From Companilactobacillus formosensis (GTDB taxonomy: Bacteria > Bacillota > Bacilli > Lactobacillales > Lactobacillaceae): a stretch of DNA of 64,000 bases. The stretch lies in contig NZ_BJDU01000004.1 of the NCBI RefSeq assembly GCF_005405305.1, positions 124,001 through 188,000 on the forward strand, read 5' to 3'. Shown here one piece after another: positions 1 to 64,000 of the stretch (position 1 is the stretch's first letter; each line of letters begins with the position of its first letter). Under the pieces are notes generated by a model, which worked only from the letters and a program-made list of their open reading frames with translations, was not told the DNA's origin and made no database searches. Both the position numbers and the translations under genes were made by a program.

Positions 1-1449
1 CTAAATAAATTTCAAAATATTATTAGCAAATTAGTAATTGTCTGTTTAGTGATTTTTACGTCGGTCGTTTTGATTCAAGCAGGCAAATTTTATACATTAA
101 ATTATTTAAAAATAGAACCAGTATTAGCGATACTGGTTTTTCTTTGTGCAATTATTTTTGTCGGTGGAGTTGGTTATTTACTTTACCGAATTCGCGATGA
201 TGACAAAAATCTCAATCGATTGATTTTAATTAGTTTGTTGCTAGTCTTTGCTATCGTTGCCCTAATTTGGTTAAAGCTGGTTCCACAGACACAAGTTAGT
301 GATTTTAAGGCTTTTTGGAGAACAGCTCCAAAGGCTTTGAATGGTGAAAAAATATTTAGTTATGATAATGATTATTTCGCTAAATGGGCCTATCAAACAG
401 GCTTTTTAGTCTACGTTATGACGGTGGTCAAAATCTTTGGACATCACGTGATAGCAATTCAATTGTTAAACGTTGTGTATCAAGTTTTGATTTTATTGAT
501 GGTCTATTTATTAGCTATCAAAATCACAAAAAAGGTTAAATTAGCTCGCTTGTCAATCTTTATTTTGATGATTGATTTGGACTGGTTTGCCTTAAATAGT
601 CAGGCAGATAATCAATATCTTGGGATGCTGCTATTCTTAGTGACATTTTATTTGATTCTAAAGGATCGTTATTGGTCTTATGCACTGGCTGGTTTGACTC
701 TCGGTGTTGGTAGTATTATTCGGCCAATTGGTCCAGTCGTTATAGCGGGTATCGTTGTTTATGCATTGATTTATTTGTTGATTGATAATAATCAACTCAA
801 CTGGTCAAAAATTGTCAAAGTAGTAATAACTTTGTTAATTTATCAAGTGATTTTTTCTGGAGCCAGTTTAGCAATTAAAAGCTCCGGACTCAATTCTTAT
901 GGATTAACTAATCGAGATTCTGAATGGAAATTTGTGGTCGGCTTGGATGCTAATTCTAATGGCGCCTATGATCAACAAATGGTCGATCGTTTTAATCTCA
1001 AGGATAGTCGAGCCAAGATGAGTGCTAAAGAACATCAAGTTATTCGTGAAAATATCGATAATCTAAATTCTACTCATGGTTGGCTTAAATTGCTTTGGAA
1101 TAAAAATTCCAAATTGTGGGCAGAGCGTGCAATCACCATTGACTTTACAGGTATTGAAACTAGGCATTCATTGAAGACAAGCAACTTTATTAAATTATTA
1201 GGCTATCTAGGCTCACTAGTCTTGATAATCTTGTCATGGTTTGGTTCAATCAAATTGTTGAAAAACACTCATAAAGAGATATTTATATTATTGTTACCAC
1301 TAATGGCGTACGCCGTTGTACAATTATTAATTGAAGTACAAGGTAGGTATCGACTAGAGTTTCTACCTGTTATCGCAATCTTAGGCGGAATTGGCCTATA
1401 TTGGATTTACGATTGGTTTAAATTAAAATGGGGGAAAATGAATGTCTGA
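1..1449 (+). CDS. Polytopic membrane glycosyltransferase (GT-C / family 39-like), 5' partial
   Basis: The frame is open from the first base, and the residues before the first internal start (GTG at 49) are part of a hydrophobic segment, so the true start is probably upstream of the window. The visible 482 residues form about ten membrane helices. After an early helix comes an exposed loop with a Ser-Asp-Phe motif, the usual position of the catalytic acidic residue in GT-C enzymes that use polyprenyl-phosphate sugars. The next gene, a GtrB/DPM1-like enzyme, overlaps by 8 bases and could supply such a donor, so an envelope-glycosylation pair is likely. The acceptor is unknown. The fold class is fairly secure; the substrate is not. 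Confidence 0.72.
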   Translation, partial: LNKFQNIISKLVIVCLVIFTSVVLIQAGKFYTLNYLKIEPVLAILVFLCAIIFVGGVGYLLYRIRDDDKNLNRLILISLLLVFAIVALIWLKLVPQTQVSDFKAFWRTAPKALNGEKIFSYDNDYFAKWAYQTGFLVYVMTVVKIFGHHVIAIQLLNVVYQVLILLMVYLLAIKITKKVKLARLSIFILMIDLDWFALNSQADNQYLGMLLFLVTFYLILKDRYWSYALAGLTLGVGSIIRPIGPVVIAGIVVYALIYLLIDNNQLNWSKIVKVVITLLIYQVIFSGASLAIKSSGLNSYGLTNRDSEWKFVVGLDANSNGAYDQQMVDRFNLKDSRAKMSAKEHQVIRENIDNLNSTHGWLKLLWNKNSKLWAERAITIDFTGIETRHSLKTSNFIKLLGYLGSLVLIILSWFGSIKLLKNTHKEIFILLLPLMAYAVVQLLIEVQGRYRLEFLPVIAILGGIGLYWIYDWFKLKWGKMNV

Positions 1450-2422
1450 TTTATTCAAATTAAGTATTGTAGTCCCTTGCTACAACGAAGAAGAAGTTTT
1501 GCCAGAAACGACGAAAGAATTGTCAGCAATCGTTAATGGTTTGATCGAGTCACGTAAGATTTCTGCTAACAGTAAAATTGTGTACGTTGATGATGGTAGT
1601 AAAGACAAGACTTGGAGTATGATCGATAATTTTTCTAAAGAATCCAAGCTAGTCTCTGGTGTAAAATTGAGCCGTAATTTTGGTCATCAAGGGGCTTTAT
1701 TAGCTGGCGTAACACGAGCTTCCAAAGATTCAGATGCCGTTATAACGATAGATGCTGATTTACAAGATGACGTTAATGCTATTCCTAAGATGGTCGACGA
1801 GTATCTCAATGGTGCGGAAGTAGTTTATGGAGTTAGAAATAATCGTGATACTGATACTGCTTTTAAACGTAATACCGCCGAGATGTTCTATAAATTCATG
1901 GGCTTCTTGGGAGTCCACTTAGTTCCTGATTCTGCTGATTATCGTTTGATGAGCCAAAGGGCTTGCCAAGTTTTGTTGAGTTATCGTGAAAGAAATTTGT
2001 TTTTACGTGGAATCGTGCCTTTAGTTGGTTTCAAGTCAGCTAAAGTTTATTATGCTCGTAAGGAAAGATTTGCTGGTGAATCCAAATATCCATTACGCAA
2101 GATGATTAAATTTGCGATGGATGGAATCACTTCATTTTCAATTGTTCCCATAAAGATGATCATGGGCTTAGGATTTTTTATTGTTTTGATCAGTTTAGTT
2201 TTATTAATTTATAGTTTTATTCAAAAAATAAATGGTAACGTTGTTGATGGCTGGTCATCACTAATGATATCTATTTGGGCACTTGGTGGTGTACAATTGA
2301 TTAGTATTAGTGTGATCGGTGAATACGTTGGAAAAATCTTCAGTGAAGTTAAGCAACGTCCAAGATTTACTATTGAAAAAGATATTTACACTGAAAAAAC
2401 ACAAAAAGAAAACAAGAGGTAA
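1442..2422 (+). CDS. Family 2 glycosyltransferase, GtrB/DPM1-like (polyprenyl-phosphate glycosyltransferase)
   Basis: This 326-residue protein has a GT-A fold N-terminal domain with the family signatures VVPCYNEEE (about 10-18), VDDGSKD (49-55) and DADLQDD (104-110, the metal/nucleotide-sugar site). Two C-terminal membrane helices (about 233-262 and 270-295) are typical of GtrB/YkcC-type enzymes, which transfer glucose or a similar sugar from a nucleotide donor to undecaprenyl phosphate on the cytoplasmic face. The ATG at 1442 overlaps the upstream GT-C gene and follows a GGGGAAA ribosome-binding stretch, so the two are translationally coupled. I infer that the lipid-linked sugar feeds the neighbouring membrane transferase. 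Confidence 0.85.
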   Translation: MSDLFKLSIVVPCYNEEEVLPETTKELSAIVNGLIESRKISANSKIVYVDDGSKDKTWSMIDNFSKESKLVSGVKLSRNFGHQGALLAGVTRASKDSDAVITIDADLQDDVNAIPKMVDEYLNGAEVVYGVRNNRDTDTAFKRNTAEMFYKFMGFLGVHLVPDSADYRLMSQRACQVLLSYRERNLFLRGIVPLVGFKSAKVYYARKERFAGESKYPLRKMIKFAMDGITSFSIVPIKMIMGLGFFIVLISLVLLIYSFIQKINGNVVDGWSSLMISIWALGGVQLISISVIGEYVGKIFSEVKQRPRFTIEKDIYTEKTQKENKR

Positions 2423-2427
2423 TTACT

Positions 2428-2862
2428 ATGAATGCCGCACAAAAGAAAGCTATGCAATATGGCAATTTAATCAACAGTACTGTTCAATCAATTCAAGATG
2501 AACAAGATAAACTTAATCCAGAATTTGAAAAATTACGTGATGCTTTAGATCGTAGTAAAGTTAATAAGCTGGATGATGTAGAGTATACAAAGATTCAAAA
2601 AGATTTCGCTACTGGTACGAAGAATTATCAAGCAACTTTAGCTAAATTGGAAAAGGGTAAAGCTCCAGCCAGATTGATGGGAACACATATTAATTTGGTT
2701 TCGGCTTTCAAGAATTATGTTGCTGGTTGTGCTGATATGACTGAAAGTATCGGTGACAATAAGACAATCGACCGTCACAAATTTGATGAAGCAGAAAAGA
2801 AGCAAGATGAATATATGGATAAATTTTCTAAATTGATTCAAAGGTTGACTAACTTAGCTTAA
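2428..2862 (+). CDS. Conserved hypothetical protein, 144 aa, helical
   Basis: I do not recognise a named family. The protein is soluble, rich in Lys, Asp, Glu and Gln, has no signal peptide or membrane segment, and looks largely alpha-helical with coiled-coil-like charged heptads (about 20-60 and 110-140). It contains one cysteine. It starts at ATG 2428 six bases after the glycosyltransferase, behind AAGAGG, and ends one base before the SprT-like gene, so it sits inside a four-gene run. It is real by spacing, ribosome-binding site and codon use; no function can be assigned. Confidence 0.75.
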   Translation: MNAAQKKAMQYGNLINSTVQSIQDEQDKLNPEFEKLRDALDRSKVNKLDDVEYTKIQKDFATGTKNYQATLAKLEKGKAPARLMGTHINLVSAFKNYVAGCADMTESIGDNKTIDRHKFDEAEKKQDEYMDKFSKLIQRLTNLA

Positions 2863-2863
2863 G

Positions 2864-3328
2864 ATGAACGATTTAGAATTAACTGCACTAGTAAAAAAGG
2901 TTTCCCAAGAATATTTCGGGAAGCCTTTTATTCATCAAGCGTATTTTAATAGTCGATTAAAAACTACTGGTGGTCGCTTTCACTTACGAGATAAAAATAT
3001 TGATATTAATCCCAAAATATATCAAGACTTTGGTCAAGAAGAATTAATTGGTGTCATAAAGCATGAATTGTGTCACTATCATTTGTATAATGACGGTTTA
3101 CCAGCACAACATAAGGATCGAACTTTTAAGATTCTCTTGCAACAAGTTGGCGGTAGTCGTTTTTCACCAATTAAAAGTTCCGTTCATAGAAAGAATTATC
3201 ATGTTTATGAATGTAATGATTGTCATCATATTTATCATCGTGTAAAAAAGATAAACACTCGAAAATATGTCTGCGGAAAATGCCATGGAAAACTAAAATA
3301 TATCAAAGATATTACTATTTCATCTTGA
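2864..3328 (+). CDS. SprT-like zinc metallopeptidase family protein
   Basis: This 154-residue protein has the SprT-like architecture: an HExxH zinc site (His67-Glu68-Leu-Cys-His71) in the central helix, followed by a zinc-ribbon with Cys117-x-x-Cys120 and Cys137-x-x-Cys140. Size and motif order match the YdcK/SprT-like group of Firmicutes, whose physiological role is poorly known; eukaryotic SprT-domain relatives (Spartan) cleave DNA-crosslinked proteins. All metal ligands are present. It starts one base after the preceding stop and closes the run. Its stop codon overlaps the -35 box of the tRNA-Leu promoter. Confidence 0.85.
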   Translation: MNDLELTALVKKVSQEYFGKPFIHQAYFNSRLKTTGGRFHLRDKNIDINPKIYQDFGQEELIGVIKHELCHYHLYNDGLPAQHKDRTFKILLQQVGGSRFSPIKSSVHRKNYHVYECNDCHHIYHRVKKINTRKYVCGKCHGKLKYIKDITISS

Positions 3329-3353
3329 TAATTTTTTTATTTATGTGTATAGT
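3325..3353 (+). promoter_or_regulatory. Sigma-A promoter of tRNA-Leu
   Basis: TTGATA (3325-3330), a 17-base AT-rich spacer and TATAGT (3348-3353) lie 11 bases before the mature 5' end of tRNA-Leu. Five of six bases match consensus in each box, and the -35 box overlaps the stop codon of the SprT-like gene. Confidence 0.75.
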
Positions 3354-3364
3354 AGAACCTGCAT

Positions 3365-3450
3365 GCGGGTATGGCGGAATTGGCAGACGCGCAAGACTAA
3401 GGATCTTGTGGAGAATTATCTCCGTGGAAGTTCGAATCTTCTTACCCGCA
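3365..3450 (+). tRNA. tRNA-Leu (anticodon AAG)
   Basis: The acceptor stem GCGGGTA pairs with TACCCGC (3443-3449). The anticodon stem CAAGA/TCTTG encloses loop CTAAGGA, giving anticodon AAG (reads CUU). A long variable arm, as in class II tRNAs, and a T-loop TTCGAAT are present. The discriminator is A, and the genomic 3' end reads TCA, so CCA is added after transcription. It has its own promoter upstream and terminator downstream. Confidence 0.95.
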
Positions 3451-3457
3451 TCACTAG

Positions 3458-3495
3458 AGTAGTTGGACATTAATTTGTTCGACTGCTTTTTTTTT
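3458..3495 (+). terminator. Rho-independent terminator of tRNA-Leu
   Basis: AGTAGTTGGAC pairs, with G-U wobbles, with GTTCGACTGCT, followed by a run of nine T. Confidence 0.8.
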
Positions 3496-3669
3496 GCAAT
3501 AGTTGATAATACAAGAAATCGAGCACAAATATTTTTGTGCATATGCAAATTTTCATAAAAATATATATTAATATTAGATTATTTATTAACGATAACTATA
3601 TATATTTTTTTATCCGGTGGTATAGTATTATTGATAAATGTCATAACGATAGATGGGAGTGTGTTGCCA

Positions 3670-4509
3670 TTGTTTCTTGGATCAATTATTTACAATAAAA
3701 GACGAGAAATGAATTTAACTCAAATTGAGTTAGCTGATGATATTTGTACTCAAAATACAATTAGCAAAATCGAGAAACATAATATTGCGCCCACGGTCAA
3801 TATCCTTATTAAGATTTGCTTGAAATTAGATTTAACATTAAACGATGTTTTTAGTGATTTTTCAAGTAAATCTTCTGCCAAAGAGGATAGCGCCTTGGAT
3901 GCATTAGAGAAAGATACATTGTTGAAGGATACTTCAGATGTAGAAGAAAAGTTGTCATCACTTGAGGGAAAATTGAGCGATAATGACATGAAGCAATACG
4001 AATTGATCACTGGTGTGTTGGATTATTGGAAGGGAAACTTTGATTCTTCATTGTTTACTCTTGATAAAGTTTTACAGTATACTAAATCGGCTAATGATGA
4101 TATTTATACTTTGTTAGCTTATTTGTTCAAAGGACTAGATTATTTAGGCCAAGAACATGATGACCGCGCACAATACTATTTCCAAATGATTTCTAATGCT
4201 TGTGAGGAAGATGTCGAATTCAAAAATGCCAATGAATTAGAAATTCTCTTTATTTGCAAGACATTAGCGGGTTCTTTTGCAAAAATGAAATCCTATCAAA
4301 CATCATTTGACTTCAGTCAACGTGGTTTAAAATTTGCAAATGAAAAACATGTTTCATATTTCTTGGATGAATTAAATTACTTTGCTGCTTTGTCGATTAA
4401 AAATGATAAAAGCAAAAAAGCTGATTACGAAACTTTCAATAACTTGGCTTATTACTTAGCGAAGGTTAATAAAAATACTGATTTGTTAAGGAAGATAGAT
4501 CATAAATAA
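3670..4509 (+). CDS. Helix-turn-helix transcriptional regulator with TPR-type C-terminal domain (Rgg/PlcR-like)
   Basis: Residues about 2-60 form a Cro/C1-type HTH (RREMNLTQIELAD followed by a TISKIEKH recognition element). The rest of the 279 residues is helical and resembles the TPR-like peptide-binding domain of RRNPP/Rgg regulators, with repeated helical hairpins and aromatic residues (YELITGVLDYWKG, YTLLAYLFKGLDYLG). I place the start at TTG 3670 behind GGGAG (3655-3659); the frame is open to TTG 3631 but has no ribosome-binding site there. It stands alone before four SLAP surface-protein genes, so control of those genes is possible but unproven. No adjacent short peptide pheromone gene was seen. 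Confidence 0.8.
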   Translation: MFLGSIIYNKRREMNLTQIELADDICTQNTISKIEKHNIAPTVNILIKICLKLDLTLNDVFSDFSSKSSAKEDSALDALEKDTLLKDTSDVEEKLSSLEGKLSDNDMKQYELITGVLDYWKGNFDSSLFTLDKVLQYTKSANDDIYTLLAYLFKGLDYLGQEHDDRAQYYFQMISNACEEDVEFKNANELEILFICKTLAGSFAKMKSYQTSFDFSQRGLKFANEKHVSYFLDELNYFAALSIKNDKSKKADYETFNNLAYYLAKVNKNTDLLRKIDHK

Positions 4510-4513
4510 ATTT

Positions 4514-4551
4514 AAAAATCATCAGATTATTTAGTCTGATGATTTTTTTTA
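4514..4551 (+). terminator. Rho-independent terminator after the TPR regulator
   Basis: AATCATCAGA pairs perfectly with TCTGATGATT around an 8-base loop and is followed by eight T. Confidence 0.88.
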
Positions 4552-4639
4552 TAAATAAATGTGTAAGCTCAATTATTGTAATATTTGTTTAAACATATTA
4601 CAGTTTAGTTAGTCTAAGGAGACTAAGGAAGTATAAAAA

Positions 4640-5140
4640 ATGAAAAAACTCGCTGTAATGTTTTTAACAATTTTACTTGGCTTAGGTTTTTCATTTTCAC
4701 CGACTAGTGTCAAGGCTGAATCCGTTGATAGCGGAAATTTTGTAGATGTGGATTCATCTTCAGCGGATCTATATAATTCCAATGGAGATAATCTTGGGAG
4801 AAAAGTTCCAAAGAATAGTACATGGTATCTTGGGAAAACAATTAGTATTAAAAATACGGACTATTACCAAATAGCTACTAATGAGTATTTAAGTTCCAAA
4901 GATAGCTATACTTACAGTAATAGACCGGAGGTTATCAAGGTTTCGTCAACTGATGGAGATGTACCTTTGTATGATCACAATTTTGTTCAATTATCGGATG
5001 TAGCATTAGCACCAGGTACTTCTTGGTATTCGGATAGAGTGATTTTCACACCTGACGGAATGCCATTTGTACGAGTAGCAACAGACGAATATGTGGGTAT
5101 GTGGTATGTCATGCAACAAGAATTTTCAGCAAAACTATAA
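4640..5140 (+). CDS. Small secreted protein with two SLAP (S-layer-type) repeats
   Basis: The 166-residue product has a Sec signal peptide (MKK, hydrophobic core, cleavage after VKA about residue 27). The mature part is two SLAP-type repeats, each built as valine/leucine-Tyr-(D/N)-x-x-G, then a Trp in S-T-W-Y or S-W-Y, then a YQIATNEYL or VRVATDEYV closing strand. SLAP domains bind cell-wall polymers in lactobacilli, so the protein is probably held non-covalently on the surface. No LPXTG motif is present. The start follows AAGGAAG. The next gene, 5495-6007, is a clear paralogue. Its role (envelope or S-layer-associated) is inferred from domain content only. Confidence 0.8.
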   Translation: MKKLAVMFLTILLGLGFSFSPTSVKAESVDSGNFVDVDSSSADLYNSNGDNLGRKVPKNSTWYLGKTISIKNTDYYQIATNEYLSSKDSYTYSNRPEVIKVSSTDGDVPLYDHNFVQLSDVALAPGTSWYSDRVIFTPDGMPFVRVATDEYVGMWYVMQQEFSAKL

Positions 5141-5146
5141 ATAACC

Positions 5147-5182
5147 AAAAAAAGATTATCTTGATTAAGATAGTCTTTTTTT
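5147..5182 (+). terminator. Rho-independent terminator
   Basis: AAGATTATCTT pairs with AAGATAGTCTT (one G-U) around GATT, with A-rich and T-rich flanks on either side. Confidence 0.85.
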
Positions 5183-5494
5183 ATTTTCATGACATATAGG
5201 TCTACAGAAGTCAATATTATCAACGTTTATAACGTTTTCTTATTTTTATGATATACGATATATTGAAAATTTGATAAAAAAAATAAGGATTTTTGAACGA
5301 TATTTCTTGTAATAGTTGTCCAAACCTTGTACTATAAAGTTGCTTATAATTATGCCAATGTTATATAGCTGACTGTGTGAAATATTAATTTTTTTATTGT
5401 ATTACATAAAACCAATTTTGTGTGCGCTTTTTTTCTGCCAAAAAATAAGTGCACAGAGGGTTAAATTATTTGAATTATAGTGAGGTCAAGGAAA
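5183..5494. other. AT-rich intergenic region between paralogous SLAP genes
   Basis: About 310 bases with no open frame worth calling. A TATAAT hexamer at 5345-5350 may be the -10 box of the downstream SLAP gene, but no well-spaced -35 box was found; TTGTCC at 5316 gives a 23-base spacer. The long leader implied (about 140 nt) has no obvious structure. Confidence 0.4.
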
Positions 5495-6007
5495 ATGAAA
5501 AAATCTTTATTATTTTTAGTGTGTGCACTTTTAGGTGTTGGGGGTTCTTTAGCAACAACTACTGATGTTAATGCCGAATCAGTAAGTAAGGGAAGTTTTG
5601 CTCAAGTAAGTAGCGAAGAAGCACCTGTTTATGATCAAAATGGAAATGCTACTAATGTTGCTCTTCAAAAGGACAGTACTTGGCAAGTTGCTAAGACTCA
5701 AGATATTAATGGAACTAGTTATTTCCAAGTTGCACCTAACCAATTTTTAAGCTCAAAGGATAGTTTTGCATACAAAAACCGTCGAATGGTTATCAAAGTT
5801 CAATCACTCGACGGCAAAGATAAAGCTGTTAATGTTTACGATCATAATTTGGTACAAAAAAGCGACGTATCTTTAGCATCTGGAACCAAATGGGCTACAG
5901 ATACTGTTATCAATACGTCTAACGGTATGCCTTTCTTACGTGTTGCTCCTGATCAGTACGTTGCCATGTACGATGTAGTTGAACAAACTTTCAAGGCTAC
6001 TATTTAA
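5495..6007 (+). CDS. Small secreted protein with two SLAP repeats (paralogue of 4640-5140)
   Basis: This 170-residue product has a signal peptide (MKKSLLFLVCALLGVGG, predicted cut after DVNA) followed by two SLAP-type repeats; the blocks SSKDSFAYKNR and NGMPFLRVAPDQYVAMY align with the upstream paralogue throughout. An in-frame GTG at 5480 exists, but the signal peptide and the GAGG element at 5482-5485 favour ATG 5495. In the second repeat the usual RVATDEYV reads RVAPDQYV, so the paralogues have diverged in the closing strand. It is probably a non-covalently attached surface protein. Tandem duplication is the simplest origin of the pair. Confidence 0.8.
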   Translation: MKKSLLFLVCALLGVGGSLATTTDVNAESVSKGSFAQVSSEEAPVYDQNGNATNVALQKDSTWQVAKTQDINGTSYFQVAPNQFLSSKDSFAYKNRRMVIKVQSLDGKDKAVNVYDHNLVQKSDVSLASGTKWATDTVINTSNGMPFLRVAPDQYVAMYDVVEQTFKATI

Positions 6008-6042
6008 TTTTATTTTTATAACTGTGTGTGAATTATTAACTT

Positions 6043-6080
6043 GGATGTTCGTGGTATGCCGACCATGGACATCCTTTTTT
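6043..6080 (+). terminator. Rho-independent terminator
   Basis: GGATGTTCGTGGT pairs with ACCATGGACATCC (two wobbles) and is followed by TTTTTT. Confidence 0.88.
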
Positions 6081-6477
6081 GTATACATATCAATTTCGTG
6101 TACATTGCCAAATGTACTTGAATTGTCTTAACGATATATATGAGGTCTTTCCTTATTACAAGTAATATAGTACTATCACTTACTCGTAATTTTGATTCAA
6201 TTTTTGTAAGAGGTTTTTTCCAAAAGTGGAATAAAACTTTATTAAGATAATATTATCAATTCATTTAATGAATTTTTCCCGACAAATGAACAAGATAATG
6301 TAAATATCATGGCTTTTTTTGTAAATTTTCACTTTTTACGAATAGTATACAGCTAAAAGCTCAAAATGCTTGAGATAGTAGGGTTCTTTAAATTATAAAA
6401 AAATAAGCAAAATTATTATTCTGGCAAATTAGTTCGAATTATTTATTATGAGCGCTGAAGAAAGAAGCGTGATTGAT
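6081..6477. other. Long AT-rich intergenic region upstream of a large SLAP adhesin
   Basis: About 400 bases without a supported gene. It contains small palindromes (TTCCA/TGGAA near 6220; AATTCATTTAATGAATT near 6255-6271) and several T-tracts. No promoter with good box spacing could be fixed by eye. It may be a long 5' leader of the adhesin gene. Confidence 0.35.
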
Positions 6478-8979
6478 GTGTTATTGAATAAGAAATGTGT
6501 ATATTTAGGAGTTACGTTATTTTCAGCGTTGATTTTGGGAGGAGTCACGACATCGCAAACGGCTAAAGCTGCTACTACAGGCGATACGACAACTAGTTCA
6601 ACTACAGCGACTAGTTCGTCAAGTCCAAGTGTCACTAGTCCGGTAACGACACCAACTAGTTCGACAACTGGTAGCACTTCAACAACTAGCCCGGCTACTT
6701 CTACAAGTACTATGACAAGCAGTAGTTCAACTACAGGCACAGCTACTACTCCAACGACATCAACATCGACAACAAGTCCGGCTACAACAGCACCATCTAC
6801 AACGACTAGTGGTACTTCAACGACAAGTCCAACTCCAACGACGACTGGCAGCAGTACAGCACCAACAACATCAGCAAGTACTACAAGTTCTACAAGTACC
6901 ACAGCTCCAACGACATCCACTACTACGACTAGCACAATAACTATTCCAAGTACTGGTTCAAGTACTGGTTTAAGTACTAGTTCAGCTAGTGGTTCAACTG
7001 TAACTGGAACTACAACACCAATAAGTACCACGACAACCACAGGGACGGGCACAACAGGTACTTCGACAACACCGACAACACCGACAACATCAACAACTGG
7101 TACTAATCCATATGCAATATCTAGCAATGTTACTGATAGTACGGTGGTAAACTTTGCCGATCCATTATTAGGTGCAGCAGTTAAGTCAGCTTTGAATATT
7201 CCTACTAATGATCCAATTACAGTTGGCGATATTAAGGGCTATGTCAACCCAACACTTGGAATTATGATGACTAGCTACGAAATGGATCATCCAGCCGATG
7301 GTTCAGGACCAACACCGGGAGCTTCAATGACTGACCAACAAGATACACCGGTTGAAAGCCTTGATGGAATGCAATATTTGCAATTATTACCAACTAAAAC
7401 AAGTGTTATTTTTCAAGCTAAATTAGCTTCAGATGCTAATGCTAATACTGACTTGAGACCATTGGACGGCATTAATTTTAGCGAGCTAACACTTGATGGT
7501 AATTTTAGTGACCCAGATGCTAAAGAGATTGATGTCAGCCAAGTTGCTGGACTTGATCTTGCCAATGCAACGTTATTTGAATTGAGCGGTGGTTCAACTA
7601 CATCGCCAACTGATGGTTTAAATAATCAAGAATTGGCACAAGTTGCTCCAACGATTGTTAAATTTGCTAATAATGGTCAAAGTTATCACACAATCGAATT
7701 AGGTTATTCAAGTATTTCAGACTTTACACCATTGCAAGGCGTCGAATCTGGTCAAAGTGTATCTGTCATTGCAGTATCGAATACAATTAATGATTCAACA
7801 CCAATTTATGCAGTAACGGGACAACCAATTACATTTACTGCACCTAAGGTTTTAGACTTGGATGGAAAAGATATAGCAAATAGTTATCATTATTCTAGTT
7901 CAGTACCAACAACTGATTTGAAAGATGACAACCTCACTAATAACGGAAACGACAGTTATACTTTGACTGATGCCGATCCAAACGCAAAGGAATTGGATTA
8001 TGGTCAAATTGGTTTTGCTGATTATACGCCTGATTCTTTAACTTATGAGACTAAAGGAACGACACTTTTTGAAACTGTAACAATGGAAGACCAGCCACTA
8101 ATTTGGCAAGCACATCCTACTGTTACAATTGATTACATGGATCCCGCTGGACAACCAATTTTAAACGCCGATGGTACTCCAATGACCAAAACTATTGAGG
8201 GTAATTTAATCGGTGATCCATATGATTTGACTAGCGATAGCCAAGTAACTGGATATACTTTGACTAGTCCAGCAAGCTTGTTGAAGGGAAATTATACTCA
8301 GAATCCTCAAACAATCGATTTGAGCTATCAAGCTGCCAGTTCACAACCTTATGCATCTGGCAATTCACAAACTGATCAAGGTTCATCAACTACTCCTTCA
8401 ACATCAACACAACCAACTACATCAACTACAACATCACCTGATCGAGTTTCTATTCAAGTCAAAGATTTATCAGCCGATTCTCCAACAGATGATCAATTAA
8501 TTGATATGGGGGTTCGTGCAACTACTCATATTAACGGACAATTATTCTACTTAGTTGGATATGGTCAATGGGTCTTAGCTAGTGACTACAATAATGTTGC
8601 TTCACCAACTAGTGGCGTGATCAGAACCTTTGATAGTTCAACTGATTTGGTAAATTCTTATGGTCAGCCAGTTTCAGAAAAGTTAATGCCTAATACAGAA
8701 TGGAAATATAGCAAGATTGTAACTATCAATGGTGCTCAATATTATCAAGTAGCTACCGATGAATTCTTACCCGTTCAAAATGGGGTTAAGTTCTTTTCAA
8801 CTAAAGGAACGGTAAAGACCCAAACTAGAGCAACACTTTATGACTCTCAAGGTAAGAGTTTAGGCCAAACATTATCAAGCGGATCAAATTGGTATACAGA
8901 CGGATATGCCACGATCAATGGTGAAAAGATGTATCGTGTTGCTACTGATGAATGGATTCCAGCTAGTGACGTTATTTAA
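6478..8979 (+). CDS. Large secreted adhesin-like protein: Thr/Ser-rich stalk, LRR-like region, MucBP-like domain, SLAP repeats
   Basis: The 833-residue product (from GTG 6478) begins with a signal peptide ending SQTAKAA. Residues about 38-215 are almost only Thr, Ser, Pro, Gly and Ala, a mucin-like stalk. Next comes an internalin-like segment (VESLDGMQYLQLLP, SISDFTPLQGV) of degenerate leucine-rich type, then a MucBP-like domain (about 545-620; VTIDYMDPAG, GYTL, TIDLSYQA) and three C-terminal SLAP-type modules, the last ending MYRVATDEWIPASDVI. ATG 6448 is in frame but has no ribosome-binding site; GAAGAAAGAAG before 6478 and alignment with the next gene favour 6478. There is no LPXTG, so SLAP repeats probably provide wall attachment. 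Mucus or host binding is inferred. Confidence 0.8.
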   Translation: MLLNKKCVYLGVTLFSALILGGVTTSQTAKAATTGDTTTSSTTATSSSSPSVTSPVTTPTSSTTGSTSTTSPATSTSTMTSSSSTTGTATTPTTSTSTTSPATTAPSTTTSGTSTTSPTPTTTGSSTAPTTSASTTSSTSTTAPTTSTTTTSTITIPSTGSSTGLSTSSASGSTVTGTTTPISTTTTTGTGTTGTSTTPTTPTTSTTGTNPYAISSNVTDSTVVNFADPLLGAAVKSALNIPTNDPITVGDIKGYVNPTLGIMMTSYEMDHPADGSGPTPGASMTDQQDTPVESLDGMQYLQLLPTKTSVIFQAKLASDANANTDLRPLDGINFSELTLDGNFSDPDAKEIDVSQVAGLDLANATLFELSGGSTTSPTDGLNNQELAQVAPTIVKFANNGQSYHTIELGYSSISDFTPLQGVESGQSVSVIAVSNTINDSTPIYAVTGQPITFTAPKVLDLDGKDIANSYHYSSSVPTTDLKDDNLTNNGNDSYTLTDADPNAKELDYGQIGFADYTPDSLTYETKGTTLFETVTMEDQPLIWQAHPTVTIDYMDPAGQPILNADGTPMTKTIEGNLIGDPYDLTSDSQVTGYTLTSPASLLKGNYTQNPQTIDLSYQAASSQPYASGNSQTDQGSSTTPSTSTQPTTSTTTSPDRVSIQVKDLSADSPTDDQLIDMGVRATTHINGQLFYLVGYGQWVLASDYNNVASPTSGVIRTFDSSTDLVNSYGQPVSEKLMPNTEWKYSKIVTINGAQYYQVATDEFLPVQNGVKFFSTKGTVKTQTRATLYDSQGKSLGQTLSSGSNWYTDGYATINGEKMYRVATDEWIPASDVI

Positions 8980-8988
8980 ATAAGAAAA

Positions 8989-9043
8989 GAAGAACTCGTG
9001 GTCAGTACTAGAAAATAGTATTGATCATGGGTTCTTTTTTTTT
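8989..9043 (+). terminator. Rho-independent terminator with long stem
   Basis: AAGAACTCGTGGTCAGTACTA pairs with several wobbles to TAGTATTGATCATGGGTTCTT, followed by nine T. Confidence 0.88.
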
Positions 9044-9199
9044 ACAAATGGTATACATCTTTTGCTGGGAGATTCAGATGGCTGTAGGCCTTTTAAAAAT
9101 AACTATTAATTATTTAATTTTTTGTAGCAACTTTATATTGGTATATATAAAAATAACGTTCTAACATCGGTTTTGAGGATTAAGAAAAGAGTGATTGAT

Positions 9200-11827
9200 A
9201 TGTTAACTAATAAGAAATGCATGAAACTAGGAACGACTATTATTTCAGCGTTAGTATTAACGTCTTTATCAGGACAAACTGTGGAAGCTGCAACAACGAA
9301 TACTTCTGCTAGTTCAACGGCTACGCCAACAACTGCTACGACGGAGACAGTATCGCCAACAATAACGACCAGTGTGACAACCGCACCAACGACTTCAACG
9401 ACAGGTTCAACAACTTCAAGTTCAACAGTCCCAAGCTCAACAACTTCAAATACGGCAAGTGGGACTTCGACAACATCCAGTTCAACCACTGCACCAGAAA
9501 CAACGTCTACTACTACATCAGCACCAGCAACAACGCCAACGACTTCAACAACGAATACTTCAACAGCAAATACTACTGGTACAACTGCACCAACTGATAC
9601 AACTACAAGTGGTACAAGCACGCCAACAACCTCGACAACGGGTTCAACAACTGGAAATTCTTCAGCAGCTACTACCGGGACAGGTACGACAAGCCAAACT
9701 ACTTCTGGTAGTACTGCAGGAGCAACTTTACCAGCTTCAAGTTTGCCAGTAAGTGTTCCAACGGCATTACCCGGCGGTCAAACTAATATTACAGCTGATA
9801 CTGGAGGCTATAAGTTACCAGCTAATTTGACCGATAGTACTGTAGTTGATTTTTCAGATGCTACTTTGGCTGGGATGGTCAGACAGGCTCTAGGATTGAA
9901 GGCTACTGATCCAATCACAGTCGGAGATATCAAGAATTATCAACCGTTGACAGTTACTTTGACATTGGATGAATCACAATATTTGGCTCAAAATCCTGCT
10001 ACAGCCAATTTGACACAATCTGAATATACGCCAATTGAAAGTTTGGATGGGATGCAATACTTACAACTATTACCACACGATACGATTAGTTTTACTGGTA
10101 GATTAGGTTCAGATGCCAATGCTAATCCAAGTTTGGAACCTATGTATGGTATCAAACTCAATCAACTAGAATTGATTGGTAATTATAGTGACAATTCCAA
10201 GAAGGAAATTAATGTCAGTCAAATCGCTAAATTGGAAACACCAATTGGCAGTGCTTATTTTGCCGGAGACGATGGTTTCAATGGTATTACTAATGATGAA
10301 TTGAAGACTTTGGCACCTTGGGTCATTCAATTTTCTAATGATTCAACTGGCGGTAGTTTAGTTATGAATGGCAATACTATCAGTGACTTTTCACCACTAG
10401 GCGGTATCAATAGAAATACTAGTTTTAGCATCAATACAACTGGCGGTGTTTATGATCCAACTACCGTTTATGGTGTCGTCGGTCAACCAATGCAATTTAC
10501 TTCAACTCCGGTCAAAGGACTTGATGGTGAAGATGTTTCTTCAAATTACGGTTTCACTATGAATACTGCTAGTCCAGCTTACGGTGACTTGACTGCCAAA
10601 GGAAACGACACTTATGTAATTCAAAATCCTACTGGTTCATATGATGAATTAGTTTACGGTGATTCTGGATTTGATCCTAAATATAATCCTACTTACAATC
10701 TTGGCGGGGTACTAGTCAAACAATATGGTACTACTCAGTGGATCAACAATATGATCCATGCTCAACCAGTCGTATGGCAAACTGGTCCTAGTGTTGAAAT
10801 CAAATATACTAATAGTGATGGCACACCAATTTTGAATGCTAATGGTCAACCATTAACTAAAACTGTTACTGGAACAACGATTGGTGACAGCTTTGATTTG
10901 AGTGGTGATACTGCAATTGATGGCTATACTTTGGAAACTCCAACACCAGCATTGCAAGGTAAATATACACAAGATCCACAAACAATAACTTTGACATACA
11001 AAGCTATTCCTAAGTCAACTTATACTGGAACAACTAGTTCTGGTTCAACAACGACTCCATCAACACCAACTACTCCACCAACTTCTGATGATGAGGTACA
11101 ATCAAGAATTCCAGTAACTGTTGATTCTTTGTCTGGTCCTCAAACTGGAGAAAATGAACTCTTAGCTAGCTTAGGAGTTAAAGCAACAACAACTATTAAC
11201 GGTCAGAAATTTTACCAAGTAGGTTACGGACAATGGGTTGAAGCCAGTTCGTTTACTGATACTGAGTTTTCTAAACCCGGAACGGTCAGAACCTATAACA
11301 GTATCGTTGATTTGGTTGATGGCTCTGGTAAAGAAATTGGTAGAGTTGTATCTCCAAGTTCAGGTTGGAAATACAGTAAGATAGTGACAATTGACGGCAA
11401 TGATTACTATCAAGTAGCTACAAATGAATTCGTACCTGTAAAGAGTGGTATTCCTTATACTGCAGTACCAACAACTACTTCAGTTGCTCTCACGACTTCA
11501 ACACCAATTTATAATTCTAAAGGTGAAAGTATTGGAACGACTTTGTCAGCAAATACTAGTTGGAGAACCGATAGCTATGCCACAATCAACGGTGAAAAGA
11601 TGTATCGTGTCGCCACTGATGAATGGATTCCAGCTAGTTCATTAACAACTTATCAACCAATTACTTCTACTTATACAGCTAAGGGAGAAATTCCACTTTA
11701 TGATCATACAGGTAAATTGATTGGTAAAACTCTAGCTTCTGGAACATCTTGGAAGACTGATCAACTTGCTACTATCAATGGTCGAGAATATTATCGTGTT
11801 GCTACAAATGAATATGTTTTAGCTTAA
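9200..11827 (+). CDS. Large secreted adhesin-like protein, paralogue of 6478-8979, with extra SLAP repeat
   Basis: The 875-residue product has the same order as its upstream neighbour: signal peptide (to TVEAA), Thr/Ser-rich stalk (about 32-195), LRR-like region (about 205-400; IESLDGMQYLQLLP, TISDFSPLGGI), MucBP-like domain (about 529-605; VEIKYTNSDG, GYTLETP, TITLTYKA) and SLAP modules from about 635. It carries one more complete SLAP repeat at the C-terminus, ending YYRVATNEYVLA. ATG 9200 follows AAGAAAAGAG at good spacing; TTG 9173 and GTG 9191 are weaker alternatives. The blocks TINGEKMYRVATDEWIPAS are identical in both proteins, which suggests recent duplication or gene conversion. Function as an adhesin is inferred. 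Confidence 0.8.
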   Translation: MLTNKKCMKLGTTIISALVLTSLSGQTVEAATTNTSASSTATPTTATTETVSPTITTSVTTAPTTSTTGSTTSSSTVPSSTTSNTASGTSTTSSSTTAPETTSTTTSAPATTPTTSTTNTSTANTTGTTAPTDTTTSGTSTPTTSTTGSTTGNSSAATTGTGTTSQTTSGSTAGATLPASSLPVSVPTALPGGQTNITADTGGYKLPANLTDSTVVDFSDATLAGMVRQALGLKATDPITVGDIKNYQPLTVTLTLDESQYLAQNPATANLTQSEYTPIESLDGMQYLQLLPHDTISFTGRLGSDANANPSLEPMYGIKLNQLELIGNYSDNSKKEINVSQIAKLETPIGSAYFAGDDGFNGITNDELKTLAPWVIQFSNDSTGGSLVMNGNTISDFSPLGGINRNTSFSINTTGGVYDPTTVYGVVGQPMQFTSTPVKGLDGEDVSSNYGFTMNTASPAYGDLTAKGNDTYVIQNPTGSYDELVYGDSGFDPKYNPTYNLGGVLVKQYGTTQWINNMIHAQPVVWQTGPSVEIKYTNSDGTPILNANGQPLTKTVTGTTIGDSFDLSGDTAIDGYTLETPTPALQGKYTQDPQTITLTYKAIPKSTYTGTTSSGSTTTPSTPTTPPTSDDEVQSRIPVTVDSLSGPQTGENELLASLGVKATTTINGQKFYQVGYGQWVEASSFTDTEFSKPGTVRTYNSIVDLVDGSGKEIGRVVSPSSGWKYSKIVTIDGNDYYQVATNEFVPVKSGIPYTAVPTTTSVALTTSTPIYNSKGESIGTTLSANTSWRTDSYATINGEKMYRVATDEWIPASSLTTYQPITSTYTAKGEIPLYDHTGKLIGKTLASGTSWKTDQLATINGREYYRVATNEYVLA

Positions 11828-11833
11828 AGAAAT

Positions 11834-11864
11834 AGCCCCTACATTAATTTGTAGAGGCTTTTTT
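11834..11864 (+). terminator. Rho-independent terminator between convergent genes
   Basis: AGCCCCTACA pairs with TGTAGAGGCT (one mismatch), followed by TTTTTT. It lies directly before the 3' end of the convergent gene at 11866. Confidence 0.75.
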
Positions 11865-11865
11865 G

Positions 11866-13269
11866 TTATTTCTTTTGTTGTTTTTGTTGAATTAATTTAA
11901 CTTTTTCTAAAATACCCTTGTTGAAAGCTTTCATATACTCATCGCGATTGGCAAAATGTTTATTTTGGAGTTGATCTTGAACATCGACCCAATCGTAATA
12001 ATTGATAGGAATTTTATTTCTATTATTGTTTTTGACGTACAACTCGGCAAAATTAGGATCATCTTGAATCAAAGTTGTTAGCCAAATATAGTGAGTATCT
12101 TGGTATTGTAAATAGTACTGGTTCTTACTATCAATAGTATTTTGATATTCTGAATATTCAATTTGCATATCAAAAGTTTTACCGTAGTTTCTGGCAATTA
12201 AATCCATTCGTGCGCCCAATACTAAAGCAATCAAGGCAAAGACTGGGAAAATGTATTTTTCATAAGCATCAGTCAGTAAATCAATATTGATTACTATTAT
12301 AGTAGAAAAGAGTGCATAGGTTGCAAACATACATCTGGAACCAAAGGGTGAAACGACCAAAAATGGTGCGATAACAACGAAACCGGATAATAGTAGAAAA
12401 AGGTTGGCAATTCTTAATTTGATATTTCTTATTTTGTAAGAGTATAAGATAACGATGATACTGAATAATAATAGTAGAACTCCGACAGTAATCAGAGTTT
12501 TAGGTGTAAATTGTGTTTTTAAGTAATTAAACATCGTGTCGGATTTGGCTGAACCAGAAACTGAACGATAAGAATCTTTTCCAAATAAAATTTTTAAATA
12601 GGCACCATTGATAAACATGAAAAAGGCACCAATAATATTTCCTAAAAGAATCCAATTGAGAATTTTTTTGAATTCAGTTCCGAAATGTTTTCTTAAGAAA
12701 ATCCAAACTAGCACACTATTAAAACAGTTTAAAAGCGTTACGTGTTCGGCAAAAAATTGAGCAAAAATTGAAGCTAGAAAAATCAAAATGACTATAGTTC
12801 GATAATAATGAATTTCTTTGTCGTAATTTTTTAAGACTAAGTAAAGCATGAATAATGGAAAGACAACTGATGGAACGTAGTTAGCGAATCCTGCATGCCA
12901 ACCTAGAATTTGTTTAAAAATAACTTTTGGAGTTATTAAGATGGCAATTGTCATTAAAGATGAAGAAACTAATCCTAAAGATTTAGGAGTTTTTATTTGA
13001 TCTCTGATTTTTTGAACCAAAAAGACGATCAAAGTCATGAAAGTTCCATAAGCAATAAATGACAGTGGTTTGATTTTAGTAATGGAAATAACTAGTAAAT
13101 CTCCTAAATAACGTCCATCGTATTTCAGGAAGATGCCTTGAGGAAAATAGTTGCTACCGAAGTAAGTACCCCAATGCAAGTCATCGCCAAGTAGTGGCAT
13201 CCACAGACCAATCAGGCCGAAGATAATGAAAATGATGAAATAAAAACTTAGTTTAGCTGTTCTTGTCAT
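11866..13269 (-). CDS. Polytopic membrane protein of unknown function (DUF6056-like / glucosyltransferase-like)
   Basis: The 467-residue product has about twelve hydrophobic helices and an early loop with Gly-Asp-Asp-Leu-His (MPLLGDDLHWG), then Asp-Gly-Arg-Tyr-Leu-Gly (KYDGRYLGD). This pattern resembles the DUF6056/GtrII-like integral membrane glycosyltransferase group. The C-terminal 90 residues are soluble. I chose the ATG at 13269 because AGAGGA lies just upstream; an in-frame start at 13392 would add 41 residues without support. It is divergent from rbsD and convergent with the adhesin. The family name is tentative; a role in surface polysaccharide or lipoteichoic acid decoration is only an inference. 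Confidence 0.68.
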   Translation of the reverse strand: MTRTAKLSFYFIIFIIFGLIGLWMPLLGDDLHWGTYFGSNYFPQGIFLKYDGRYLGDLLVISITKIKPLSFIAYGTFMTLIVFLVQKIRDQIKTPKSLGLVSSSLMTIAILITPKVIFKQILGWHAGFANYVPSVVFPLFMLYLVLKNYDKEIHYYRTIVILIFLASIFAQFFAEHVTLLNCFNSVLVWIFLRKHFGTEFKKILNWILLGNIIGAFFMFINGAYLKILFGKDSYRSVSGSAKSDTMFNYLKTQFTPKTLITVGVLLLLFSIIVILYSYKIRNIKLRIANLFLLLSGFVVIAPFLVVSPFGSRCMFATYALFSTIIVINIDLLTDAYEKYIFPVFALIALVLGARMDLIARNYGKTFDMQIEYSEYQNTIDSKNQYYLQYQDTHYIWLTTLIQDDPNFAELYVKNNNRNKIPINYYDWVDVQDQLQNKHFANRDEYMKAFNKGILEKVKLIQQKQQKK

Positions 13270-13371
13270 ATTGTGTCCTCTCGAAGTATCTTTTACTAGG
13301 ATATATTCATTTCGGTTTTCTAGCAACAAAAAATCTATACTTGCTACTAGATATGTCATATTGATAAAATA

Positions 13372-13421
13372 TTTACGTAGATAATTGTGCATGTTAAGAT
13401 TGATTTTGCAAACGATTACAG
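13372..13421 (+). promoter_or_regulatory. rbsDK promoter with cre / LacI-family operator
   Basis: Candidate boxes TTTACG (13372-13377) and TAAGAT (13395-13400) are 17 bases apart. Directly downstream, TTGCAAACGATTACAG (13406-13421) matches the catabolite-responsive consensus WTGNNARCGNWWWCAW at 15 of 16 positions. Its place at the expected transcription start would block initiation, so CcpA repression, or control by an unlinked RbsR of the same family, is likely. Confidence 0.68.
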
Positions 13422-13437
13422 AAAAGGTGAAAATTTC

Positions 13438-13833
13438 ATGAAAAAAACAAGAGTTATCAACTCTAATATTTCACGTGTCATCGCTCAAATGGGCCATTTT
13501 GACACGCTGGGAATTGGTGATGCCGGAATGCCAGTTCCAGCAGATACTGAAAAAATTGATTTAGCAGTTGAAGCAGGCCTGCCTAGTTTCATGCAAGTGC
13601 TCGAAAATGTCTTGAGTGAATTAGAAGTGCAAAAAGTCTATTTGGCTGAAGAAATCAAAGTTCAAAATCCAGAACAACTGGCTGCTGTGAAAAAAGTTAT
13701 CGGTGATACACCAATTGAGTTTATTCCTCATGAAGAAATGAAGAAGGACTTGAGTAATACTAAAGCGTTCATTCGAACAGGAGAGGAAACACCATATTCA
13801 AATATCTTACTTGAAAGTGGCGTTGTTTTTTAG
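13438..13833 (+). CDS. rbsD: D-ribose pyranase
   Basis: The 131-residue product has the RbsD signature near the N-terminus ([27 protein letters not shown]), including the catalytic His of MGH, and the conserved end [13 protein letters not shown]. RbsD interconverts beta-pyranose and furanose forms of ribose so that ribokinase can use it. ATG 13438 has AAAAGGTGA upstream; the frame is open further upstream but that part is not RbsD-like. It is followed 14 bases later by rbsK. No ribose transporter (rbsU or rbsABC) or rbsR gene is adjacent in this window, so uptake must be encoded elsewhere. Confidence 0.93.
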
Positions 13834-13847
13834 AGAGGTTTTAAAAT

Positions 13848-14756
13848 ATGAAGAAAATTGTTGTATTAGGTTCAATTAATATCGATACTATTTTAAATAT
13901 TGCTCGTTTACCTTTACCTGGTGAAACAATGGCAATGCACGGTCGTTCCATTGCTGGTGGCGGAAAAGGTGCTAATCAAGCAATTGCGGCTGTTCGTGCC
14001 GGAGCAGAAACGTCATTTATTTCAAAAATTGGAAAAGATCATGCGGCTGACTTTATGATCGATACTTTTAAGTCAGATGGCTTAAATATTCAAAATGTTA
14101 CTGAAGACGATGTAGCAGGTACTGGTAAAGCTTATATTTTATTAGATGACAATGGTCAGAATAGTATTTTAATTTATGGTGGAGCTAACCAGACAATTAC
14201 GGTCGAAGATATTAGAAATGCTTCTGAAACAATCAAATCAGCTGACTGCTTGATCACTGAATTTGAAACACCCCTAGAAGCATCAACTGAAGCTTTTAAG
14301 ATTGCTAAAGAAAATAATGTTTTAACTATTTTAAATCCTGCTCCAGCTAAGCAAAATATTCCAGAAGAGTTGTTGAAGCTTACTGATATCATCGTTCCTA
14401 ACGAAACAGAAGCTCAAGCAATTACAGGAATTGAGGTTGTTGATGAGCCTTCAATGGTTCAAGCTGCAAAAAAAATGCACGCAATGGGTGTAAAGAATGT
14501 TATAATAACCGTCGGTGCTAATGGATCATTTTATTCACAATCTGAAAAGAGTGGTTTCGTTAATGCCTATAAAGTTAACACTGTTGATACAACAGCTGCC
14601 GGTGATACATTTATCGGATATCTAGCTTCTAAGTTGGATTCAGATTTAAGTAATATCGAGGAAGCGATGAAATTTGCTAGTAAAGCATCTTCTATTACAG
14701 TTCAAACTCAAGGTGCTCAGAATTCAATTCCTTATGTCAAAGATGTTGAAATTTAA
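13848..14756 (+). CDS. rbsK: Ribokinase
   Basis: The 302-residue PfkB-family kinase has the N-terminal signature GGGKGANQAIAA (about 39-50) and the C-terminal ATP/anion-hole motif DTTAAGDTFIGYLA with the catalytic Asp (about 250). It phosphorylates ribose to ribose 5-phosphate for the pentose phosphate/phosphoketolase route. Length is typical of RbsK. It follows rbsD with its own GAGAGG ribosome-binding site and shares the cre-controlled promoter. Confidence 0.93.
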   Translation: MKKIVVLGSINIDTILNIARLPLPGETMAMHGRSIAGGGKGANQAIAAVRAGAETSFISKIGKDHAADFMIDTFKSDGLNIQNVTEDDVAGTGKAYILLDDNGQNSILIYGGANQTITVEDIRNASETIKSADCLITEFETPLEASTEAFKIAKENNVLTILNPAPAKQNIPEELLKLTDIIVPNETEAQAITGIEVVDEPSMVQAAKKMHAMGVKNVIITVGANGSFYSQSEKSGFVNAYKVNTVDTTAAGDTFIGYLASKLDSDLSNIEEAMKFASKASSITVQTQGAQNSIPYVKDVEI

Positions 14757-14943
14757 GTATTTGTAAACGAAACTTTACTCTAAGTTCATTGTAATAATTG
14801 GTCAAACATGTTAATATAATAGTTGTATTTTTGAATGGTGAATGGTTCGAATGGTTTGAATGTTTCGTATTTTAGACTTTCTTCCATGATGTACCACGAA
14901 ATAATGCACAAAAAATATTTTAGTTATCAGGAGGAATAGTCTG
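14757..14943 (+). promoter_or_regulatory. Leader and probable promoter of the cold-shock gene
   Basis: A TATAAT at 14815-14820 is a likely -10 box, but the -35 box is weak (TTGTAA at 14789 gives a 20-base spacer). The implied 5' UTR of about 115 nt contains near-direct repeats of GAATGGT (14834-14865). Long leaders are usual for csp mRNAs, where they act in temperature-dependent stability. The ribosome-binding site is AGGAGGAAT just before the ATG. Confidence 0.5.
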
Positions 14944-15144
14944 ATGGAACACGGAACAGTTAAATGGTTTAACGCAGAAAAAGGCTATGGTTTTATTACA
15001 CGCGAAGATGGTAGTGACGTATTTGTTCACTTCTCAGCAATCCAAGGTGACGGTTACAAGACACTTGAAGAAGGTCAATCTGTAACATTCGATATCGAAG
15101 ATTCAGATCGTGGCCCACAAGCTTCAAACGTTGTTAAGGACTAA
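14944..15144 (+). CDS. cspA: Cold-shock protein (CSD family RNA chaperone)
   Basis: This 66-residue single-domain protein starts [18 protein letters not shown] and contains both RNA-binding motifs, RNP1 (KGYGFI) and RNP2 (VFVHFSA). Size and sequence are typical of Gram-positive Csp proteins, which bind single-stranded RNA and act as RNA chaperones or antiterminators. It is monocistronic, with a long leader and its own terminator. The family is certain; which csp paralogue it corresponds to in other species is not. Confidence 0.93.
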
Positions 15145-15161
15145 TTAATAAACTTTGAGCA

Positions 15162-15192
15162 AAAAGTCAACTCGTAAGAGTTGGCTTTTTTT
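15162..15192 (+). terminator. Rho-independent terminator of the csp gene
   Basis: AAGTCAACTC and GAGTTGGCTT pair around GTAA, followed by a run of seven T. Confidence 0.88.
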
Positions 15193-15287
15193 AATGCCTT
15201 TTTTTACTCTCACGATAATTTACATAAACTTTACAGTAACTAAACATTAAGAGTTTATGCTTAAGACTCAACATTGTGGGGGTCAAT

Positions 15288-16499
15288 ATGCAAAAAGCTT
15301 GGCAAAGAAATTTTAAAATTTTATGGTTTGGTAGCTTTATTACTGATATGGGCAATGCGATGACATTGCCTTTTGTTGTCTTATTCATTGATACATTAGG
15401 TGATTTTACCCAAACACAGCTGAATTTTTTAGGAGCAGCAGCTTTTTCTCTGACTTATTTAATGAAGGCATTCGTTTCGCCACTTTGGGGTCGTCTAGCT
15501 GATTTAAAGGGTCGGAAATTGATGTGTTTGAGAGCTTCCGGGGTGATGACGATAACAATTTTTATGGTAGGACTGTCGCCTAATGTTTGGTTTTTATTAT
15601 TCTTTCGAGCGTTACAAGGAGCTTTTTCGGGATATATCAACAATGCGAATGCTTTAATGTCGGTTTCTGCACCAAAGGGTATTCAAGGTCGAGTAATGAG
15701 TAAATTGGTGACTGGTAGTATCACAGGGACCTTGATAGGACCTTTGATTGGTAGTTTTTTGGCAACAGCGGTTGGTTATCGAGGGGCTTTTTTTCTAACG
15801 AGTTTTTTAATGGGATTGGTTTTTGTAACAACATTATTCGGTGTTAAAGAAAATTTTGTGCCCATCACGAAAGAAAAATTGCAGCCAGCTTTACCATTAA
15901 TGAAGAAAATTGGTTGGTCATTCTTTTTAGCCTTATTTTATTCGCTCTTAGCCATTCAAGCTACGACCAATGCAATTACACCAATGATAAGTTTATTAGT
16001 CCGAGAGCTTGATTCTCATGGTTCTAATTTAGTTCTTATCACTGGTATCGTCTCAGCTGCTCCTGGATTAGCAACAATTCTTATGGCAGGACTAGTTGGT
16101 CGATTAATTGACAGACTGGGAGCGTTAAAAAGTATGATTTTATTTTTACTCTTGGCAATATTCAGTTTGATAATGACCAGTTTGGTACAAAATGTTTGGG
16201 AATTGATCATTTTTCGATTTATTTTGGGGATTTCTGATGCAGCCTTGATTCCAGCAATTCAAGTTTTAACTGTACGAAATGTACCAAAACAAATCTTTGG
16301 ACGAGTTTTCAGTTATAATCAATCCGCACAGTCGTTTGGGAATGTTCTTGGTCCAATGCTTGCGGCTGTGATTGCTACAGGTCTAGGTTATAAAAGCATT
16401 TTCTTATTCTGCGCTATTTTAGAAGTTGTAGCCTTGATACTATGGGTTTTGTATACAAAACGGCAAGGCTTAAAACTTGATAGTCTAAGACATTTTTAA
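15288..16499 (+). CDS. MFS transporter, drug-efflux type
   Basis: The 403-residue product has twelve predicted membrane helices and the MFS motif A in loop 2-3 (GRLADLKGRK). A motif C-like glycine-rich stretch in helix 5 (SITGTLIGPLIGSFLATAVGY) is typical of drug:proton antiporters of the PmrA/TetA(P)/YttB type. I start at ATG 15288 behind GGGGGT rather than at the in-frame GTG 15276. It is a single gene between the csp terminator and a peptidoglycan hydrolase gene. The substrate cannot be told from sequence; multidrug export is the family norm. Confidence 0.83.
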   Translation: MQKAWQRNFKILWFGSFITDMGNAMTLPFVVLFIDTLGDFTQTQLNFLGAAAFSLTYLMKAFVSPLWGRLADLKGRKLMCLRASGVMTITIFMVGLSPNVWFLLFFRALQGAFSGYINNANALMSVSAPKGIQGRVMSKLVTGSITGTLIGPLIGSFLATAVGYRGAFFLTSFLMGLVFVTTLFGVKENFVPITKEKLQPALPLMKKIGWSFFLALFYSLLAIQATTNAITPMISLLVRELDSHGSNLVLITGIVSAAPGLATILMAGLVGRLIDRLGALKSMILFLLLAIFSLIMTSLVQNVWELIIFRFILGISDAALIPAIQVLTVRNVPKQIFGRVFSYNQSAQSFGNVLGPMLAAVIATGLGYKSIFLFCAILEVVALILWVLYTKRQGLKLDSLRHF

Positions 16500-16576
16500 A
16501 ATTCTTTTTCAAATCATAAAAAGTTCAAAGTTATCGGCTATAATTAGAGTTAATAAACTTAAAAGGGATAGATCAA

Positions 16577-17224
16577 TTGCCACAAAAGAGAAGATATACA
16601 GCGCACAAGAGTTATCGGCGCAAACGAAGCAAAAAAAATAATAATACAACTTTTATTTTGTTAGCCATCGTCGCTGTTTTTGTAATCAGCTTTTTTGGAT
16701 ACAGAAGATATGTCCAGTATCAAAACGAAACAAAGGTTGAAATGGTCCAGCAAGAGCACAATTCTTTCGTTAAAAAGGTGGCTCCATATGCAGTCGAATT
16801 AGGTGAAGAATATGGTGTTTTGCCTAGTATAACGATTGCTCAAGCAATATTAGAGAGTGATTGGGGTACTAGTACATTAGCTAGTCAGTATAATAATTAT
16901 TTTGGTATTAAGGGTGAAAATCCTGATAATACTAAGGTTTTACAGACGAAGGAATATACTAATGGTCAATGGACAACCATCAACGGGCGTTTTCGGGTTT
17001 ATTCGGATTTTCGTGAGTCAATGAAGGATCATACAAAATTGTTAGTAAATGGTACCTCGTGGAATCCGCAACAATATAGGCAAGTTCTTCAATCGAAGAA
17101 TTATATCGATGCGGCAGTTGCGTTACAAACTGATGGATATGCGACTGATCCTGGTTACACAAGTAAAATTATTCGGATTATACAGAAATATAATCTAAAA
17201 AAATACGATCAAGGTATCAAGTGA
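16577..17224 (+). CDS. Membrane-anchored endo-beta-N-acetylglucosaminidase (GH73)
   Basis: The 215-residue protein starts at TTG 16577 behind AAGGGAT. A very basic N-terminus precedes one membrane helix (about 27-44) that anchors it facing outward. Residues about 65-210 are a GH73 glucosaminidase domain: the catalytic Glu is in QAILESDWG, and NNYFGIKG, YSDFRESMKDH and the C-terminal GYATDPGYTSKI block are all conserved. It cleaves peptidoglycan glycan strands next to GlcNAc and probably serves in wall remodelling or cell separation. No wall-binding repeats are fused, unlike many autolysins. Confidence 0.88.
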   Translation: MPQKRRYTAHKSYRRKRSKKNNNTTFILLAIVAVFVISFFGYRRYVQYQNETKVEMVQQEHNSFVKKVAPYAVELGEEYGVLPSITIAQAILESDWGTSTLASQYNNYFGIKGENPDNTKVLQTKEYTNGQWTTINGRFRVYSDFRESMKDHTKLLVNGTSWNPQQYRQVLQSKNYIDAAVALQTDGYATDPGYTSKIIRIIQKYNLKKYDQGIK

Positions 17225-17260
17225 AAATCAAAGTATGATAGACTCTAATTATTCTATTAA

Positions 17261-17857
<597 letters not shown>

Positions 17858-17875
17858 TAATAGGAAGGTGGAATT

Positions 17876-19006
17876 ATGACTTTTATTGCGCCCGGTAAGA
17901 CTTTAGGAATAATCGGCGGCGGCAGTGAAACTTATATATTTGAATTGGAAGCTAAAAGAATGGGCTTTAGAACCATGCTTTTAACAGCTGAGGAAAAAGA
18001 TATTGCGACACAAGCTGCGGACAGTTTTTTGGTTGGAACTTTAGAGAACCTTGAAAATCTAAGTGAATTGGGCCGTAGAAGTGACCTTCTATTGTACATG
18101 GATGAAAATTTCGATAGTACGCTTTTGAAAAAATTGTCAGAAGACTTCAATGTGGTTCAAGGAGCTGATTTGTTAGGCATTGCCCAAGATCGGTATATCG
18201 AGAGAACCTTTTTGAACGACTTGAATATTAACGTTCCACCGTTCTTTTCAATCGTTACGGTCAATGATATAAAAAAAGCCGTCGAAGAGATTGGTTTTCC
18301 ATGTGCACTAAAACCGATTCAAAAGAATCAAACTATCTTAAAACGCCATATTTTGTACAACGCTGAAGATGTCGAGCAAGTGCAAAAATTACTCCAAGAT
18401 GGAACTTATATTTTGGAAGCTTGGATCGATACTAAAGCTGAGTATTCTATTATGGTCAGCAAGAGTAAAGATAAAAAAATCCATACTTTTCCGATGATTC
18501 GAGAAATATATGATGGTACGCATTTGATGAGTTCTTTCATTTATAAGAAGAATAATCCCGATGTGGAAGCAGAAATGCAGCGAGTTGCTTTGATGGTAGC
18601 GGAAAATGTTGATTATGTGGGAGTCTTTGGCATAGGTTTCATCCTATCTCAATCCGGGGTTTTGTACGTCAAACGAATTTTCCCAGGAATCAATTATTCA
18701 GCTAATGTTTATCAAGAAGCAACAGGCATTTCTCAATTTGAATTACATATCAGAGCGATTTGTGATTGGCCCATTCCTGAAATTTTTCCAATGGTCAATG
18801 CAGCTACCTTGAAGATTATTGAAGGTAACTTGCCACAGAGTTTGGATCTACTTCAGGAGAAAGCACAATGGAAATTTAACTATTACACAGGTTTTAAAGC
18901 TAAGAATCAAGCCGATAGGGATGTCGGTTATATTTCAATTTTTTCTGACGATGTCGAAGAATTAAAGAATGATATCTTAACAACTAATATTTGGAGAGTA
19001 GAATAA
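17876..19006 (+). CDS. Degenerate PurK-like ATP-grasp protein
   Basis: The 376 residues align in plan with N5-carboxyaminoimidazole ribonucleotide synthase: an N-terminal dinucleotide-like domain (LGIIGGGSETYIFELEAKRMG), a central ATP-grasp, and the ISQFELHIRAICDWPIP block typical of PurK. Key motifs are eroded. The GGYDGxGQ loop is replaced by a sequence around PIQKNQTILK, the APRxHNSGHWT metal/substrate segment reads FPGINYSANVYQ, and the C-terminal RPGRKxGH reads ADRDVGY. The start follows GGAAGG, and it ends 3 bases before purB. It is an intact frame, so it is likely expressed, but PurK catalysis is doubtful. It may have a changed function. Confidence 0.75.
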   Translation: MTFIAPGKTLGIIGGGSETYIFELEAKRMGFRTMLLTAEEKDIATQAADSFLVGTLENLENLSELGRRSDLLLYMDENFDSTLLKKLSEDFNVVQGADLLGIAQDRYIERTFLNDLNINVPPFFSIVTVNDIKKAVEEIGFPCALKPIQKNQTILKRHILYNAEDVEQVQKLLQDGTYILEAWIDTKAEYSIMVSKSKDKKIHTFPMIREIYDGTHLMSSFIYKKNNPDVEAEMQRVALMVAENVDYVGVFGIGFILSQSGVLYVKRIFPGINYSANVYQEATGISQFELHIRAICDWPIPEIFPMVNAATLKIIEGNLPQSLDLLQEKAQWKFNYYTGFKAKNQADRDVGYISIFSDDVEELKNDILTTNIWRVE

Positions 19007-19009
19007 TTC

Positions 19010-20305
19010 ATGATTGATAGATATGTAACTGAACAAATGAAACCAATTTGGACGGATCAAAATAGATTTCAAGCTTGGCTCGAAGTAGAAATTGCAGCCG
19101 TAGAAGGTTGGAGCAAGCTTGGAGAAATCCCTGCAGAAGATGCAAAATTGATTGCTCAAAATGCTAAGTTTGATGTTTCAGAAATTGCTGAAATCGAAAA
19201 ACAAACTAAGCACGACGTAGTTGCTTTTACTAGAGATGTTTCACGTTACTTAGGACCAGAAAGAAAATGGGTCCACTTCGGCTTAACTTCAACTGATGTT
19301 GTTGATACAGCCTATGGTTACTTGATGAAACAAGCTAATGATATTATTCGTGAAGATTTGAATGAATTTCTCGAAGTAGTTAAACAAAAAGCTTTGAAGT
19401 ACAAAGATACACCAATGATTGGTAGAACTCATGGTGTTCACGCTGAACCTACTACTTTTGGTTTGGTATTAGCTAACTGGTACTCAGAAATTAAGCGTGA
19501 TATCGAAAGATTCGACCATGCTGCTAAGGGTGTTGAAGCTGGTAAGATCAGTGGTGCAGTTGGTAGTTACGCTAATGTACCAACTAGTGTTGAAAAATTT
19601 GTTTGTGATAAATTGGGTATTCGTGCTCAAGAAATTTCAACTCAAGTTCTTCCAAGAGATCTTCACGCTGAATACATCCAAACAATGGCCTTGATTGCCA
19701 CATCAATTGAACGTTTTGCTCTAGAAGTTCGTCACTTGCAAAGAACTGAAGTTAGGGAAGCTGAAGAATTCTTTGCTGCTGGACAAAAGGGTTCAAGTGC
19801 TATGCCGCACAAACGTAATCCAATTGGTTCAGAAAATGTTACAGGGTTGGCTCGAGTAATTAGAGGACATGCCTTTACAGCTCTAGAAGATGTGCCATTG
19901 TGGCATGAACGTGATATTTCACATTCTTCAGCTGAACGTGTCATTATTCCTGATACAACTGAATTGCTAGATTACATTCTGAGAAGATTTACTAAGATCA
20001 CAAAAGATTTAACAGTCTTCCCAGATAAGATGCTTGAAGATATGAACATCACACACGGTTTGATTTACTCACAACGTGTCTTGTTGAAGTTAGTTGAAGC
20101 TGGCTATTCTCGTGAACAAGCTTATGACATTGTTCAACCAATGACTGCTAAAGCTTGGGATGAAAAGAAGGACTTCAGAACGATGCTTGAAAATGATACA
20201 CGTGTAACTGACAAATTGTCTGATGCTGATCTTGATGATGCTTTTGATTATCACTGGCATTTGAGAAATGTTGATGAAATCTTTAAGCGTGTTGGATTGG
20301 AATAG
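19010..20305 (+). CDS. purB: Adenylosuccinate lyase
   Basis: The 431-residue product has the fumarase/ASL superfamily signature [11 protein letters not shown] (about 263-273), the TSTDVVDT motif and the [14 protein letters not shown] segment holding the general acid His. It acts twice in purine synthesis (SAICAR to AICAR, adenylosuccinate to AMP). The start ATG lies 3 bases after the PurK-like gene, so translation is probably coupled. Length is standard. A palindromic repeat element follows the gene. Confidence 0.96.
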
Positions 20306-20321
20306 GAATTTGAGTTAAGGT

Positions 20322-20400
20322 TCCGTCCTCCATAGCAAAGAAAATTTGGCTGGAACGTAGTGGGCACGACTTGGAGCCTTTGCTATTCCGGACTAAATAG
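20322..20400 (+). repeat. Palindromic repeat element, copy A (shortened)
   Basis: This copy shares with the element at 55422 the blocks CCGTCCTCCATAGC, AAAATTTGGCTGGAACG, GGGCACGACTTGGAGCCTTTGCT and ATTCCGGACTA. The internal part has been lost, yet the ends still close as a 9-bp perfect stem: ATAGCAAAG (20332-20340) with CTTTGCTAT (20378-20386). It lies directly after purB and may act as its terminator or mRNA-end structure. Confidence 0.8.
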
Positions 20401-20565
20401 TGGTTTCTATCTTTATATAAATTACTTTAGAAAATTAATAGAGGATGTTATTGGAATTGTAGTATATTGCTGCATTTCTAGTAATGTCTTCTTTTTTGTC
20501 GGAAAAGGAAATAGAGTTGTTATTAAAAAGTATGTGTCTAATTCAATTTAAATAGAAATTTAAAT
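20401..20565. other. Intergenic spacer between two inverted repeat elements
   Basis: AT-rich sequence between copies A and B, whose tails face each other. I see no gene or clear promoter in it. A 63-codon open frame crosses copy A and this spacer but has no coding character. Confidence 0.4.
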
Positions 20566-20735
20566 CTAGTCGGGAGCAAAAGCCCTGTGATGGCTCAGCC
20601 GGCAAATTATTCTTAGCGATTTATCGCTTAGAATAAGACCAATCTTGAAGCCTTTGCCCGCACTTGGTCTTAGCAAAGGCTTCAAGTTGCGTCGCCAGCG
20701 TTCCAGCCAATCACAGGGCTTTTGCGGACGACGGC
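20566..20735 (-). repeat. Palindromic branched repeat element, copy B
   Basis: Read on the minus strand, this copy has the same plan as the 55.4-kb copy. The outer stem is a perfect 16-bp pair (20576-20591 with 20710-20725). GGCTGGAAC and TGAGCC flank an internal loop. A second stem pairs 20694-20699 with 20598-20603 (G-U on the minus strand, C-A on the plus). A 14-bp perfect hairpin (20644-20657 with 20673-20686) carries a 15-base loop almost identical to that of the other copy, and a further hairpin lies at 20607-20636. Outer-stem sequences are unrelated to the other copies but remain paired. Confidence 0.85.
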
Positions 20736-20880
20736 ATCCTACACCAAAAACTAAATAATAAATTTTTCCACACAAAATAAAAACCAAACAAATTCAGAAA
20801 TACCTAGTAAGAAATCGCTTCAAAAACTAAAACATACGTTCTAAATTGAACCATAGATTTTCGCTCTATTGATAAAAATT

Positions 20881-20889
20881 TGCTACAAT
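20881..20889 (+). promoter_or_regulatory. Extended -10 promoter of pcrA
   Basis: TGCTACAAT is an extended -10 box (TGn plus TACAAT) about 60 bases before the pcrA start. No good -35 hexamer is present at 17 bases, which is compatible with an extended -10 promoter. Upstream sequence from copy B to here shows nothing else. Confidence 0.5.
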
Positions 20890-20950
20890 ATAAACAGCTA
20901 TTTTTAAGTACAACTAATTTTTTTACACAAAGATTTGAGGGAGTTATAAA

Positions 20951-25218
<4,268 letters not shown>

Positions 25219-25228
25219 GAGAACAGAT

Positions 25229-26362
25229 TTGAAAAAATTCTTAAAAACTACAGCGTTACTACTGATGTGTTCAATCTTTTTAGCTGCCTGTGGAAATCTA
25301 CAAGATTCCACCCTTTCATCAGGTGGCGGTGATTCTTCAAAGAGTACAGTTCAGACAACATCTTCGTCTGATTCAAGTAGTTACGATGTTTTATTAAGTA
25401 ATGGAAAGTACAAAACTAGTCCAATTTCAGGTTTGACTGCAGCTGATAATAGTAATCAGTTCAACAGTAGAAGCTTTGAAAGTGGTTTGATGAAATTGTC
25501 TAAAAAACAATTTTCAACTAATTCATATGTTTTCCAAGAAGGCCAAGTGCTTTCTGCCAGCACCGTTAATAAGTGGTTAGCTCGTAAAAGTAAGAAGAAT
25601 CCAACTGGATTGAATCCAGCTTCTAATGGTTCAACTGCTCCTACTAAGCGAACACCAATGTATTTACAACAATTGCTTGAAGAAGATTATCTTCAAAAAC
25701 AAGATGGTAAATATAAATTGGCTGGTATTTCAATCGGAGTTGCGATGAACAAGATCGATTATTACCAAAAGAAGCAATATGGTGCTACTTACAAGACCAC
25801 TATTACAGAAGCTGAACAAAAAGAACAAGGTCAACGAATTGCTAAAGAAATCGTTCAACGCTTGCGTAAAGAAGATAAAGTGGGTAATATTCCTATTGTT
25901 GTGGGATTATATTCAGTGGCCCCTGAGGATACTTTAGTTGGAGGAAATTATTTCCAATATTCCTTCAGTAAGAGTGGCGAATTAGGTAACTGGAGTGATT
26001 TAGACTATAAGAGTCAAATGTTGCCAGTTGTTAATGGTGATACAGCAATTAGCAGTAGTGATTCCGATGCCTTTTCTAACTTTAAGACACACATCCAAGA
26101 TTACTTCCCTAATCTTTCTGGTGTTACAGCTCAGGCTCATTACGATGGTACTGACCTCAAATCATTGGATGTTACGATTAATACCCAATTTGACGGTTTA
26201 GCTCAAATCACTAGCTTTACTCAATTCGTTCAACAGAGTGCAACTAAATACTTACCATCTGGTGCTGATTTGGATATTAATATTCAAACCGTTGACGAGC
26301 AACAAGCCGTTGTAACTAGAACTAATGGTAAATTCTATTCACATGTTTATGATGCAGATTAA
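25229..26362 (+). CDS. camS: CamS-family lipoprotein (sex-pheromone precursor homologue)
   Basis: The 377-residue product starts at TTG 25229 with AGGAG 7 bases upstream; an in-frame ATG at 25175 lies inside ligA and would bury the signal peptide. A lipoprotein signal peptide ends in lipobox LAAC (Cys21), followed by a Ser/Thr/Gly-rich linker and the CamS domain (about 60-370). In staphylococci and enterococci the lipoprotein signal of CamS releases a pheromone peptide; the function of the mature domain is not established. The position between ligA and gatC is the conserved one. Confidence 0.9.
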   Translation: MKKFLKTTALLLMCSIFLAACGNLQDSTLSSGGGDSSKSTVQTTSSSDSSSYDVLLSNGKYKTSPISGLTAADNSNQFNSRSFESGLMKLSKKQFSTNSYVFQEGQVLSASTVNKWLARKSKKNPTGLNPASNGSTAPTKRTPMYLQQLLEEDYLQKQDGKYKLAGISIGVAMNKIDYYQKKQYGATYKTTITEAEQKEQGQRIAKEIVQRLRKEDKVGNIPIVVGLYSVAPEDTLVGGNYFQYSFSKSGELGNWSDLDYKSQMLPVVNGDTAISSSDSDAFSNFKTHIQDYFPNLSGVTAQAHYDGTDLKSLDVTINTQFDGLAQITSFTQFVQQSATKYLPSGADLDINIQTVDEQQAVVTRTNGKFYSHVYDAD

Positions 26363-26376
26363 AAAAGGAGAAACTT

Positions 26377-26676
26377 ATGATTTCAAAAGATGAAATTTTA
26401 CACGTTGCCACATTGGCTAATTTGAAATTCCAACCTGACGAAGTTGATAGTTTTGTCGATCAATTAGATAAGATCGTCAACATGGAAAGCAAACTATCAA
26501 GCGTTGATACAACTGGAATTGAACCTACATACAATATGGGTGACACAAGTACAGTCTTCCGTGAAGATAAGGGAATTCATACTCAAACTAGAGAACAAAT
26601 GCTTGAAAATGTTCCTGAAACTGATAATAACCTTATCAAGGTACCAACAATTGTTGACAAGGAGGACGACGAATAG
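26377..26676 (+). CDS. gatC: Aspartyl/glutamyl-tRNA amidotransferase subunit C
   Basis: The 99-residue product matches GatC in length and motif content ([18 protein letters not shown]; the central [19 protein letters not shown] region). GatC stabilises the GatA-GatB complex that converts Glu-tRNA(Gln), and often Asp-tRNA(Asn), to the amidated form. The start follows AAAGGAG. The stop shares one base with the GTG start of gatA, so the pair is translationally coupled. Confidence 0.95.
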
Positions 26677-28133
26677 TGGATTACATGAAGGAAACAATCA
26701 ATTCATTGCACCAAAAACTTGCTGACAAAGAGTTGACTGCTCAAGATTTAACACAACAAACTTTAGATAATATCAATGCTAAAGAAGACAAACTAAACGC
26801 CTTTATCACTGTTAACGATAAGGCTGTTGATGATGCTAAGAAAATTGACGAAAAGGGTATCAACGGACGTTTAAGTGGTATTCCAATCGCAATCAAGGAT
26901 AATATCGTTACAAATGGCATCAAAACTACTGCTGCAAGTAAAATCTTGTACAACTTTATGCCAGTTTACAGCGCTACAGTTCTAGAAAAACTAGAAAATG
27001 CTGGTGCAATTGATATTGGTAAAACTAACCTTGATGAATTTGCTATGGGTTCATCTACTGAAACATCACATTTTGGAACAACTAAGAATCCTTGGGACTA
27101 CAGTCGTGTTCCTGGTGGTTCTTCAGGTGGTTCTGCTGCTGCTGTTGCAAGTGGTGATGTAGTAGCTGCTTTAGGTACAGATACTGGTGGTTCAATCAGA
27201 CAACCTGCTGCCTTTAACGGAATTTTTGGTATCAAACCAACATACGGTCGTGTTTCTCGTTGGGGCGTTATTGCCTTTGCTTCAAGTCTTGACCAAGTTG
27301 GTGTAATGTCAAAACGTGTCGAAGATTCAGCTGAAGTTCTTTCTGTAATTGCTGGTCATGATGATCATGATTCAACTAGTTCAGAAAAAGAAGTTCCTGA
27401 CTATCGTGCTAACTTGAACAAGGATATGACAGGCGTTAAAATTGCCGTTCCTAAAGAGTTCTATCACGAAGGAACACACAAAGATATTTTGGACAATGTG
27501 AATAAAGCCCTCGAAGCTTACAAGAAGATGGGTGCTACTGTTGAAGAAGTTAGCTTGCCATCATTGAAGCATGCCGTTGAAGTTTATTACATTCTAGCTT
27601 CCAGTGAAGCTTCATCTAACCTTCAAAGATATGATGGTGTTAGATATGGTTACCGTGCTAAGGATGTTAAGAACATCAAAGACTTGTTTGTAAACTCAAG
27701 ATCTGAAGGATTCGGTGATGAAGTAAAACGTCGTATCATGCTTGGTACATTTGCATTGTCTGCCGGTGCTTACGATGCTTACTTCAAGAAAGCCGCTCAA
27801 GTAAGAACTATCTTCATCAATGAAATGTCAAATGTCTTAAAAGACTATGATTTAATTATGGGACCTTCAACAACTACACCTGCTTTCAAGATTGGTGAAA
27901 AAGTTGACGATCCATTGGCAATGTACATGAACGATATTTTGACTATTCCAGCTAACCTAGCCGGATTGCCAGCTGCTTCAGTACCTGCAGGTTTAGCCGA
28001 CGGTATGCCAGTTGGTCTACAAATTATCGGTAAGCCATTTGCTGAACAAGACGTCTTCAATGCAGCTTATGCATTACAAGAAGAAAATAAATTCTATGAA
28101 CAAATACCAACTGCACTTAAGGGGGAAGACTAA
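26676..28133 (+). CDS. gatA: Aspartyl/glutamyl-tRNA amidotransferase subunit A
   Basis: The 485-residue amidase-signature protein has the Ser-cis-Ser-Lys catalytic set: Lys in IPIAIKDNI, and the Ser residues in [15 protein letters not shown] and [11 protein letters not shown]. It hydrolyses glutamine and passes ammonia to GatB. I use GTG 26676, because AGGAGG (26660-26665) is 10 bases upstream; ATG 26685 would be too far from it. It overlaps gatB by one base. Confidence 0.96.
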
Positions 28134-29563
28134 TGAATTTTGAAACAACTATCGGACTAGAAGTTCACGTTGAATTAAAGACTAAGTCCAAGATGTACAG
28201 TCCTTCACCAGTTGCTTATGGTGCTGAATCTAACGTTAATACCAATGTGATTGACTTTGGTTTTCCAGGAACATTACCAACTGTAAATAAAAACGGTTAT
28301 CGTCTAGGTGTCATGGTAGCTTTGGCATTGAACGCCGAAATTGAGCACCATACACACTTTGACCGTAAGAACTACTTCTATCCAGATAATCCAAAAGCTT
28401 ATCAAATTACTCAACAAGACAAGCCATTGGGTCATGATGGGTATGTTGAAATTGAAGTTGATGGACAAAAGAAAAAAATCGGTGTTGAAGAACTTCACGT
28501 CGAAGAAGATGCCGGTAAGAATACCCACGGTAACAACGGCTATTCATACGTTGATTTGAACCGTCAAGGTACTCCTTTGATTGAAATTGTTTCAAAACCT
28601 GATATGCATTCTCCTGAAGAAGCTTATCAATATCTAGAAAACCTTCGTAAGATCATCCAATTTACTGGTGCATCTGATGTTAAGATGGAAGAAGGTTCAA
28701 TGCGTGTTGATACTAACATCTCAATTCGCCCAGTCGGCTCAGATACTTATGGTACAAAAGTCGAATTGAAGAACTTGAACTCATTCAACCACGTTAAGTT
28801 AGGTCTAGCTTATGAAGAAAAACGTCAAGCTAACATCTTGAAACAAGGTGGACACATCGGTCAAGAAACTAGACGTTTTGATGAAAAGACTGGCGAAACA
28901 TTCTTAATGCGTGTTAAGTCTGGTGCTGATGATTATCGTTATTTCCCAGAACCTGACTTGCCAGATTACGAAATTTCACCAGAATGGGTTGCTGAAATCA
29001 AAGCTGAATTGCCAGAATCAGCTGCCAAAAGACGTGCTCGTTATATTAATGAATTAGGAATTCCTGAATATGATGCCGGCGTTTTGACAGATACTAAGGA
29101 AATGTCTGACTTTTTTGATGAAGCCGTTTCTTACAAAGCTAATCCAAAATTAGTTTCTAACTGGTTGATGGGTGAAGTTAATGGTTACTTGAATGAAAAG
29201 AAGGTTGGTTTGTTAGATACTAAGTTGACACCAGAACACTTAGCTAAGATGATCAATTTGATTTCTGATGGAACTATTTCTTCTAAGATTGCTAAGAAAG
29301 TCTTCAAGGAAACAATCAGTAATGGAACAGAACCAGAAGAATGGGTTAAATCTAAAGGTCTTGTTCAAGAATCTGATCCTGCTGTCTTGAAACCAATGAT
29401 TTTGGAAATCTTGGACAACAATCAACAATCAATCGATGACTTTAAGAACGGTAAAGATCGTGCTGTCGGTTACTTGGTTGGTCAAATCATGAAACAAACA
29501 CACGGACAAGCTAACCCTAAAGTCGTTAACAAGATTTTGATGGCAGAGTTAAATAGTCGTTAG
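28133..29563 (+). CDS. gatB: Aspartyl/glutamyl-tRNA amidotransferase subunit B
   Basis: The 476-residue product starts [15 protein letters not shown], the diagnostic GatB N-terminus, and has the kinase-like cradle plus the C-terminal helical tail (YqeY-like; about 330-476) that contacts the tRNA. It activates the mischarged tRNA with ATP and receives ammonia from GatA. The coupled gatCAB order is complete. It is followed 12 bases later by the lipid kinase gene. Confidence 0.97.
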
Positions 29564-29575
29564 TGAGGGAAAGAT

Positions 29576-30583
29576 ATGCGTGCTAGACTGATTTATAATC
29601 CAACTTCAGGTCATGAGACCATGAACAGTAATGTTGGAGACATTTTGAATATTATTGAAAAAGCTGGTTATGAGGCTAGTGCCTATCGAACGACACCGAA
29701 AAAAAACTCAGCTCAAAATGAAGCCAGACGAGTAGCTAAAGAGGGTTTTGAGTTAATAGTTGCTGCTGGTGGGGATGGTACGATCAATGAAGTTGTTAAC
29801 GGAATTGCCGATTTAGACAAACGTCCAGAATTAGCAATTATTCCGGCCGGAACAACTAATGATTACGCCCGAGCTTTGAAAATTCCCCGTGATGATGTAG
29901 TTGAAGCAGCTAAAATTATTCTTAAAGGACAAAAATTACCAGTCGACATTGGTCAAGCTGGTGAAAAGTACTTTATCAATATTGCCGGTGGTGGGTCGAT
30001 GACCGAATTGACTTATGAGGTTCCTTCAGCTTATAAATCAATTTTGGGATACTTGGCTTATCTAGTTAAAGGTGCCGAATTACTACCACGAGTTAGTCCA
30101 GTTGATATGCACATTGAATACGATGATGGCGTATTTGATGGAAAAGCGACGATGTTTTTAATTGGATTGACTAATTCAATCGGTGGGATGGAACAAATCG
30201 CCCCAGACTCAGTAATTGGCGATGGAACATTCTCATTAATCATTGTTAAGGAAACTAATTTGCGTGATCTAGTTCATTTGATTGCCTTAGTTCTTAATGG
30301 TGGTCGCCATGTTTACAATCCAAAGGTTATTTATACTAAGACGAAGAAAATCTCGGTTCATGCCAACGATGGCAATCGTCTGATGGTTAACCTTGATGGT
30401 GAATATGGTGGGGATGCGCCAATGGTGTTCACTAATTTGCATAATCATTTGAATATTTATGCGGATGTGGATTCTATTCCGCTCAAAGCAATTGATACAT
30501 CAACTCTTAGTGAAAAAGATGCTGGTGAAAAGATCATCGAAGAAGAAAAAAATCTTGATGATGATGAAAAAGAAGATAAATAA
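29576..30583 (+). CDS. dagK: Diacylglycerol kinase (soluble, DgkB/YegS family lipid kinase)
   Basis: The 335-residue product has the DAGK catalytic signature GGDGTINEVVNG (about 65-76) and the N-terminal IYNPTSG start of the fold, followed by a beta-sandwich lipid-binding domain. In Firmicutes the enzyme returns diacylglycerol, released by lipoteichoic acid synthesis, to phosphatidic acid. An acidic low-complexity tail (about 310-335, EKDAGEKIIEEEKNLDDDEKE) is present. The start follows GAGGGAAAG. It ends the gatCAB run before a palindromic intergenic region. Confidence 0.92.
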   Translation: MRARLIYNPTSGHETMNSNVGDILNIIEKAGYEASAYRTTPKKNSAQNEARRVAKEGFELIVAAGGDGTINEVVNGIADLDKRPELAIIPAGTTNDYARALKIPRDDVVEAAKIILKGQKLPVDIGQAGEKYFINIAGGGSMTELTYEVPSAYKSILGYLAYLVKGAELLPRVSPVDMHIEYDDGVFDGKATMFLIGLTNSIGGMEQIAPDSVIGDGTFSLIIVKETNLRDLVHLIALVLNGGRHVYNPKVIYTKTKKISVHANDGNRLMVNLDGEYGGDAPMVFTNLHNHLNIYADVDSIPLKAIDTSTLSEKDAGEKIIEEEKNLDDDEKEDK

Positions 30584-30593
30584 AAAAAGAATT

Positions 30594-30778
30594 TAGAAGT
30601 GGATCATATTGATTCTTTCTTAGTTAGGTTAGTATTTAAATTGTTGTCACTACCGACTAGATAATGTTTCGTTTCTTTTATATCAAATAATTAGGAAATA
30701 AAGAATAGAACAACTATCTAGTCCGGAATACTTCAACTAACCAAGATTAAGAAAAAATCTCATTTTTGGACACTTCTT
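30594..30778. repeat. Imperfect inverted pair of repeat-element tails between dagK and rlmD
   Basis: About 185 bases form a long imperfect palindrome. Outer ends AGAAGTG (30595-30601) and CACTTCT (30771-30777) pair. Inside, TTAGTTAGGTTAGTATT faces AATACTTCAACTAACCAAG, and CCGACTAGATA (30653-30663) faces TATCTAGTCCGG (30716-30727). The TTCCGGACTAGATAGT block with a following TTCTAT is the same as the 3' tail of repeat copies A and C. The hairpin plus TTTTTT at its right end could terminate dagK transcription. Confidence 0.72.
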
Positions 30779-30799
30779 TTTTCTATGTATAGGTGAAAA

Positions 30800-32158
30800 A
30801 TGGAAAAACCAAATTTAAAAAAGAATCAAGAAATAAAACTGAATATCGAGGACTTGTCATACGAAGGGAAAGGTGTTGCCAAGGTTGACGATTTTACACT
30901 CTTTGTTGATAATGCTTTGCCAAATGAAACTGTTAAGGCTGTTATTACTCGTGTGAATAAGAACTTCGGTTTTGCAAGAACTTTGGAAGTCTTAAAGGAA
31001 TCTCCAGATCGTGTTCACGATATCGACGCCGTTTATGCTCAAACTGGGATTGCTCCTTTGAGTCATTTGAAATATGACAAGCAGCTTGAATTCAAACGTA
31101 ACCAAGTCGTAACTGATTTTGACAAGATTGGTTTGAAGGACGTTGTCGTTAACAAAACTGTTGGAATGGAATCACCATTCAACTATCGTAACAAGGCTCA
31201 AGTGCCTGTACGTCAAATTAATGGTAAATTGACAACTGGTTTTTATCGTCGTCGCTCACATGATTTAGTACCAATGGAAAACTTCTTGATCCAAGATCCT
31301 AAAATTGATGCTGAAATCTTACGTGTGCGTGATATTTTGCGTAAATACAACGTTCGCGGCTACGATGAAAAGAACCAAAAGGGACAAATCAGAACTATCA
31401 TGGTACGTCGTGCTTACTTTACTGGTGAAATGATGGTTGTCTTGGTTTCGCGTACGCCGGACATTTCTCATTACAAAGACATCACGAAAGAAATTTTGGA
31501 CAATCCTGAAGTTAAGTCATTGTTCCTAAACATTAATTCAAAGAACACTAACGTGATTTTTGGTCAAAAGATGACTTTGCTCGGCGGTAAGAAGTACATT
31601 GATGACAAGATTCTAGGACATACTTATCGAATCTCACCACGTTCTTTCTACCAAGTTAACCCTGTTCAAACCCAAAACTTGTATCAAATGGCTATCGATA
31701 AGGCTGAATTAACTGGTAAAGAAAATGTTGTCGATGCTTATTCTGGTATCGGTACAATCGGTTTGTCGCTTGCAGACAAGGCTAAACACGTTACTGGTAT
31801 TGAAGTTATCGAAGATGCTGTTAAAGATGCTGACCAAAATGCTAAACTCAACAACATCACAAACGCTGACTTCGTAGTTGGTAAGACTGAAGATGTGTTG
31901 GATGAGTGGGCTAAGAATGACATCTCAGTTGATGTTTTGATGGTCGATCCTCCACGTAAAGGGTTGGCTAGTTCTTTGATTGATTCATTGAAGAATATCA
32001 AACCAGAAAAAATCGTTTATATCAGTTGTAACCCAGCTACTTTGGCTCGTGATTTGTCATTGTTAAGCGATACTTATGAGATTGGCGATGTGACACCAGT
32101 TGATATGTTCCCAATGACGAACCATATTGAAAGTGTTACTCAACTTAAATTGAAATAG
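30800..32158 (+). CDS. rlmD: 23S rRNA (uracil-C5)-methyltransferase, RumA/RlmD family
   Basis: The 452-residue product has an N-terminal TRAM domain (about 8-66; KLNIEDLSYEGKGVAKVDDFTLFVDNA region), a central domain and a SAM-dependent methyltransferase fold with VVDAYSGIGTIGLSLA and the catalytic Cys in YISCNPATLARDL. No N-terminal four-Cys Fe-S cluster motif is visible, unlike E. coli RumA but like many Firmicutes RlmCD enzymes, which methylate both U747 and U1939. The start follows AGGTGAAAA. The family is certain; the exact target uridines are inferred. Confidence 0.92.
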   Translation: MEKPNLKKNQEIKLNIEDLSYEGKGVAKVDDFTLFVDNALPNETVKAVITRVNKNFGFARTLEVLKESPDRVHDIDAVYAQTGIAPLSHLKYDKQLEFKRNQVVTDFDKIGLKDVVVNKTVGMESPFNYRNKAQVPVRQINGKLTTGFYRRRSHDLVPMENFLIQDPKIDAEILRVRDILRKYNVRGYDEKNQKGQIRTIMVRRAYFTGEMMVVLVSRTPDISHYKDITKEILDNPEVKSLFLNINSKNTNVIFGQKMTLLGGKKYIDDKILGHTYRISPRSFYQVNPVQTQNLYQMAIDKAELTGKENVVDAYSGIGTIGLSLADKAKHVTGIEVIEDAVKDADQNAKLNNITNADFVVGKTEDVLDEWAKNDISVDVLMVDPPRKGLASSLIDSLKNIKPEKIVYISCNPATLARDLSLLSDTYEIGDVTPVDMFPMTNHIESVTQLKLK

Positions 32159-32162
32159 TTAT

Positions 32163-32204
32163 AAAAAATTCCTTCAAAGATTTATTTTTTTGAAGGAATT
32201 TTTT
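32163..32204 (+). terminator. Rho-independent terminator after rlmD
   Basis: AAAAAATTCCTTCA pairs with TGAAGGAATTTTTT around a T-rich loop. Confidence 0.88.
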
Positions 32205-32302
32205 GTATGCTTTTACTTTAGTGAATTAAAAAACAAGAAATTGCAACAAGAATTAGATAAAATAAAGACAAAAGACAGTATGTAGAAATAGGGTAGACAT
32301 CG

Positions 32303-32491
32303 ATGAAAATAATTTTTGCGGTTGGGGCAATTTTAATAGCAATATGGCAAATCTTTGTTTCCAAACAGTATTTTGACAGTATAAAAAAACAATCAAGTCC
32401 AGTTATTTTGTCCTTGATTGCTTTGATATTTAGTTTGATTTTTGCAACTGTATTGTTGATTTGGGGTGTCAAAACTTTGATTGGTTTCTAA
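32303..32491 (+). CDS. Small membrane protein, 62 aa
   Basis: Two hydrophobic segments (about 3-19 and 34-58) are separated by a polar turn (FDSIKKQSSP). The ATG has an AGGGTAG stretch 7 bases upstream. The stop touches the convergent DUF915 gene end. I recognise no named family, but small two-helix proteins of this kind are widespread in lactobacilli. Support is hydrophobicity pattern, ribosome-binding site and lack of a competing gene. Confidence 0.6.
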   Translation: MKIIFAVGAILIAIWQIFVSKQYFDSIKKQSSPVILSLIALIFSLIFATVLLIWGVKTLIGF

Positions 32492-33361
32492 TCAGGGTTT
32501 GGGCACTTTTTTATTTGGTGCTTGATTGATGCCGTTACCCACGATGTATTGATGGAAGATATTGATGAATTGTTCGCTATCGATCATATCGGAGTGTTGA
32601 GCTTTTGAACCGGTTAAGGTAATTAAGGTATAACGCTTGATATGACCTTCGTAGATGTATTTACCAGCATCGACACTACCTAGTGGAACGATGCCGTCAT
32701 CGGTATACAACTGGGTTCCGGCGATTGAATAATAAGTCAAATCAGTTGGGATTTTGTCACGATTCTTGATTAATTCGTGGAGCATTTGAGTCCGGTTAGC
32801 AGTATTCTTTTCTTCAAAGTTATAAGGGGTTCCGACTGTCAGCATATGGTTGACACTAATTGAGGAATCATCGAAATAATCTTCAAAGAAGTAGGTCCAA
32901 ATTAGACCACCATTAGAATGTCCAAAGGCGTTAAAGGTATTGAAACGATATCTTTGCTTCAGTTTGTTAAAAGCAATATTGAACCAAGCAGCTTGTTTCT
33001 TGATATTGGAATAGCCATCATTATTATTTTCAAAACCGACGACGATGAATGGTTGATTATCATTTGCCCGAATTTTACCAGTATAAGTAATCTTGCCATT
33101 TGTGTGAACCGTCATCTTCAATAGAGAATGATGTTCACCATATTGATTGTTGATTGTCTTGACTAAGTCATCGAAACGATTGGCTGTGGCACTAGAACCG
33201 GGAATCATAATAATTGGTGACATTGGTGAATTGTATCGTCCAGCCAAAGTAGTGACATTTTTTCTCGTCCAAATATAAGAGGGAACACCTAATATAATAA
33301 AAATTAAGATTAAAAAGATAAGATATTTAACATTTTTATTTCTTTTGAATTCACGGCGCAT
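32492..33361 (-). CDS. DUF915-family alpha/beta hydrolase, membrane-anchored
   Basis: The 289-residue product has an N-terminal membrane anchor (about 12-30) and an extracytoplasmic alpha/beta hydrolase domain. An oxyanion region PIIMIPGSSATANRFDDLV, the nucleophile elbow GHSNGG (about 146-151), and late Asp and His residues (VPLGSVDA; SKAQHSDMID) complete the triad. DUF915 proteins are common cell-surface hydrolases of lactobacilli; substrates are mostly unknown. It overlaps the upstream EIIC gene by one base, so the two are transcribed and translated together. Confidence 0.88.
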   Translation of the reverse strand: MRREFKRNKNVKYLIFLILIFIILGVPSYIWTRKNVTTLAGRYNSPMSPIIMIPGSSATANRFDDLVKTINNQYGEHHSLLKMTVHTNGKITYTGKIRANDNQPFIVVGFENNNDGYSNIKKQAAWFNIAFNKLKQRYRFNTFNAFGHSNGGLIWTYFFEDYFDDSSISVNHMLTVGTPYNFEEKNTANRTQMLHELIKNRDKIPTDLTYYSIAGTQLYTDDGIVPLGSVDAGKYIYEGHIKRYTLITLTGSKAQHSDMIDSEQFINIFHQYIVGNGINQAPNKKVPKP

Positions 33362-34680
33362 TACTTAACACCTTCTTCAAGACCGAGATTATCCAATATT
33401 TTGACCTTAGCGGCCATTTTGACGAAGGGGATATAGATCCATGTTGAAATAACTACAGCTAGAATAGAGAACATTAAAGCCCTCCAGCTGCCGTTTGTGC
33501 CAATGAAGGCAATTAGTGGTCCCGGAGTTCCAATGGGCACAGGATAGACGCTAGGTGGCATTAAATGTAAAGCTATGGCAACAGCTGCCATCAACATGTT
33601 AGCAATTGGTGCCAAGATGAATGGAATCAAGAAGATGATATTGAATAGGACAGGAATCCCTGCCATAACGCCACTGCCAATATTAAAGATACTAGGAATC
33701 ATAGCCCAACGAGCAACTGTTTGAAAATCTTTATCTTTAGAAACAATCAAGATAGCGATGATCAAGCCCAGAATTGAACCCGTTCCACCAAAGGTGGCAA
33801 AAGCATGATAAAGAGTTGAACTTGTAAAAGGATTAGGAGCGTTCCAAGCAGTGTGTTTTTCTAAGGCATAATTCAAATTGACAGTTGAAAGGACATCCAT
33901 TTTTTCAACACCAAGAGCCGAATAAGTTCCAGACCAACCGAAGAAAGACATAATCAAAGTGTAAATTGAAAAGATCAATGTTTTGAACAGTTGAGCCCAA
34001 TCATTGTTAGAAGTATATTCAGAAGCAAGTGAATTGATAAAGTTGCCAGGGGCTTCTGAATAATAAGTAATATTGATGAAAGTACTGAACAGCATTGCAA
34101 TCAATAATGAAAAAATGATTGGTTTCAAAGAAATAAAAGTTCTTTCCAAGACATTGTTATTTGGTTGAGTGTCAGGAATTCGTTTACTACATTTCTTGAA
34201 TAACCACCCGATGAAAATACCCCAGAGGATTGCGAAGAGTAGCCCTTTCATTCCTAAGATTTGGGGATGAAAAGAGATCGGCTGGATTTTAGAGTATGAG
34301 TAATCGACAATCAGAAAAGAACTGACGCCAGTAATGCCCGCTAGTTGATCGTCACGATTGAAATATTTGGCGCTGTATTTAGCTGCTCCAAAGACTGCAA
34401 TCACAGACACCCAACCGAGTGACATGTTGTATAAACCGGATGCGATATTTTCCAATTGTCGGTAGATAAAATCGTTGCCAATCGTAGGGAAGACATCAGT
34501 TAAAAAACCTTCTCTTCCCAAGACGATGGTTTGAATTATTTTAATGAAACTACCGAATAAGGCAAACGGAAAAATCAATAATAAAGTCCGTTGAATTATT
34601 CGATACAATAGTAATTTTTGAATCTTTAAAGTTAAATGTATTAGCTTTTCTTCGAATTTATTATTAAATTGAACTTGCAT
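33361..34680 (-). CDS. PTS EIIC component, lactose/cellobiose family (orphan)
   Basis: The 439-residue integral membrane protein has the EIIC topology of the Lac/Cel family, with the substrate region around ALEKHTAWNAPNPFTSSTLYHAFATFGGTGS and a later PLIAFIGTNGSWRA. It would translocate a beta-glucoside or chitobiose-type sugar, but no EIIA or EIIB gene is near, so it must use partner proteins encoded elsewhere. GAGG lies 8 bases before the ATG. It is coupled to the DUF915 hydrolase, an unusual partnership. Confidence 0.85.
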   Translation of the reverse strand: MQVQFNNKFEEKLIHLTLKIQKLLLYRIIQRTLLLIFPFALFGSFIKIIQTIVLGREGFLTDVFPTIGNDFIYRQLENIASGLYNMSLGWVSVIAVFGAAKYSAKYFNRDDQLAGITGVSSFLIVDYSYSKIQPISFHPQILGMKGLLFAILWGIFIGWLFKKCSKRIPDTQPNNNVLERTFISLKPIIFSLLIAMLFSTFINITYYSEAPGNFINSLASEYTSNNDWAQLFKTLIFSIYTLIMSFFGWSGTYSALGVEKMDVLSTVNLNYALEKHTAWNAPNPFTSSTLYHAFATFGGTGSILGLIIAILIVSKDKDFQTVARWAMIPSIFNIGSGVMAGIPVLFNIIFLIPFILAPIANMLMAAVAIALHLMPPSVYPVPIGTPGPLIAFIGTNGSWRALMFSILAVVISTWIYIPFVKMAAKVKILDNLGLEEGVK

Positions 34681-34901
34681 GAAAATGCCTCATTTTTTTC
34701 ATATATGTTTCCAAGAAAAGTATAACCTCAAACAAAAAAAGCTGCCATTATAAAGAGCATTTAAATAATTGGAATATTAAATAATAATTTTAATATCTTT
34801 TTAATGAAAATATATAATTTAAATTATTTAAATATAGAAAAAATAAAAAAATAAGATTACTATTGACATGAATAAAAGGCTTTCATATTGGAGGGATGAA
34901 A

Positions 34902-36773
34902 ATGAGAGAAAAAGTTTTTCATAGATCTTTTTATATGTGGTTGATGGTTTTGCTGTCAGTTACTTTATTTTTTACTTTAGGTTCTACAAGAACTGTATAT
35001 GCTGATATTAATAGCGCAGATGAACCTGAAGCTGGGTCAGAATCTAATGATGATAGTGGACAAATTCCAGCTAAGTTATATTTAAATATATCTTATAAGG
35101 GCAAGGTTATACAAAATGAACGAATAGAATGTGAACTAAGATCATATCAAAAAGATAATCTTGCTGATGGTCAAGAAGTGTCAATGGATAAGTTGTATTC
35201 AAATGGATCTTATGAGCCTGTCGATGGACATTATAAACTTTCAGATGGATCTGAAGTTTTTCCTACAAATTCATATTATTTAAAATGGAATAGTGAAAAG
35301 AAGCAATTATATTTAACTGATAAAGATAATGAAATTTTTTCGTTTAGTAAAACGGGAAACTCTGAATCCATAATGCCCGTTCAATTTTCCAAAATATCTA
35401 TGGGCTTTTACTATTATGCCAGTAATAATGATGATTTAATTGGAACAGCGACGGCAACTGGAACGTTGGAAAATAATAAATTTACGATTGATGTTCCAGA
35501 GAAGCCAGAAAAATTTTCAAATTTAAATTATGATGCATATAGTGGGGATTATAACCTGTATAAGGGCAGTCCAATTAATTTAGACGGGAGTAATCTTAGT
35601 CTTTCGACGAGTGATGATAAGAATAATCCACATAATTATATTTTTTATCGGAATATCCATCTTTCAATACCTAATGTAGGTTTTTACCGGACAATTTATT
35701 TGAATGATATTGTTTATTCATCTAGAAAATATACGGTGCCATCAAATGCTACGACTTTTACTGGATACAATGAAAGTTCAAATGAAATTCCTAAAGATGC
35801 TGAACTCTATGATACATATGCGGGATACTATATTAAGGACTTCACATTGGGCGGTGTTATTTCCGAAAAGGATGTTGCTGCTCGTCTTTCTTTAAAAGAT
35901 AATAAGATTTATGATTATGGGAATATTGACAGTGATACGTTTCTGACAAAGATATATAGTCAAAATCATCTCTTTGGAATGTATTCTAATGGTTACGTCA
36001 CATTAGATTATTATTACCAAAGGAAAGATAATCCTAAAACCAGTTCACAAGATGTGCTATTACATACAAACTTAGGTGATAAAATAGTTCGTGTTGAAGG
36101 AGATATTCCATCTAAAGATATTAAAGTTGATGTTCCAGTTGTTGATGGTTATAAAAAGGGTTCTGTCACAGCATCTATTGATGAATCTGGAAAGATAACT
36201 TTGAAAGATCCTGATGGAAATGTCAATGATGAAAAAAGTTTATATGATTATGTAAAGGGAACTGATGATTCTGGTTCATCATCAACTCCAACTAAACCAG
36301 AACCAAGTATTCCATCTCATTCAAGTTCTTCAGTGCATAAAGTTGAACCAACTATTACTAAGAAGAATCAACTAGTATCAACTGCAATTTGTAAAGGCTA
36401 TGTATCACTGTATAAGATTAGTGGTACCAATATTTCTAAGGTAACTGATCAAGCATTAAGTGCTTTTTCTGATTGGCAAAGTGATGAAATGGTTACGATA
36501 AATGGAGAAAAATACTATCGAGTAGCTACAAACAAGTGGGTTAAAGACCAAAATGTATATGTTTACCAACCCTTAGATACGGTTGTAAAAACAAAACAGA
36601 ATTTGGTTTATATGAAAAATGATGAATTTAATAATATAACTAATCGAGCTTTAGCTGCTAATAGTAGTTGGAAGGTTGATCGTATTGCTTATTTAGAACG
36701 TGATAGTACTCCTTATTATCGTGTTTCGACTAATGAATTTGTTAGAAAAGATGATATAAATATTGGTAACTAA
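34902..36773 (+). CDS. Secreted SLAP-domain protein, 623 aa
   Basis: A signal peptide (basic start MREKVFHR, hydrophobic core, cut near VYA-DI) leads a long beta-rich mature region (about 40-440) of unknown family with many Asp, Ser and Tyr. A Ser/Pro-rich linker follows (SSSTPTKPEPSIPSHSSSS), then two SLAP repeats ending YYRVATNKWVKDQNVYV and YYRVSTNEFVRKDD. ATG 34902 lies 6 bases after GGAGGG; ATG 34896 would be too close. In the EKKQLYLTDKDNEIFSF region it looks like a carbohydrate- or matrix-binding surface protein, but that is a guess. SLAP repeats imply non-covalent wall attachment. Confidence 0.8.
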   Translation: MREKVFHRSFYMWLMVLLSVTLFFTLGSTRTVYADINSADEPEAGSESNDDSGQIPAKLYLNISYKGKVIQNERIECELRSYQKDNLADGQEVSMDKLYSNGSYEPVDGHYKLSDGSEVFPTNSYYLKWNSEKKQLYLTDKDNEIFSFSKTGNSESIMPVQFSKISMGFYYYASNNDDLIGTATATGTLENNKFTIDVPEKPEKFSNLNYDAYSGDYNLYKGSPINLDGSNLSLSTSDDKNNPHNYIFYRNIHLSIPNVGFYRTIYLNDIVYSSRKYTVPSNATTFTGYNESSNEIPKDAELYDTYAGYYIKDFTLGGVISEKDVAARLSLKDNKIYDYGNIDSDTFLTKIYSQNHLFGMYSNGYVTLDYYYQRKDNPKTSSQDVLLHTNLGDKIVRVEGDIPSKDIKVDVPVVDGYKKGSVTASIDESGKITLKDPDGNVNDEKSLYDYVKGTDDSGSSSTPTKPEPSIPSHSSSSVHKVEPTITKKNQLVSTAICKGYVSLYKISGTNISKVTDQALSAFSDWQSDEMVTINGEKYYRVATNKWVKDQNVYVYQPLDTVVKTKQNLVYMKNDEFNNITNRALAANSSWKVDRIAYLERDSTPYYRVSTNEFVRKDDINIGN

Positions 36774-36817
36774 AAAATACGCTAGCATTGTCGATTTGAC
36801 AATACTGGCGTATTTTT
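36773..36817. terminator. Bidirectional terminator between convergent genes
   Basis: AAAAATACGCTAGCATTGTC pairs, with two wobble/mismatch positions, with GACAATACTGGCGTATTTTT. A-rich and T-rich flanks serve both strands. Confidence 0.85.
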
Positions 36818-36820
36818 GGA

Positions 36821-38158
36821 TTAAGCTCGCTTCTTGTTGAAATAGTGAATGTAATAAACCGGTAAACCTAACAAGGTAATTCCAATTCCCATGAAAGCTA
36901 ATCCTGGTTGTCTAAGCAAGGTAGAGATAATGATGTAAGCTCCACCAGCTAAGGCAATCAATGGCGGGATTGGATAGAAGTTAATTTTATAAGGACGTTC
37001 CAATTCTGGTTCGTTGCGACGTAAAATGAATACCCCGACGAACATCATCATAGAGAAAATCCACATGACAAAAACTAACATATCGGTCAAATAATCAAAA
37101 CTACCCATGAAAATCATCGCAATAGCAATGATAGTCTGAATCAAACCTGCATTTGCCGGTACACGAGAGTTTTTAGTCAATTTACCAAAGAACTTTGGAA
37201 AGATAATTTCATCGTCAGCTCCCAAAACGTAACTAACACGAGGACCGGTCATAGTGTAGCCATTAACAGAACCGAAAACGGAAATTAAAATTCCAATCGT
37301 AACGATTTTTCCACCAATATCACCGAAAATTCTAATAGCAGCTTCAGAAGCGGCATTTTGATTTCCAGGGATGAGGTGGAAAGGCAAGAATTTGATAAAA
37401 ACAAAACTAATTGAAACGTAGATCAAAGTAATTAAGAATAGACCAACGATAATTGATCTGGATAAGTCTTTTTCTGGTCGCTTCATTTCACCGGCCAAAT
37501 TACCAACGTTCATCCAACCGTCAAAGGCAAACATCGTTGCTAACAGTCCACCACCTAATGATGACCAGAAGTTAGCATGTGTTCCTGAATTGATTGGAAA
37601 GAGTGACACGGCATGCGTTGATGGTGTAAATAGACCAACAATGATGATTAAAGCAATCGGAACTAATTTGGCAATTAAAGAAATTGATTGAATGCTCCCA
37701 CCGACTTTGGCACCGAGTAAATTAACTAAATATAAGAAAACTGCCAAGGTAATAGCGATTGGAATTTGCCAATTACTAGGAAGGTTCAAAAGATTCATAA
37801 CTTGTGTAGCAAAGATGATTGATAATGCAGAAATCCCTGCAGGATAGTAAATAACTGATTGAGCCCAAGCTAAAAGAAATGCTGGAACTTTACCATAGAT
37901 ATATTCAATATATTTATAAATACCACCAGCAACGGGTAAAGCAGAGGCAAGTTCCGCAACCGTCAAACCAGCGTTGATCGTAATGAAACCAGCTAATAGC
38001 CAGACTAAAATCGTCAAACTTGAAGAGCCAGTAGCCGTTGTAACGCTAGAAATTTTGAAGAAAACTCCACCACCGATAACCAAACCCATAACGGTAGATA
38101 ATGCTGGAAAGAAACCTAGATCCCTCTTGAGGCTAAATTTATCTGTTTCGTCGTTCAT
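36821..38158 (-). CDS. APC-family amino acid permease (SteT-like)
   Basis: The 445-residue product has twelve hydrophobic helices and the APC signature in helix 1 (GLVIGGGVFF) and in the helix 6-8 region (FAFDGWMNVGNLAGEMKRPEKDLSRSI). This resembles the serine/threonine exchanger SteT and LAT-type transporters. The ATG at 38158 has GAGGGGAG about 14 bases upstream, a little long; a TTG at 38182 overlaps that element and is less likely. Substrate not determinable. Confidence 0.85.
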   Translation of the reverse strand: MNDETDKFSLKRDLGFFPALSTVMGLVIGGGVFFKISSVTTATGSSSLTILVWLLAGFITINAGLTVAELASALPVAGGIYKYIEYIYGKVPAFLLAWAQSVIYYPAGISALSIIFATQVMNLLNLPSNWQIPIAITLAVFLYLVNLLGAKVGGSIQSISLIAKLVPIALIIIVGLFTPSTHAVSLFPINSGTHANFWSSLGGGLLATMFAFDGWMNVGNLAGEMKRPEKDLSRSIIVGLFLITLIYVSISFVFIKFLPFHLIPGNQNAASEAAIRIFGDIGGKIVTIGILISVFGSVNGYTMTGPRVSYVLGADDEIIFPKFFGKLTKNSRVPANAGLIQTIIAIAMIFMGSFDYLTDMLVFVMWIFSMMMFVGVFILRRNEPELERPYKINFYPIPPLIALAGGAYIIISTLLRQPGLAFMGIGITLLGLPVYYIHYFNKKRA

Positions 38159-38283
38159 AAGTGAAAAATGTACTCCCCTCAAATGGTTAAAGTAAAATTA
38201 TATACCATATTGTTAATACTACGAAACTTTTTTTATGGTAATTACGCTTACATATAAGTAAAATTGAATCTAGAGGTGATTTT

Positions 38284-39279
38284 ATGATTAGTTTAGGAAT
38301 AATAGGAACAAATTGGATCACAGAACAATTTATTAAGGCAGTGGATGAAACGAAGACTTTCGAGTTAACGCATGTATACTCAAGAACAATTGAAAAGGCT
38401 CAGAGTTTCATTGCTGATTTAAAAAAACAAAATATCGATATGAGTACTGACCTGAATGACTTTTTTAAGAAGGATTTTGATACAGTTTACATTGCATCTC
38501 CAAATGCTTTGCACTTCAGTCAGGCGAAGTTGGCTATCGAAAATAATAAGAACGTGATTGTGGAAAAGCCAAGTACTTCCAACATTCAAGAGTTCAGTGT
38601 CCTAGAAAAACTTGCTCAAGAAAAAGGCGTATTTATATTTGAAGCTGCTAGACACATTCACGAACCAATCTTTAAGAAGATTGAGGAGATCGTCAATAAA
38701 CATCGTGATGAGCTCAGTGGGGCTACATTTTCATATATGAAGTATTCGAGCCGTTATGACGCCTATTTGGCAGGCAAGAATCCCAATATCTTTACAACTA
38801 AATTCTCCGGTGGTGCCTTGTATGATTTAGGCGTTTACACAATTTATGATGCAGTTGTCTTATTTGGCCAACCAGAAAAGGTCGAATATAGCGCTGAATT
38901 TCTCAGTTCCGGTATCGATGGCAGTGGGAGTTTGACTTTGAAATATCCAAATTTTGACGTCAATATCATTATCGGCAAGACGAAGAATTCTTATATGTCA
39001 TCCGAAATTTATTTTGGACGCGATACTTTAGTTTTGGATAACGGTGGAGATATCCATCATCTTGATTGGGCTGATGACAATAAGAACGTTACTGACATAC
39101 CAACTGTTAAGAGTCAAAACCCAATGGATTCTGAAGCCAGAGAATTTGCCAGAATTATGTTGGAAAAAGATACGGCTACTTATGATAAACTGTTAGGATA
39201 CGCTAGAATAGTAAACAGAGTTCTAGAACAAGCAAGAACGAGCGCAGGGCTTGTTTTTGAAGCAGATGAGGAAAACTAA
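38284..39279 (+). CDS. Gfo/Idh/MocA-family oxidoreductase
   Basis: The 331-residue product has an N-terminal Rossmann fold (LGIIGTNWITEQF), the conserved EKP motif (VIVEKPSTSN, about 93-102) and a C-terminal alpha/beta domain with GGALYDLGVYTIYDAV. Proteins of this family oxidise or reduce sugars and related polyols with NAD(P). The substrate is unknown. AGAGGTGA precedes the ATG. The following helicase gene starts one base after its stop. Confidence 0.88.
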   Translation: MISLGIIGTNWITEQFIKAVDETKTFELTHVYSRTIEKAQSFIADLKKQNIDMSTDLNDFFKKDFDTVYIASPNALHFSQAKLAIENNKNVIVEKPSTSNIQEFSVLEKLAQEKGVFIFEAARHIHEPIFKKIEEIVNKHRDELSGATFSYMKYSSRYDAYLAGKNPNIFTTKFSGGALYDLGVYTIYDAVVLFGQPEKVEYSAEFLSSGIDGSGSLTLKYPNFDVNIIIGKTKNSYMSSEIYFGRDTLVLDNGGDIHHLDWADDNKNVTDIPTVKSQNPMDSEAREFARIMLEKDTATYDKLLGYARIVNRVLEQARTSAGLVFEADEEN

Positions 39280-39280
39280 A

Positions 39281-40513
39281 TTGGAAATACCAAAATTATA
39301 TCAAGCTTATTTTAAGCAAAATCATTTTGAAACTTTGACTAAGATTCAAGATGCAGTTTACATGCCTTTTAAAGAAGGTAAGGATTTAGTCGCCATGGCA
39401 CCAACCGGATCTGGTAAAACATTAGGGTTTGTTATGCCAATGATTGAGACACTTGTGCCTAAAGATGGATTACAAGTGTTGATTTTGGAGCCTTCACAAG
39501 AACTAGCTATGCAAGTTAGAGATGTAATCCAACCACTGGCTAAACTAGTTGATTGCAAGGTTCAAGCATTGACTGGTGGGGCTAATCTAACTCGTCAATT
39601 GAAGAAATTGAAAGAAAAACCAGAAATCATCGTCGCTACTTTGGGTCGTTTGAATGAATTAACTGAAGCCAGAAAGGTTAAACTTGGTAATTTAAATACG
39701 GTCATCGTCGATGAAGCTGACGAAATGTTGAATGAAAGCAAATTGGAGAGCGTTAGAAAGACTATTTCACAAATGCCAGCTGACGTACAAATGACTTTCT
39801 TCTCAGCCACTGGTAACGATATTTTCCAAGACATGCACAAGTGGTTTGGACAAGATTTCTTAGTCATCGATCAAAGAAACGACACTAGTTATACGGCTGG
39901 TATCAAACATTATTTCGTTGATGCTAATAGTGAATTCATCAAGAATGCGATGTTACGTGAACTGGCTCATGACAAGAAGTTTTTAGGAATTGTTTTCTTC
40001 AACAATTCTCGATCATTGCACAAAGCTATCAGTGATATGAATCATGACAAAACTAATTTTGTGACGCTAGATAGTAAGATGTCTTCACAACAAAGAAAGA
40101 CAGCCATTCAATTGTTCTCTAACAAACGAGTGAACTTGTTATTGACAACCGATGTGGCCGCTCGTGGAATGGATATCGCTGACGTTAATACGATCGTCAA
40201 TTACATGGTTCCTCGTGATAACAGTGAGTACGTTCACCGTGCTGGTCGTACTGGAAGAATGGGTAAGAGCGGTAATGTGATTACTTTTGGTAACAGTCAC
40301 GATATGAGAAATCTCCAAGACATTGTTGATGTAACGCTTAAAAAAGTCTACATTGACCATGATGGTAAGCTTACTAAGAAACCAACTTTCGATAAAAAGA
40401 AACGTTATAACGACAAAAATAAATCAAAAGCTGTTTCAAAGCCTAAGAAACGCTTACGTGATCAAAAGAATAAAGGTAAGCGTAAGTTCCATAAAAAGGA
40501 AGAATCAAACTAA
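39281..40513 (+). CDS. DEAD-box ATP-dependent RNA helicase
   Basis: The 410-residue product shows a Q-motif-like FETLTKIQDAV, motif I MAPTGSGKT, motif II VDEADEM, motif III FSATG, motif V TTDVAARGMDI and motif VI HRAGRTGRMG, then a basic Lys/Arg-rich tail (about 365-410) for RNA binding. It likely remodels structured RNA, for instance in ribosome assembly or cold adaptation. TTG 39281 follows GAGGA by 8 bases; the open frame upstream overlaps the oxidoreductase gene and is not part of the protein. Confidence 0.93.
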   Translation: MEIPKLYQAYFKQNHFETLTKIQDAVYMPFKEGKDLVAMAPTGSGKTLGFVMPMIETLVPKDGLQVLILEPSQELAMQVRDVIQPLAKLVDCKVQALTGGANLTRQLKKLKEKPEIIVATLGRLNELTEARKVKLGNLNTVIVDEADEMLNESKLESVRKTISQMPADVQMTFFSATGNDIFQDMHKWFGQDFLVIDQRNDTSYTAGIKHYFVDANSEFIKNAMLRELAHDKKFLGIVFFNNSRSLHKAISDMNHDKTNFVTLDSKMSSQQRKTAIQLFSNKRVNLLLTTDVAARGMDIADVNTIVNYMVPRDNSEYVHRAGRTGRMGKSGNVITFGNSHDMRNLQDIVDVTLKKVYIDHDGKLTKKPTFDKKKRYNDKNKSKAVSKPKKRLRDQKNKGKRKFHKKEESN

Positions 40514-40523
40514 GTTAGAATCT

Positions 40524-40555
40524 ACACACTTTTTGCGTTAAAATAAAAAGTGTGT
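40524..40555 (+). terminator. Hairpin after the DEAD-box gene
   Basis: ACACACTTTTT and AAAAAGTGTGT form a perfect 11-bp stem with a 10-base loop. The following T-run is short (TTT), so termination may be partial and the tRNA-Arg downstream may be read through. Confidence 0.6.
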
Positions 40556-40559
40556 TTAT

Positions 40560-40633
40560 GGTCCCTTGGCCCAGTTGGATAGAGCAACTGCCTCCTAAGC
40601 AGTAGGTCCCCGGTTCGATCCCGGGAGGGATCA
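40560..40633 (+). tRNA. tRNA-Arg (anticodon CCT)
   Basis: Acceptor GGTCCCT pairs with AGGGATC (one G-U). Anticodon stem ACTGC/GCAGT encloses CTCCTAA, giving anticodon CCT (reads AGG). The T-arm CCCGG/CCGGG with TTCGATC is canonical. CCA is not encoded. No clear promoter separates it from the preceding gene. Confidence 0.95.
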
Positions 40634-40653
40634 TTATCAAGTGATAAGTGAAC

Positions 40654-40699
40654 AAAAATAGAGTCATAAATGTTGGAAAAACATTGTGGCTCTATTTTT
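40654..40699 (+). terminator. Terminator between tRNA-Arg and the thioesterase gene
   Basis: AAAAATAGAGTCATAAATGTT pairs with AACATTGTGGCTCTATTTTT with wobbles and one bulge. The T-run ends just before the next gene's ribosome-binding site. Confidence 0.8.
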
Positions 40700-40713
40700 A
40701 TAAGGAGGAAACC

Positions 40714-41217
40714 ATGCAAAACCTAAAATGTAGCGATACTTTATCAATTAGTAATCATCGTGTTTTTTCATCTGATTTAAACGAACACAATACTGTTTTT
40801 GGTGGCAAGACTTTGATGACGATTGACGATAACTCATCGATTGCAGCGTCACGGATTGCTAGAATCGAGACCGTTACAGCATCAATTGATCAAGTTAATT
40901 TTATTTTGCCATTCGGTTTGCAAGATTCGATGTGTACTGAATCCTACGTATCTGGTGTGGGCAGTCGTTCAATTGAAGTCTTTACTAAAATAATCGGCGA
41001 ACACTTGAAAACAGGAAAGAGATTTCTCGGTTTGACTTGTTTTTCGACTTTTGTAGTAACGGATAAGAATATTGTTTTGCCAAGCATTGTACCTGATAGC
41101 GATGAAGCAGAGTATGTCTGCAGTGGATATCATAAACGTCAATCAGAGCGGTTGGAAAAATTGATGGAACAAGAGAAATTTAACCAAAATATTAGTCTGC
41201 AATTTCCTTGGCAATAA
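40714..41217 (+). CDS. Acyl-CoA thioesterase (hot-dog fold)
   Basis: The 167-residue product has the YciA/BFIT-type hot-dog signature: RVFSSDLNEHNTVFGGKTLMTIDD, with the Asn/Asp-rich catalytic segment before FGG, and a second strand block around STFVVTDKN. Such enzymes hydrolyse acyl-CoA esters in the cytoplasm. The ATG follows an excellent AAGGAGGAAACC. It lies directly behind a strong terminator with no room for a separate promoter, so it depends on read-through from the tRNA transcript or a promoter inside it. Confidence 0.85.
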   Translation: MQNLKCSDTLSISNHRVFSSDLNEHNTVFGGKTLMTIDDNSSIAASRIARIETVTASIDQVNFILPFGLQDSMCTESYVSGVGSRSIEVFTKIIGEHLKTGKRFLGLTCFSTFVVTDKNIVLPSIVPDSDEAEYVCSGYHKRQSERLEKLMEQEKFNQNISLQFPWQ

Positions 41218-41233
41218 AGTGTCACAGGTATCA

Positions 41234-41263
41234 TTGAAAGCCCTTTCATAATAATGATATAAA
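41234..41263 (+). promoter_or_regulatory. Promoter of the EIIC gene with cre overlapping the -35 box
   Basis: TTGAAA (41234-41239), an 18-base spacer and TATAAA (41258-41263) form a good promoter. TGAAAGCCCTTTCA (41235-41248) is a cre palindrome with only the central CG changed to CC. Because it covers the -35 box, CcpA bound here would directly compete with RNA polymerase. Confidence 0.72.
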
Positions 41264-41293
41264 TTATATATACAAAAACGAGGGGGTTAAGAG

Positions 41294-42568
41294 ATGAAAA
41301 GTTTTATTGCTTTTATGGAGAAACACTTTTTACCAGTTGCTTCAAAAGTCGGTAATCAACGTCATTTAGTTGCGATTCGTGATGCATTCGCGTATACAAT
41401 GCCGTTAATGATCGTTGGTGCCTTTGCCGTACTTATCAACAATTTACCTATTCCCGGGTTCCAAGAGTTTATGAATGGGGTCTTCAGCCAAAAGATGGGG
41501 GATTCATACGTTTGGACCCTATTAGGTGGAAACATTTGGAACGGTTCGTTCGCTATTCTATCTATCTTTATTTCGTTCTTGGTTGCTCACAACTTGGCTA
41601 AATCTTACGGTGTTGATGGAATTTCCGCTGGTATCGTATCATTAGGTTCTTTCTTTGCTGTTGGTGGTGCACAAGGAATGGATTCAGCCGGATTGTTCAT
41701 AGCTTTGTTGGTTGGATTGCTTTCTACGGAATTATTTAGACGTTTATCTGATGTAGATAAATTTACAATTAAAATGCCTGACGGCGTTCCACCAGCAGTT
41801 GCTAAGTCATTCGCTGCCTTACTTCCAGCTATCATCACAATCACTGTTTTTGCTTTTATTACAATGCTTCTAAATGCTATGGGTATCGAAAACGTTGTTA
41901 CAGCTTTCTACAAGGCTGTTCAAGAACCATTTATGGGTATGGCAAATTCATATCCAACAGCACTATTGATTTCCTTTATTACACCATTCTTATGGTTCTT
42001 TGGTCTTCACGGTGCTAACATGATCGAACCTTTCATGCAAACTATCAATGCTCCAGCTATTCAAGCTAATGTTGCTGCATTGAAGGCGGGTAAGGAAATC
42101 CCTTATATCGTTAATAAACCATTTATGGATTCATTTGTTAATATCGGTGGTACTGGTGTAACAATCGGTTTGATTATCGCTATTTTTATCGTTGGTAGAA
42201 GAAATAAACCTTATATGTCAGTTGCATCTTTGGCAACAGCTCCAGGTTTATTCAATATTAACGAACCATTGGCATTCGGACTTCCATTAGTATTGAATCC
42301 AATTCTATTCGTACCATATATTCTCGCACCAATGGTTTGTGTAAGTATTGCTTATTTTGCTACGGCTAGTGGCTTTATGCCAGCTGCAACAAGTATGCCG
42401 CCTTGGGTAACGCCACCAATTATTGGAGGAATCATCGCTACCGCAAGTTGGCAAGGAGGGGTTATTGCAGCACTTAATATTGCGGTCGCCGCCCTCATTT
42501 ATGCACCATTTGTTTATATGAGTACAGCTATGGAAATTAACAAAGCAAACAAGTTGCTTGATGATTAA
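41294..42568 (+). CDS. PTS EIIC component, cellobiose (CelB) family
   Basis: The 424-residue protein has the CelB-type EIIC layout: MEKHFLPVASKVGNQRHLVAIRDAFAYTMPLMIVGA at the N-terminus, GLHGANMIEPF near the sugar site, FVNIGGTGVTIG, and NEPLAFGLPLVLNPI in the conserved late loop. It probably imports cellobiose or a similar beta-glucoside together with EIIA/EIIB encoded elsewhere. GAGGGGG precedes the ATG. A strong cre in its promoter and an RpiR regulator immediately after support sugar control. Confidence 0.92.
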   Translation: MKSFIAFMEKHFLPVASKVGNQRHLVAIRDAFAYTMPLMIVGAFAVLINNLPIPGFQEFMNGVFSQKMGDSYVWTLLGGNIWNGSFAILSIFISFLVAHNLAKSYGVDGISAGIVSLGSFFAVGGAQGMDSAGLFIALLVGLLSTELFRRLSDVDKFTIKMPDGVPPAVAKSFAALLPAIITITVFAFITMLLNAMGIENVVTAFYKAVQEPFMGMANSYPTALLISFITPFLWFFGLHGANMIEPFMQTINAPAIQANVAALKAGKEIPYIVNKPFMDSFVNIGGTGVTIGLIIAIFIVGRRNKPYMSVASLATAPGLFNINEPLAFGLPLVLNPILFVPYILAPMVCVSIAYFATASGFMPAATSMPPWVTPPIIGGIIATASWQGGVIAALNIAVAALIYAPFVYMSTAMEINKANKLLDD

Positions 42569-42581
42569 TTAGTGTTCTATA

Positions 42582-42608
42582 GAAGGATGACATTGTTCAT
42601 CCTTTTTC
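42582..42608 (+). terminator. Rho-independent terminator after the EIIC gene
   Basis: AAGGATGA and TCATCCTT pair around CATTGT and are followed by TTTCTTTTT. Confidence 0.82.
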
Positions 42609-42735
42609 TTTTTCCTAAATTGATACAGGTAGTGACAATAATGTCATATTTATCACGGATGAGTTAAAATGCTCTTGATAAGCTAATTTCATGTAATGTA
42701 GAATTAAATAAAACGTTTACAAAGTGGGTAAGGGA

Positions 42736-43503
42736 ATGCTCTTTTTAGATCATACGCCAGAATTGACGGAAACAGACATGATAATTTATCGCATAATAGT
42801 CAAAAACATGAACACAGTTGTTTACATGCGGATTCGTGATTTGGCTAAAATAACATATTGTAGTACAGCTAGTATTCAGCGCTTTTGTCAAAAATTTGAT
42901 TGTGCTGGTTGGTCAGAATTTAAGACACGTTTGAAATTGTACGTCGCCAACAAAAATTTGAATCAAGAATATCCGACTGACTTGGACAGTGGGGAAATTG
43001 TTCGTTCAATCATGGAAACCGATACGCCAGATGGACGTAAAAAAATTGATGAAGTTGCAAAAATGCTTTTAACGCGCAAGCATGTACTTTGGATTGGTCA
43101 GGGAACTTCTAAGATATTAGCTGAGTTTGGGGCGGTCAACTATTCTAGTTTCGTTAATTTATCGCTTTTGATTCAAAATCCCATCGACAATCCAATCGTT
43201 GATTTCGATGAAACTGCCGCTGACGAGTTGTGTTTAATCGTCTGTTCAGTTTCTGGAGAAAATCATATCATCATTAAATACATCGACAATTTTATTAAAC
43301 ATAAGGTTCCAGTCGTGGCTATCACTAATAATGTTACGTCGACCATTGCCAAGATGAGTCAATATACGCTGACTTATTTTGCAACCCAACAAATGATTGA
43401 AAGTGATAATGTTACCACCCAAACACCAGCAATGTTTTTGATTGAAAAATTGATTCGTCGAGCTTCATCATTAAAACAAGTTGAAAAGGACGCTAAACTT
43501 TAA
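42736..43503 (+). CDS. MurR/RpiR-family transcriptional regulator
   Basis: The 255-residue product has an N-terminal HTH_6 domain (about 1-75; MRIRDLAKITYCSTASIQRFCQKF) and a C-terminal SIS domain (about 105-240; RKHVLWIGQGTSKILAEFGAVNY) that senses phosphosugars. It probably controls the preceding PTS gene. The start is uncertain: ATG 42736 has GTGGG upstream at 7 bases; GTG 42724 is the only alternative in frame. The sequence before it holds ACGTTTACA, a half cre-like match. Confidence 0.87.
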   Translation: MLFLDHTPELTETDMIIYRIIVKNMNTVVYMRIRDLAKITYCSTASIQRFCQKFDCAGWSEFKTRLKLYVANKNLNQEYPTDLDSGEIVRSIMETDTPDGRKKIDEVAKMLLTRKHVLWIGQGTSKILAEFGAVNYSSFVNLSLLIQNPIDNPIVDFDETAADELCLIVCSVSGENHIIIKYIDNFIKHKVPVVAITNNVTSTIAKMSQYTLTYFATQQMIESDNVTTQTPAMFLIEKLIRRASSLKQVEKDAKL

Positions 43504-43507
43504 AACG

Positions 43508-43548
43508 CAAAAAAAGACCAGAAGTCATATGATTTCCGGTCTTTTTGA
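43508..43548. terminator. Bidirectional terminator between convergent genes
   Basis: AAAAAGACCAGAAGTCAT pairs, with mismatches in the middle, with ATGATTTCCGGTCTTTTT. A-run and T-run flank it. Confidence 0.82.
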
Positions 43549-43557
43549 TATCAGAGA

Positions 43558-45111
43558 TTAGATTAAATCATTAGCGCTGACCCATTCGTTAGTAGCTACA
43601 CGGTACATTGTTTGACCGTTGATAGTAGCTGATTTATCAGTTCTCCAAGCTGTATTCTTAGCTAAAGCGCGATTAGTAACTTTTTGGCCATTAGCTTGGT
43701 ATAATCTAGCGTCATTCTTTGTAAAGACGTTTTGATCAAGTGGTGTAACTTCTAGTCCATCAGCTAACTTAGTCCATTCGTTAGTAGCTACACGTAAGTA
43801 ATTTACACCATCAAGGTTCATTAACTTGTCAGCGTACCATGATGAGTCTCCGCCTAAAGCACGGTTCTTTAGTTCATTACCATTTTCATCGAATAAAGTT
43901 GCGATTGTGTTAGGTAGTGCGTAGAAAGTAGTTTGGTGGTTAGAAATTGATTTGATATGAGTTGGTTTTGTTGCTGGTTTTTCTGTTTTACTTGAGGATG
44001 AGTTGTGATTAGTTTTGGTTTTTACTTCATTGTTCAATGTAACAGGATCTGTTTGGGTTTGATTATCTAATGTTCCTAAACCAACTTGATATTTACTGTC
44101 TACTTTTACAGGATTTCCTTTTTCATCAACAACTTGTGCTGCAGCCACTTTAGTAGCATCTTTATTAAATGTTACATTCAAGAAAGAGCTTCCAGTGGTT
44201 CTGATTGCAATTGAATGATTTTTTAATAAGGGAACATTCAAAATCATTCTGTCGGCACCGTAGTGAATTACAGTAGTACTCTTAGAAATTTCATTACTTA
44301 AATTGTTTTTTGCGGTCAAAAGATCAGTATAAGTAGAATCTTCAGTTAGACCATCTAGATTTTTTGTGAGAGTATCATAGAAATTATCCAAAGCAGCTTT
44401 ATCGTCGTCATTAAATGTGGCAAAACGATCTTTGAGATTTTGTATGGTATTATTTAAATCTTCCGTGGTTAAACTCGAAGCTAAGTTTAATTTTCCATTA
44501 GCATCTAAGTAATCTGAATCAATTGAAAGTTCACCGTTCTCATCCAGACTTAATGGAATTGTATCAGTCGTTTTACCTTCCTTGTTTGAAAATGATAAGT
44601 ATTCTGCATCGTCATCACTTATTGTTAATTTAGCAGTCTTAGGATCGGCAAAAAGTATTTTTCTTGAAGCCAAAGTATCGGCTTTTCCATTTATTGTAAC
44701 GTCTTTTGGGGTTGCGTAAGTGTATGGAATTTTAGCATCTTCAGCAATATATTTATTTGTTTGATCAATTAATGACCCTAATCCGTCAATAGTTGAATCT
44801 TTTTCTGCTTTAGCAGATATGTCTTTATAAGCATCGGATAGTGTAGTTTTTTGAGCTGCAACTAGTGAATTTGAAGAACTCTTTTCCTTAAGTTTTTCTA
44901 GATTTTCTTCTAGGTTACTTTTTAGAGTGCTAATGATCTCTTCATCAGTTGGTTGGTCAGTTTCTTCTTGTGAATCTTGGCTTTGATTTCCTTCAGTAGT
45001 ACCTTCTGATCCAATCACTTCTTCAGCCAAAACCGTAGTAGCGTTACTTACTGGTGCAGCGAGTGTTAGTGCAATAATCCCTAAAACAATTGGTCCATAA
45101 TGTTTCTTCAT
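43558..45111 (-). CDS. Secreted SLAP-domain protein, 517 aa
   Basis: A signal peptide (MKKHYGPIVLGIIALTLAAP, cut near VLA) is followed by an acidic Glu/Gln/Ser-rich segment and helical region (about 35-125), a beta-rich middle (about 125-330) of unknown family, and a Ser/Lys/Thr linker. Two C-terminal SLAP repeats follow, ending LRVATNEWTKLADG and MYRVATNEWVSANDLI. The ATG at 45111 has GGAGGG 7 bases upstream. It is a wall-associated surface protein by its repeats; no enzyme motif was seen. It is the sixth SLAP protein in this window. Confidence 0.8.
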   Translation of the reverse strand: MKKHYGPIVLGIIALTLAAPVSNATTVLAEEVIGSEGTTEGNQSQDSQEETDQPTDEEIISTLKSNLEENLEKLKEKSSSNSLVAAQKTTLSDAYKDISAKAEKDSTIDGLGSLIDQTNKYIAEDAKIPYTYATPKDVTINGKADTLASRKILFADPKTAKLTISDDDAEYLSFSNKEGKTTDTIPLSLDENGELSIDSDYLDANGKLNLASSLTTEDLNNTIQNLKDRFATFNDDDKAALDNFYDTLTKNLDGLTEDSTYTDLLTAKNNLSNEISKSTTVIHYGADRMILNVPLLKNHSIAIRTTGSSFLNVTFNKDATKVAAAQVVDEKGNPVKVDSKYQVGLGTLDNQTQTDPVTLNNEVKTKTNHNSSSSKTEKPATKPTHIKSISNHQTTFYALPNTIATLFDENGNELKNRALGGDSSWYADKLMNLDGVNYLRVATNEWTKLADGLEVTPLDQNVFTKNDARLYQANGQKVTNRALAKNTAWRTDKSATINGQTMYRVATNEWVSANDLI

Positions 45112-45160
45112 ATCTAATCCCTCCATGTAGTTGTTTACAAGAAAAATATATCAAATCAAG

Positions 45161-45177
45161 ACGACATCTATTGTCGT
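45161..45177. promoter_or_regulatory. 17-bp perfect inverted repeat upstream of a SLAP gene (possible operator)
   Basis: ACGACA, 5 bases, TGTCGT: a perfect 6-5-6 palindrome about 50 bases before the minus-strand SLAP gene start. It has no T-run and is not a terminator. MarR-type and related regulators bind such sites, and a marR gene lies next to it, so an operator is plausible but untested. Confidence 0.4.
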
Positions 45178-45202
45178 TTTGCTACATTGAGGAAAATTTA
45201 TT

Positions 45203-45230
45203 AAAAAAAACAGGCTTATTATGCCTGTTT
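45203..45230 (-). terminator. Rho-independent terminator of the MarR gene
   Basis: On the minus strand AAACAGGC and GCCTGTTT pair around ATAATAA and are followed by a T-run. It overlaps the stop codon of the gene. Confidence 0.82.
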
Positions 45231-45666
45231 AATGTAAATTAGTAGCTAAAATCATATCGCGTAACGCTTCAAAATCTTTACTGGCAAAAGATTCTTTTAG
45301 CGCTTCGTCGACGATTTTAGCCGTTTCTTTAAAATGATTGATCCCCGATTGGGTAATTTGTAAGCAGACTTCTTTATGGTTGTCATTGCTGTGATAACGG
45401 ATGATAGGCTTACAAGGTTTATTTTCCAGTCTAACGGCCATTCTAGAAACAGCAGCTGAACTGAGATGTAAGGAGTCTTTAATTTCCAACAAGCTAGCTT
45501 TAGAATCGTATTGGTCGTAAAGATAGTGTAAAAAGCTAAATTCTGCAGGTGATAAATCATATTTAATCAAGATTTTTTCCAGCTTAGTTTGAATGTCATT
45601 TTCGAAATGCTTCATGCTCAACCAAGTGCAAACGTTTGATGGTTGATTGATAATAATCACCTCCAA
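45229..45666 (-). CDS. MarR-family transcriptional regulator, start codon unclear
   Basis: The product (up to 145 residues) has the MarR winged-helix layout: helices around KHFENDIQTKLEKILIKYDLSPAEFSFLHYLYDQ, recognition helix region LHLSSAAVSRMAVRLE, and a wing with NDNHKEVCLQITQSG. The reading frame opens at TTG 45666, but the only good Shine-Dalgarno sequence, GGAGGTGAT, lies just inside it (45664-45656). At the proper distance downstream are only ATT (45654) and ATC (45651) codons; the first ATG is residue 18 (45615). Residues before that ATG look like part of the first helix. The target is unknown; the neighbouring SLAP gene is one candidate. Confidence 0.78.
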   Translation of the reverse strand: MEVIIINQPSNVCTWLSMKHFENDIQTKLEKILIKYDLSPAEFSFLHYLYDQYDSKASLLEIKDSLHLSSAAVSRMAVRLENKPCKPIIRYHSNDNHKEVCLQITQSGINHFKETAKIVDEALKESFASKDFEALRDMILATNLH

Positions 45667-45787
45667 TAAAAAATATTAACGAATTAGTATTATGCAATAA
45701 TTTTATTACTCGTGCAAGCAAAGATTATTCGCCATGATTTAGCAATTTGCTATACTAATCGTATAAAAAGTAGACGAGGGGATAAAG

Positions 45788-46237
45788 ATGAATTTTTATT
45801 CGTATCAATATTTGGTTGATCACAATAACGAGCCAAATTTCCTATTTATTATAGGAATTATTATCTTAGCCGTAGCGATTTTTGTAACTGCTTTTTTGTA
45901 CTTTAGAAACCGCTCTGATAATAAATATCGTGATTTATTAATTATTTTTGCATTTGGTATTTTCTTATTCATTGGTATCAACTACAACAATTATGAGCAA
46001 CAGCTAGATATTAGCAACAAGACTAGTCAGACGTTAGATTTGATGACATCAGTCGCCAAAGAAAAGAAAGTCTCTAAAAAGAAACTTTATTCAAATAATT
46101 CTAGTTTGACTGAAGGTATGCTGATCAAAGCAGGTAAAAATATTTATCGAGTCAGTTTTGACAATAATTTGAGTAGTTATACATTAACGAAAGCCAGCAT
46201 CATCAGCTCGCAAAAAATAAATCTGATTAAGAAATAG
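45788..46237 (+). CDS. DUF3290 family membrane protein
   Basis: The 149-residue product matches DUF3290 proteins of lactobacilli: MNFYSYQYLVDHN, two membrane helices (about 20-38 and 49-64), then a soluble C-terminal domain. The function of the family is unknown. It is typically encoded next to a DUF421 protein, as here, with 8 bases between the genes. AGGGG lies before the ATG. Confidence 0.85.
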   Translation: MNFYSYQYLVDHNNEPNFLFIIGIIILAVAIFVTAFLYFRNRSDNKYRDLLIIFAFGIFLFIGINYNNYEQQLDISNKTSQTLDLMTSVAKEKKVSKKKLYSNNSSLTEGMLIKAGKNIYRVSFDNNLSSYTLTKASIISSQKINLIKK

Positions 46238-46245
46238 GTGAAACA

Positions 46246-46875
46246 ATGGTCTTACAATATGGTGATTTAACTCTTAAATTTATTATTGGATTTCTATTCA
46301 TGGTTTTGCAGATTAATTTATTTGGTCGTGGCAACATTGCACCAACTAGTGCGATTGACCAACTTCAAAACTATGTTTTAGGTGGAATCGTTGGTGGGAT
46401 GATTTACAATTCCAGTATTACGATTTTGCAATTTACATTGGTTTTATTGATTTGGACTTTGGTAGTTTTCGTGGCCAAATTCTTAACTAACCACAATAAT
46501 TTATTCAGAAAGGTCATTCAAGGTGATCCCAAGGTTATTGTGAAGAACGGTAAGATTGACGTTAATTTAGCTTTGAAAAATGGTTTATCAGCTAATGATT
46601 TGTCATTTAAATTGCGTCAGGCTGGAATCATGGATATTAGAAACGTGAAACGAGCCGTTTTTGAGCGTAATGGTCAATTGACGATAATTATGAAAAATGA
46701 AGATAACCTCAAATATCCAGTGATTTTGGATGGTCAGATTGATCATGATGAACTAGAAGCTATCGGTAAAGATAACGACTGGATCGAAAATGAATTGCAA
46801 AAACGTGGTCTGGAAGCTTCAGATATTTACATGGCTAATTATATTGATGGTCAATTAGTAGTCTATAAATATTAA
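46246..46875 (+). CDS. DUF421 family membrane protein (YetF-like)
   Basis: The 209-residue product has three N-terminal membrane helices (about 8-25, 45-60, 65-82) and the DUF421 domain, with GDPKVIVKNGKIDVNLALKNGLSANDLSFKLRQAGI. Relatives include B. subtilis YetF/YdfS, some of them expressed under stress or sporulation. No enzymatic role is established. It is paired with the DUF3290 gene, which suggests a two-protein membrane complex. Confidence 0.88.
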   Translation: MVLQYGDLTLKFIIGFLFMVLQINLFGRGNIAPTSAIDQLQNYVLGGIVGGMIYNSSITILQFTLVLLIWTLVVFVAKFLTNHNNLFRKVIQGDPKVIVKNGKIDVNLALKNGLSANDLSFKLRQAGIMDIRNVKRAVFERNGQLTIIMKNEDNLKYPVILDGQIDHDELEAIGKDNDWIENELQKRGLEASDIYMANYIDGQLVVYKY

Positions 46876-46954
46876 GTTAAGTACTCCGAAACGATTTTTA
46901 TTAAGCGTATAACTGTATTAGAATAGAAATGTAATAAATTTTGGTGGTGATAAC

Positions 46955-47125
46955 ATGGCAAGTGGTTCTAAGGCATTCTCTGTTTTCATGCTGATTTTTT
47001 ATGCGATATTATTGTACTTTGTTTTCGCTGATAAAAATATGATTGCGATGTATATGATGGCAATCGGCATGTTTGTAGAGGCTTTAGTAAATTGTATTTG
47101 CACGTTTCGATCAAAGACTAAATAG
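46955..47125 (+). CDS. Small membrane protein, 56 aa
   Basis: This short gene begins MASGSKAFSVFMLIF behind a strong GGTGGTGA (46942-46949). It has two hydrophobic segments (about 8-25 and 30-48) and a basic tail (FRSKTK). The stop is 14 bases before the multicopper oxidase, which has its own AGGGTGGCGA. No family is recognised. The ribosome-binding site, hydrophobic pattern and close spacing support a real gene co-transcribed with the oxidase. Confidence 0.65.
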   Translation: MASGSKAFSVFMLIFYAILLYFVFADKNMIAMYMMAIGMFVEALVNCICTFRSKTK

Positions 47126-47139
47126 GGTGGCGATTATAA

Positions 47140-48603
47140 ATGTCAGATTCAAAAGTTTACAATGATTACTTTTTCGATGAACCAATTTTTGACTTGCACG
47201 ACGGTGGTTATATTCCACTAGAGAAGGCTGATGTAAAAGATCAACCATTGAATATTCCTGCAGTCATCAAGCCGGATAAAGTAGATGGAAATGACGTCTA
47301 CTACACAATTACAGCTCAAGAAGGGGAGACACAGATCCTTCCTGGCAAGAAAACTAAGACTTGGGGCTATAACGCTTCATTGCTTGGTCAAACAATTGTT
47401 TTTAAGCAAGGTGTACACTATCACATTCACCTCGTTAATAAATTATCAGAAGTTACTACTTTCCATTGGCACGGTTTAAATGTTACTGGACCAGTTGTTG
47501 ATGGTGGACCACACGCTCCAGTTTATCCAGATGGCAGTCGTGATATTGACTTTACTTTGGATCAACCAGCTCAAACTGATTGGCTCCATCCACATCCATG
47601 TCCAAATACAGCTCGTCAAGTTTGGAATGGATTAGCTGCTGCAGTAGTTGTAACAGATGATGAAGAAGCTAAACTTCCATTCCCAAGAAATTATGGTGTC
47701 GACGATATACCAGTTATTTTGCAAGATAGAAGTTATCACGACAATCAATTAGATTACAAAGCTGATTACGATGTCGATGGTACTTTAGGTAAGTATGCCT
47801 TAGTTAATGGTACGATCAATGGTGTCTTCAATGTTACGACCCAAAGAGTTCGTTTAAGAATGTTGAATGGTTCTGACCGTCGTGAATGGAGATTGCACTT
47901 TGACGATAATCATGAATTTACGCAAATCGCTTCTGATGGTGGGACTTTGCCTGAACCAGTTAAGTTCACTAAATTGATGTTGACTTGTGCTGAACGTGCT
48001 GAAGTTATCGTTGATTTTGGTGACAAGAAGCCCGGCGATGTCGTTACTTTGATGACAGATGATATGCCAATTATGAAATTTAAGATTGGTGAATTTGCCA
48101 AAGATGATACGAAATTGCCAGAACACTTAACAACTATCGATGCACCAAAGGTAACTCCAGGACTTCCTGTAACGAGAACTGTTATGTCAGGAATGGACGA
48201 CCAAGTACGTTTGGATGGCAAACTCTTTGATATGCAAAGAATTGACCGCAAGCAAAAAGTTGGCGACACTGTCCTTTGGGATGTTGTTAATACTAATGAT
48301 ATGGACGGCGGTATGATTCACCCATTCCATATGCATGGTTGCCAATTCTTAGTTCTCAGCCGTAATGGCAAAGAACCTTATCCTAACGAACACGGTTGGA
48401 AGGATACTGTTGGTGTCAATGCTGGTGAAACAGTTAGAATTGCTGTTCAATTCACTAAATTTGGTGTTTACATGTATCACTGCCACATCCTAGAACACGA
48501 AGATACTGGTATGATGGCTCAGATTGAAGCATATGATCCAAATCATGAACATAAATATCACTTAATTAGTATGGATGAAATGAATCATCCAAAAAATAAG
48601 TAA
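47140..48603 (+). CDS. Multicopper oxidase (laccase-like)
   Basis: The 487-residue, three-cupredoxin-domain protein has all four copper motifs: HWHG (H109, H111), HPH (H150, H152), HPFHMHG and HCHILEHEDTGMM, the last holding the T1 Cys-less His ligands, the bridging HCH and the axial Met. There is no signal peptide, so it is probably cytoplasmic. Family members oxidise phenols, bilirubin, Cu(I) or biogenic amines with reduction of O2 to water. The substrate here is not known. The start follows GGTGGCGAT. It is likely in one transcript with the 56-residue membrane protein. Confidence 0.92.
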   Translation: MSDSKVYNDYFFDEPIFDLHDGGYIPLEKADVKDQPLNIPAVIKPDKVDGNDVYYTITAQEGETQILPGKKTKTWGYNASLLGQTIVFKQGVHYHIHLVNKLSEVTTFHWHGLNVTGPVVDGGPHAPVYPDGSRDIDFTLDQPAQTDWLHPHPCPNTARQVWNGLAAAVVVTDDEEAKLPFPRNYGVDDIPVILQDRSYHDNQLDYKADYDVDGTLGKYALVNGTINGVFNVTTQRVRLRMLNGSDRREWRLHFDDNHEFTQIASDGGTLPEPVKFTKLMLTCAERAEVIVDFGDKKPGDVVTLMTDDMPIMKFKIGEFAKDDTKLPEHLTTIDAPKVTPGLPVTRTVMSGMDDQVRLDGKLFDMQRIDRKQKVGDTVLWDVVNTNDMDGGMIHPFHMHGCQFLVLSRNGKEPYPNEHGWKDTVGVNAGETVRIAVQFTKFGVYMYHCHILEHEDTGMMAQIEAYDPNHEHKYHLISMDEMNHPKNK

Positions 48604-48605
48604 AA

Positions 48606-48697
48606 TTGACAATCTTTTTGACTAGTTCTAAACTCGACTAGTAAAGTTTGTCAATAAAAAGAGGCAATACTAACATCTGTTGGTATTGCCTCTTTTA
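48606..48697 (+). terminator. Double hairpin with Rho-independent terminator after the oxidase gene
   Basis: A first palindrome (TTGACAATCTTT ... AAAGTTTGTCAA, 48606-48655) lacks a T-run. The second (48656-48697) pairs AAAAGAGGCAATACTAACA with TGTTGGTATTGCCTCTTTT around TC and is a strong terminator. Confidence 0.85.
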
Positions 48698-48714
48698 AGA
48701 AGAAGGATAGCTAA

Positions 48715-49362
48715 GTGGGTAAATTTAAAGTTCGTTTAGGATATTTGATATTTGCGATTGTTTTGGATGCTTTTTCGAATGCAGTAATGATTGATAGCAA
48801 TATGGGCAGTGCTGTTTGGATGTCGTCAGCGGTCAATATTTCAGCATTTTTGCATTCACCATATGGAACGACTTTGTTTGTCTATGCCATTATTGTCACG
48901 ATAGCTAATCAAATCCTATTGAGAAAATTTGACGGTCATATTTTTATTTCTAATTTATTATTCTCATTTCCATTCAGTTATTTAGTGGGGATTTTTTCCA
49001 ATGTTCTAAATCCGTTGAATTTAAATCAATTTCCATTTGTGATTAGGTTACTAATCAATATTTTGGGATTGATTGGCGTCTCAATCGGAACTTCAATTTA
49101 TCAAAGATGTAATTTGATTCAACACCCTAATGATGAACTAGCTTACTTATTACGTTTCAAATATTTACACGGATCAGCCGGTTGGGGTCAGTTGTTAAGT
49201 TATACGCCACCGGTTGTGATTATGATTATTTGTTTTATTTTGACAGGCAATATTTTGTCAGTTGGAATTGGGACTATTCTGGCAATGTTTTTCCAAGGTG
49301 TCATCATTGGTATTTCTGACAAAATTGTTGTGCCTTCATTAAAGCATCACTATTCATTTTAG
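48715..49362 (+). CDS. YczE/YitT-like integral membrane protein
   Basis: The 215-residue product has five to six hydrophobic helices and resembles YczE/YyaS membrane proteins (LGYLIFAIVLDAFSNAVMI; GSAGWGQLL in the middle). The function of the family is unclear; one member affects lipopeptide production in Bacillus. It starts at GTG 48715 with AAGGAT 6 bases upstream. It stands alone after a terminator, so a promoter must lie in or near the terminator region. Confidence 0.8.
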   Translation: MGKFKVRLGYLIFAIVLDAFSNAVMIDSNMGSAVWMSSAVNISAFLHSPYGTTLFVYAIIVTIANQILLRKFDGHIFISNLLFSFPFSYLVGIFSNVLNPLNLNQFPFVIRLLINILGLIGVSIGTSIYQRCNLIQHPNDELAYLLRFKYLHGSAGWGQLLSYTPPVVIMIICFILTGNILSVGIGTILAMFFQGVIIGISDKIVVPSLKHHYSF

Positions 49363-49380
49363 AAAAATTGTACAATTGTC

Positions 49381-49485
49381 TTGCGATAGAAGCCCACATG
49401 GTTTACTATGACTAGTAGGGACTACCAGATTTAAAAACAACTGATTCCTTCCCGACGGTGAGATTAATTTCTCACTATTTTTTTT
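49381..49485 (+). ncRNA. Candidate short RNA with own promoter and terminator
   Basis: TTGCGA (49381-49386), a 17-base spacer and TACTAT (49404-49409) form a moderate promoter. About 70 nt later GTGAGA and TCTCAC pair and are followed by TATTTTTTTT (to 49485). The predicted RNA holds a small hairpin (GTAG/CTAC around GGA) and a single-stranded CTTCCCG. No start codon with a ribosome-binding site is inside. It may instead be only the trailing terminator region of the YczE-like gene. Confidence 0.4.
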
Positions 49486-49519
49486 GGGCTTAAGGAAGAA
49501 TTCAATAAAATATTTAAAT

Positions 49520-49569
49520 AAAAAACTCGTTAAAATGCATGTTTAAAATTACATTTTGACGAGTTTTTT
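49520..49569. terminator. Bidirectional terminator downstream of GGDEF1
   Basis: AAAAACTCGTTAAAATG pairs with CATTTTGACGAGTTTTT (one G-U). A and T runs serve both the minus-strand GGDEF gene and plus-strand transcription. Confidence 0.85.
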
Positions 49570-49583
49570 GATTGTTTATGATT

Positions 49584-50783
49584 CTATTTTTTCTCATCGA
49601 AGTCCATCGTTTGACCTTCAACCGTTAGACGATTACGACCAGAATTTTTGGATTCATACAAGTATTTATCGACTCGATTGAATAAGTCGTTGAAACTTGA
49701 GTCAGTATTTTTTAGTTGTGAGATACCAAAAGAGATACTGACGTTTAATTTTTGTCCTTTTAAGAAAAGTGGTGTATTGACTAAAGAATCACGCAGATCT
49801 TTAACAATAGGGATGCATTCTTCAGGAGTTTTGCCACGGAAGACGATAATAAATTCTTCGCCACCGAATCGGAATAATTGACCTTTAGTGTCCGTCAAAA
49901 ACATCTCACGTTCCATCGTATGAGCAACATGCTTAAGTACTTCATCGCCTGTAGAATGACCATATTGATCATTGAATTGTTTGAAGTGGTCGATGTCAAA
50001 CATTGTTACTGTTAAAGGAACCTCTTCACTATGGTAAGTTTGATAAATCTCTTGAGCAGTTCTGTCTAAATTGGCACGGTTTCTAACACCTGTCAGTTCG
50101 TCATAATTGACTTGTACTTGTAAGTCGTTGTAGGTTAGCATTGTTTCCTGAACCTTTCTGGCACAAAATCGGATAATCGACATGTAGATCAAGAAGACAA
50201 CTAACATATTGGCAATCTCATAAACTGAGAAACTGTGGTCGACCCATAGCAAGATCCACCATGATAAACCAAAAAGTATTTGTAAGATCAAGTATTTCCA
50301 TTCTGAATTTTGAAGTTTTTCTGTTTGTAGATAAATAAAAACGACTATAGCTACTAGGAAAATATATGATGCGATAAAAAATGGTAAATCTTTATTTTCC
50401 AGACGTTCAATATTCATTGAATTGTAATAAACAAAGGGCATTAGAATATTTATCCACAGAGTGATTTGGTTTCTAATCAAATACATGCAATATAATAAGA
50501 TTGTCAGTTGGGCATTGGCATATAACCAACCATTGTTGATTGAACCATTGTTCAAAATGTGGAAAATTTGTTGCAACATTATCATACTAATTGCTAAGAC
50601 GAATCCCTCAATTAAATGAGCAACCAATCTTTGATAAAGTGGAGAAGAACCACTGATTCTTCGTTCGAGTGAGTAAGCCACGATTGTGATTATTGTAATT
50701 AATCCAATCGTAACAAGCGTGATAATTGCTGAATTGATATTCAGATAATTATTCATAATGCGTTCTAAGATAATGTTTGACAC
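49584..50783 (-). CDS. Membrane-bound GGDEF protein (diguanylate cyclase), copy 1
   Basis: The 399-residue product has six hydrophobic helices in the first 210 residues and a C-terminal GGDEF domain (about 230-390) with an intact signature RFGGEEF and MFDIDHFKQFNDQYGH, the metal/GTP-binding strand. The inhibitory I-site RxxD is missing (DTKGQ in that position), so product feedback is not expected by that route. It makes cyclic di-GMP from two GTP. Its GTG start at 50783 has GAGGGG 5 bases upstream. It is a paralogue of the protein at 55885-57090 and is divergent from nox1. Confidence 0.92.
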   Translation of the reverse strand: MSNIILERIMNNYLNINSAIITLVTIGLITIITIVAYSLERRISGSSPLYQRLVAHLIEGFVLAISMIMLQQIFHILNNGSINNGWLYANAQLTILLYCMYLIRNQITLWINILMPFVYYNSMNIERLENKDLPFFIASYIFLVAIVVFIYLQTEKLQNSEWKYLILQILFGLSWWILLWVDHSFSVYEIANMLVVFLIYMSIIRFCARKVQETMLTYNDLQVQVNYDELTGVRNRANLDRTAQEIYQTYHSEEVPLTVTMFDIDHFKQFNDQYGHSTGDEVLKHVAHTMEREMFLTDTKGQLFRFGGEEFIIVFRGKTPEECIPIVKDLRDSLVNTPLFLKGQKLNVSISFGISQLKNTDSSFNDLFNRVDKYLYESKNSGRNRLTVEGQTMDFDEKK

Positions 50784-50950
50784 GATTACCCCTCAATTTT
50801 AATTTTTTAAGCATGACTATTTTGATATTTAGCATGTTTTTTTTATCACATACTTTACATTATACGAGATAAATCATGAGATGTATAAGGTAAATTTAAA
50901 TTATTATTTTATCGAAAAAATAATTAGTAAAAAAGATATTTAAACATTTA

Positions 50951-50979
50951 TTGATAAAAATGAGTTATTATAATATAAA
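50951..50979 (+). promoter_or_regulatory. Promoter of the first NADH-oxidase-like gene
   Basis: TTGATA (50951-50956), a 17-base spacer and TATAAA (50974-50979) lie 72 bases before the ATG, in the divergent region shared with GGDEF1. Confidence 0.65.
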
Positions 50980-51051
50980 TAGATAATTACAAAATTATGT
51001 TTTAAATTCAAATTTTTGAATGAATATTTTTTATAAAATGAGGGATTAGCA

Positions 51052-52407
51052 ATGAAAGTAGTAGTTATAGGTTGTACTCATGCAGGGACCGCTGCTGTGG
51101 AACAAATTCTAGCAGAACATCCTGGTACAGAAGTTACAGTTTATGAAAGAGACGATAATATTTCATTTCTATCTTGTGGGATTGCACTTTATTTAGGGCA
51201 TAAAGTAAAACATCTTGAAGACATGTTTTATGCAGACCCTCAAGATTTGGAAAAACTCGGTGCTAAGGTTTATATGAAGCATGATGTTTTGAAAGTAGAT
51301 TCTAAGAACAAAACCATCATGTGTGAAGATATGAAGACTCACCAAATTATTAACGATACTTACGATAAATTGATTATGACTACTGGATCAACTGTCGCAG
51401 TGCCACCAATCATGGGGATTTCTGATACAAGGATTTTGATGTGCAAAAGTTATGCACAGGCAGAAGCAATTTATGAAACTGCCAAAGAATATAAGCATAT
51501 TACGATTGTTGGTGGTGGTTATATTGGTGTAGAACTGGCTGAAAGCTATGCTAATACTGATCATGAAGTTTCTTTGATTCAATCACGTGACCAAGTTTTA
51601 AATAATTATTTGGACAAAGATATGTCACAAAATGTTATCAATTTATTAAAAGAGCACGGGGTTAATATTTATCTGAATGAACGAGTAACTGGATTTACTA
51701 GAGATGATGACGATAATGTTTTAATCGAAACCACTAAAGATGATCATAAAGCAGACCTTGTCATCGTCTGTACGGGATTTGTCGCTAATACGGAATTATT
51801 GCGGGGGCAGGTCGAGATGGATCGCCATGGGGCTATTATTATCAACGAATATACGCAAACATCTAATCCTGATATTTATGCGGCAGGTGATGCTTGTACA
51901 GTAATTTTCAATCCAACTGGCAAACATGCGTATATGCCATTGGCTACTAATGCTATTCGTCAAGGAGCTTTAGCGGGAACTAATGTCTTTGGCAATATCA
52001 AAAAATATATGGGTACGCAAGCTACATCTGCTATGGAATTGTTCGGCTATACGATTGCTTCAACAGGTCTAACTTTACGTCATGCTTTGCACAGTGATAT
52101 CAATGCTGACACGGTAACTTATCACGATTATTATCGTCCTAAGTACATGCCAACGACCGATATGTTGACGGTTAAATTGGTTTACAACAAGGACAATCAT
52201 TTGATTTTAGGCGCACAATTTTTTAGCAAACATGAAGTAGCTCAATCAGCTAACACGTTGTCGGTTTGCATCCAAAACAAAAATACGATTGATGATTTGG
52301 CTTACATGGATATGTTATTCCAACCAAATTATGATAATCCGTTTAACTATTTAAATTTAGTTGCCCAAAAAGCAGTGGCTAAGGAAAGAGAAGCCAAAGC
52401 AAAATAA
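51052..52407 (+). CDS. NADH oxidase-like flavoprotein (Nox / CoA-disulfide reductase family), copy 1
   Basis: The 451-residue product has an N-terminal FAD-binding fold (VIGCTHAGTAAVEQI), the redox-active Cys42 in FLSCGIALYLG, an NAD-binding motif (ITIVGGGYIGVELAESYA, about 150-167), the second FAD motif (DIYAAGDAC) and a dimerisation domain ending NPFNYLNLVAQ. A single Cys42 is used as a sulfenic acid in water-forming NADH oxidases and NADH peroxidases, so it reduces O2 or H2O2 with NADH; the exact reaction cannot be told apart by eye. ATG 51052 follows GAGGGATTAGC. It is highly similar to the second copy at 54003. Confidence 0.9.
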   Translation: MKVVVIGCTHAGTAAVEQILAEHPGTEVTVYERDDNISFLSCGIALYLGHKVKHLEDMFYADPQDLEKLGAKVYMKHDVLKVDSKNKTIMCEDMKTHQIINDTYDKLIMTTGSTVAVPPIMGISDTRILMCKSYAQAEAIYETAKEYKHITIVGGGYIGVELAESYANTDHEVSLIQSRDQVLNNYLDKDMSQNVINLLKEHGVNIYLNERVTGFTRDDDDNVLIETTKDDHKADLVIVCTGFVANTELLRGQVEMDRHGAIIINEYTQTSNPDIYAAGDACTVIFNPTGKHAYMPLATNAIRQGALAGTNVFGNIKKYMGTQATSAMELFGYTIASTGLTLRHALHSDINADTVTYHDYYRPKYMPTTDMLTVKLVYNKDNHLILGAQFFSKHEVAQSANTLSVCIQNKNTIDDLAYMDMLFQPNYDNPFNYLNLVAQKAVAKEREAKAK

Positions 52408-52435
52408 AAGAGGAATTTCTTTTATTTCATATAAT

Positions 52436-52495
52436 TTAAGGTCAAAAATAGCATCTATTCAGATTGCAATAATCTAAATAGATGCTTTTAGTTTG
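52436..52495. repeat. Palindromic terminator repeat after nox copy 1
   Basis: GCATCTATT-C-AGATT and AATCT-A-AATAGATGC (52451-52485) form a stem with loop GCAAT, then TTTTAG. The stem plus flanks (TTAAGGTCAAAAATAG before, TTTTAGTTTG after) recurs in the opposite orientation after nox copy 2 (55614-55673). Confidence 0.82.
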
Positions 52496-52618
52496 GTTAT
52501 ATAAAAATGCAGAGAAGTTCCATTTTCAATGTATTAGTTGTATGTAAGTTTATTTTTTGAATTAACCAACTTTTAGTAAGAACTAAATTTGAATGAGGAA
52601 ATTCCTTTTTGTTTTCAT

Positions 52619-53302
52619 TTAAAATTTATCGTCATCAGGTTCTAATTTAAGTAAACGAGGTTTGCCATAATAATATCCTTGACGCAAATCAATGTCTAAA
52701 GAATCAGCTAATTGATCGTCATGGTCATCTTCAATACCTTCTAGAATAAAGCGCAAGTTGTGCTCTCTACTAAAATCGCGCCAAAAGATGACCTTTTTTT
52801 CAATATCAGGGTCTCGTAATTTTTCGCCAAAGTTTTGAATGGCAAATTTAATTTCAGAGGCTAAGGGAACTAATTCTTTTATATTCTCTAGTTGATTGAC
52901 ACCAGTTCCGCAATCATCTAGAGAAAAGTCCATACCATAATCAATGAAATCTTTTATTAAGGGAATTAATTGTGAATTAGGCCAGTCTTGATCAGGGGTA
53001 TCTTCAGTCAATTCAACGACTAAACGCAAAGGCCGCAAAATTCTTTGTGCTTCTATAATAGCCGTACGAACTTCTGAATCCATCAATTGATTACGATTGA
53101 TATTAACCGAGACAGAACCAATTTTGAGTGATAATAATTTAGTTGTTGCAATTAAGACTGAGGCCATCGTATGTGAGGGGATATCCGAAAAGTTATGGGG
53201 TGGTCTCCATCCTTGCTCAGTCTTTTTCTTCATCAATAACTCATAACCTATTAAAGAGTTATTAAATTTGTCAAGCTGAGGCTGAATAAAAAATCTGTAC
53301 AT
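52619..53302 (-). CDS. EAL-domain protein (cyclic di-GMP phosphodiesterase, variant motif)
   Basis: The 227-residue product is a stand-alone EAL domain. The signature reads YELLM instead of EAL, but the catalytic Glu is kept. The other metal and substrate positions are also present: VNINRNQL (Asn), VVELTED (Glu), FSLDDCGTG (two Asp), EIKFAI (Lys), FILEGIED (Glu) and RQGYYYGKP (Gln). It should hydrolyse cyclic di-GMP to pGpG, opposing the two GGDEF proteins nearby. The ATG at 53302 has AAGGAG 6 bases upstream. It follows the GNAT gene on the same strand by 60 bases. Confidence 0.87.
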   Translation of the reverse strand: MYRFFIQPQLDKFNNSLIGYELLMKKKTEQGWRPPHNFSDIPSHTMASVLIATTKLLSLKIGSVSVNINRNQLMDSEVRTAIIEAQRILRPLRLVVELTEDTPDQDWPNSQLIPLIKDFIDYGMDFSLDDCGTGVNQLENIKELVPLASEIKFAIQNFGEKLRDPDIEKKVIFWRDFSREHNLRFILEGIEDDHDDQLADSLDIDLRQGYYYGKPRLLKLEPDDDKF

Positions 53303-53362
53303 AACAAACTCCTTTTGACATCGTCTAATTCCCAAAGTCATGTTAAATCTATGGTAATGGTA

Positions 53363-53797
53363 CTACAAGTCCAGTTTCATGTCATGATGCAAGATACCGG
53401 CTTCTTTGTATTGTTCACCAACAACTTTAAAACCTAATTTAGTATAAAACATTTGGGCGTGATCCTGTGCACCTAGAATAACATATTGATAATTGTGTTT
53501 TTTAGCAAAATCGAAAATATATTTTAATAATTCTGAACCGATATGCTTTTGGCGATATGCTTTTAAAACTGCTACACGTTGAACATGAATTCCGTTGTCT
53601 TCAGTTACAAAGAATCTAGCGGTTGCCATTGGAGTTTGATCATCATATAGGACAAAATGGGTACAGTGGTCTTCTAGTTTATCGATTTCGATATTTTCAG
53701 GAACATTTTGTTCTTTCACGAAGACCGTTGTTCTTATTTTTAAACTATCGTGATAAATCTCAGATTTTATATCATTTGTAGATTTTATTTGATGCAT
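53363..53797 (-). CDS. GNAT-family N-acetyltransferase (ElaA/YjcF-like)
   Basis: The 144-residue product has the GNAT core: an N-terminal strand-helix with RTTVFVKEQNVPENIEID, the acetyl-CoA loop VAVLKAYRQKHIGSELL (about 83-99; R-x-x-x-x-G) and the C-terminal FYTKLGFKVVGEQYKEAGILHHDM. The ElaA/YjcF subgroup is widespread but its substrate is unknown. The ATG at 53797 follows GGGAG by 9 bases; an in-frame TTG at 53830 is less likely. It may be co-transcribed with the EAL gene. Confidence 0.87.
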   Translation of the reverse strand: MHQIKSTNDIKSEIYHDSLKIRTTVFVKEQNVPENIEIDKLEDHCTHFVLYDDQTPMATARFFVTEDNGIHVQRVAVLKAYRQKHIGSELLKYIFDFAKKHNYQYVILGAQDHAQMFYTKLGFKVVGEQYKEAGILHHDMKLDL

Positions 53798-54002
53798 CTT
53801 ATTCAGCTCCCTAAATAAAAAAGTCAACACAAGATAATTATATTACAAATACTGCTCGATTTTTGTTCTATTTTTGATATAAAAAAATACAATTTTTAAA
53901 AAAGAGGCTAAATTTATGCTTGATATAATTTACGTATATATTGTGTTATGCTTAAAAGAATGGAATGAGTATACAAATGTACAGTAGAGGAGGAACCGAC
54001 GA

Positions 54003-55355
54003 ATGAAAGTTATTGTTGTCGGATGTACACATGCTGGAACAGCTGCAGTTGAACAAATATTAACGAAGCATCCGGAGACTGAGGTAACGGTCTATGAACG
54101 TGATGATAACATTGCTTTTCTATCTTGTGGAATTGCTTTGTATTTGGGGAGAATCGTTAACCGTCTTGAAGACATGTTTTATGCGGATCCTACCACACTT
54201 GAAGGCTATGGTGCCGAAGTTCATATGAAGCACAATGTCTTGAAAATCGATTCAAAAAACAAAAAAATTGTTGTTCAAGATCTACAAACTCAAGAAATTT
54301 TTGAAGATACTTATGATAAGTTGATTATGACAACTGGTTCCGAAGTTGGTGTACCTCCAATCAAAGGTATGGATAATCAAAGAGTTCTATTGTGTAAGAG
54401 TTATGCACAAGCTAAAAAAATTTATGAATCAGCTTTAAATTATCCAAGCATTGCCATTGTTGGTGCTGGATACGTTGGGGTTGAACTAGCTGAAAGCTAT
54501 GCCAACACAGTTCACGAAGTGTCTTTGATTCAATCCCGTGATCAAATTTTAAATAATTACGTGGATGATGGTTTGTCAAAAGAAATCATTGATAAATTAA
54601 AGGAACATGACGTGAAAGTTCATCTTGGCGAAAGAGTGGCTGAGATTGAAGATGGCGAACAGTTAACCATTAAGACTAAAGCTGGTCACGAGTATAAAGC
54701 CGATTTAGTAATTGTTTGCACTGGGTTCTTTGCCAATACTGACTTGTTGCGTGGACAAGTTCAAATGGATGGCTACGGAGCAATTATTATTAATGATTAC
54801 ATGCAAACATCAAATCCTGATATTTATGCGGGTGGAGATTCTTGTGTGGTTAAATTTAATCCAACTGGCGAATATCGTTACATTCCACTAGCATCTAGTG
54901 CCGTTCGTCAAGGAACTCTAGCAGGAATTAATATTTTCGGCAATATTCGTAAGTATATGGGCACACAAGCTACAACTGCGATGGAAATCTTTGGTTATAC
55001 TTTAGCTGAAACGGGACTAACTTATAAGAAAGCCATTGCTAATGGTATCAATGCTGATTATGTAGTCTATAAAGATTACTATCGTCCAAATTACATGCCA
55101 ACGACTGATATGTTGACGATCTACTTAGTTTACGATAAAGATACGCGTAAAGTTTTAGGCGCACAGTTATTCAGCAAACATGAAGTAGCTCAATCCGCTA
55201 ATGCCGTTTCAATTTGTATTCAAAATGATAATACGATTGATGATTTAGCTTATGTCGATATGTTATTCCAACCAAATTATGATAATCCATTTAATTATTT
55301 GAATTTGGTTGCACAAATGGCAATTGATAAAGAAGATAAAATTGATAAAAAGTAA
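54003..55355 (+). CDS. NADH oxidase-like flavoprotein, copy 2
   Basis: The 450-residue product shares its whole length with copy 1: FAD motif VVGCTHAGTAAVEQI, redox Cys42 in FLSCGIALYLG, NAD motif IAIVGAGYVGVELAESYA, DIYAGGDSC and the NPFNYLNLVAQ end. ATG 54003 has AGAGGAGGAACCG upstream. Two such enzymes within 3 kb suggest a dose need or a split of roles (O2 versus H2O2, or different redox conditions). A palindromic repeat and the shared terminator follow. Confidence 0.9.
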   Translation: MKVIVVGCTHAGTAAVEQILTKHPETEVTVYERDDNIAFLSCGIALYLGRIVNRLEDMFYADPTTLEGYGAEVHMKHNVLKIDSKNKKIVVQDLQTQEIFEDTYDKLIMTTGSEVGVPPIKGMDNQRVLLCKSYAQAKKIYESALNYPSIAIVGAGYVGVELAESYANTVHEVSLIQSRDQILNNYVDDGLSKEIIDKLKEHDVKVHLGERVAEIEDGEQLTIKTKAGHEYKADLVIVCTGFFANTDLLRGQVQMDGYGAIIINDYMQTSNPDIYAGGDSCVVKFNPTGEYRYIPLASSAVRQGTLAGINIFGNIRKYMGTQATTAMEIFGYTLAETGLTYKKAIANGINADYVVYKDYYRPNYMPTTDMLTIYLVYDKDTRKVLGAQLFSKHEVAQSANAVSICIQNDNTIDDLAYVDMLFQPNYDNPFNYLNLVAQMAIDKEDKIDKK

Positions 55356-55421
55356 TTTTTAAAGAAGAATCTTACTAATTGCGATTAGGGTTCTCTCTTA
55401 ACGTTGGTTAGTGAAAATATT

Positions 55422-55595
55422 TCGTCCTCCATAGCGAAGAAAATTTGGCTGGAACGATGTGGGCACGACTTGGAGCCTTTGCTAAGCCCAAGTGCGGGCA
55501 AAGTCTTCAAGCTCGACCTTTCACTAGGCAATAAATTGCCAAGAGAAATTTCACATCTGAGCCAATTTTCTTCGCTATTCCGGACTAGATAGTGA
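55422..55595 (+). repeat. Palindromic branched repeat element, copy C (complete)
   Basis: The outer stem pairs ATAGCGAAGAAAATTTGG (55431-55448) with CCAATTTTCTTCGCTAT (55562-55578). Inside are the conserved GGCTGGAAC / TGAGCC internal loop, a second stem GATGTG/CACATC (55456-55461 with 55552-55557), a 14-bp hairpin (55469-55482 with 55498-55511, one mismatch and one G-U) with a 15-base loop, and a small hairpin GGCAAT/ATTGCC (55527-55540). Weak outer inverted repeats (about 55382-55401 and 55677-55695) may mark the limits of a larger unit that also contains the terminator repeat. Confidence 0.85.
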
Positions 55596-55613
55596 TTCTA
55601 TTTTTAATAACAA

Positions 55614-55673
55614 CAAACTAAAAGCGTCTATTTAGATTATTGCAATCTGAATAGACGCTATTTTTGACCTTAA
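55614..55673. repeat. Palindromic terminator repeat after nox copy 2 (inverted copy of 52436-52495)
   Basis: GCGTCTATT and AATAGACGC with inner AGATT/AATCT (55624-55658) form the stem. The reverse complement of this stretch, including the AAACTAAAAGC and TTTTTGACCTTAA flanks, matches the repeat downstream of nox copy 1. The two G-to-A type differences in the stem are on both arms, so pairing is kept. Confidence 0.82.
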
Positions 55674-55884
55674 TTTTTAAGAAAGAACCCGATTAGTTTG
55701 TAGTTTTTTTTTGTTAGATGAATTAGCGAATATTTTGTTTTTTAAAGTTTCATTTTCATATAAAAAAATTAAAATATAAATTTACTTTTTTGAATAGCTT
55801 TTTCCTTTGTCAAAATGTATATTAAAAAAGGCGTTTCGAATGCTAGAATTTTTGTAGTTAATAGAATACTTTGAGGGTGATCAT

Positions 55885-57090
55885 ATGGGTTTAGGTGAAA
55901 TCATTCGGATTTGCTTGAGCACTAATGCCTTAGTTACCGGAATCGTGACGGTCGGGCTAATAACCATCATCACCTATATTGCACTTACTTTTGAAAAGGA
56001 TATTGAGTTATCTTCAGATTGGGCAAAAAAAATGGTTTCTGGATTATCAGAAGTCATTTTGCTTTTTACAGCTAGCTTTGTCATTATTAAAGTTTTTGAA
56101 AGTCTGACAGTAGGTAGTCAGATTGAATTAGGTAGCTTGTTCATTAATGCAGAATTGACATTGTTTTTTTATTTTATGTTTATTTTTAATAATCGATTAA
56201 TAGTCATTTTAAACATTGCATTGCCTTTGTTGTATCATTTAGTTTCTGATTCGCAACAACATCAACAAATAGTATGGCCTATATTCATTAGCGCCTATGT
56301 TTTGTTAGCTATTGTCACTGAATATTTATACAGTCATAAGGATGAATTATATATTTTTGATTATAAGTATATATTTGGACAAATTTTATTTGGAGCTTGT
56401 TGGTGGTGTTTGTTATGGCTCGATCTTCGTTGGCCATTGATTAATATTATTAGCATGTTGATATTATTCGAGGTCTATATGTTTATAGCCCGGACTATTG
56501 AGATAAAGATGCAAAATTACTTTTATGCTTTTAATCGATTGAAAAAGAAGGTCAATTATGATGCCTTAACGGGGGTTAGAAATCGGGGTAATTTAAATAA
56601 GTTTTCAAAAGTAGTTTATGATGAGCATCGTAAAGATTTATGGAAACCTCTGACGGTCATTATCTTTGATATTGATGGTTTCAAGAGTTTCAACGATCGT
56701 TATGGACACGATATAGGGGATCAGGTGCTTCGGTACGTGTCACATTTAGTCGAGAGAGAGCTTCATCTAGACAATGATGGGGGTAAGTTATTTCGTTATG
56801 GTGGAGAAGAATTTCTCATTATCATTGAGGGAGTAAATGGTGATGAGAGCATTAAGTTAGTTAAATCCATCAATAAGACTTTGAAAAATGTGCCACTGTT
56901 TACGCAGGATATGAGTTTGAGCATTACTTTATCTTTTGGCGTAACAACTTTAAAATCAACGGATAAGTCCTTCAGTGATGTTTTCAAACGAGCCGATCGC
57001 TATTTGTATCAATCTAAGAATAGTGGACGGAATTCTTTTACTGTTGAAGGGCAAACACAGTCAAATGAAGGCAAACAAAAAAACCAGTAG
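55885..57090 (+). CDS. Membrane-bound GGDEF protein (diguanylate cyclase), copy 2
   Basis: The 401-residue product has six membrane helices (to about residue 205) and a GGDEF domain (about 225-390) with the intact signature RYGGEEF and IFDIDGFKSFNDRYGH. The I-site is absent (NDGGK in that position). The C-terminal NSGRNSFTVEGQTQ matches copy 1 (NSGRNRLTVEGQTM), so the two are paralogues. The start follows GAGGGTGATC. It would make cyclic di-GMP, with an unknown signal sensed by the membrane domain. Its stop lies inside the terminator stem. Confidence 0.92.
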   Translation: MGLGEIIRICLSTNALVTGIVTVGLITIITYIALTFEKDIELSSDWAKKMVSGLSEVILLFTASFVIIKVFESLTVGSQIELGSLFINAELTLFFYFMFIFNNRLIVILNIALPLLYHLVSDSQQHQQIVWPIFISAYVLLAIVTEYLYSHKDELYIFDYKYIFGQILFGACWWCLLWLDLRWPLINIISMLILFEVYMFIARTIEIKMQNYFYAFNRLKKKVNYDALTGVRNRGNLNKFSKVVYDEHRKDLWKPLTVIIFDIDGFKSFNDRYGHDIGDQVLRYVSHLVERELHLDNDGGKLFRYGGEEFLIIIEGVNGDESIKLVKSINKTLKNVPLFTQDMSLSITLSFGVTTLKSTDKSFSDVFKRADRYLYQSKNSGRNSFTVEGQTQSNEGKQKNQ

Positions 57091-57113
57091 GTGGGGTACC
57101 TGACTGGTTTTTT
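57077..57113. terminator. Bidirectional terminator for GGDEF2 and the minus-strand RNA
   Basis: AAAAAAACCAGTAGG pairs with CCTGACTGGTTTTTT (one mismatch) around TGGGGTA. A-run and T-run make it work in both directions; on the minus strand its loop is UACCCCA. Confidence 0.88.
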
Positions 57114-57393
57114 AGGTTGATCGATAGGAGCAAGAAATTAATTTACGTCATTGAATGATGGGGTATTCAATGAATCGGGGAGATTATTATGATCCGTTGT
57201 ATTTTTGGGCAAATTTAAGAAATGAGTTTTTTTCTCCTATCGCGTTGTAATTGGGAGTTACAACTTATCAACTTGATATCTAGAATAAGCATCTATGCAT
57301 AGACAATTTATTCTATATGGGAGGCAAAAAATAAACTTTGAAAAGCTTATTCTAGACTTGGCAAAGTATATATTTTAGCCCCTCCTTCCTCTA

Positions 57394-57407
57394 TGTTAGC
57401 GCTTTCT
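57394..57407. promoter_or_regulatory. cre site at the start of the candidate sRNA
   Basis: TGTTAGCGCTTTCT matches the cre core TGNNANCGNTNNCA at all fixed positions except the last base. It lies about 11-24 bases downstream of the predicted start of the minus-strand RNA, a position where CcpA would block transcription. Confidence 0.62.
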
Positions 57408-57424
57408 CTCATTGGTACAAAGTC

Positions 57425-57453
57425 ATTATAGCAAGTTTCTTTTTATTTCACAA
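57425..57453 (-). promoter_or_regulatory. Extended -10 promoter of the candidate sRNA
   Basis: On the minus strand TTGTGA (57453-57448), a 17-base spacer and a perfect TATAAT (57430-57425) preceded by TG at the extended position. No gene on the minus strand begins downstream of it. The 120 bases between here and the fba terminator show nothing else. Confidence 0.72.
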
Positions 57454-57581
57454 TTCAAAAGCTCATGACATGTAGATGGTTAAATTACAAAAAATACTTA
57501 AATAACGGGCAATCTAGAGGTTTTGAACTCATTAGAAACTTTTTTTAATTATTGTTGAATATTTCACAAAGTTTTAGAGTA

Positions 57582-57613
57582 TAAAAAAAGACGAAGATTT
57601 AAATCTTCGTCTT
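57582..57613 (-). terminator. Rho-independent terminator of fba
   Basis: AAGACGAAGATTT and AAATCTTCGTCTT form a perfect 13-bp palindrome, followed on the minus strand by TTTTTT. Confidence 0.88.
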
Positions 57614-57625
57614 AATAAAGGTTTA

Positions 57626-58495
57626 TTACTTGATTGATGGTGTACCGAACCACTTGATACGTTCGATAGTTGTATCAGTAATAGCTTTTGTACCAGGTGC
57701 AAGCAACTTACGTGGGTCATAACCCTTAGCGTCAACATCTTGGTCATGTCCGGCTTCGATGTATTCACGTGTAGCTTTAGCAAAGGCCAATTGTAATTCA
57801 GTATTAACGTTAACCTTTGAAATACCCATTGAGATAGCCTTAACGATTTGTTCCTTAGGGATACCTGAACCACCATGCAATACAAGTGGTGTTGAGATTT
57901 CAGCAGCTAATTCTTGTAGACGGTCAAAGCTTAGACCTTTCCAGTTGTCAGGGTAAACACCATGGATGTTACCAATACCAACAGCTAGGTAGTCAACACC
58001 AGTAGCAGCAAGTGTCTTAGCTTCTTCAACGTCAGCTAGTTCACCAAGACCAGTAATACCATCTTCAGTACCACCGATTGAACCAACTTCAGCTTCAACA
58101 GACATACCCTTAGCGTGAGCTAATTTAACGATTTCCTTTGTCTTTTCAAGGTTTTCGTCGAATGGTAAGTCATGACCATCGAACATAACTGAGTTGTAAC
58201 CAACTTCGATACATTCTTTGGCAGCTTCGTAGTTACCATGATCCAAGTGCATTACAACTGGAACTGTAATACCCATTGATTTGATTGTGTCTTGTACAAG
58301 GTGTAGACATAATTCGTAACCACCCATGTACTTAGCAGCACCCATTGATGTTTGAACCAAGATAGGTGTTTGTGTTTCTTGGGCAGCAGCTAAAATACCA
58401 CGTGTCCATTCCAAGTCGTTGATGTTAAAAGCACCAACAGCATATTTGCCTTTACGGGCATTGTTGAAAATTTCGTTACCGTTTGTTAAAACCAT
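57626..58495 (-). CDS. fba: Class II fructose-bisphosphate aldolase
   Basis: The 289-residue product has the class II zinc aldolase signatures VVMHLDHGNYEAAKECIEVGYNSVMFDGHDLPFDEN, with Zn-binding His residues, VEAEVGSIGG, and the later zinc His and loop in GIGNIHGVYP and LVLHGGSGIP. It splits fructose 1,6-bisphosphate in glycolysis. The ATG at 58495 has GGAGG 7 bases upstream; an in-frame ATG at 58522 adds a non-conserved leader. Codon use is strongly biased as in highly expressed genes. Its promoter lies in the AT-rich 58496-58600 stretch. Confidence 0.96.
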   Translation of the reverse strand: MVLTNGNEIFNNARKGKYAVGAFNINDLEWTRGILAAAQETQTPILVQTSMGAAKYMGGYELCLHLVQDTIKSMGITVPVVMHLDHGNYEAAKECIEVGYNSVMFDGHDLPFDENLEKTKEIVKLAHAKGMSVEAEVGSIGGTEDGITGLGELADVEEAKTLAATGVDYLAVGIGNIHGVYPDNWKGLSFDRLQELAAEISTPLVLHGGSGIPKEQIVKAISMGISKVNVNTELQLAFAKATREYIEAGHDQDVDAKGYDPRKLLAPGTKAITDTTIERIKWFGTPSIK

Positions 58496-58599
58496 CGATA
58501 ATCCTCCAAAAATTCCATTCATTATTTGAATACATTAATAATTCTAACTCAAAAGCCGAAAAATTCCTACAATTTTTAACAAACTATTTCAGTAAACGC

Positions 58600-58782
58600 T
58601 TACCTAAAATGAAAATAACAGTAAAATGCTATTAAGTAGAGAATAATCAAAAAAATTAAAATATACCACCAGTATTTTTTCCCCTTTGATTTAATGAGAG
58701 TGTTGTAAATTGCAATAACAACAAAAAATGCAACTAGGGTGGTAAGAATGCTTAAAATTATTAAAACTGGTAAATTTATCAT
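58600..58782 (-). CDS. Possible small membrane protein, 60 aa
   Basis: The frame encodes two hydrophobic helices (about 3-28 and 37-58) split by a basic turn (IKSKGKKYWW). No convincing ribosome-binding site precedes the ATG (the sequence there is GGTCGGTTATCCCAAC). No family is recognised. The hydrophobic pattern and lack of any other feature in the gap support it weakly. Confidence 0.45.
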   Translation of the reverse strand: MINLPVLIILSILTTLVAFFVVIAIYNTLIKSKGKKYWWYILIFLIILYLIAFYCYFHFR

Positions 58783-58886
58783 GTTGGGATAACCGACCTT
58801 TTTTCAGAAAATAAGAGAAAACCTAACTACCTATATTAATACAGATATCTTTGATATACTGGAACTAATTTATTGAGGTGATAATT

Positions 58887-60029
58887 TTGAAGAAAATTAA
58901 AGTTATGACTGTTTTTGGTACAAGACCAGAAGCAATTAAAATGGCACCACTAGTTTTGAAATTAAAGCAAAATAGTGATCGTTTTGAAACTGTAACCGTA
59001 GTTACGGCACAACACCGTGAAATGCTCGACTCAGTCTTGGAAATTTTTAAGATTAAGCCAGACTATGATTTGAACATTATGAAAGAACGTCAAACTCTAA
59101 GTGGAATCACAGGGTTAGTTTTGAAGGAATTGGATAGTATCATCGAAAAAGAAACTCCTGATATTATTCTAGTTCATGGTGATACAACGACGACCTTCAG
59201 TGCAGCTCTTTCAGCATTTTACCACCAAACAGCTATTGGACACGTAGAAGCAGGATTGAGAACTTGGAATAAGTACTCACCATGGCCAGAAGAAATGAAT
59301 CGTCAAATGACTGATGATTTGACTGATCTTTATTTTGCTCCAACAAATGAGAGTAAAGCTAACTTGTTGAAGGAAAATCATCATGGTGAAAATATCTTTG
59401 TAACTGGTAATACAGCTATTGATGCTTTGAGAAGCACTGTTCATAAAGATTATCACCACGATATTTTGGATGTCATCGATCCTAATAAGAAGATGATTTT
59501 GATTACCATGCACCGTCGTGAAAATCAAGGCGAACCAATGAAGCAAGTCTTCAAAGCAATGAAGAAAGTTGTTGCTAAACATGATGATATTGAATTAGTT
59601 TATCCAGTGCACTTGAATCCAGTCGTTCAACAAACCGCCAAAGATATTTTAGGTGGCGTTGATCGAATTCACTTGATTGAACCACTCGATGTCGTTGATT
59701 TCCACAACTTAGCATCCAGAAGTTACTTTATCATGACTGATTCCGGTGGTGTTCAAGAAGAAGCACCTTCATTAGGAAAACCTGTTTTAGTATTGCGTGA
59801 TACGACAGAACGTCCTGAAGGTGTCGAAGCTGGTACATTGAAGTTGGTCGGAACTGATGCCGATGTTGTCGAAAAGGAAATGACTAACTTAATTACTAAT
59901 AAAGATGAGTATGATCGTATGGCTAATGCTAAAAATCCTTACGGTGATGGTAAAGCATCTGAAAGAATCCTTGATTCAATTAGTTATTACTTCAAACAAA
60001 CTAATCAAAAACCGGATGAATTTAAATAA
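58887..60029 (+). CDS. wecB: UDP-N-acetylglucosamine 2-epimerase (non-hydrolysing)
   Basis: The 380-residue GT-B-fold protein starts MKKIKVMTVFGTRPEAIKMAPL, the family hallmark, and has VHGDTTTT, GHVEAGLRT, WPEEMNRQ and the C-terminal SGGVQEEAPSLGKPVLVLRDTTERPE with the UDP-binding residues. It converts UDP-GlcNAc to UDP-ManNAc for teichoic-acid linkage units or capsule (gene also called mnaA). I start at TTG 58887, 8 bases after GAGG; GTG 58878 overlaps that element. It stands alone with its own terminator. Confidence 0.94.
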   Translation: MKKIKVMTVFGTRPEAIKMAPLVLKLKQNSDRFETVTVVTAQHREMLDSVLEIFKIKPDYDLNIMKERQTLSGITGLVLKELDSIIEKETPDIILVHGDTTTTFSAALSAFYHQTAIGHVEAGLRTWNKYSPWPEEMNRQMTDDLTDLYFAPTNESKANLLKENHHGENIFVTGNTAIDALRSTVHKDYHHDILDVIDPNKKMILITMHRRENQGEPMKQVFKAMKKVVAKHDDIELVYPVHLNPVVQQTAKDILGGVDRIHLIEPLDVVDFHNLASRSYFIMTDSGGVQEEAPSLGKPVLVLRDTTERPEGVEAGTLKLVGTDADVVEKEMTNLITNKDEYDRMANAKNPYGDGKASERILDSISYYFKQTNQKPDEFK

Positions 60030-60048
60030 TATTTTTATAACAAAAAGG

Positions 60049-60098
60049 AATCTCATTAGAGTGTAATGTATTTTACATTCTCAATGAGATTTTTTTTG
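60049..60098 (+). terminator. Rho-independent terminator after the epimerase gene
   Basis: AATCTCATTAGAGTGTAA pairs, with a bulge and wobble, with TTACATTCTCAATGAGATT, followed by TTTTTTT. Confidence 0.88.
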
Positions 60099-60115
60099 TG
60101 TAAATTTTGAACTTT

Positions 60116-60187
60116 TTTAGCAAAGTGTTAGAAAGATGACATTCTTTTTTTTGATTATTTGCTAAATTAAATTGTGAAGAAGATAAC
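60116..60187 (+). promoter_or_regulatory. Promoter region of the antiporter gene with a spaced inverted repeat
   Basis: TTTAGCAAA (60116-60124) and TTTGCTAAA (60158-60166) are perfect 9-base inverted repeats 33 bases apart. The right arm overlaps a possible -35 box TTGCTA (60159-60164), followed after 17 bases by a weak -10 GATAAC (60182-60187). A looping operator or mRNA hairpin is possible. Confidence 0.4.
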
Positions 60188-60231
60188 AAAAATCAAAGAT
60201 TTATTTCTGAATGAAAAGAGGGAACGGATCA

Positions 60232-61692
60232 GTGAAAACAAAAGAGGATGGTGAAAAAAAGTATAAAATAGAATTTTATGGTGGAAGAATAATGGGGATA
60301 ATCCCTATTGCAATCTACATTGTCGTCAGTGCGGGATTGGCAGTGTTCTTTCAAGTTTATTCAATGAAAGGTTTAGTCTTTGCTTCAATTATAGGTTTAT
60401 TATTTGCTTTTTTCTTTGTGAAAAATAAATCTAAATATTGGAAATCAGTTATTGGTGGCTTAGCTCAATTTGGTAATTCAAAGTTAATATTTACTTTTAT
60501 TATGATTGGGATTTTTACTAAGTTATTAACTGTTGGCAATATTGGAAGTGGTTTTGTTTGGCTGAGTACAAAATTAAGTATTACTGGTAGTGCTTTTGTT
60601 GTCTTCACATTTATAGCTTCAACGATTATTTCTATGGGAACAGGTGCTCCGATTGCTGCAGTGTTTGCGGTCGTACCGATTTTCTATCCGCCGGGGATTA
60701 TGCTAGGCGCGAAGGCTTCGGTTTTAGTGGGCGCAATTTTGAGCGGAGTATTTTTTGGCGATGCAATGTCACCAAGTTCACAGGTCATTAATACAACGAT
60801 CGATACACAGCATGATGCAGCTACGCAACAGTCAGCAAAATTGCAAACCGTTATGAAGGAAAGAACCCCATATTTGTTGGCAATAGCCGTTATCAGTGCA
60901 ATCATGTTTTATTTATTTGGGGCTGATGGGGCGCAAGTCAGTGCTCAGCAATTAGCTCAAGTAGCGGCAGATTCCGATGGTACTGGATTGATTATGTTAA
61001 TTCCGATTGCTGTTTTATTGGTAATTAGTTTCATTAAGCAAGATCTTTTCTTGGGATTGTCGTATGCGACAGTGTTGGGACTGATTTTAGGAGTAGTTTT
61101 TGGCAATTTCACTTTAAGAGAAATTTTTATGATTACGCCTAAATTGGAATTAACGGGGATTTTAATGGATGGCATGTACAGTATGACCGATATTATTATT
61201 TCTTCCATACTACTATTTGGAATGATTGCCATCGCGGTAGATTCTGGTTGTTTGGATTTATTGTGTGATTGGATTTTGAGTAAAAAAGCTATTCAAACTA
61301 AAGCAGGAGCAGAAATGGTTTTGGTTCTAAGTATTGCTTTGATTAATATTTTGTTATCAGGGTGCGTTTTGCCAGCAATTCTTTTGTTTGGCGGAGTAGC
61401 TGATAAAATTGGCCAAAGTGTCAATATTTCTGCTAATAAGCGTTCATACTTGCTTACTGGAATGGCGACAACCTTTACAGCTATCGTACCAATTAACAGT
61501 GCTTTTGTAATGGGTTCGATGACGCTGATCAATCAGATTGAAGTAAGCGGTGTCAAAAATATATCGATAAACCCATTTGAGATTTTTGCATCTAGTTATT
61601 ATTGCTTATTATTGACTGTCGTTTGTTTCGTTTGGGTCTTACAAGATAAAAAAAGTTCTAGAAAAGCTAACTTTGAGGAGGTGGGCGTATGA
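60232..61692 (+). CDS. NhaC-family Na+/H+ antiporter-like transporter
   Basis: The 486-residue product has about twelve membrane helices and NhaC-family motifs: GTGAPIAAVFAVVPIF and FFGDAMSPSSQVINTT, in the place of the FGDKxSPxSDTT signature. NhaC relatives exchange Na+ for H+ or for organic anions (for example malate/lactate). GTG 60232 has AGAGGGA 8 bases upstream; ATG 60211 lacks a ribosome-binding site. The stop overlaps the start of the flavoprotein gene by four bases, so the two are coupled; the arylsulfotransferase follows. Substrate may be linked to that chemistry rather than pH control. Confidence 0.82.
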   Translation: MKTKEDGEKKYKIEFYGGRIMGIIPIAIYIVVSAGLAVFFQVYSMKGLVFASIIGLLFAFFFVKNKSKYWKSVIGGLAQFGNSKLIFTFIMIGIFTKLLTVGNIGSGFVWLSTKLSITGSAFVVFTFIASTIISMGTGAPIAAVFAVVPIFYPPGIMLGAKASVLVGAILSGVFFGDAMSPSSQVINTTIDTQHDAATQQSAKLQTVMKERTPYLLAIAVISAIMFYLFGADGAQVSAQQLAQVAADSDGTGLIMLIPIAVLLVISFIKQDLFLGLSYATVLGLILGVVFGNFTLREIFMITPKLELTGILMDGMYSMTDIIISSILLFGMIAIAVDSGCLDLLCDWILSKKAIQTKAGAEMVLVLSIALINILLSGCVLPAILLFGGVADKIGQSVNISANKRSYLLTGMATTFTAIVPINSAFVMGSMTLINQIEVSGVKNISINPFEIFASSYYCLLLTVVCFVWVLQDKKSSRKANFEEVGV

Positions 61693-62882
61693 CCGAACAA
61701 TATGATGCTGTGATTGTTGGCGGTGGTCCTGGTGGATTAACAGCCGCAATTTATGCAGGTCGCGCTGAATTAAAAACTTTATTAATTGAAAAGGGTGGTT
61801 ATGGTGGCCGAATCACTGAAACTGCCGAAGTAAAAAATTATCCAGGAGTTCAATTAGATTCAGGACAACATTTAATGGAATCTTTCAAACAACATGCGCA
61901 AGCCAATCAATCAGTTAGCTTAAAGCGGACGACTGTTACAGGTGTTCAACGAATTGAAGATGGATTCATTGTTTCAACGAAGCGTCGGGGGGACTTTCAG
62001 GCTAAAACAGTAATTTTGGATTTGGGAACTGTCCCTAGAGAACTCAATATTCCCGGAGAAAAAGAATTTGCTGGACAAGGAGTTTCTTATTGCGCCACAT
62101 GTGATGCTGAATTTTTCAAGAATCAAGAAATTTATGTTGTTGGTGCTGGTGATCAAGCAATTGAGGAATCAGAATATTTAGCCAAATTTGCTAAAAAAGT
62201 TAATATCGTTGTTTTACATGATCCTGGCGTTTTGGATTGTAATGAGGTAGCAGCTAAAAGTATAAAAAATAATCCTAAGGTCAATTTCATTTGGGATTCA
62301 ACTTTATCAGCAATTGAGGGCAGTGACAAAGTCGAAAAAGTAAAAATCAAAAATGTCAATACAGGTGAAATTACTGAACATTCGACAAGTGGCGTCTTTT
62401 TCTTTATTGGGATGACACCACAGACAGGCATTGTTTCTGATTTAGTAAAACGTGATCAACGTGGTTATATTTGCGTCAATGACAAGCAAGAAACTAATGT
62501 CCCAGGATTATATGCAATTGGTGATTGTACTGATAATTTCTTGAAACAAGTGATCACGGCTTGTGGCGATGGGGCTAAAGCTTTGGTAGCGGCACAAAGA
62601 TATATTGCTGAAGAAAAGCAGATCAAAAATATTTTAGACGATGCTGATGAGAAAGTAGCGTTTGTCTTTTATGATCCTTATCAAACAAATGACATAGATT
62701 TAGCAAGCGAGTTCGAAAAGGATTTAGCAGATTACAAAGTTTACAAGCAAGATGTTTCGAGACAGTCGTTATTATTTAAAAAATTAAAACTCACCCAAAC
62801 TGTCAGTGCAGCTTTGTTTGAGAATGGTACGTGTCAAAAAATTGTTAATGATATTTCAGAATTGAATTTAATTAAAAATTAG
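61689..62882 (+). CDS. Thioredoxin reductase-like flavoprotein with C-terminal extension
   Basis: Residues 1-310 match low-molecular-weight thioredoxin reductases: FAD motif VIVGGGPGGLTAAIYAGRAEL, redox pair Cys135-Ala-Thr-Cys138, NAD(P) motif YVVGAGDQAIEESEYLAKF and GLYAIGDCTDNFLKQVITACGDGAKAL. About 80 further residues (from about 315) form an extra domain, VAFVFYDPYQTNDIDLASEFEKDL and on, with a thioredoxin-like look but no CxxC seen. The DPG-type NADPH-binding residues of classical TrxB are not obvious (VVLHDPGVLDC replaces the HRRxxFRA-type segment), so the electron donor may differ. It is coupled to the antiporter gene and precedes the arylsulfotransferase. Confidence 0.82.
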   Translation: MTEQYDAVIVGGGPGGLTAAIYAGRAELKTLLIEKGGYGGRITETAEVKNYPGVQLDSGQHLMESFKQHAQANQSVSLKRTTVTGVQRIEDGFIVSTKRRGDFQAKTVILDLGTVPRELNIPGEKEFAGQGVSYCATCDAEFFKNQEIYVVGAGDQAIEESEYLAKFAKKVNIVVLHDPGVLDCNEVAAKSIKNNPKVNFIWDSTLSAIEGSDKVEKVKIKNVNTGEITEHSTSGVFFFIGMTPQTGIVSDLVKRDQRGYICVNDKQETNVPGLYAIGDCTDNFLKQVITACGDGAKALVAAQRYIAEEKQIKNILDDADEKVAFVFYDPYQTNDIDLASEFEKDLADYKVYKQDVSRQSLLFKKLKLTQTVSAALFENGTCQKIVNDISELNLIKN

Positions 62883-62893
62883 GAGTGATAAAA

Positions 62894-64000
62894 ATGGGTC
62901 AACCAACAGTATTTCCACATGGAACAACAATTTATAAACCAGACAAATGTTATAACGGATACACAATCGTTCCTTTGATCAATGATGGCGTTTTGTTATT
63001 TGATATGAATGGGAATGAAGTCAGACGTTGGAATATGCAAGCAATGCCTCCTAAGCTATTAAAGGGTGGCTACGTTATGGGAACATCAGGTTTTAGACAT
63101 CCCGATTATGGTATGCAAGATGGCGTTAATTTAATTGAAATTGATTATGATGGCAATATCGTTTGGCAATTCGATAAATTGGAAAAAATTGACGATCCCG
63201 GACGTGATCATCGTTGGATGGCTAGAACACATCATGATTTCCAAAGAGAGGGCAATCCTGTCGGCTATTACGTTCCAGGTCAAGAAGCTAAACCATTGGA
63301 AGGCAATACATTGATTTTGGGACATCAAACAATTCACAATCCGGAAATTTCTGATAAAAAATTATTAGACGATGTTATGTATGAAGTCGATTGGGAAGGC
63401 AATATCGTTTGGAAATGGTCTTTGAGTGAGCACTTTGATGAATTAGGCTTTGATGAAGCAGCCAAGAATGTCTTATTCCGTGATCCTAACATGCGTTCTT
63501 CCGATGGCGGTGTTGGTGATTACATGCACGTCAATTGCATGAGTTACCTTGGATCAAACAAATGGTACGATGCTGGGGATGAAAGATTTAAACCAACTAA
63601 TATTATTTTTGATAGTCGTGAAGCTAATATTTTGGCTATTCTCGATAAAGATACGGGTCATCTAGTTTGGAAGATTGGTCCTGATTTCAACGCTACTCCG
63701 GAATTGAGAAAACTCGGTTGGATCGTCGGTCAACATCATTTCCACATGATTCCTAAAGGTCTACCTGGTGAAGGCAATTTGATGGTCTTCGATAATGGTG
63801 GCTGGGCTGGATACGGTACGCCAAATCCATCTTCAAAAATTGGTAGTAAAAATGCTACTCGTGACTACAGCCGTGTAATCGAATTTGATCCAACAACGCT
63901 CAAAGTAGTTTGGGAAGTAACACCAAAAGATTTTGGCAATGCAATTCCAGTTGATGCAAGCAAGTTTTATAGTCCATACGTTTCATCAGCACAACGTTTG
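62894..64000 (+). CDS. Arylsulfotransferase (ASST family), 3' partial
   Basis: The frame is open for 369 codons to the window end. It begins MGQPTVFPHGTTIYKPDKCYNGYTIV behind AGGAGTGAT, 11 bases after the flavoprotein. ASST-family features are visible: beta-propeller blades ending in IVWQF, IVWKWSL, LVWKIG and VVWEVTP, and conserved His residues in TMARTHHDF-like and GQHHFHMIP segments. The family moves sulfate from one phenolic ester to another phenol without PAPS. No signal peptide is present, unlike periplasmic AssT of enterobacteria, so it should be cytoplasmic. It is the third gene of the antiporter-flavoprotein-ASST unit. The real substrate is unknown. Confidence 0.85.
   Translation, partial: MGQPTVFPHGTTIYKPDKCYNGYTIVPLINDGVLLFDMNGNEVRRWNMQAMPPKLLKGGYVMGTSGFRHPDYGMQDGVNLIEIDYDGNIVWQFDKLEKIDDPGRDHRWMARTHHDFQREGNPVGYYVPGQEAKPLEGNTLILGHQTIHNPEISDKKLLDDVMYEVDWEGNIVWKWSLSEHFDELGFDEAAKNVLFRDPNMRSSDGGVGDYMHVNCMSYLGSNKWYDAGDERFKPTNIIFDSREANILAILDKDTGHLVWKIGPDFNATPELRKLGWIVGQHHFHMIPKGLPGEGNLMVFDNGGWAGYGTPNPSSKIGSKNATRDYSRVIEFDPTTLKVVWEVTPKDFGNAIPVDASKFYSPYVSSAQRL

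Follow-up and report, generated by a model that had tools for sequence, protein, structure and literature searches.

A possibly shape-conserved foldback DNA module in MITE-like units of Companilactobacillus formosensis and other Lactobacillaceae

Palindromic repeats in the genome of Companilactobacillus formosensis belong to a widespread family of branched modules carried by short units that are MITE-like, with terminal inverted repeats, target duplications and empty orthologous sites all observed. At a confidence close to even, the family is best explained as the foldback DNA module of a non-autonomous, MITE-like transposon in which shape is conserved, with an inferred function.

The analysed window is a stretch of 64,000 nucleotides (NZ_BJDU01000004.1, positions 124,001 to 188,000), in which a preliminary description had placed three copies (A, B and C) of a palindromic repeat family and had recognised no named element. 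All three lie where it placed them and fold as it described, the family extends to far more than three copies, and Rfam returned no match for A/B or for C at E up to 1; at gathering score, matches were limited to two tRNAs in the window, with none in six further loci. Copies A and B form a tail-to-tail pair with a 175-nt spacer, copy A starting ~20 nt past the purB stop codon; the genes around the copies are purB (PF10397), pcrA (PF21196), and those for a pyridine nucleotide-disulphide oxidoreductase and a GGDEF protein. The features of the window are as follows.

20325-20393, plus strand: copy A, interior lost, outer stem of the ATAGCAAAG type; left half of the tail-to-tail unit
20394-20568, no strand: unit spacer between copies A and B, resembling the spacers of several other units of this genome
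20440-20492, plus strand: long hairpin in the A-B spacer, then TTTTTT, terminator-like by its fold
20569-20732, minus strand: copy B, full-length module, outer stem of the GCAAAAGCCCTGTGAT type; right half of the unit
30704-30759, minus strand: probable family remnant, with a module 3' end (30704-30730) and a degenerate terminal repeat (30738-30759)
55382-55388, plus strand: CGATTAG, left putative target duplication, inside a former terminator hairpin
55389-55689, plus strand: single-module unit composed of a GGTTCTCTCTTAAC left end, copy C, a terminator-like hairpin and a AAGAAAGAACC right end
55424-55585, plus strand: copy C, full-length module, outer stem of the ATAGCGAAGAAAATT type
55623-55659, plus strand: terminator-like hairpin carried by the unit of copy C
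55690-55696, plus strand: CGATTAG, right putative target duplication

Copies B and C have in common GGCTGGAAC and TGAGCC, together with a 15-base apical loop that differs at one position (TAAGACCAAGTGCGG in B, TAAGCCCAAGTGCGG in C), and their second stems are those previously given (GCTGGC/GCCGGC in B, GATGTG/CACATC in C). The outer stems are unrelated in sequence and each is complementary, over 16 bp in B as proposed, and over 15 contiguous bp in C (RNAfold) rather than the proposed 17-18; copy A is closed by ATAGCAAAG/CTTTGCTAT, 9 bp. Fold z-scores of -10.0 for B and -6.3 for C, with 0/200 shuffles as good for either, indicate that the fold is not due to chance, and the antisense strands fold almost equally well (z -9.8 and -5.5, respectively). 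Both window units have their own terminator-like hairpin; in the A-B spacer, the stretch 20428-20500 folds at -26.8 kcal/mol (z -6.8, 0/200 shuffles equal), the hairpin at 20440-20492 having gone unreported in a simple terminator scan. Elsewhere in the window, 52422-52507 is an inverted copy (88%) of the downstream flank of C at 55602-55687, and a terminal-repeat match lies at 52563-52584; the stretch 52422-52584 is probably a decayed unit following a paralogous oxidoreductase gene. The oxidoreductase paralogues stand in tandem at 51051-52386 and 54002-55334, with 71-79% identity in blocks.

The full module, ~160 nt in length, is a three-way junction built from a long outer stem whose sequence is free, a second stem of 6 bp, and two hairpins, H1 and H2, each with one fixed mismatch (C·T in H1, A·A in H2). 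Among 138 copies from elsewhere (set A2, among the matches listed), the consensus of letters at ≥70% reads GNCNTCCG-(free stem)-GGCTGGAACG-NN-GTGGGCACGACTT-NN-AGCC...GTCT-NN-AAGCTCGGCCTT-NNN in its 5' part, continuing as CTAAG...CTAAG-NNN-AATNTCAC-NN-CTGAGCC-(free stem)-CTCCNGNC in its 3' part. Conservation of ≥90% was found in 15 of 28 well-occupied unpaired columns and in 36 of 95 paired columns of A2, where the fixed mismatch letters, as shares of the letters present, stand at 1.00 for C and 0.95 for T in H1, and 1.00 and 0.90 for the two As of H2. The GGAAC/TG internal loop and both mismatches are near-invariant across genera, and two As of the H2 loop are invariant in 30/30 copies of C. 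formosensis.

Those 30 copies (set A1) were taken from 34 modules of ≥156 nt, with 42 modules clipped in all, and aligned plainly with MAFFT; RNAalifold returned 53 pairs, 35 of them changed on both sides. With this structure fixed, 97.5% of cells are paired, a percentage slightly flattered by the omission of four modules, one of them the chimera L018 with its non-matching outer arms; A1 also excludes the partial ones of the 61 places in this genome (see below). The covariation score of 0.552, against 0.192 ± 0.009 in shuffled alignments, was reached by 0/500 shuffles and fell to ≤0.112 when partners were slid by 1-3 columns; a measure of further pair types did not rise above the A1 shuffles, 174/500 of which were equally high. 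The conserved internal loops proposed earlier are confirmed, as are the proposed compensatory changes, with covariation far above background. A2 gave 0.513 against 0.136, in an alignment fitted to R1, a covariance model with its structure from RNAalifold on A1. Sets A3 (36 copies in genome G295) and A4 (37 copies in Pediococcus, some of them common to A2) were fitted in the same way, and the pair counts of all three sets consequently lean towards the structure.

BLAST searches of the C. formosensis genome gave 61 matches with C as the query and 57 with B, with 40 candidates scored for each, and the stretches examined hold 61 merged places, fragments included. Among 60 genomes, 21 were BLAST-positive, namely C. 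formosensis and 20 of 35 congeners, with none of 24 others. A covariance-model scan, of the kind that had been advised, likewise recovered copies in relatives: R1 detected the family in 77/301 Lactobacillaceae genomes, spanning 13/40 genera, and in 12/295 Lactobacillales genomes, all Lactobacillaceae, figures that are minima owing to stricter filters and a drawn sample of genomes. Hosts among the matches listed include Companilactobacillus, Levilactobacillus, Lacticaseibacillus, Schleiferilactobacillus, Pediococcus, and a Limosilactobacillus MAG. A plasmid search gave no match for the C query, four weak partial matches for a G295 unit and eight weak matches for a Pediococcus unit; a phage search gave none for the B query and none for the G295 unit.

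A typical unit consists of a terminal repeat, a ~160-nt module, a spacer, an inverted second module and a terminal repeat, with a size of about 160-730 bp, too short to accommodate a transposase gene. Neighbouring modules <700 nt apart are arranged plus-minus in 50/57 cases (minus-plus 0, plus-plus 3, minus-minus 4), a count in which at least three places on overlapping stretches occur twice; among 52 C. formosensis copies of ≥60 bits the same four arrangements (plus-minus, minus-plus, plus-plus, minus-minus) number 8, 1, 0 and 1, the single minus-plus pair being part of a nested insertion. Companilactobacillus units are bounded by GGTTCTTTCTTAA-like repeats and those of Pediococcus ethanolidurans (G345) by TAAAGGTTGAAAG, which gave 70 matches at ≤2 mismatches versus 2 for the reversed pattern; paired ends in G345 enclose units of 157-730 bp. 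By eye, some Pediococcus modules (L248, L250, L274, L275) contain a ~90-nt inserted stretch with further hairpins, giving 602-bp units.

Target duplications within one mismatch flank 16/30 Pediococcus units versus 6/870 mismatched flank pairs, and measure 7-9 bp where readable. In two cases in C. formosensis, a unit is nested within another module, at its H2 loop: one (C1:268087-268400) is flanked by an exact 8-bp duplication, AATAAATT, and the second (C4:200031-200344) lies between GATAAATC and AATAAATC, a 7/8 match. The 36 modules of G295 (E up to 1) each lie ≥700 nt from any other, with one module per unit; both unit ends were recognised in 5/36, and no clear target duplication was seen among the 36. 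Comparison of the units of Companilactobacillus, Pediococcus and G295 indicates that the same module is placed between unlike ends in different genera.

Empty sites, for which a search had been recommended, were found in relatives as module-free orthologous sites. At the site of copy C (29/30 loci analysed), G011 is without a unit, G022 has a full module pair, and G031 retains an intact terminator hairpin with one CGATTAG, beyond which lies one module on the other strand. In the purB-pcrA gap (20/30 loci analysed, 15 of them readable including that of C. formosensis, assigned from motifs and by eye), modules of the ordinary type, some of them incomplete, occupy C. formosensis (G000), G022, G021, G013, G028 and G024, and G026, G025 and G012 are module-free. 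The site of copy A is occupied in G022 by a full-length module with a different stem type, next to a spacer and right module that appear similar by eye, a pattern suggestive of module exchange in place.

Divergent modules with an extra arm were observed in the same gap in G002 (L281), G005 (L287), G029 (L291) and G009 (L295); they have a similar tail-to-tail layout, appear by eye to retain the H1 C·T and H2 A·A mismatches, and are accompanied by a hairpin resembling the purB terminator, which by eye lies between the two modules in G029 and G009 and before both in G002 and G005. Other palindromes occupy the gap in G003 and G033, where congeners have the present family. These belong to a second, unrelated palindrome family, arranged as RAGAGYG, a variable outer stem, CGAGCATTAA, a variable terminator-like hairpin, TTAAGCGGAA, the complementary stem and CGTTTCC, which was seen at 13 places in the loci examined (L286, minus strand, about position 1243; L326, L289, L304, L324, L329, L189, L182, L163, L164 and L197) and, at gathering score, matched no Rfam family in L286, L326 or L189.

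Duplications of 7-9 bp point to a putative DDE transposase as the mobiliser. No kb-sized unit with the known ends was found in G345, G000, G031 or G022 (end pattern, ≤2 mismatches), nor was an autonomous partner found by an 80-nt end search or by end patterns; 20 stretches around ends, several stopping at contig ends, yielded no recognisable transposase among the 13 inspected and L272, for which ORFs were listed. In Lacticaseibacillus zeae (L161), inverted modules enclose a 4.2-kb interior, which was rejected as a candidate, its ORFs by eye not being transposase-like.

If an RNA is functional, its acting strand should show more G·T than A·C. The directional RNA fold previously put forward agrees with the copies of C. 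formosensis, where G·T:A·C is 66:20, and is not supported by the other sets (125:123 in A2, 18:18 in A3, 8:23 in A4), all with one near-constant G·T pair excluded and, for A4, A·C-dominated pairs also excluded. That one pair is almost always G·T in every set, and the raw totals are 96:20, 255:123, 54:18 and 36:44, respectively. The excess in C. formosensis resides mainly in four pairs, becoming 15:18 without pairs >30% G·T, a cut biased against G·T; between clusters of its copies the ratio is still 31:13 and 21:8, with A2 ratios of 1.0-1.3. As a small control, 16 distinct tRNA acceptor stems from the sequences examined gave 6:0. Antisense folding is more stable than sense folding in 103/133 copies of A2, 29/33 of A3 and 27/29 of A4, and in 15/30 of C. 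formosensis. Copies at 94-97% identity, in comparisons whose sequence pairs overlap such that counts are not independent, show 35 double Watson-Crick versus 27 single changes at paired columns in C. formosensis, and 7 versus 18 in A2, 3 versus 6 in A3 and 21 versus 78 in A4. A sense-direction RNA fold is therefore unsupported outside this genome, its own copies favour G·T, and DNA accounts for the pattern of changes no less well than does a one-way RNA.

As departures from pairing outside C. formosensis do not favour the sense strand, the module fold may be kept as a DNA shape, either a cruciform or a single-stranded DNA hairpin, in which the fixed loops and mismatches would be contact points for a trans-acting protein (a transposase or host factor) and the stems would need pairing alone. 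Part of the paired changes probably stems from hairpin-templated repair during replication, and the mismatches would be maintained by activity that depends on shape; mere homogenisation of the arms is unlikely given fixed mismatches inside helices, which template switching should erase, and which thus argue for a selected shape. The module is unlikely to be the transposase's own site, since unlike ends surround it across genera. By analogy, and decidedly more tentatively, it may constitute a shape-coded DNA signal of free stems and fixed loops and mismatches, read in folded form by a putative trans factor common to Lactobacillaceae, its stems being partly renewed by hairpin-templated replication, such that RNA-like covariation would be both made and kept at the DNA level. 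Integron attC sites and viral terminal hairpins are recognised by shape; attC sites and the terminal hairpins of parvoviruses are DNA folds with free stem letters in which pairing and loops matter, and serve here purely as analogies. Against a shape-conserved module of a MITE-like transposon stand the failure of the searches above to find a transposase or autonomous partner, the unlike ends around the module, the G·T preference of C. formosensis copies (66:20) with one pair near-always G·T in all sets, the excess of single over double changes at 94-97% identity in A2-A4, and the single-module units of G295, with both ends in 5/36 and without clear target duplication.

Any polymerase that comes into a unit from its flanks reads the module in the sense direction, a layout that would equally be explained by an RNA role. 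In this rather improbable alternative, the module is a read-through 3'-UTR RNA followed by the unit's own terminator. This RNA would protect or process the end of the transcript and allow insertion to be tolerated, with the inverted module serving the other direction. Conserved loops with covarying helices, the G·T excess in C. formosensis, and the terminator-like hairpin in both window units are consistent with such a role, as is gene context, classified with a crude ORF caller. Units are often found at gene 3' ends; among 184 modules, the upstream gene is sense in 92, at a median of 65.5 nt, versus antisense in 79, at a median of 153 nt. In G295, convergent, tandem and divergent contexts number 19, 15 and 2 of 36 modules, as compared with 4, 20 and 12 among 36 other gaps of these loci (convergent excess, Fisher p 0.0003); two settings of the caller gave 19/16/1 and 19/15/2. 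Terminator-like hairpins follow 12/36 of these modules in the forward and 20/36 in the reverse direction, versus 0.4 and 0.6 in shuffles, and lie upstream of 4 and 1 of 36, respectively. The RNA role is opposed by the lack of G·T preference and the more stable antisense fold in three other sets, by the lack of an Rfam match, by the many copies that form part of larger mobile units instead of standing alone as RNAs, and by a terminator scan passed by only 2/50 pair spacers forward and 1 reverse, though long loops are missed; on the same 2/50, and with the same proviso for hairpins such as that at 20440, a plain terminator explanation was rejected.

Somewhat less probable still is a purely mutational palindrome, in which template switching at the replication fork keeps the arms complementary, the fold is unselected and the family is selfish debris. 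Compensatory changes from template switching have been reported, as described in part of PMC8794818. Double Watson-Crick changes outnumber single ones among near-identical copies of C. formosensis, deviations are strand-symmetric in the other sets, and copies with swapped or inverted arms were recognised by eye in C. formosensis (C9:21913, C1:251305, C5:149326, C6:105053), all of which favour this alternative. Copying of arms should, however, erase the H1 and H2 mismatches and the GGAAC/TG loop, which are near-invariant across genera; no inverted loop is seen at the two H2 As invariant in 30/30 copies, and in A2, A3 and A4 copies of 94-97% identity differ by more single than double changes.

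REP/REPIN-like movement, in which a Y1 transposase (RAYT/IS200) would act on hairpins of single-stranded DNA, is very improbable: tail-to-tail dimers of unlike partners, 3'-end location and CCGTC at the module edge resemble traits of REP dimers and CGTC-tagged REPs described in part of PMC3733652, but Y1 transposase (PF01797) is found in 0/6 module-rich genomes (control positive in 5/14), which largely refutes RAYT mobilisation, target duplications are 7-9 bp, and the module is branched and several times REP length.

Several known systems resemble the present family in part. Bacterial MITEs, in the portion of PMC10969869 concerned, share terminal inverted repeats, short target duplications, a non-coding and intergenic nature, many copies and strong folding; the present units differ in typically having two long inverted modules, a conserved branched fold and ends that are unlike between genera. 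Pneumococcal BOX, RUP and SPRITE repeats are likewise small, thought to be mobile, modular, predicted to form stem-loops and over-represented between convergent genes, whereas paired tail-to-tail modules and covarying stems are not described in the available part of PMC3049150, in the main text of which 'compensatory' has 0 occurrences. REP and CGTC-tagged palindromes share dimers of unlike partners, variable spacers and positions near 3' ends, and the CGTC families are without a dedicated transposase in the relevant sections of PMC3733652, none having been found for the present family either; they are simple hairpins of 20-40 bp with CGTC stems of 8-9 bp, in contrast to three-way junctions of ~160 nt. 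The DGR target hairpin/cruciform, in the part of PMC3240598 describing it, has free stem sequence with pairing and loop letters that matter, and provides a working analogy for a shape-conserved DNA module. No description of the family was found among the matches listed in open-licence PubMed Central literature.

The family constitutes a high-copy mobile element in at least 13 genera of a single bacterial family, with an unusually elaborate conserved fold. It also serves as a warning case, combining strong covariation (0/500 shuffles) with no general G·U preference; covariation alone would have been taken for a functional RNA. With many close copies, whether template switching or selection is the keeper of stem pairing is directly testable in this element.
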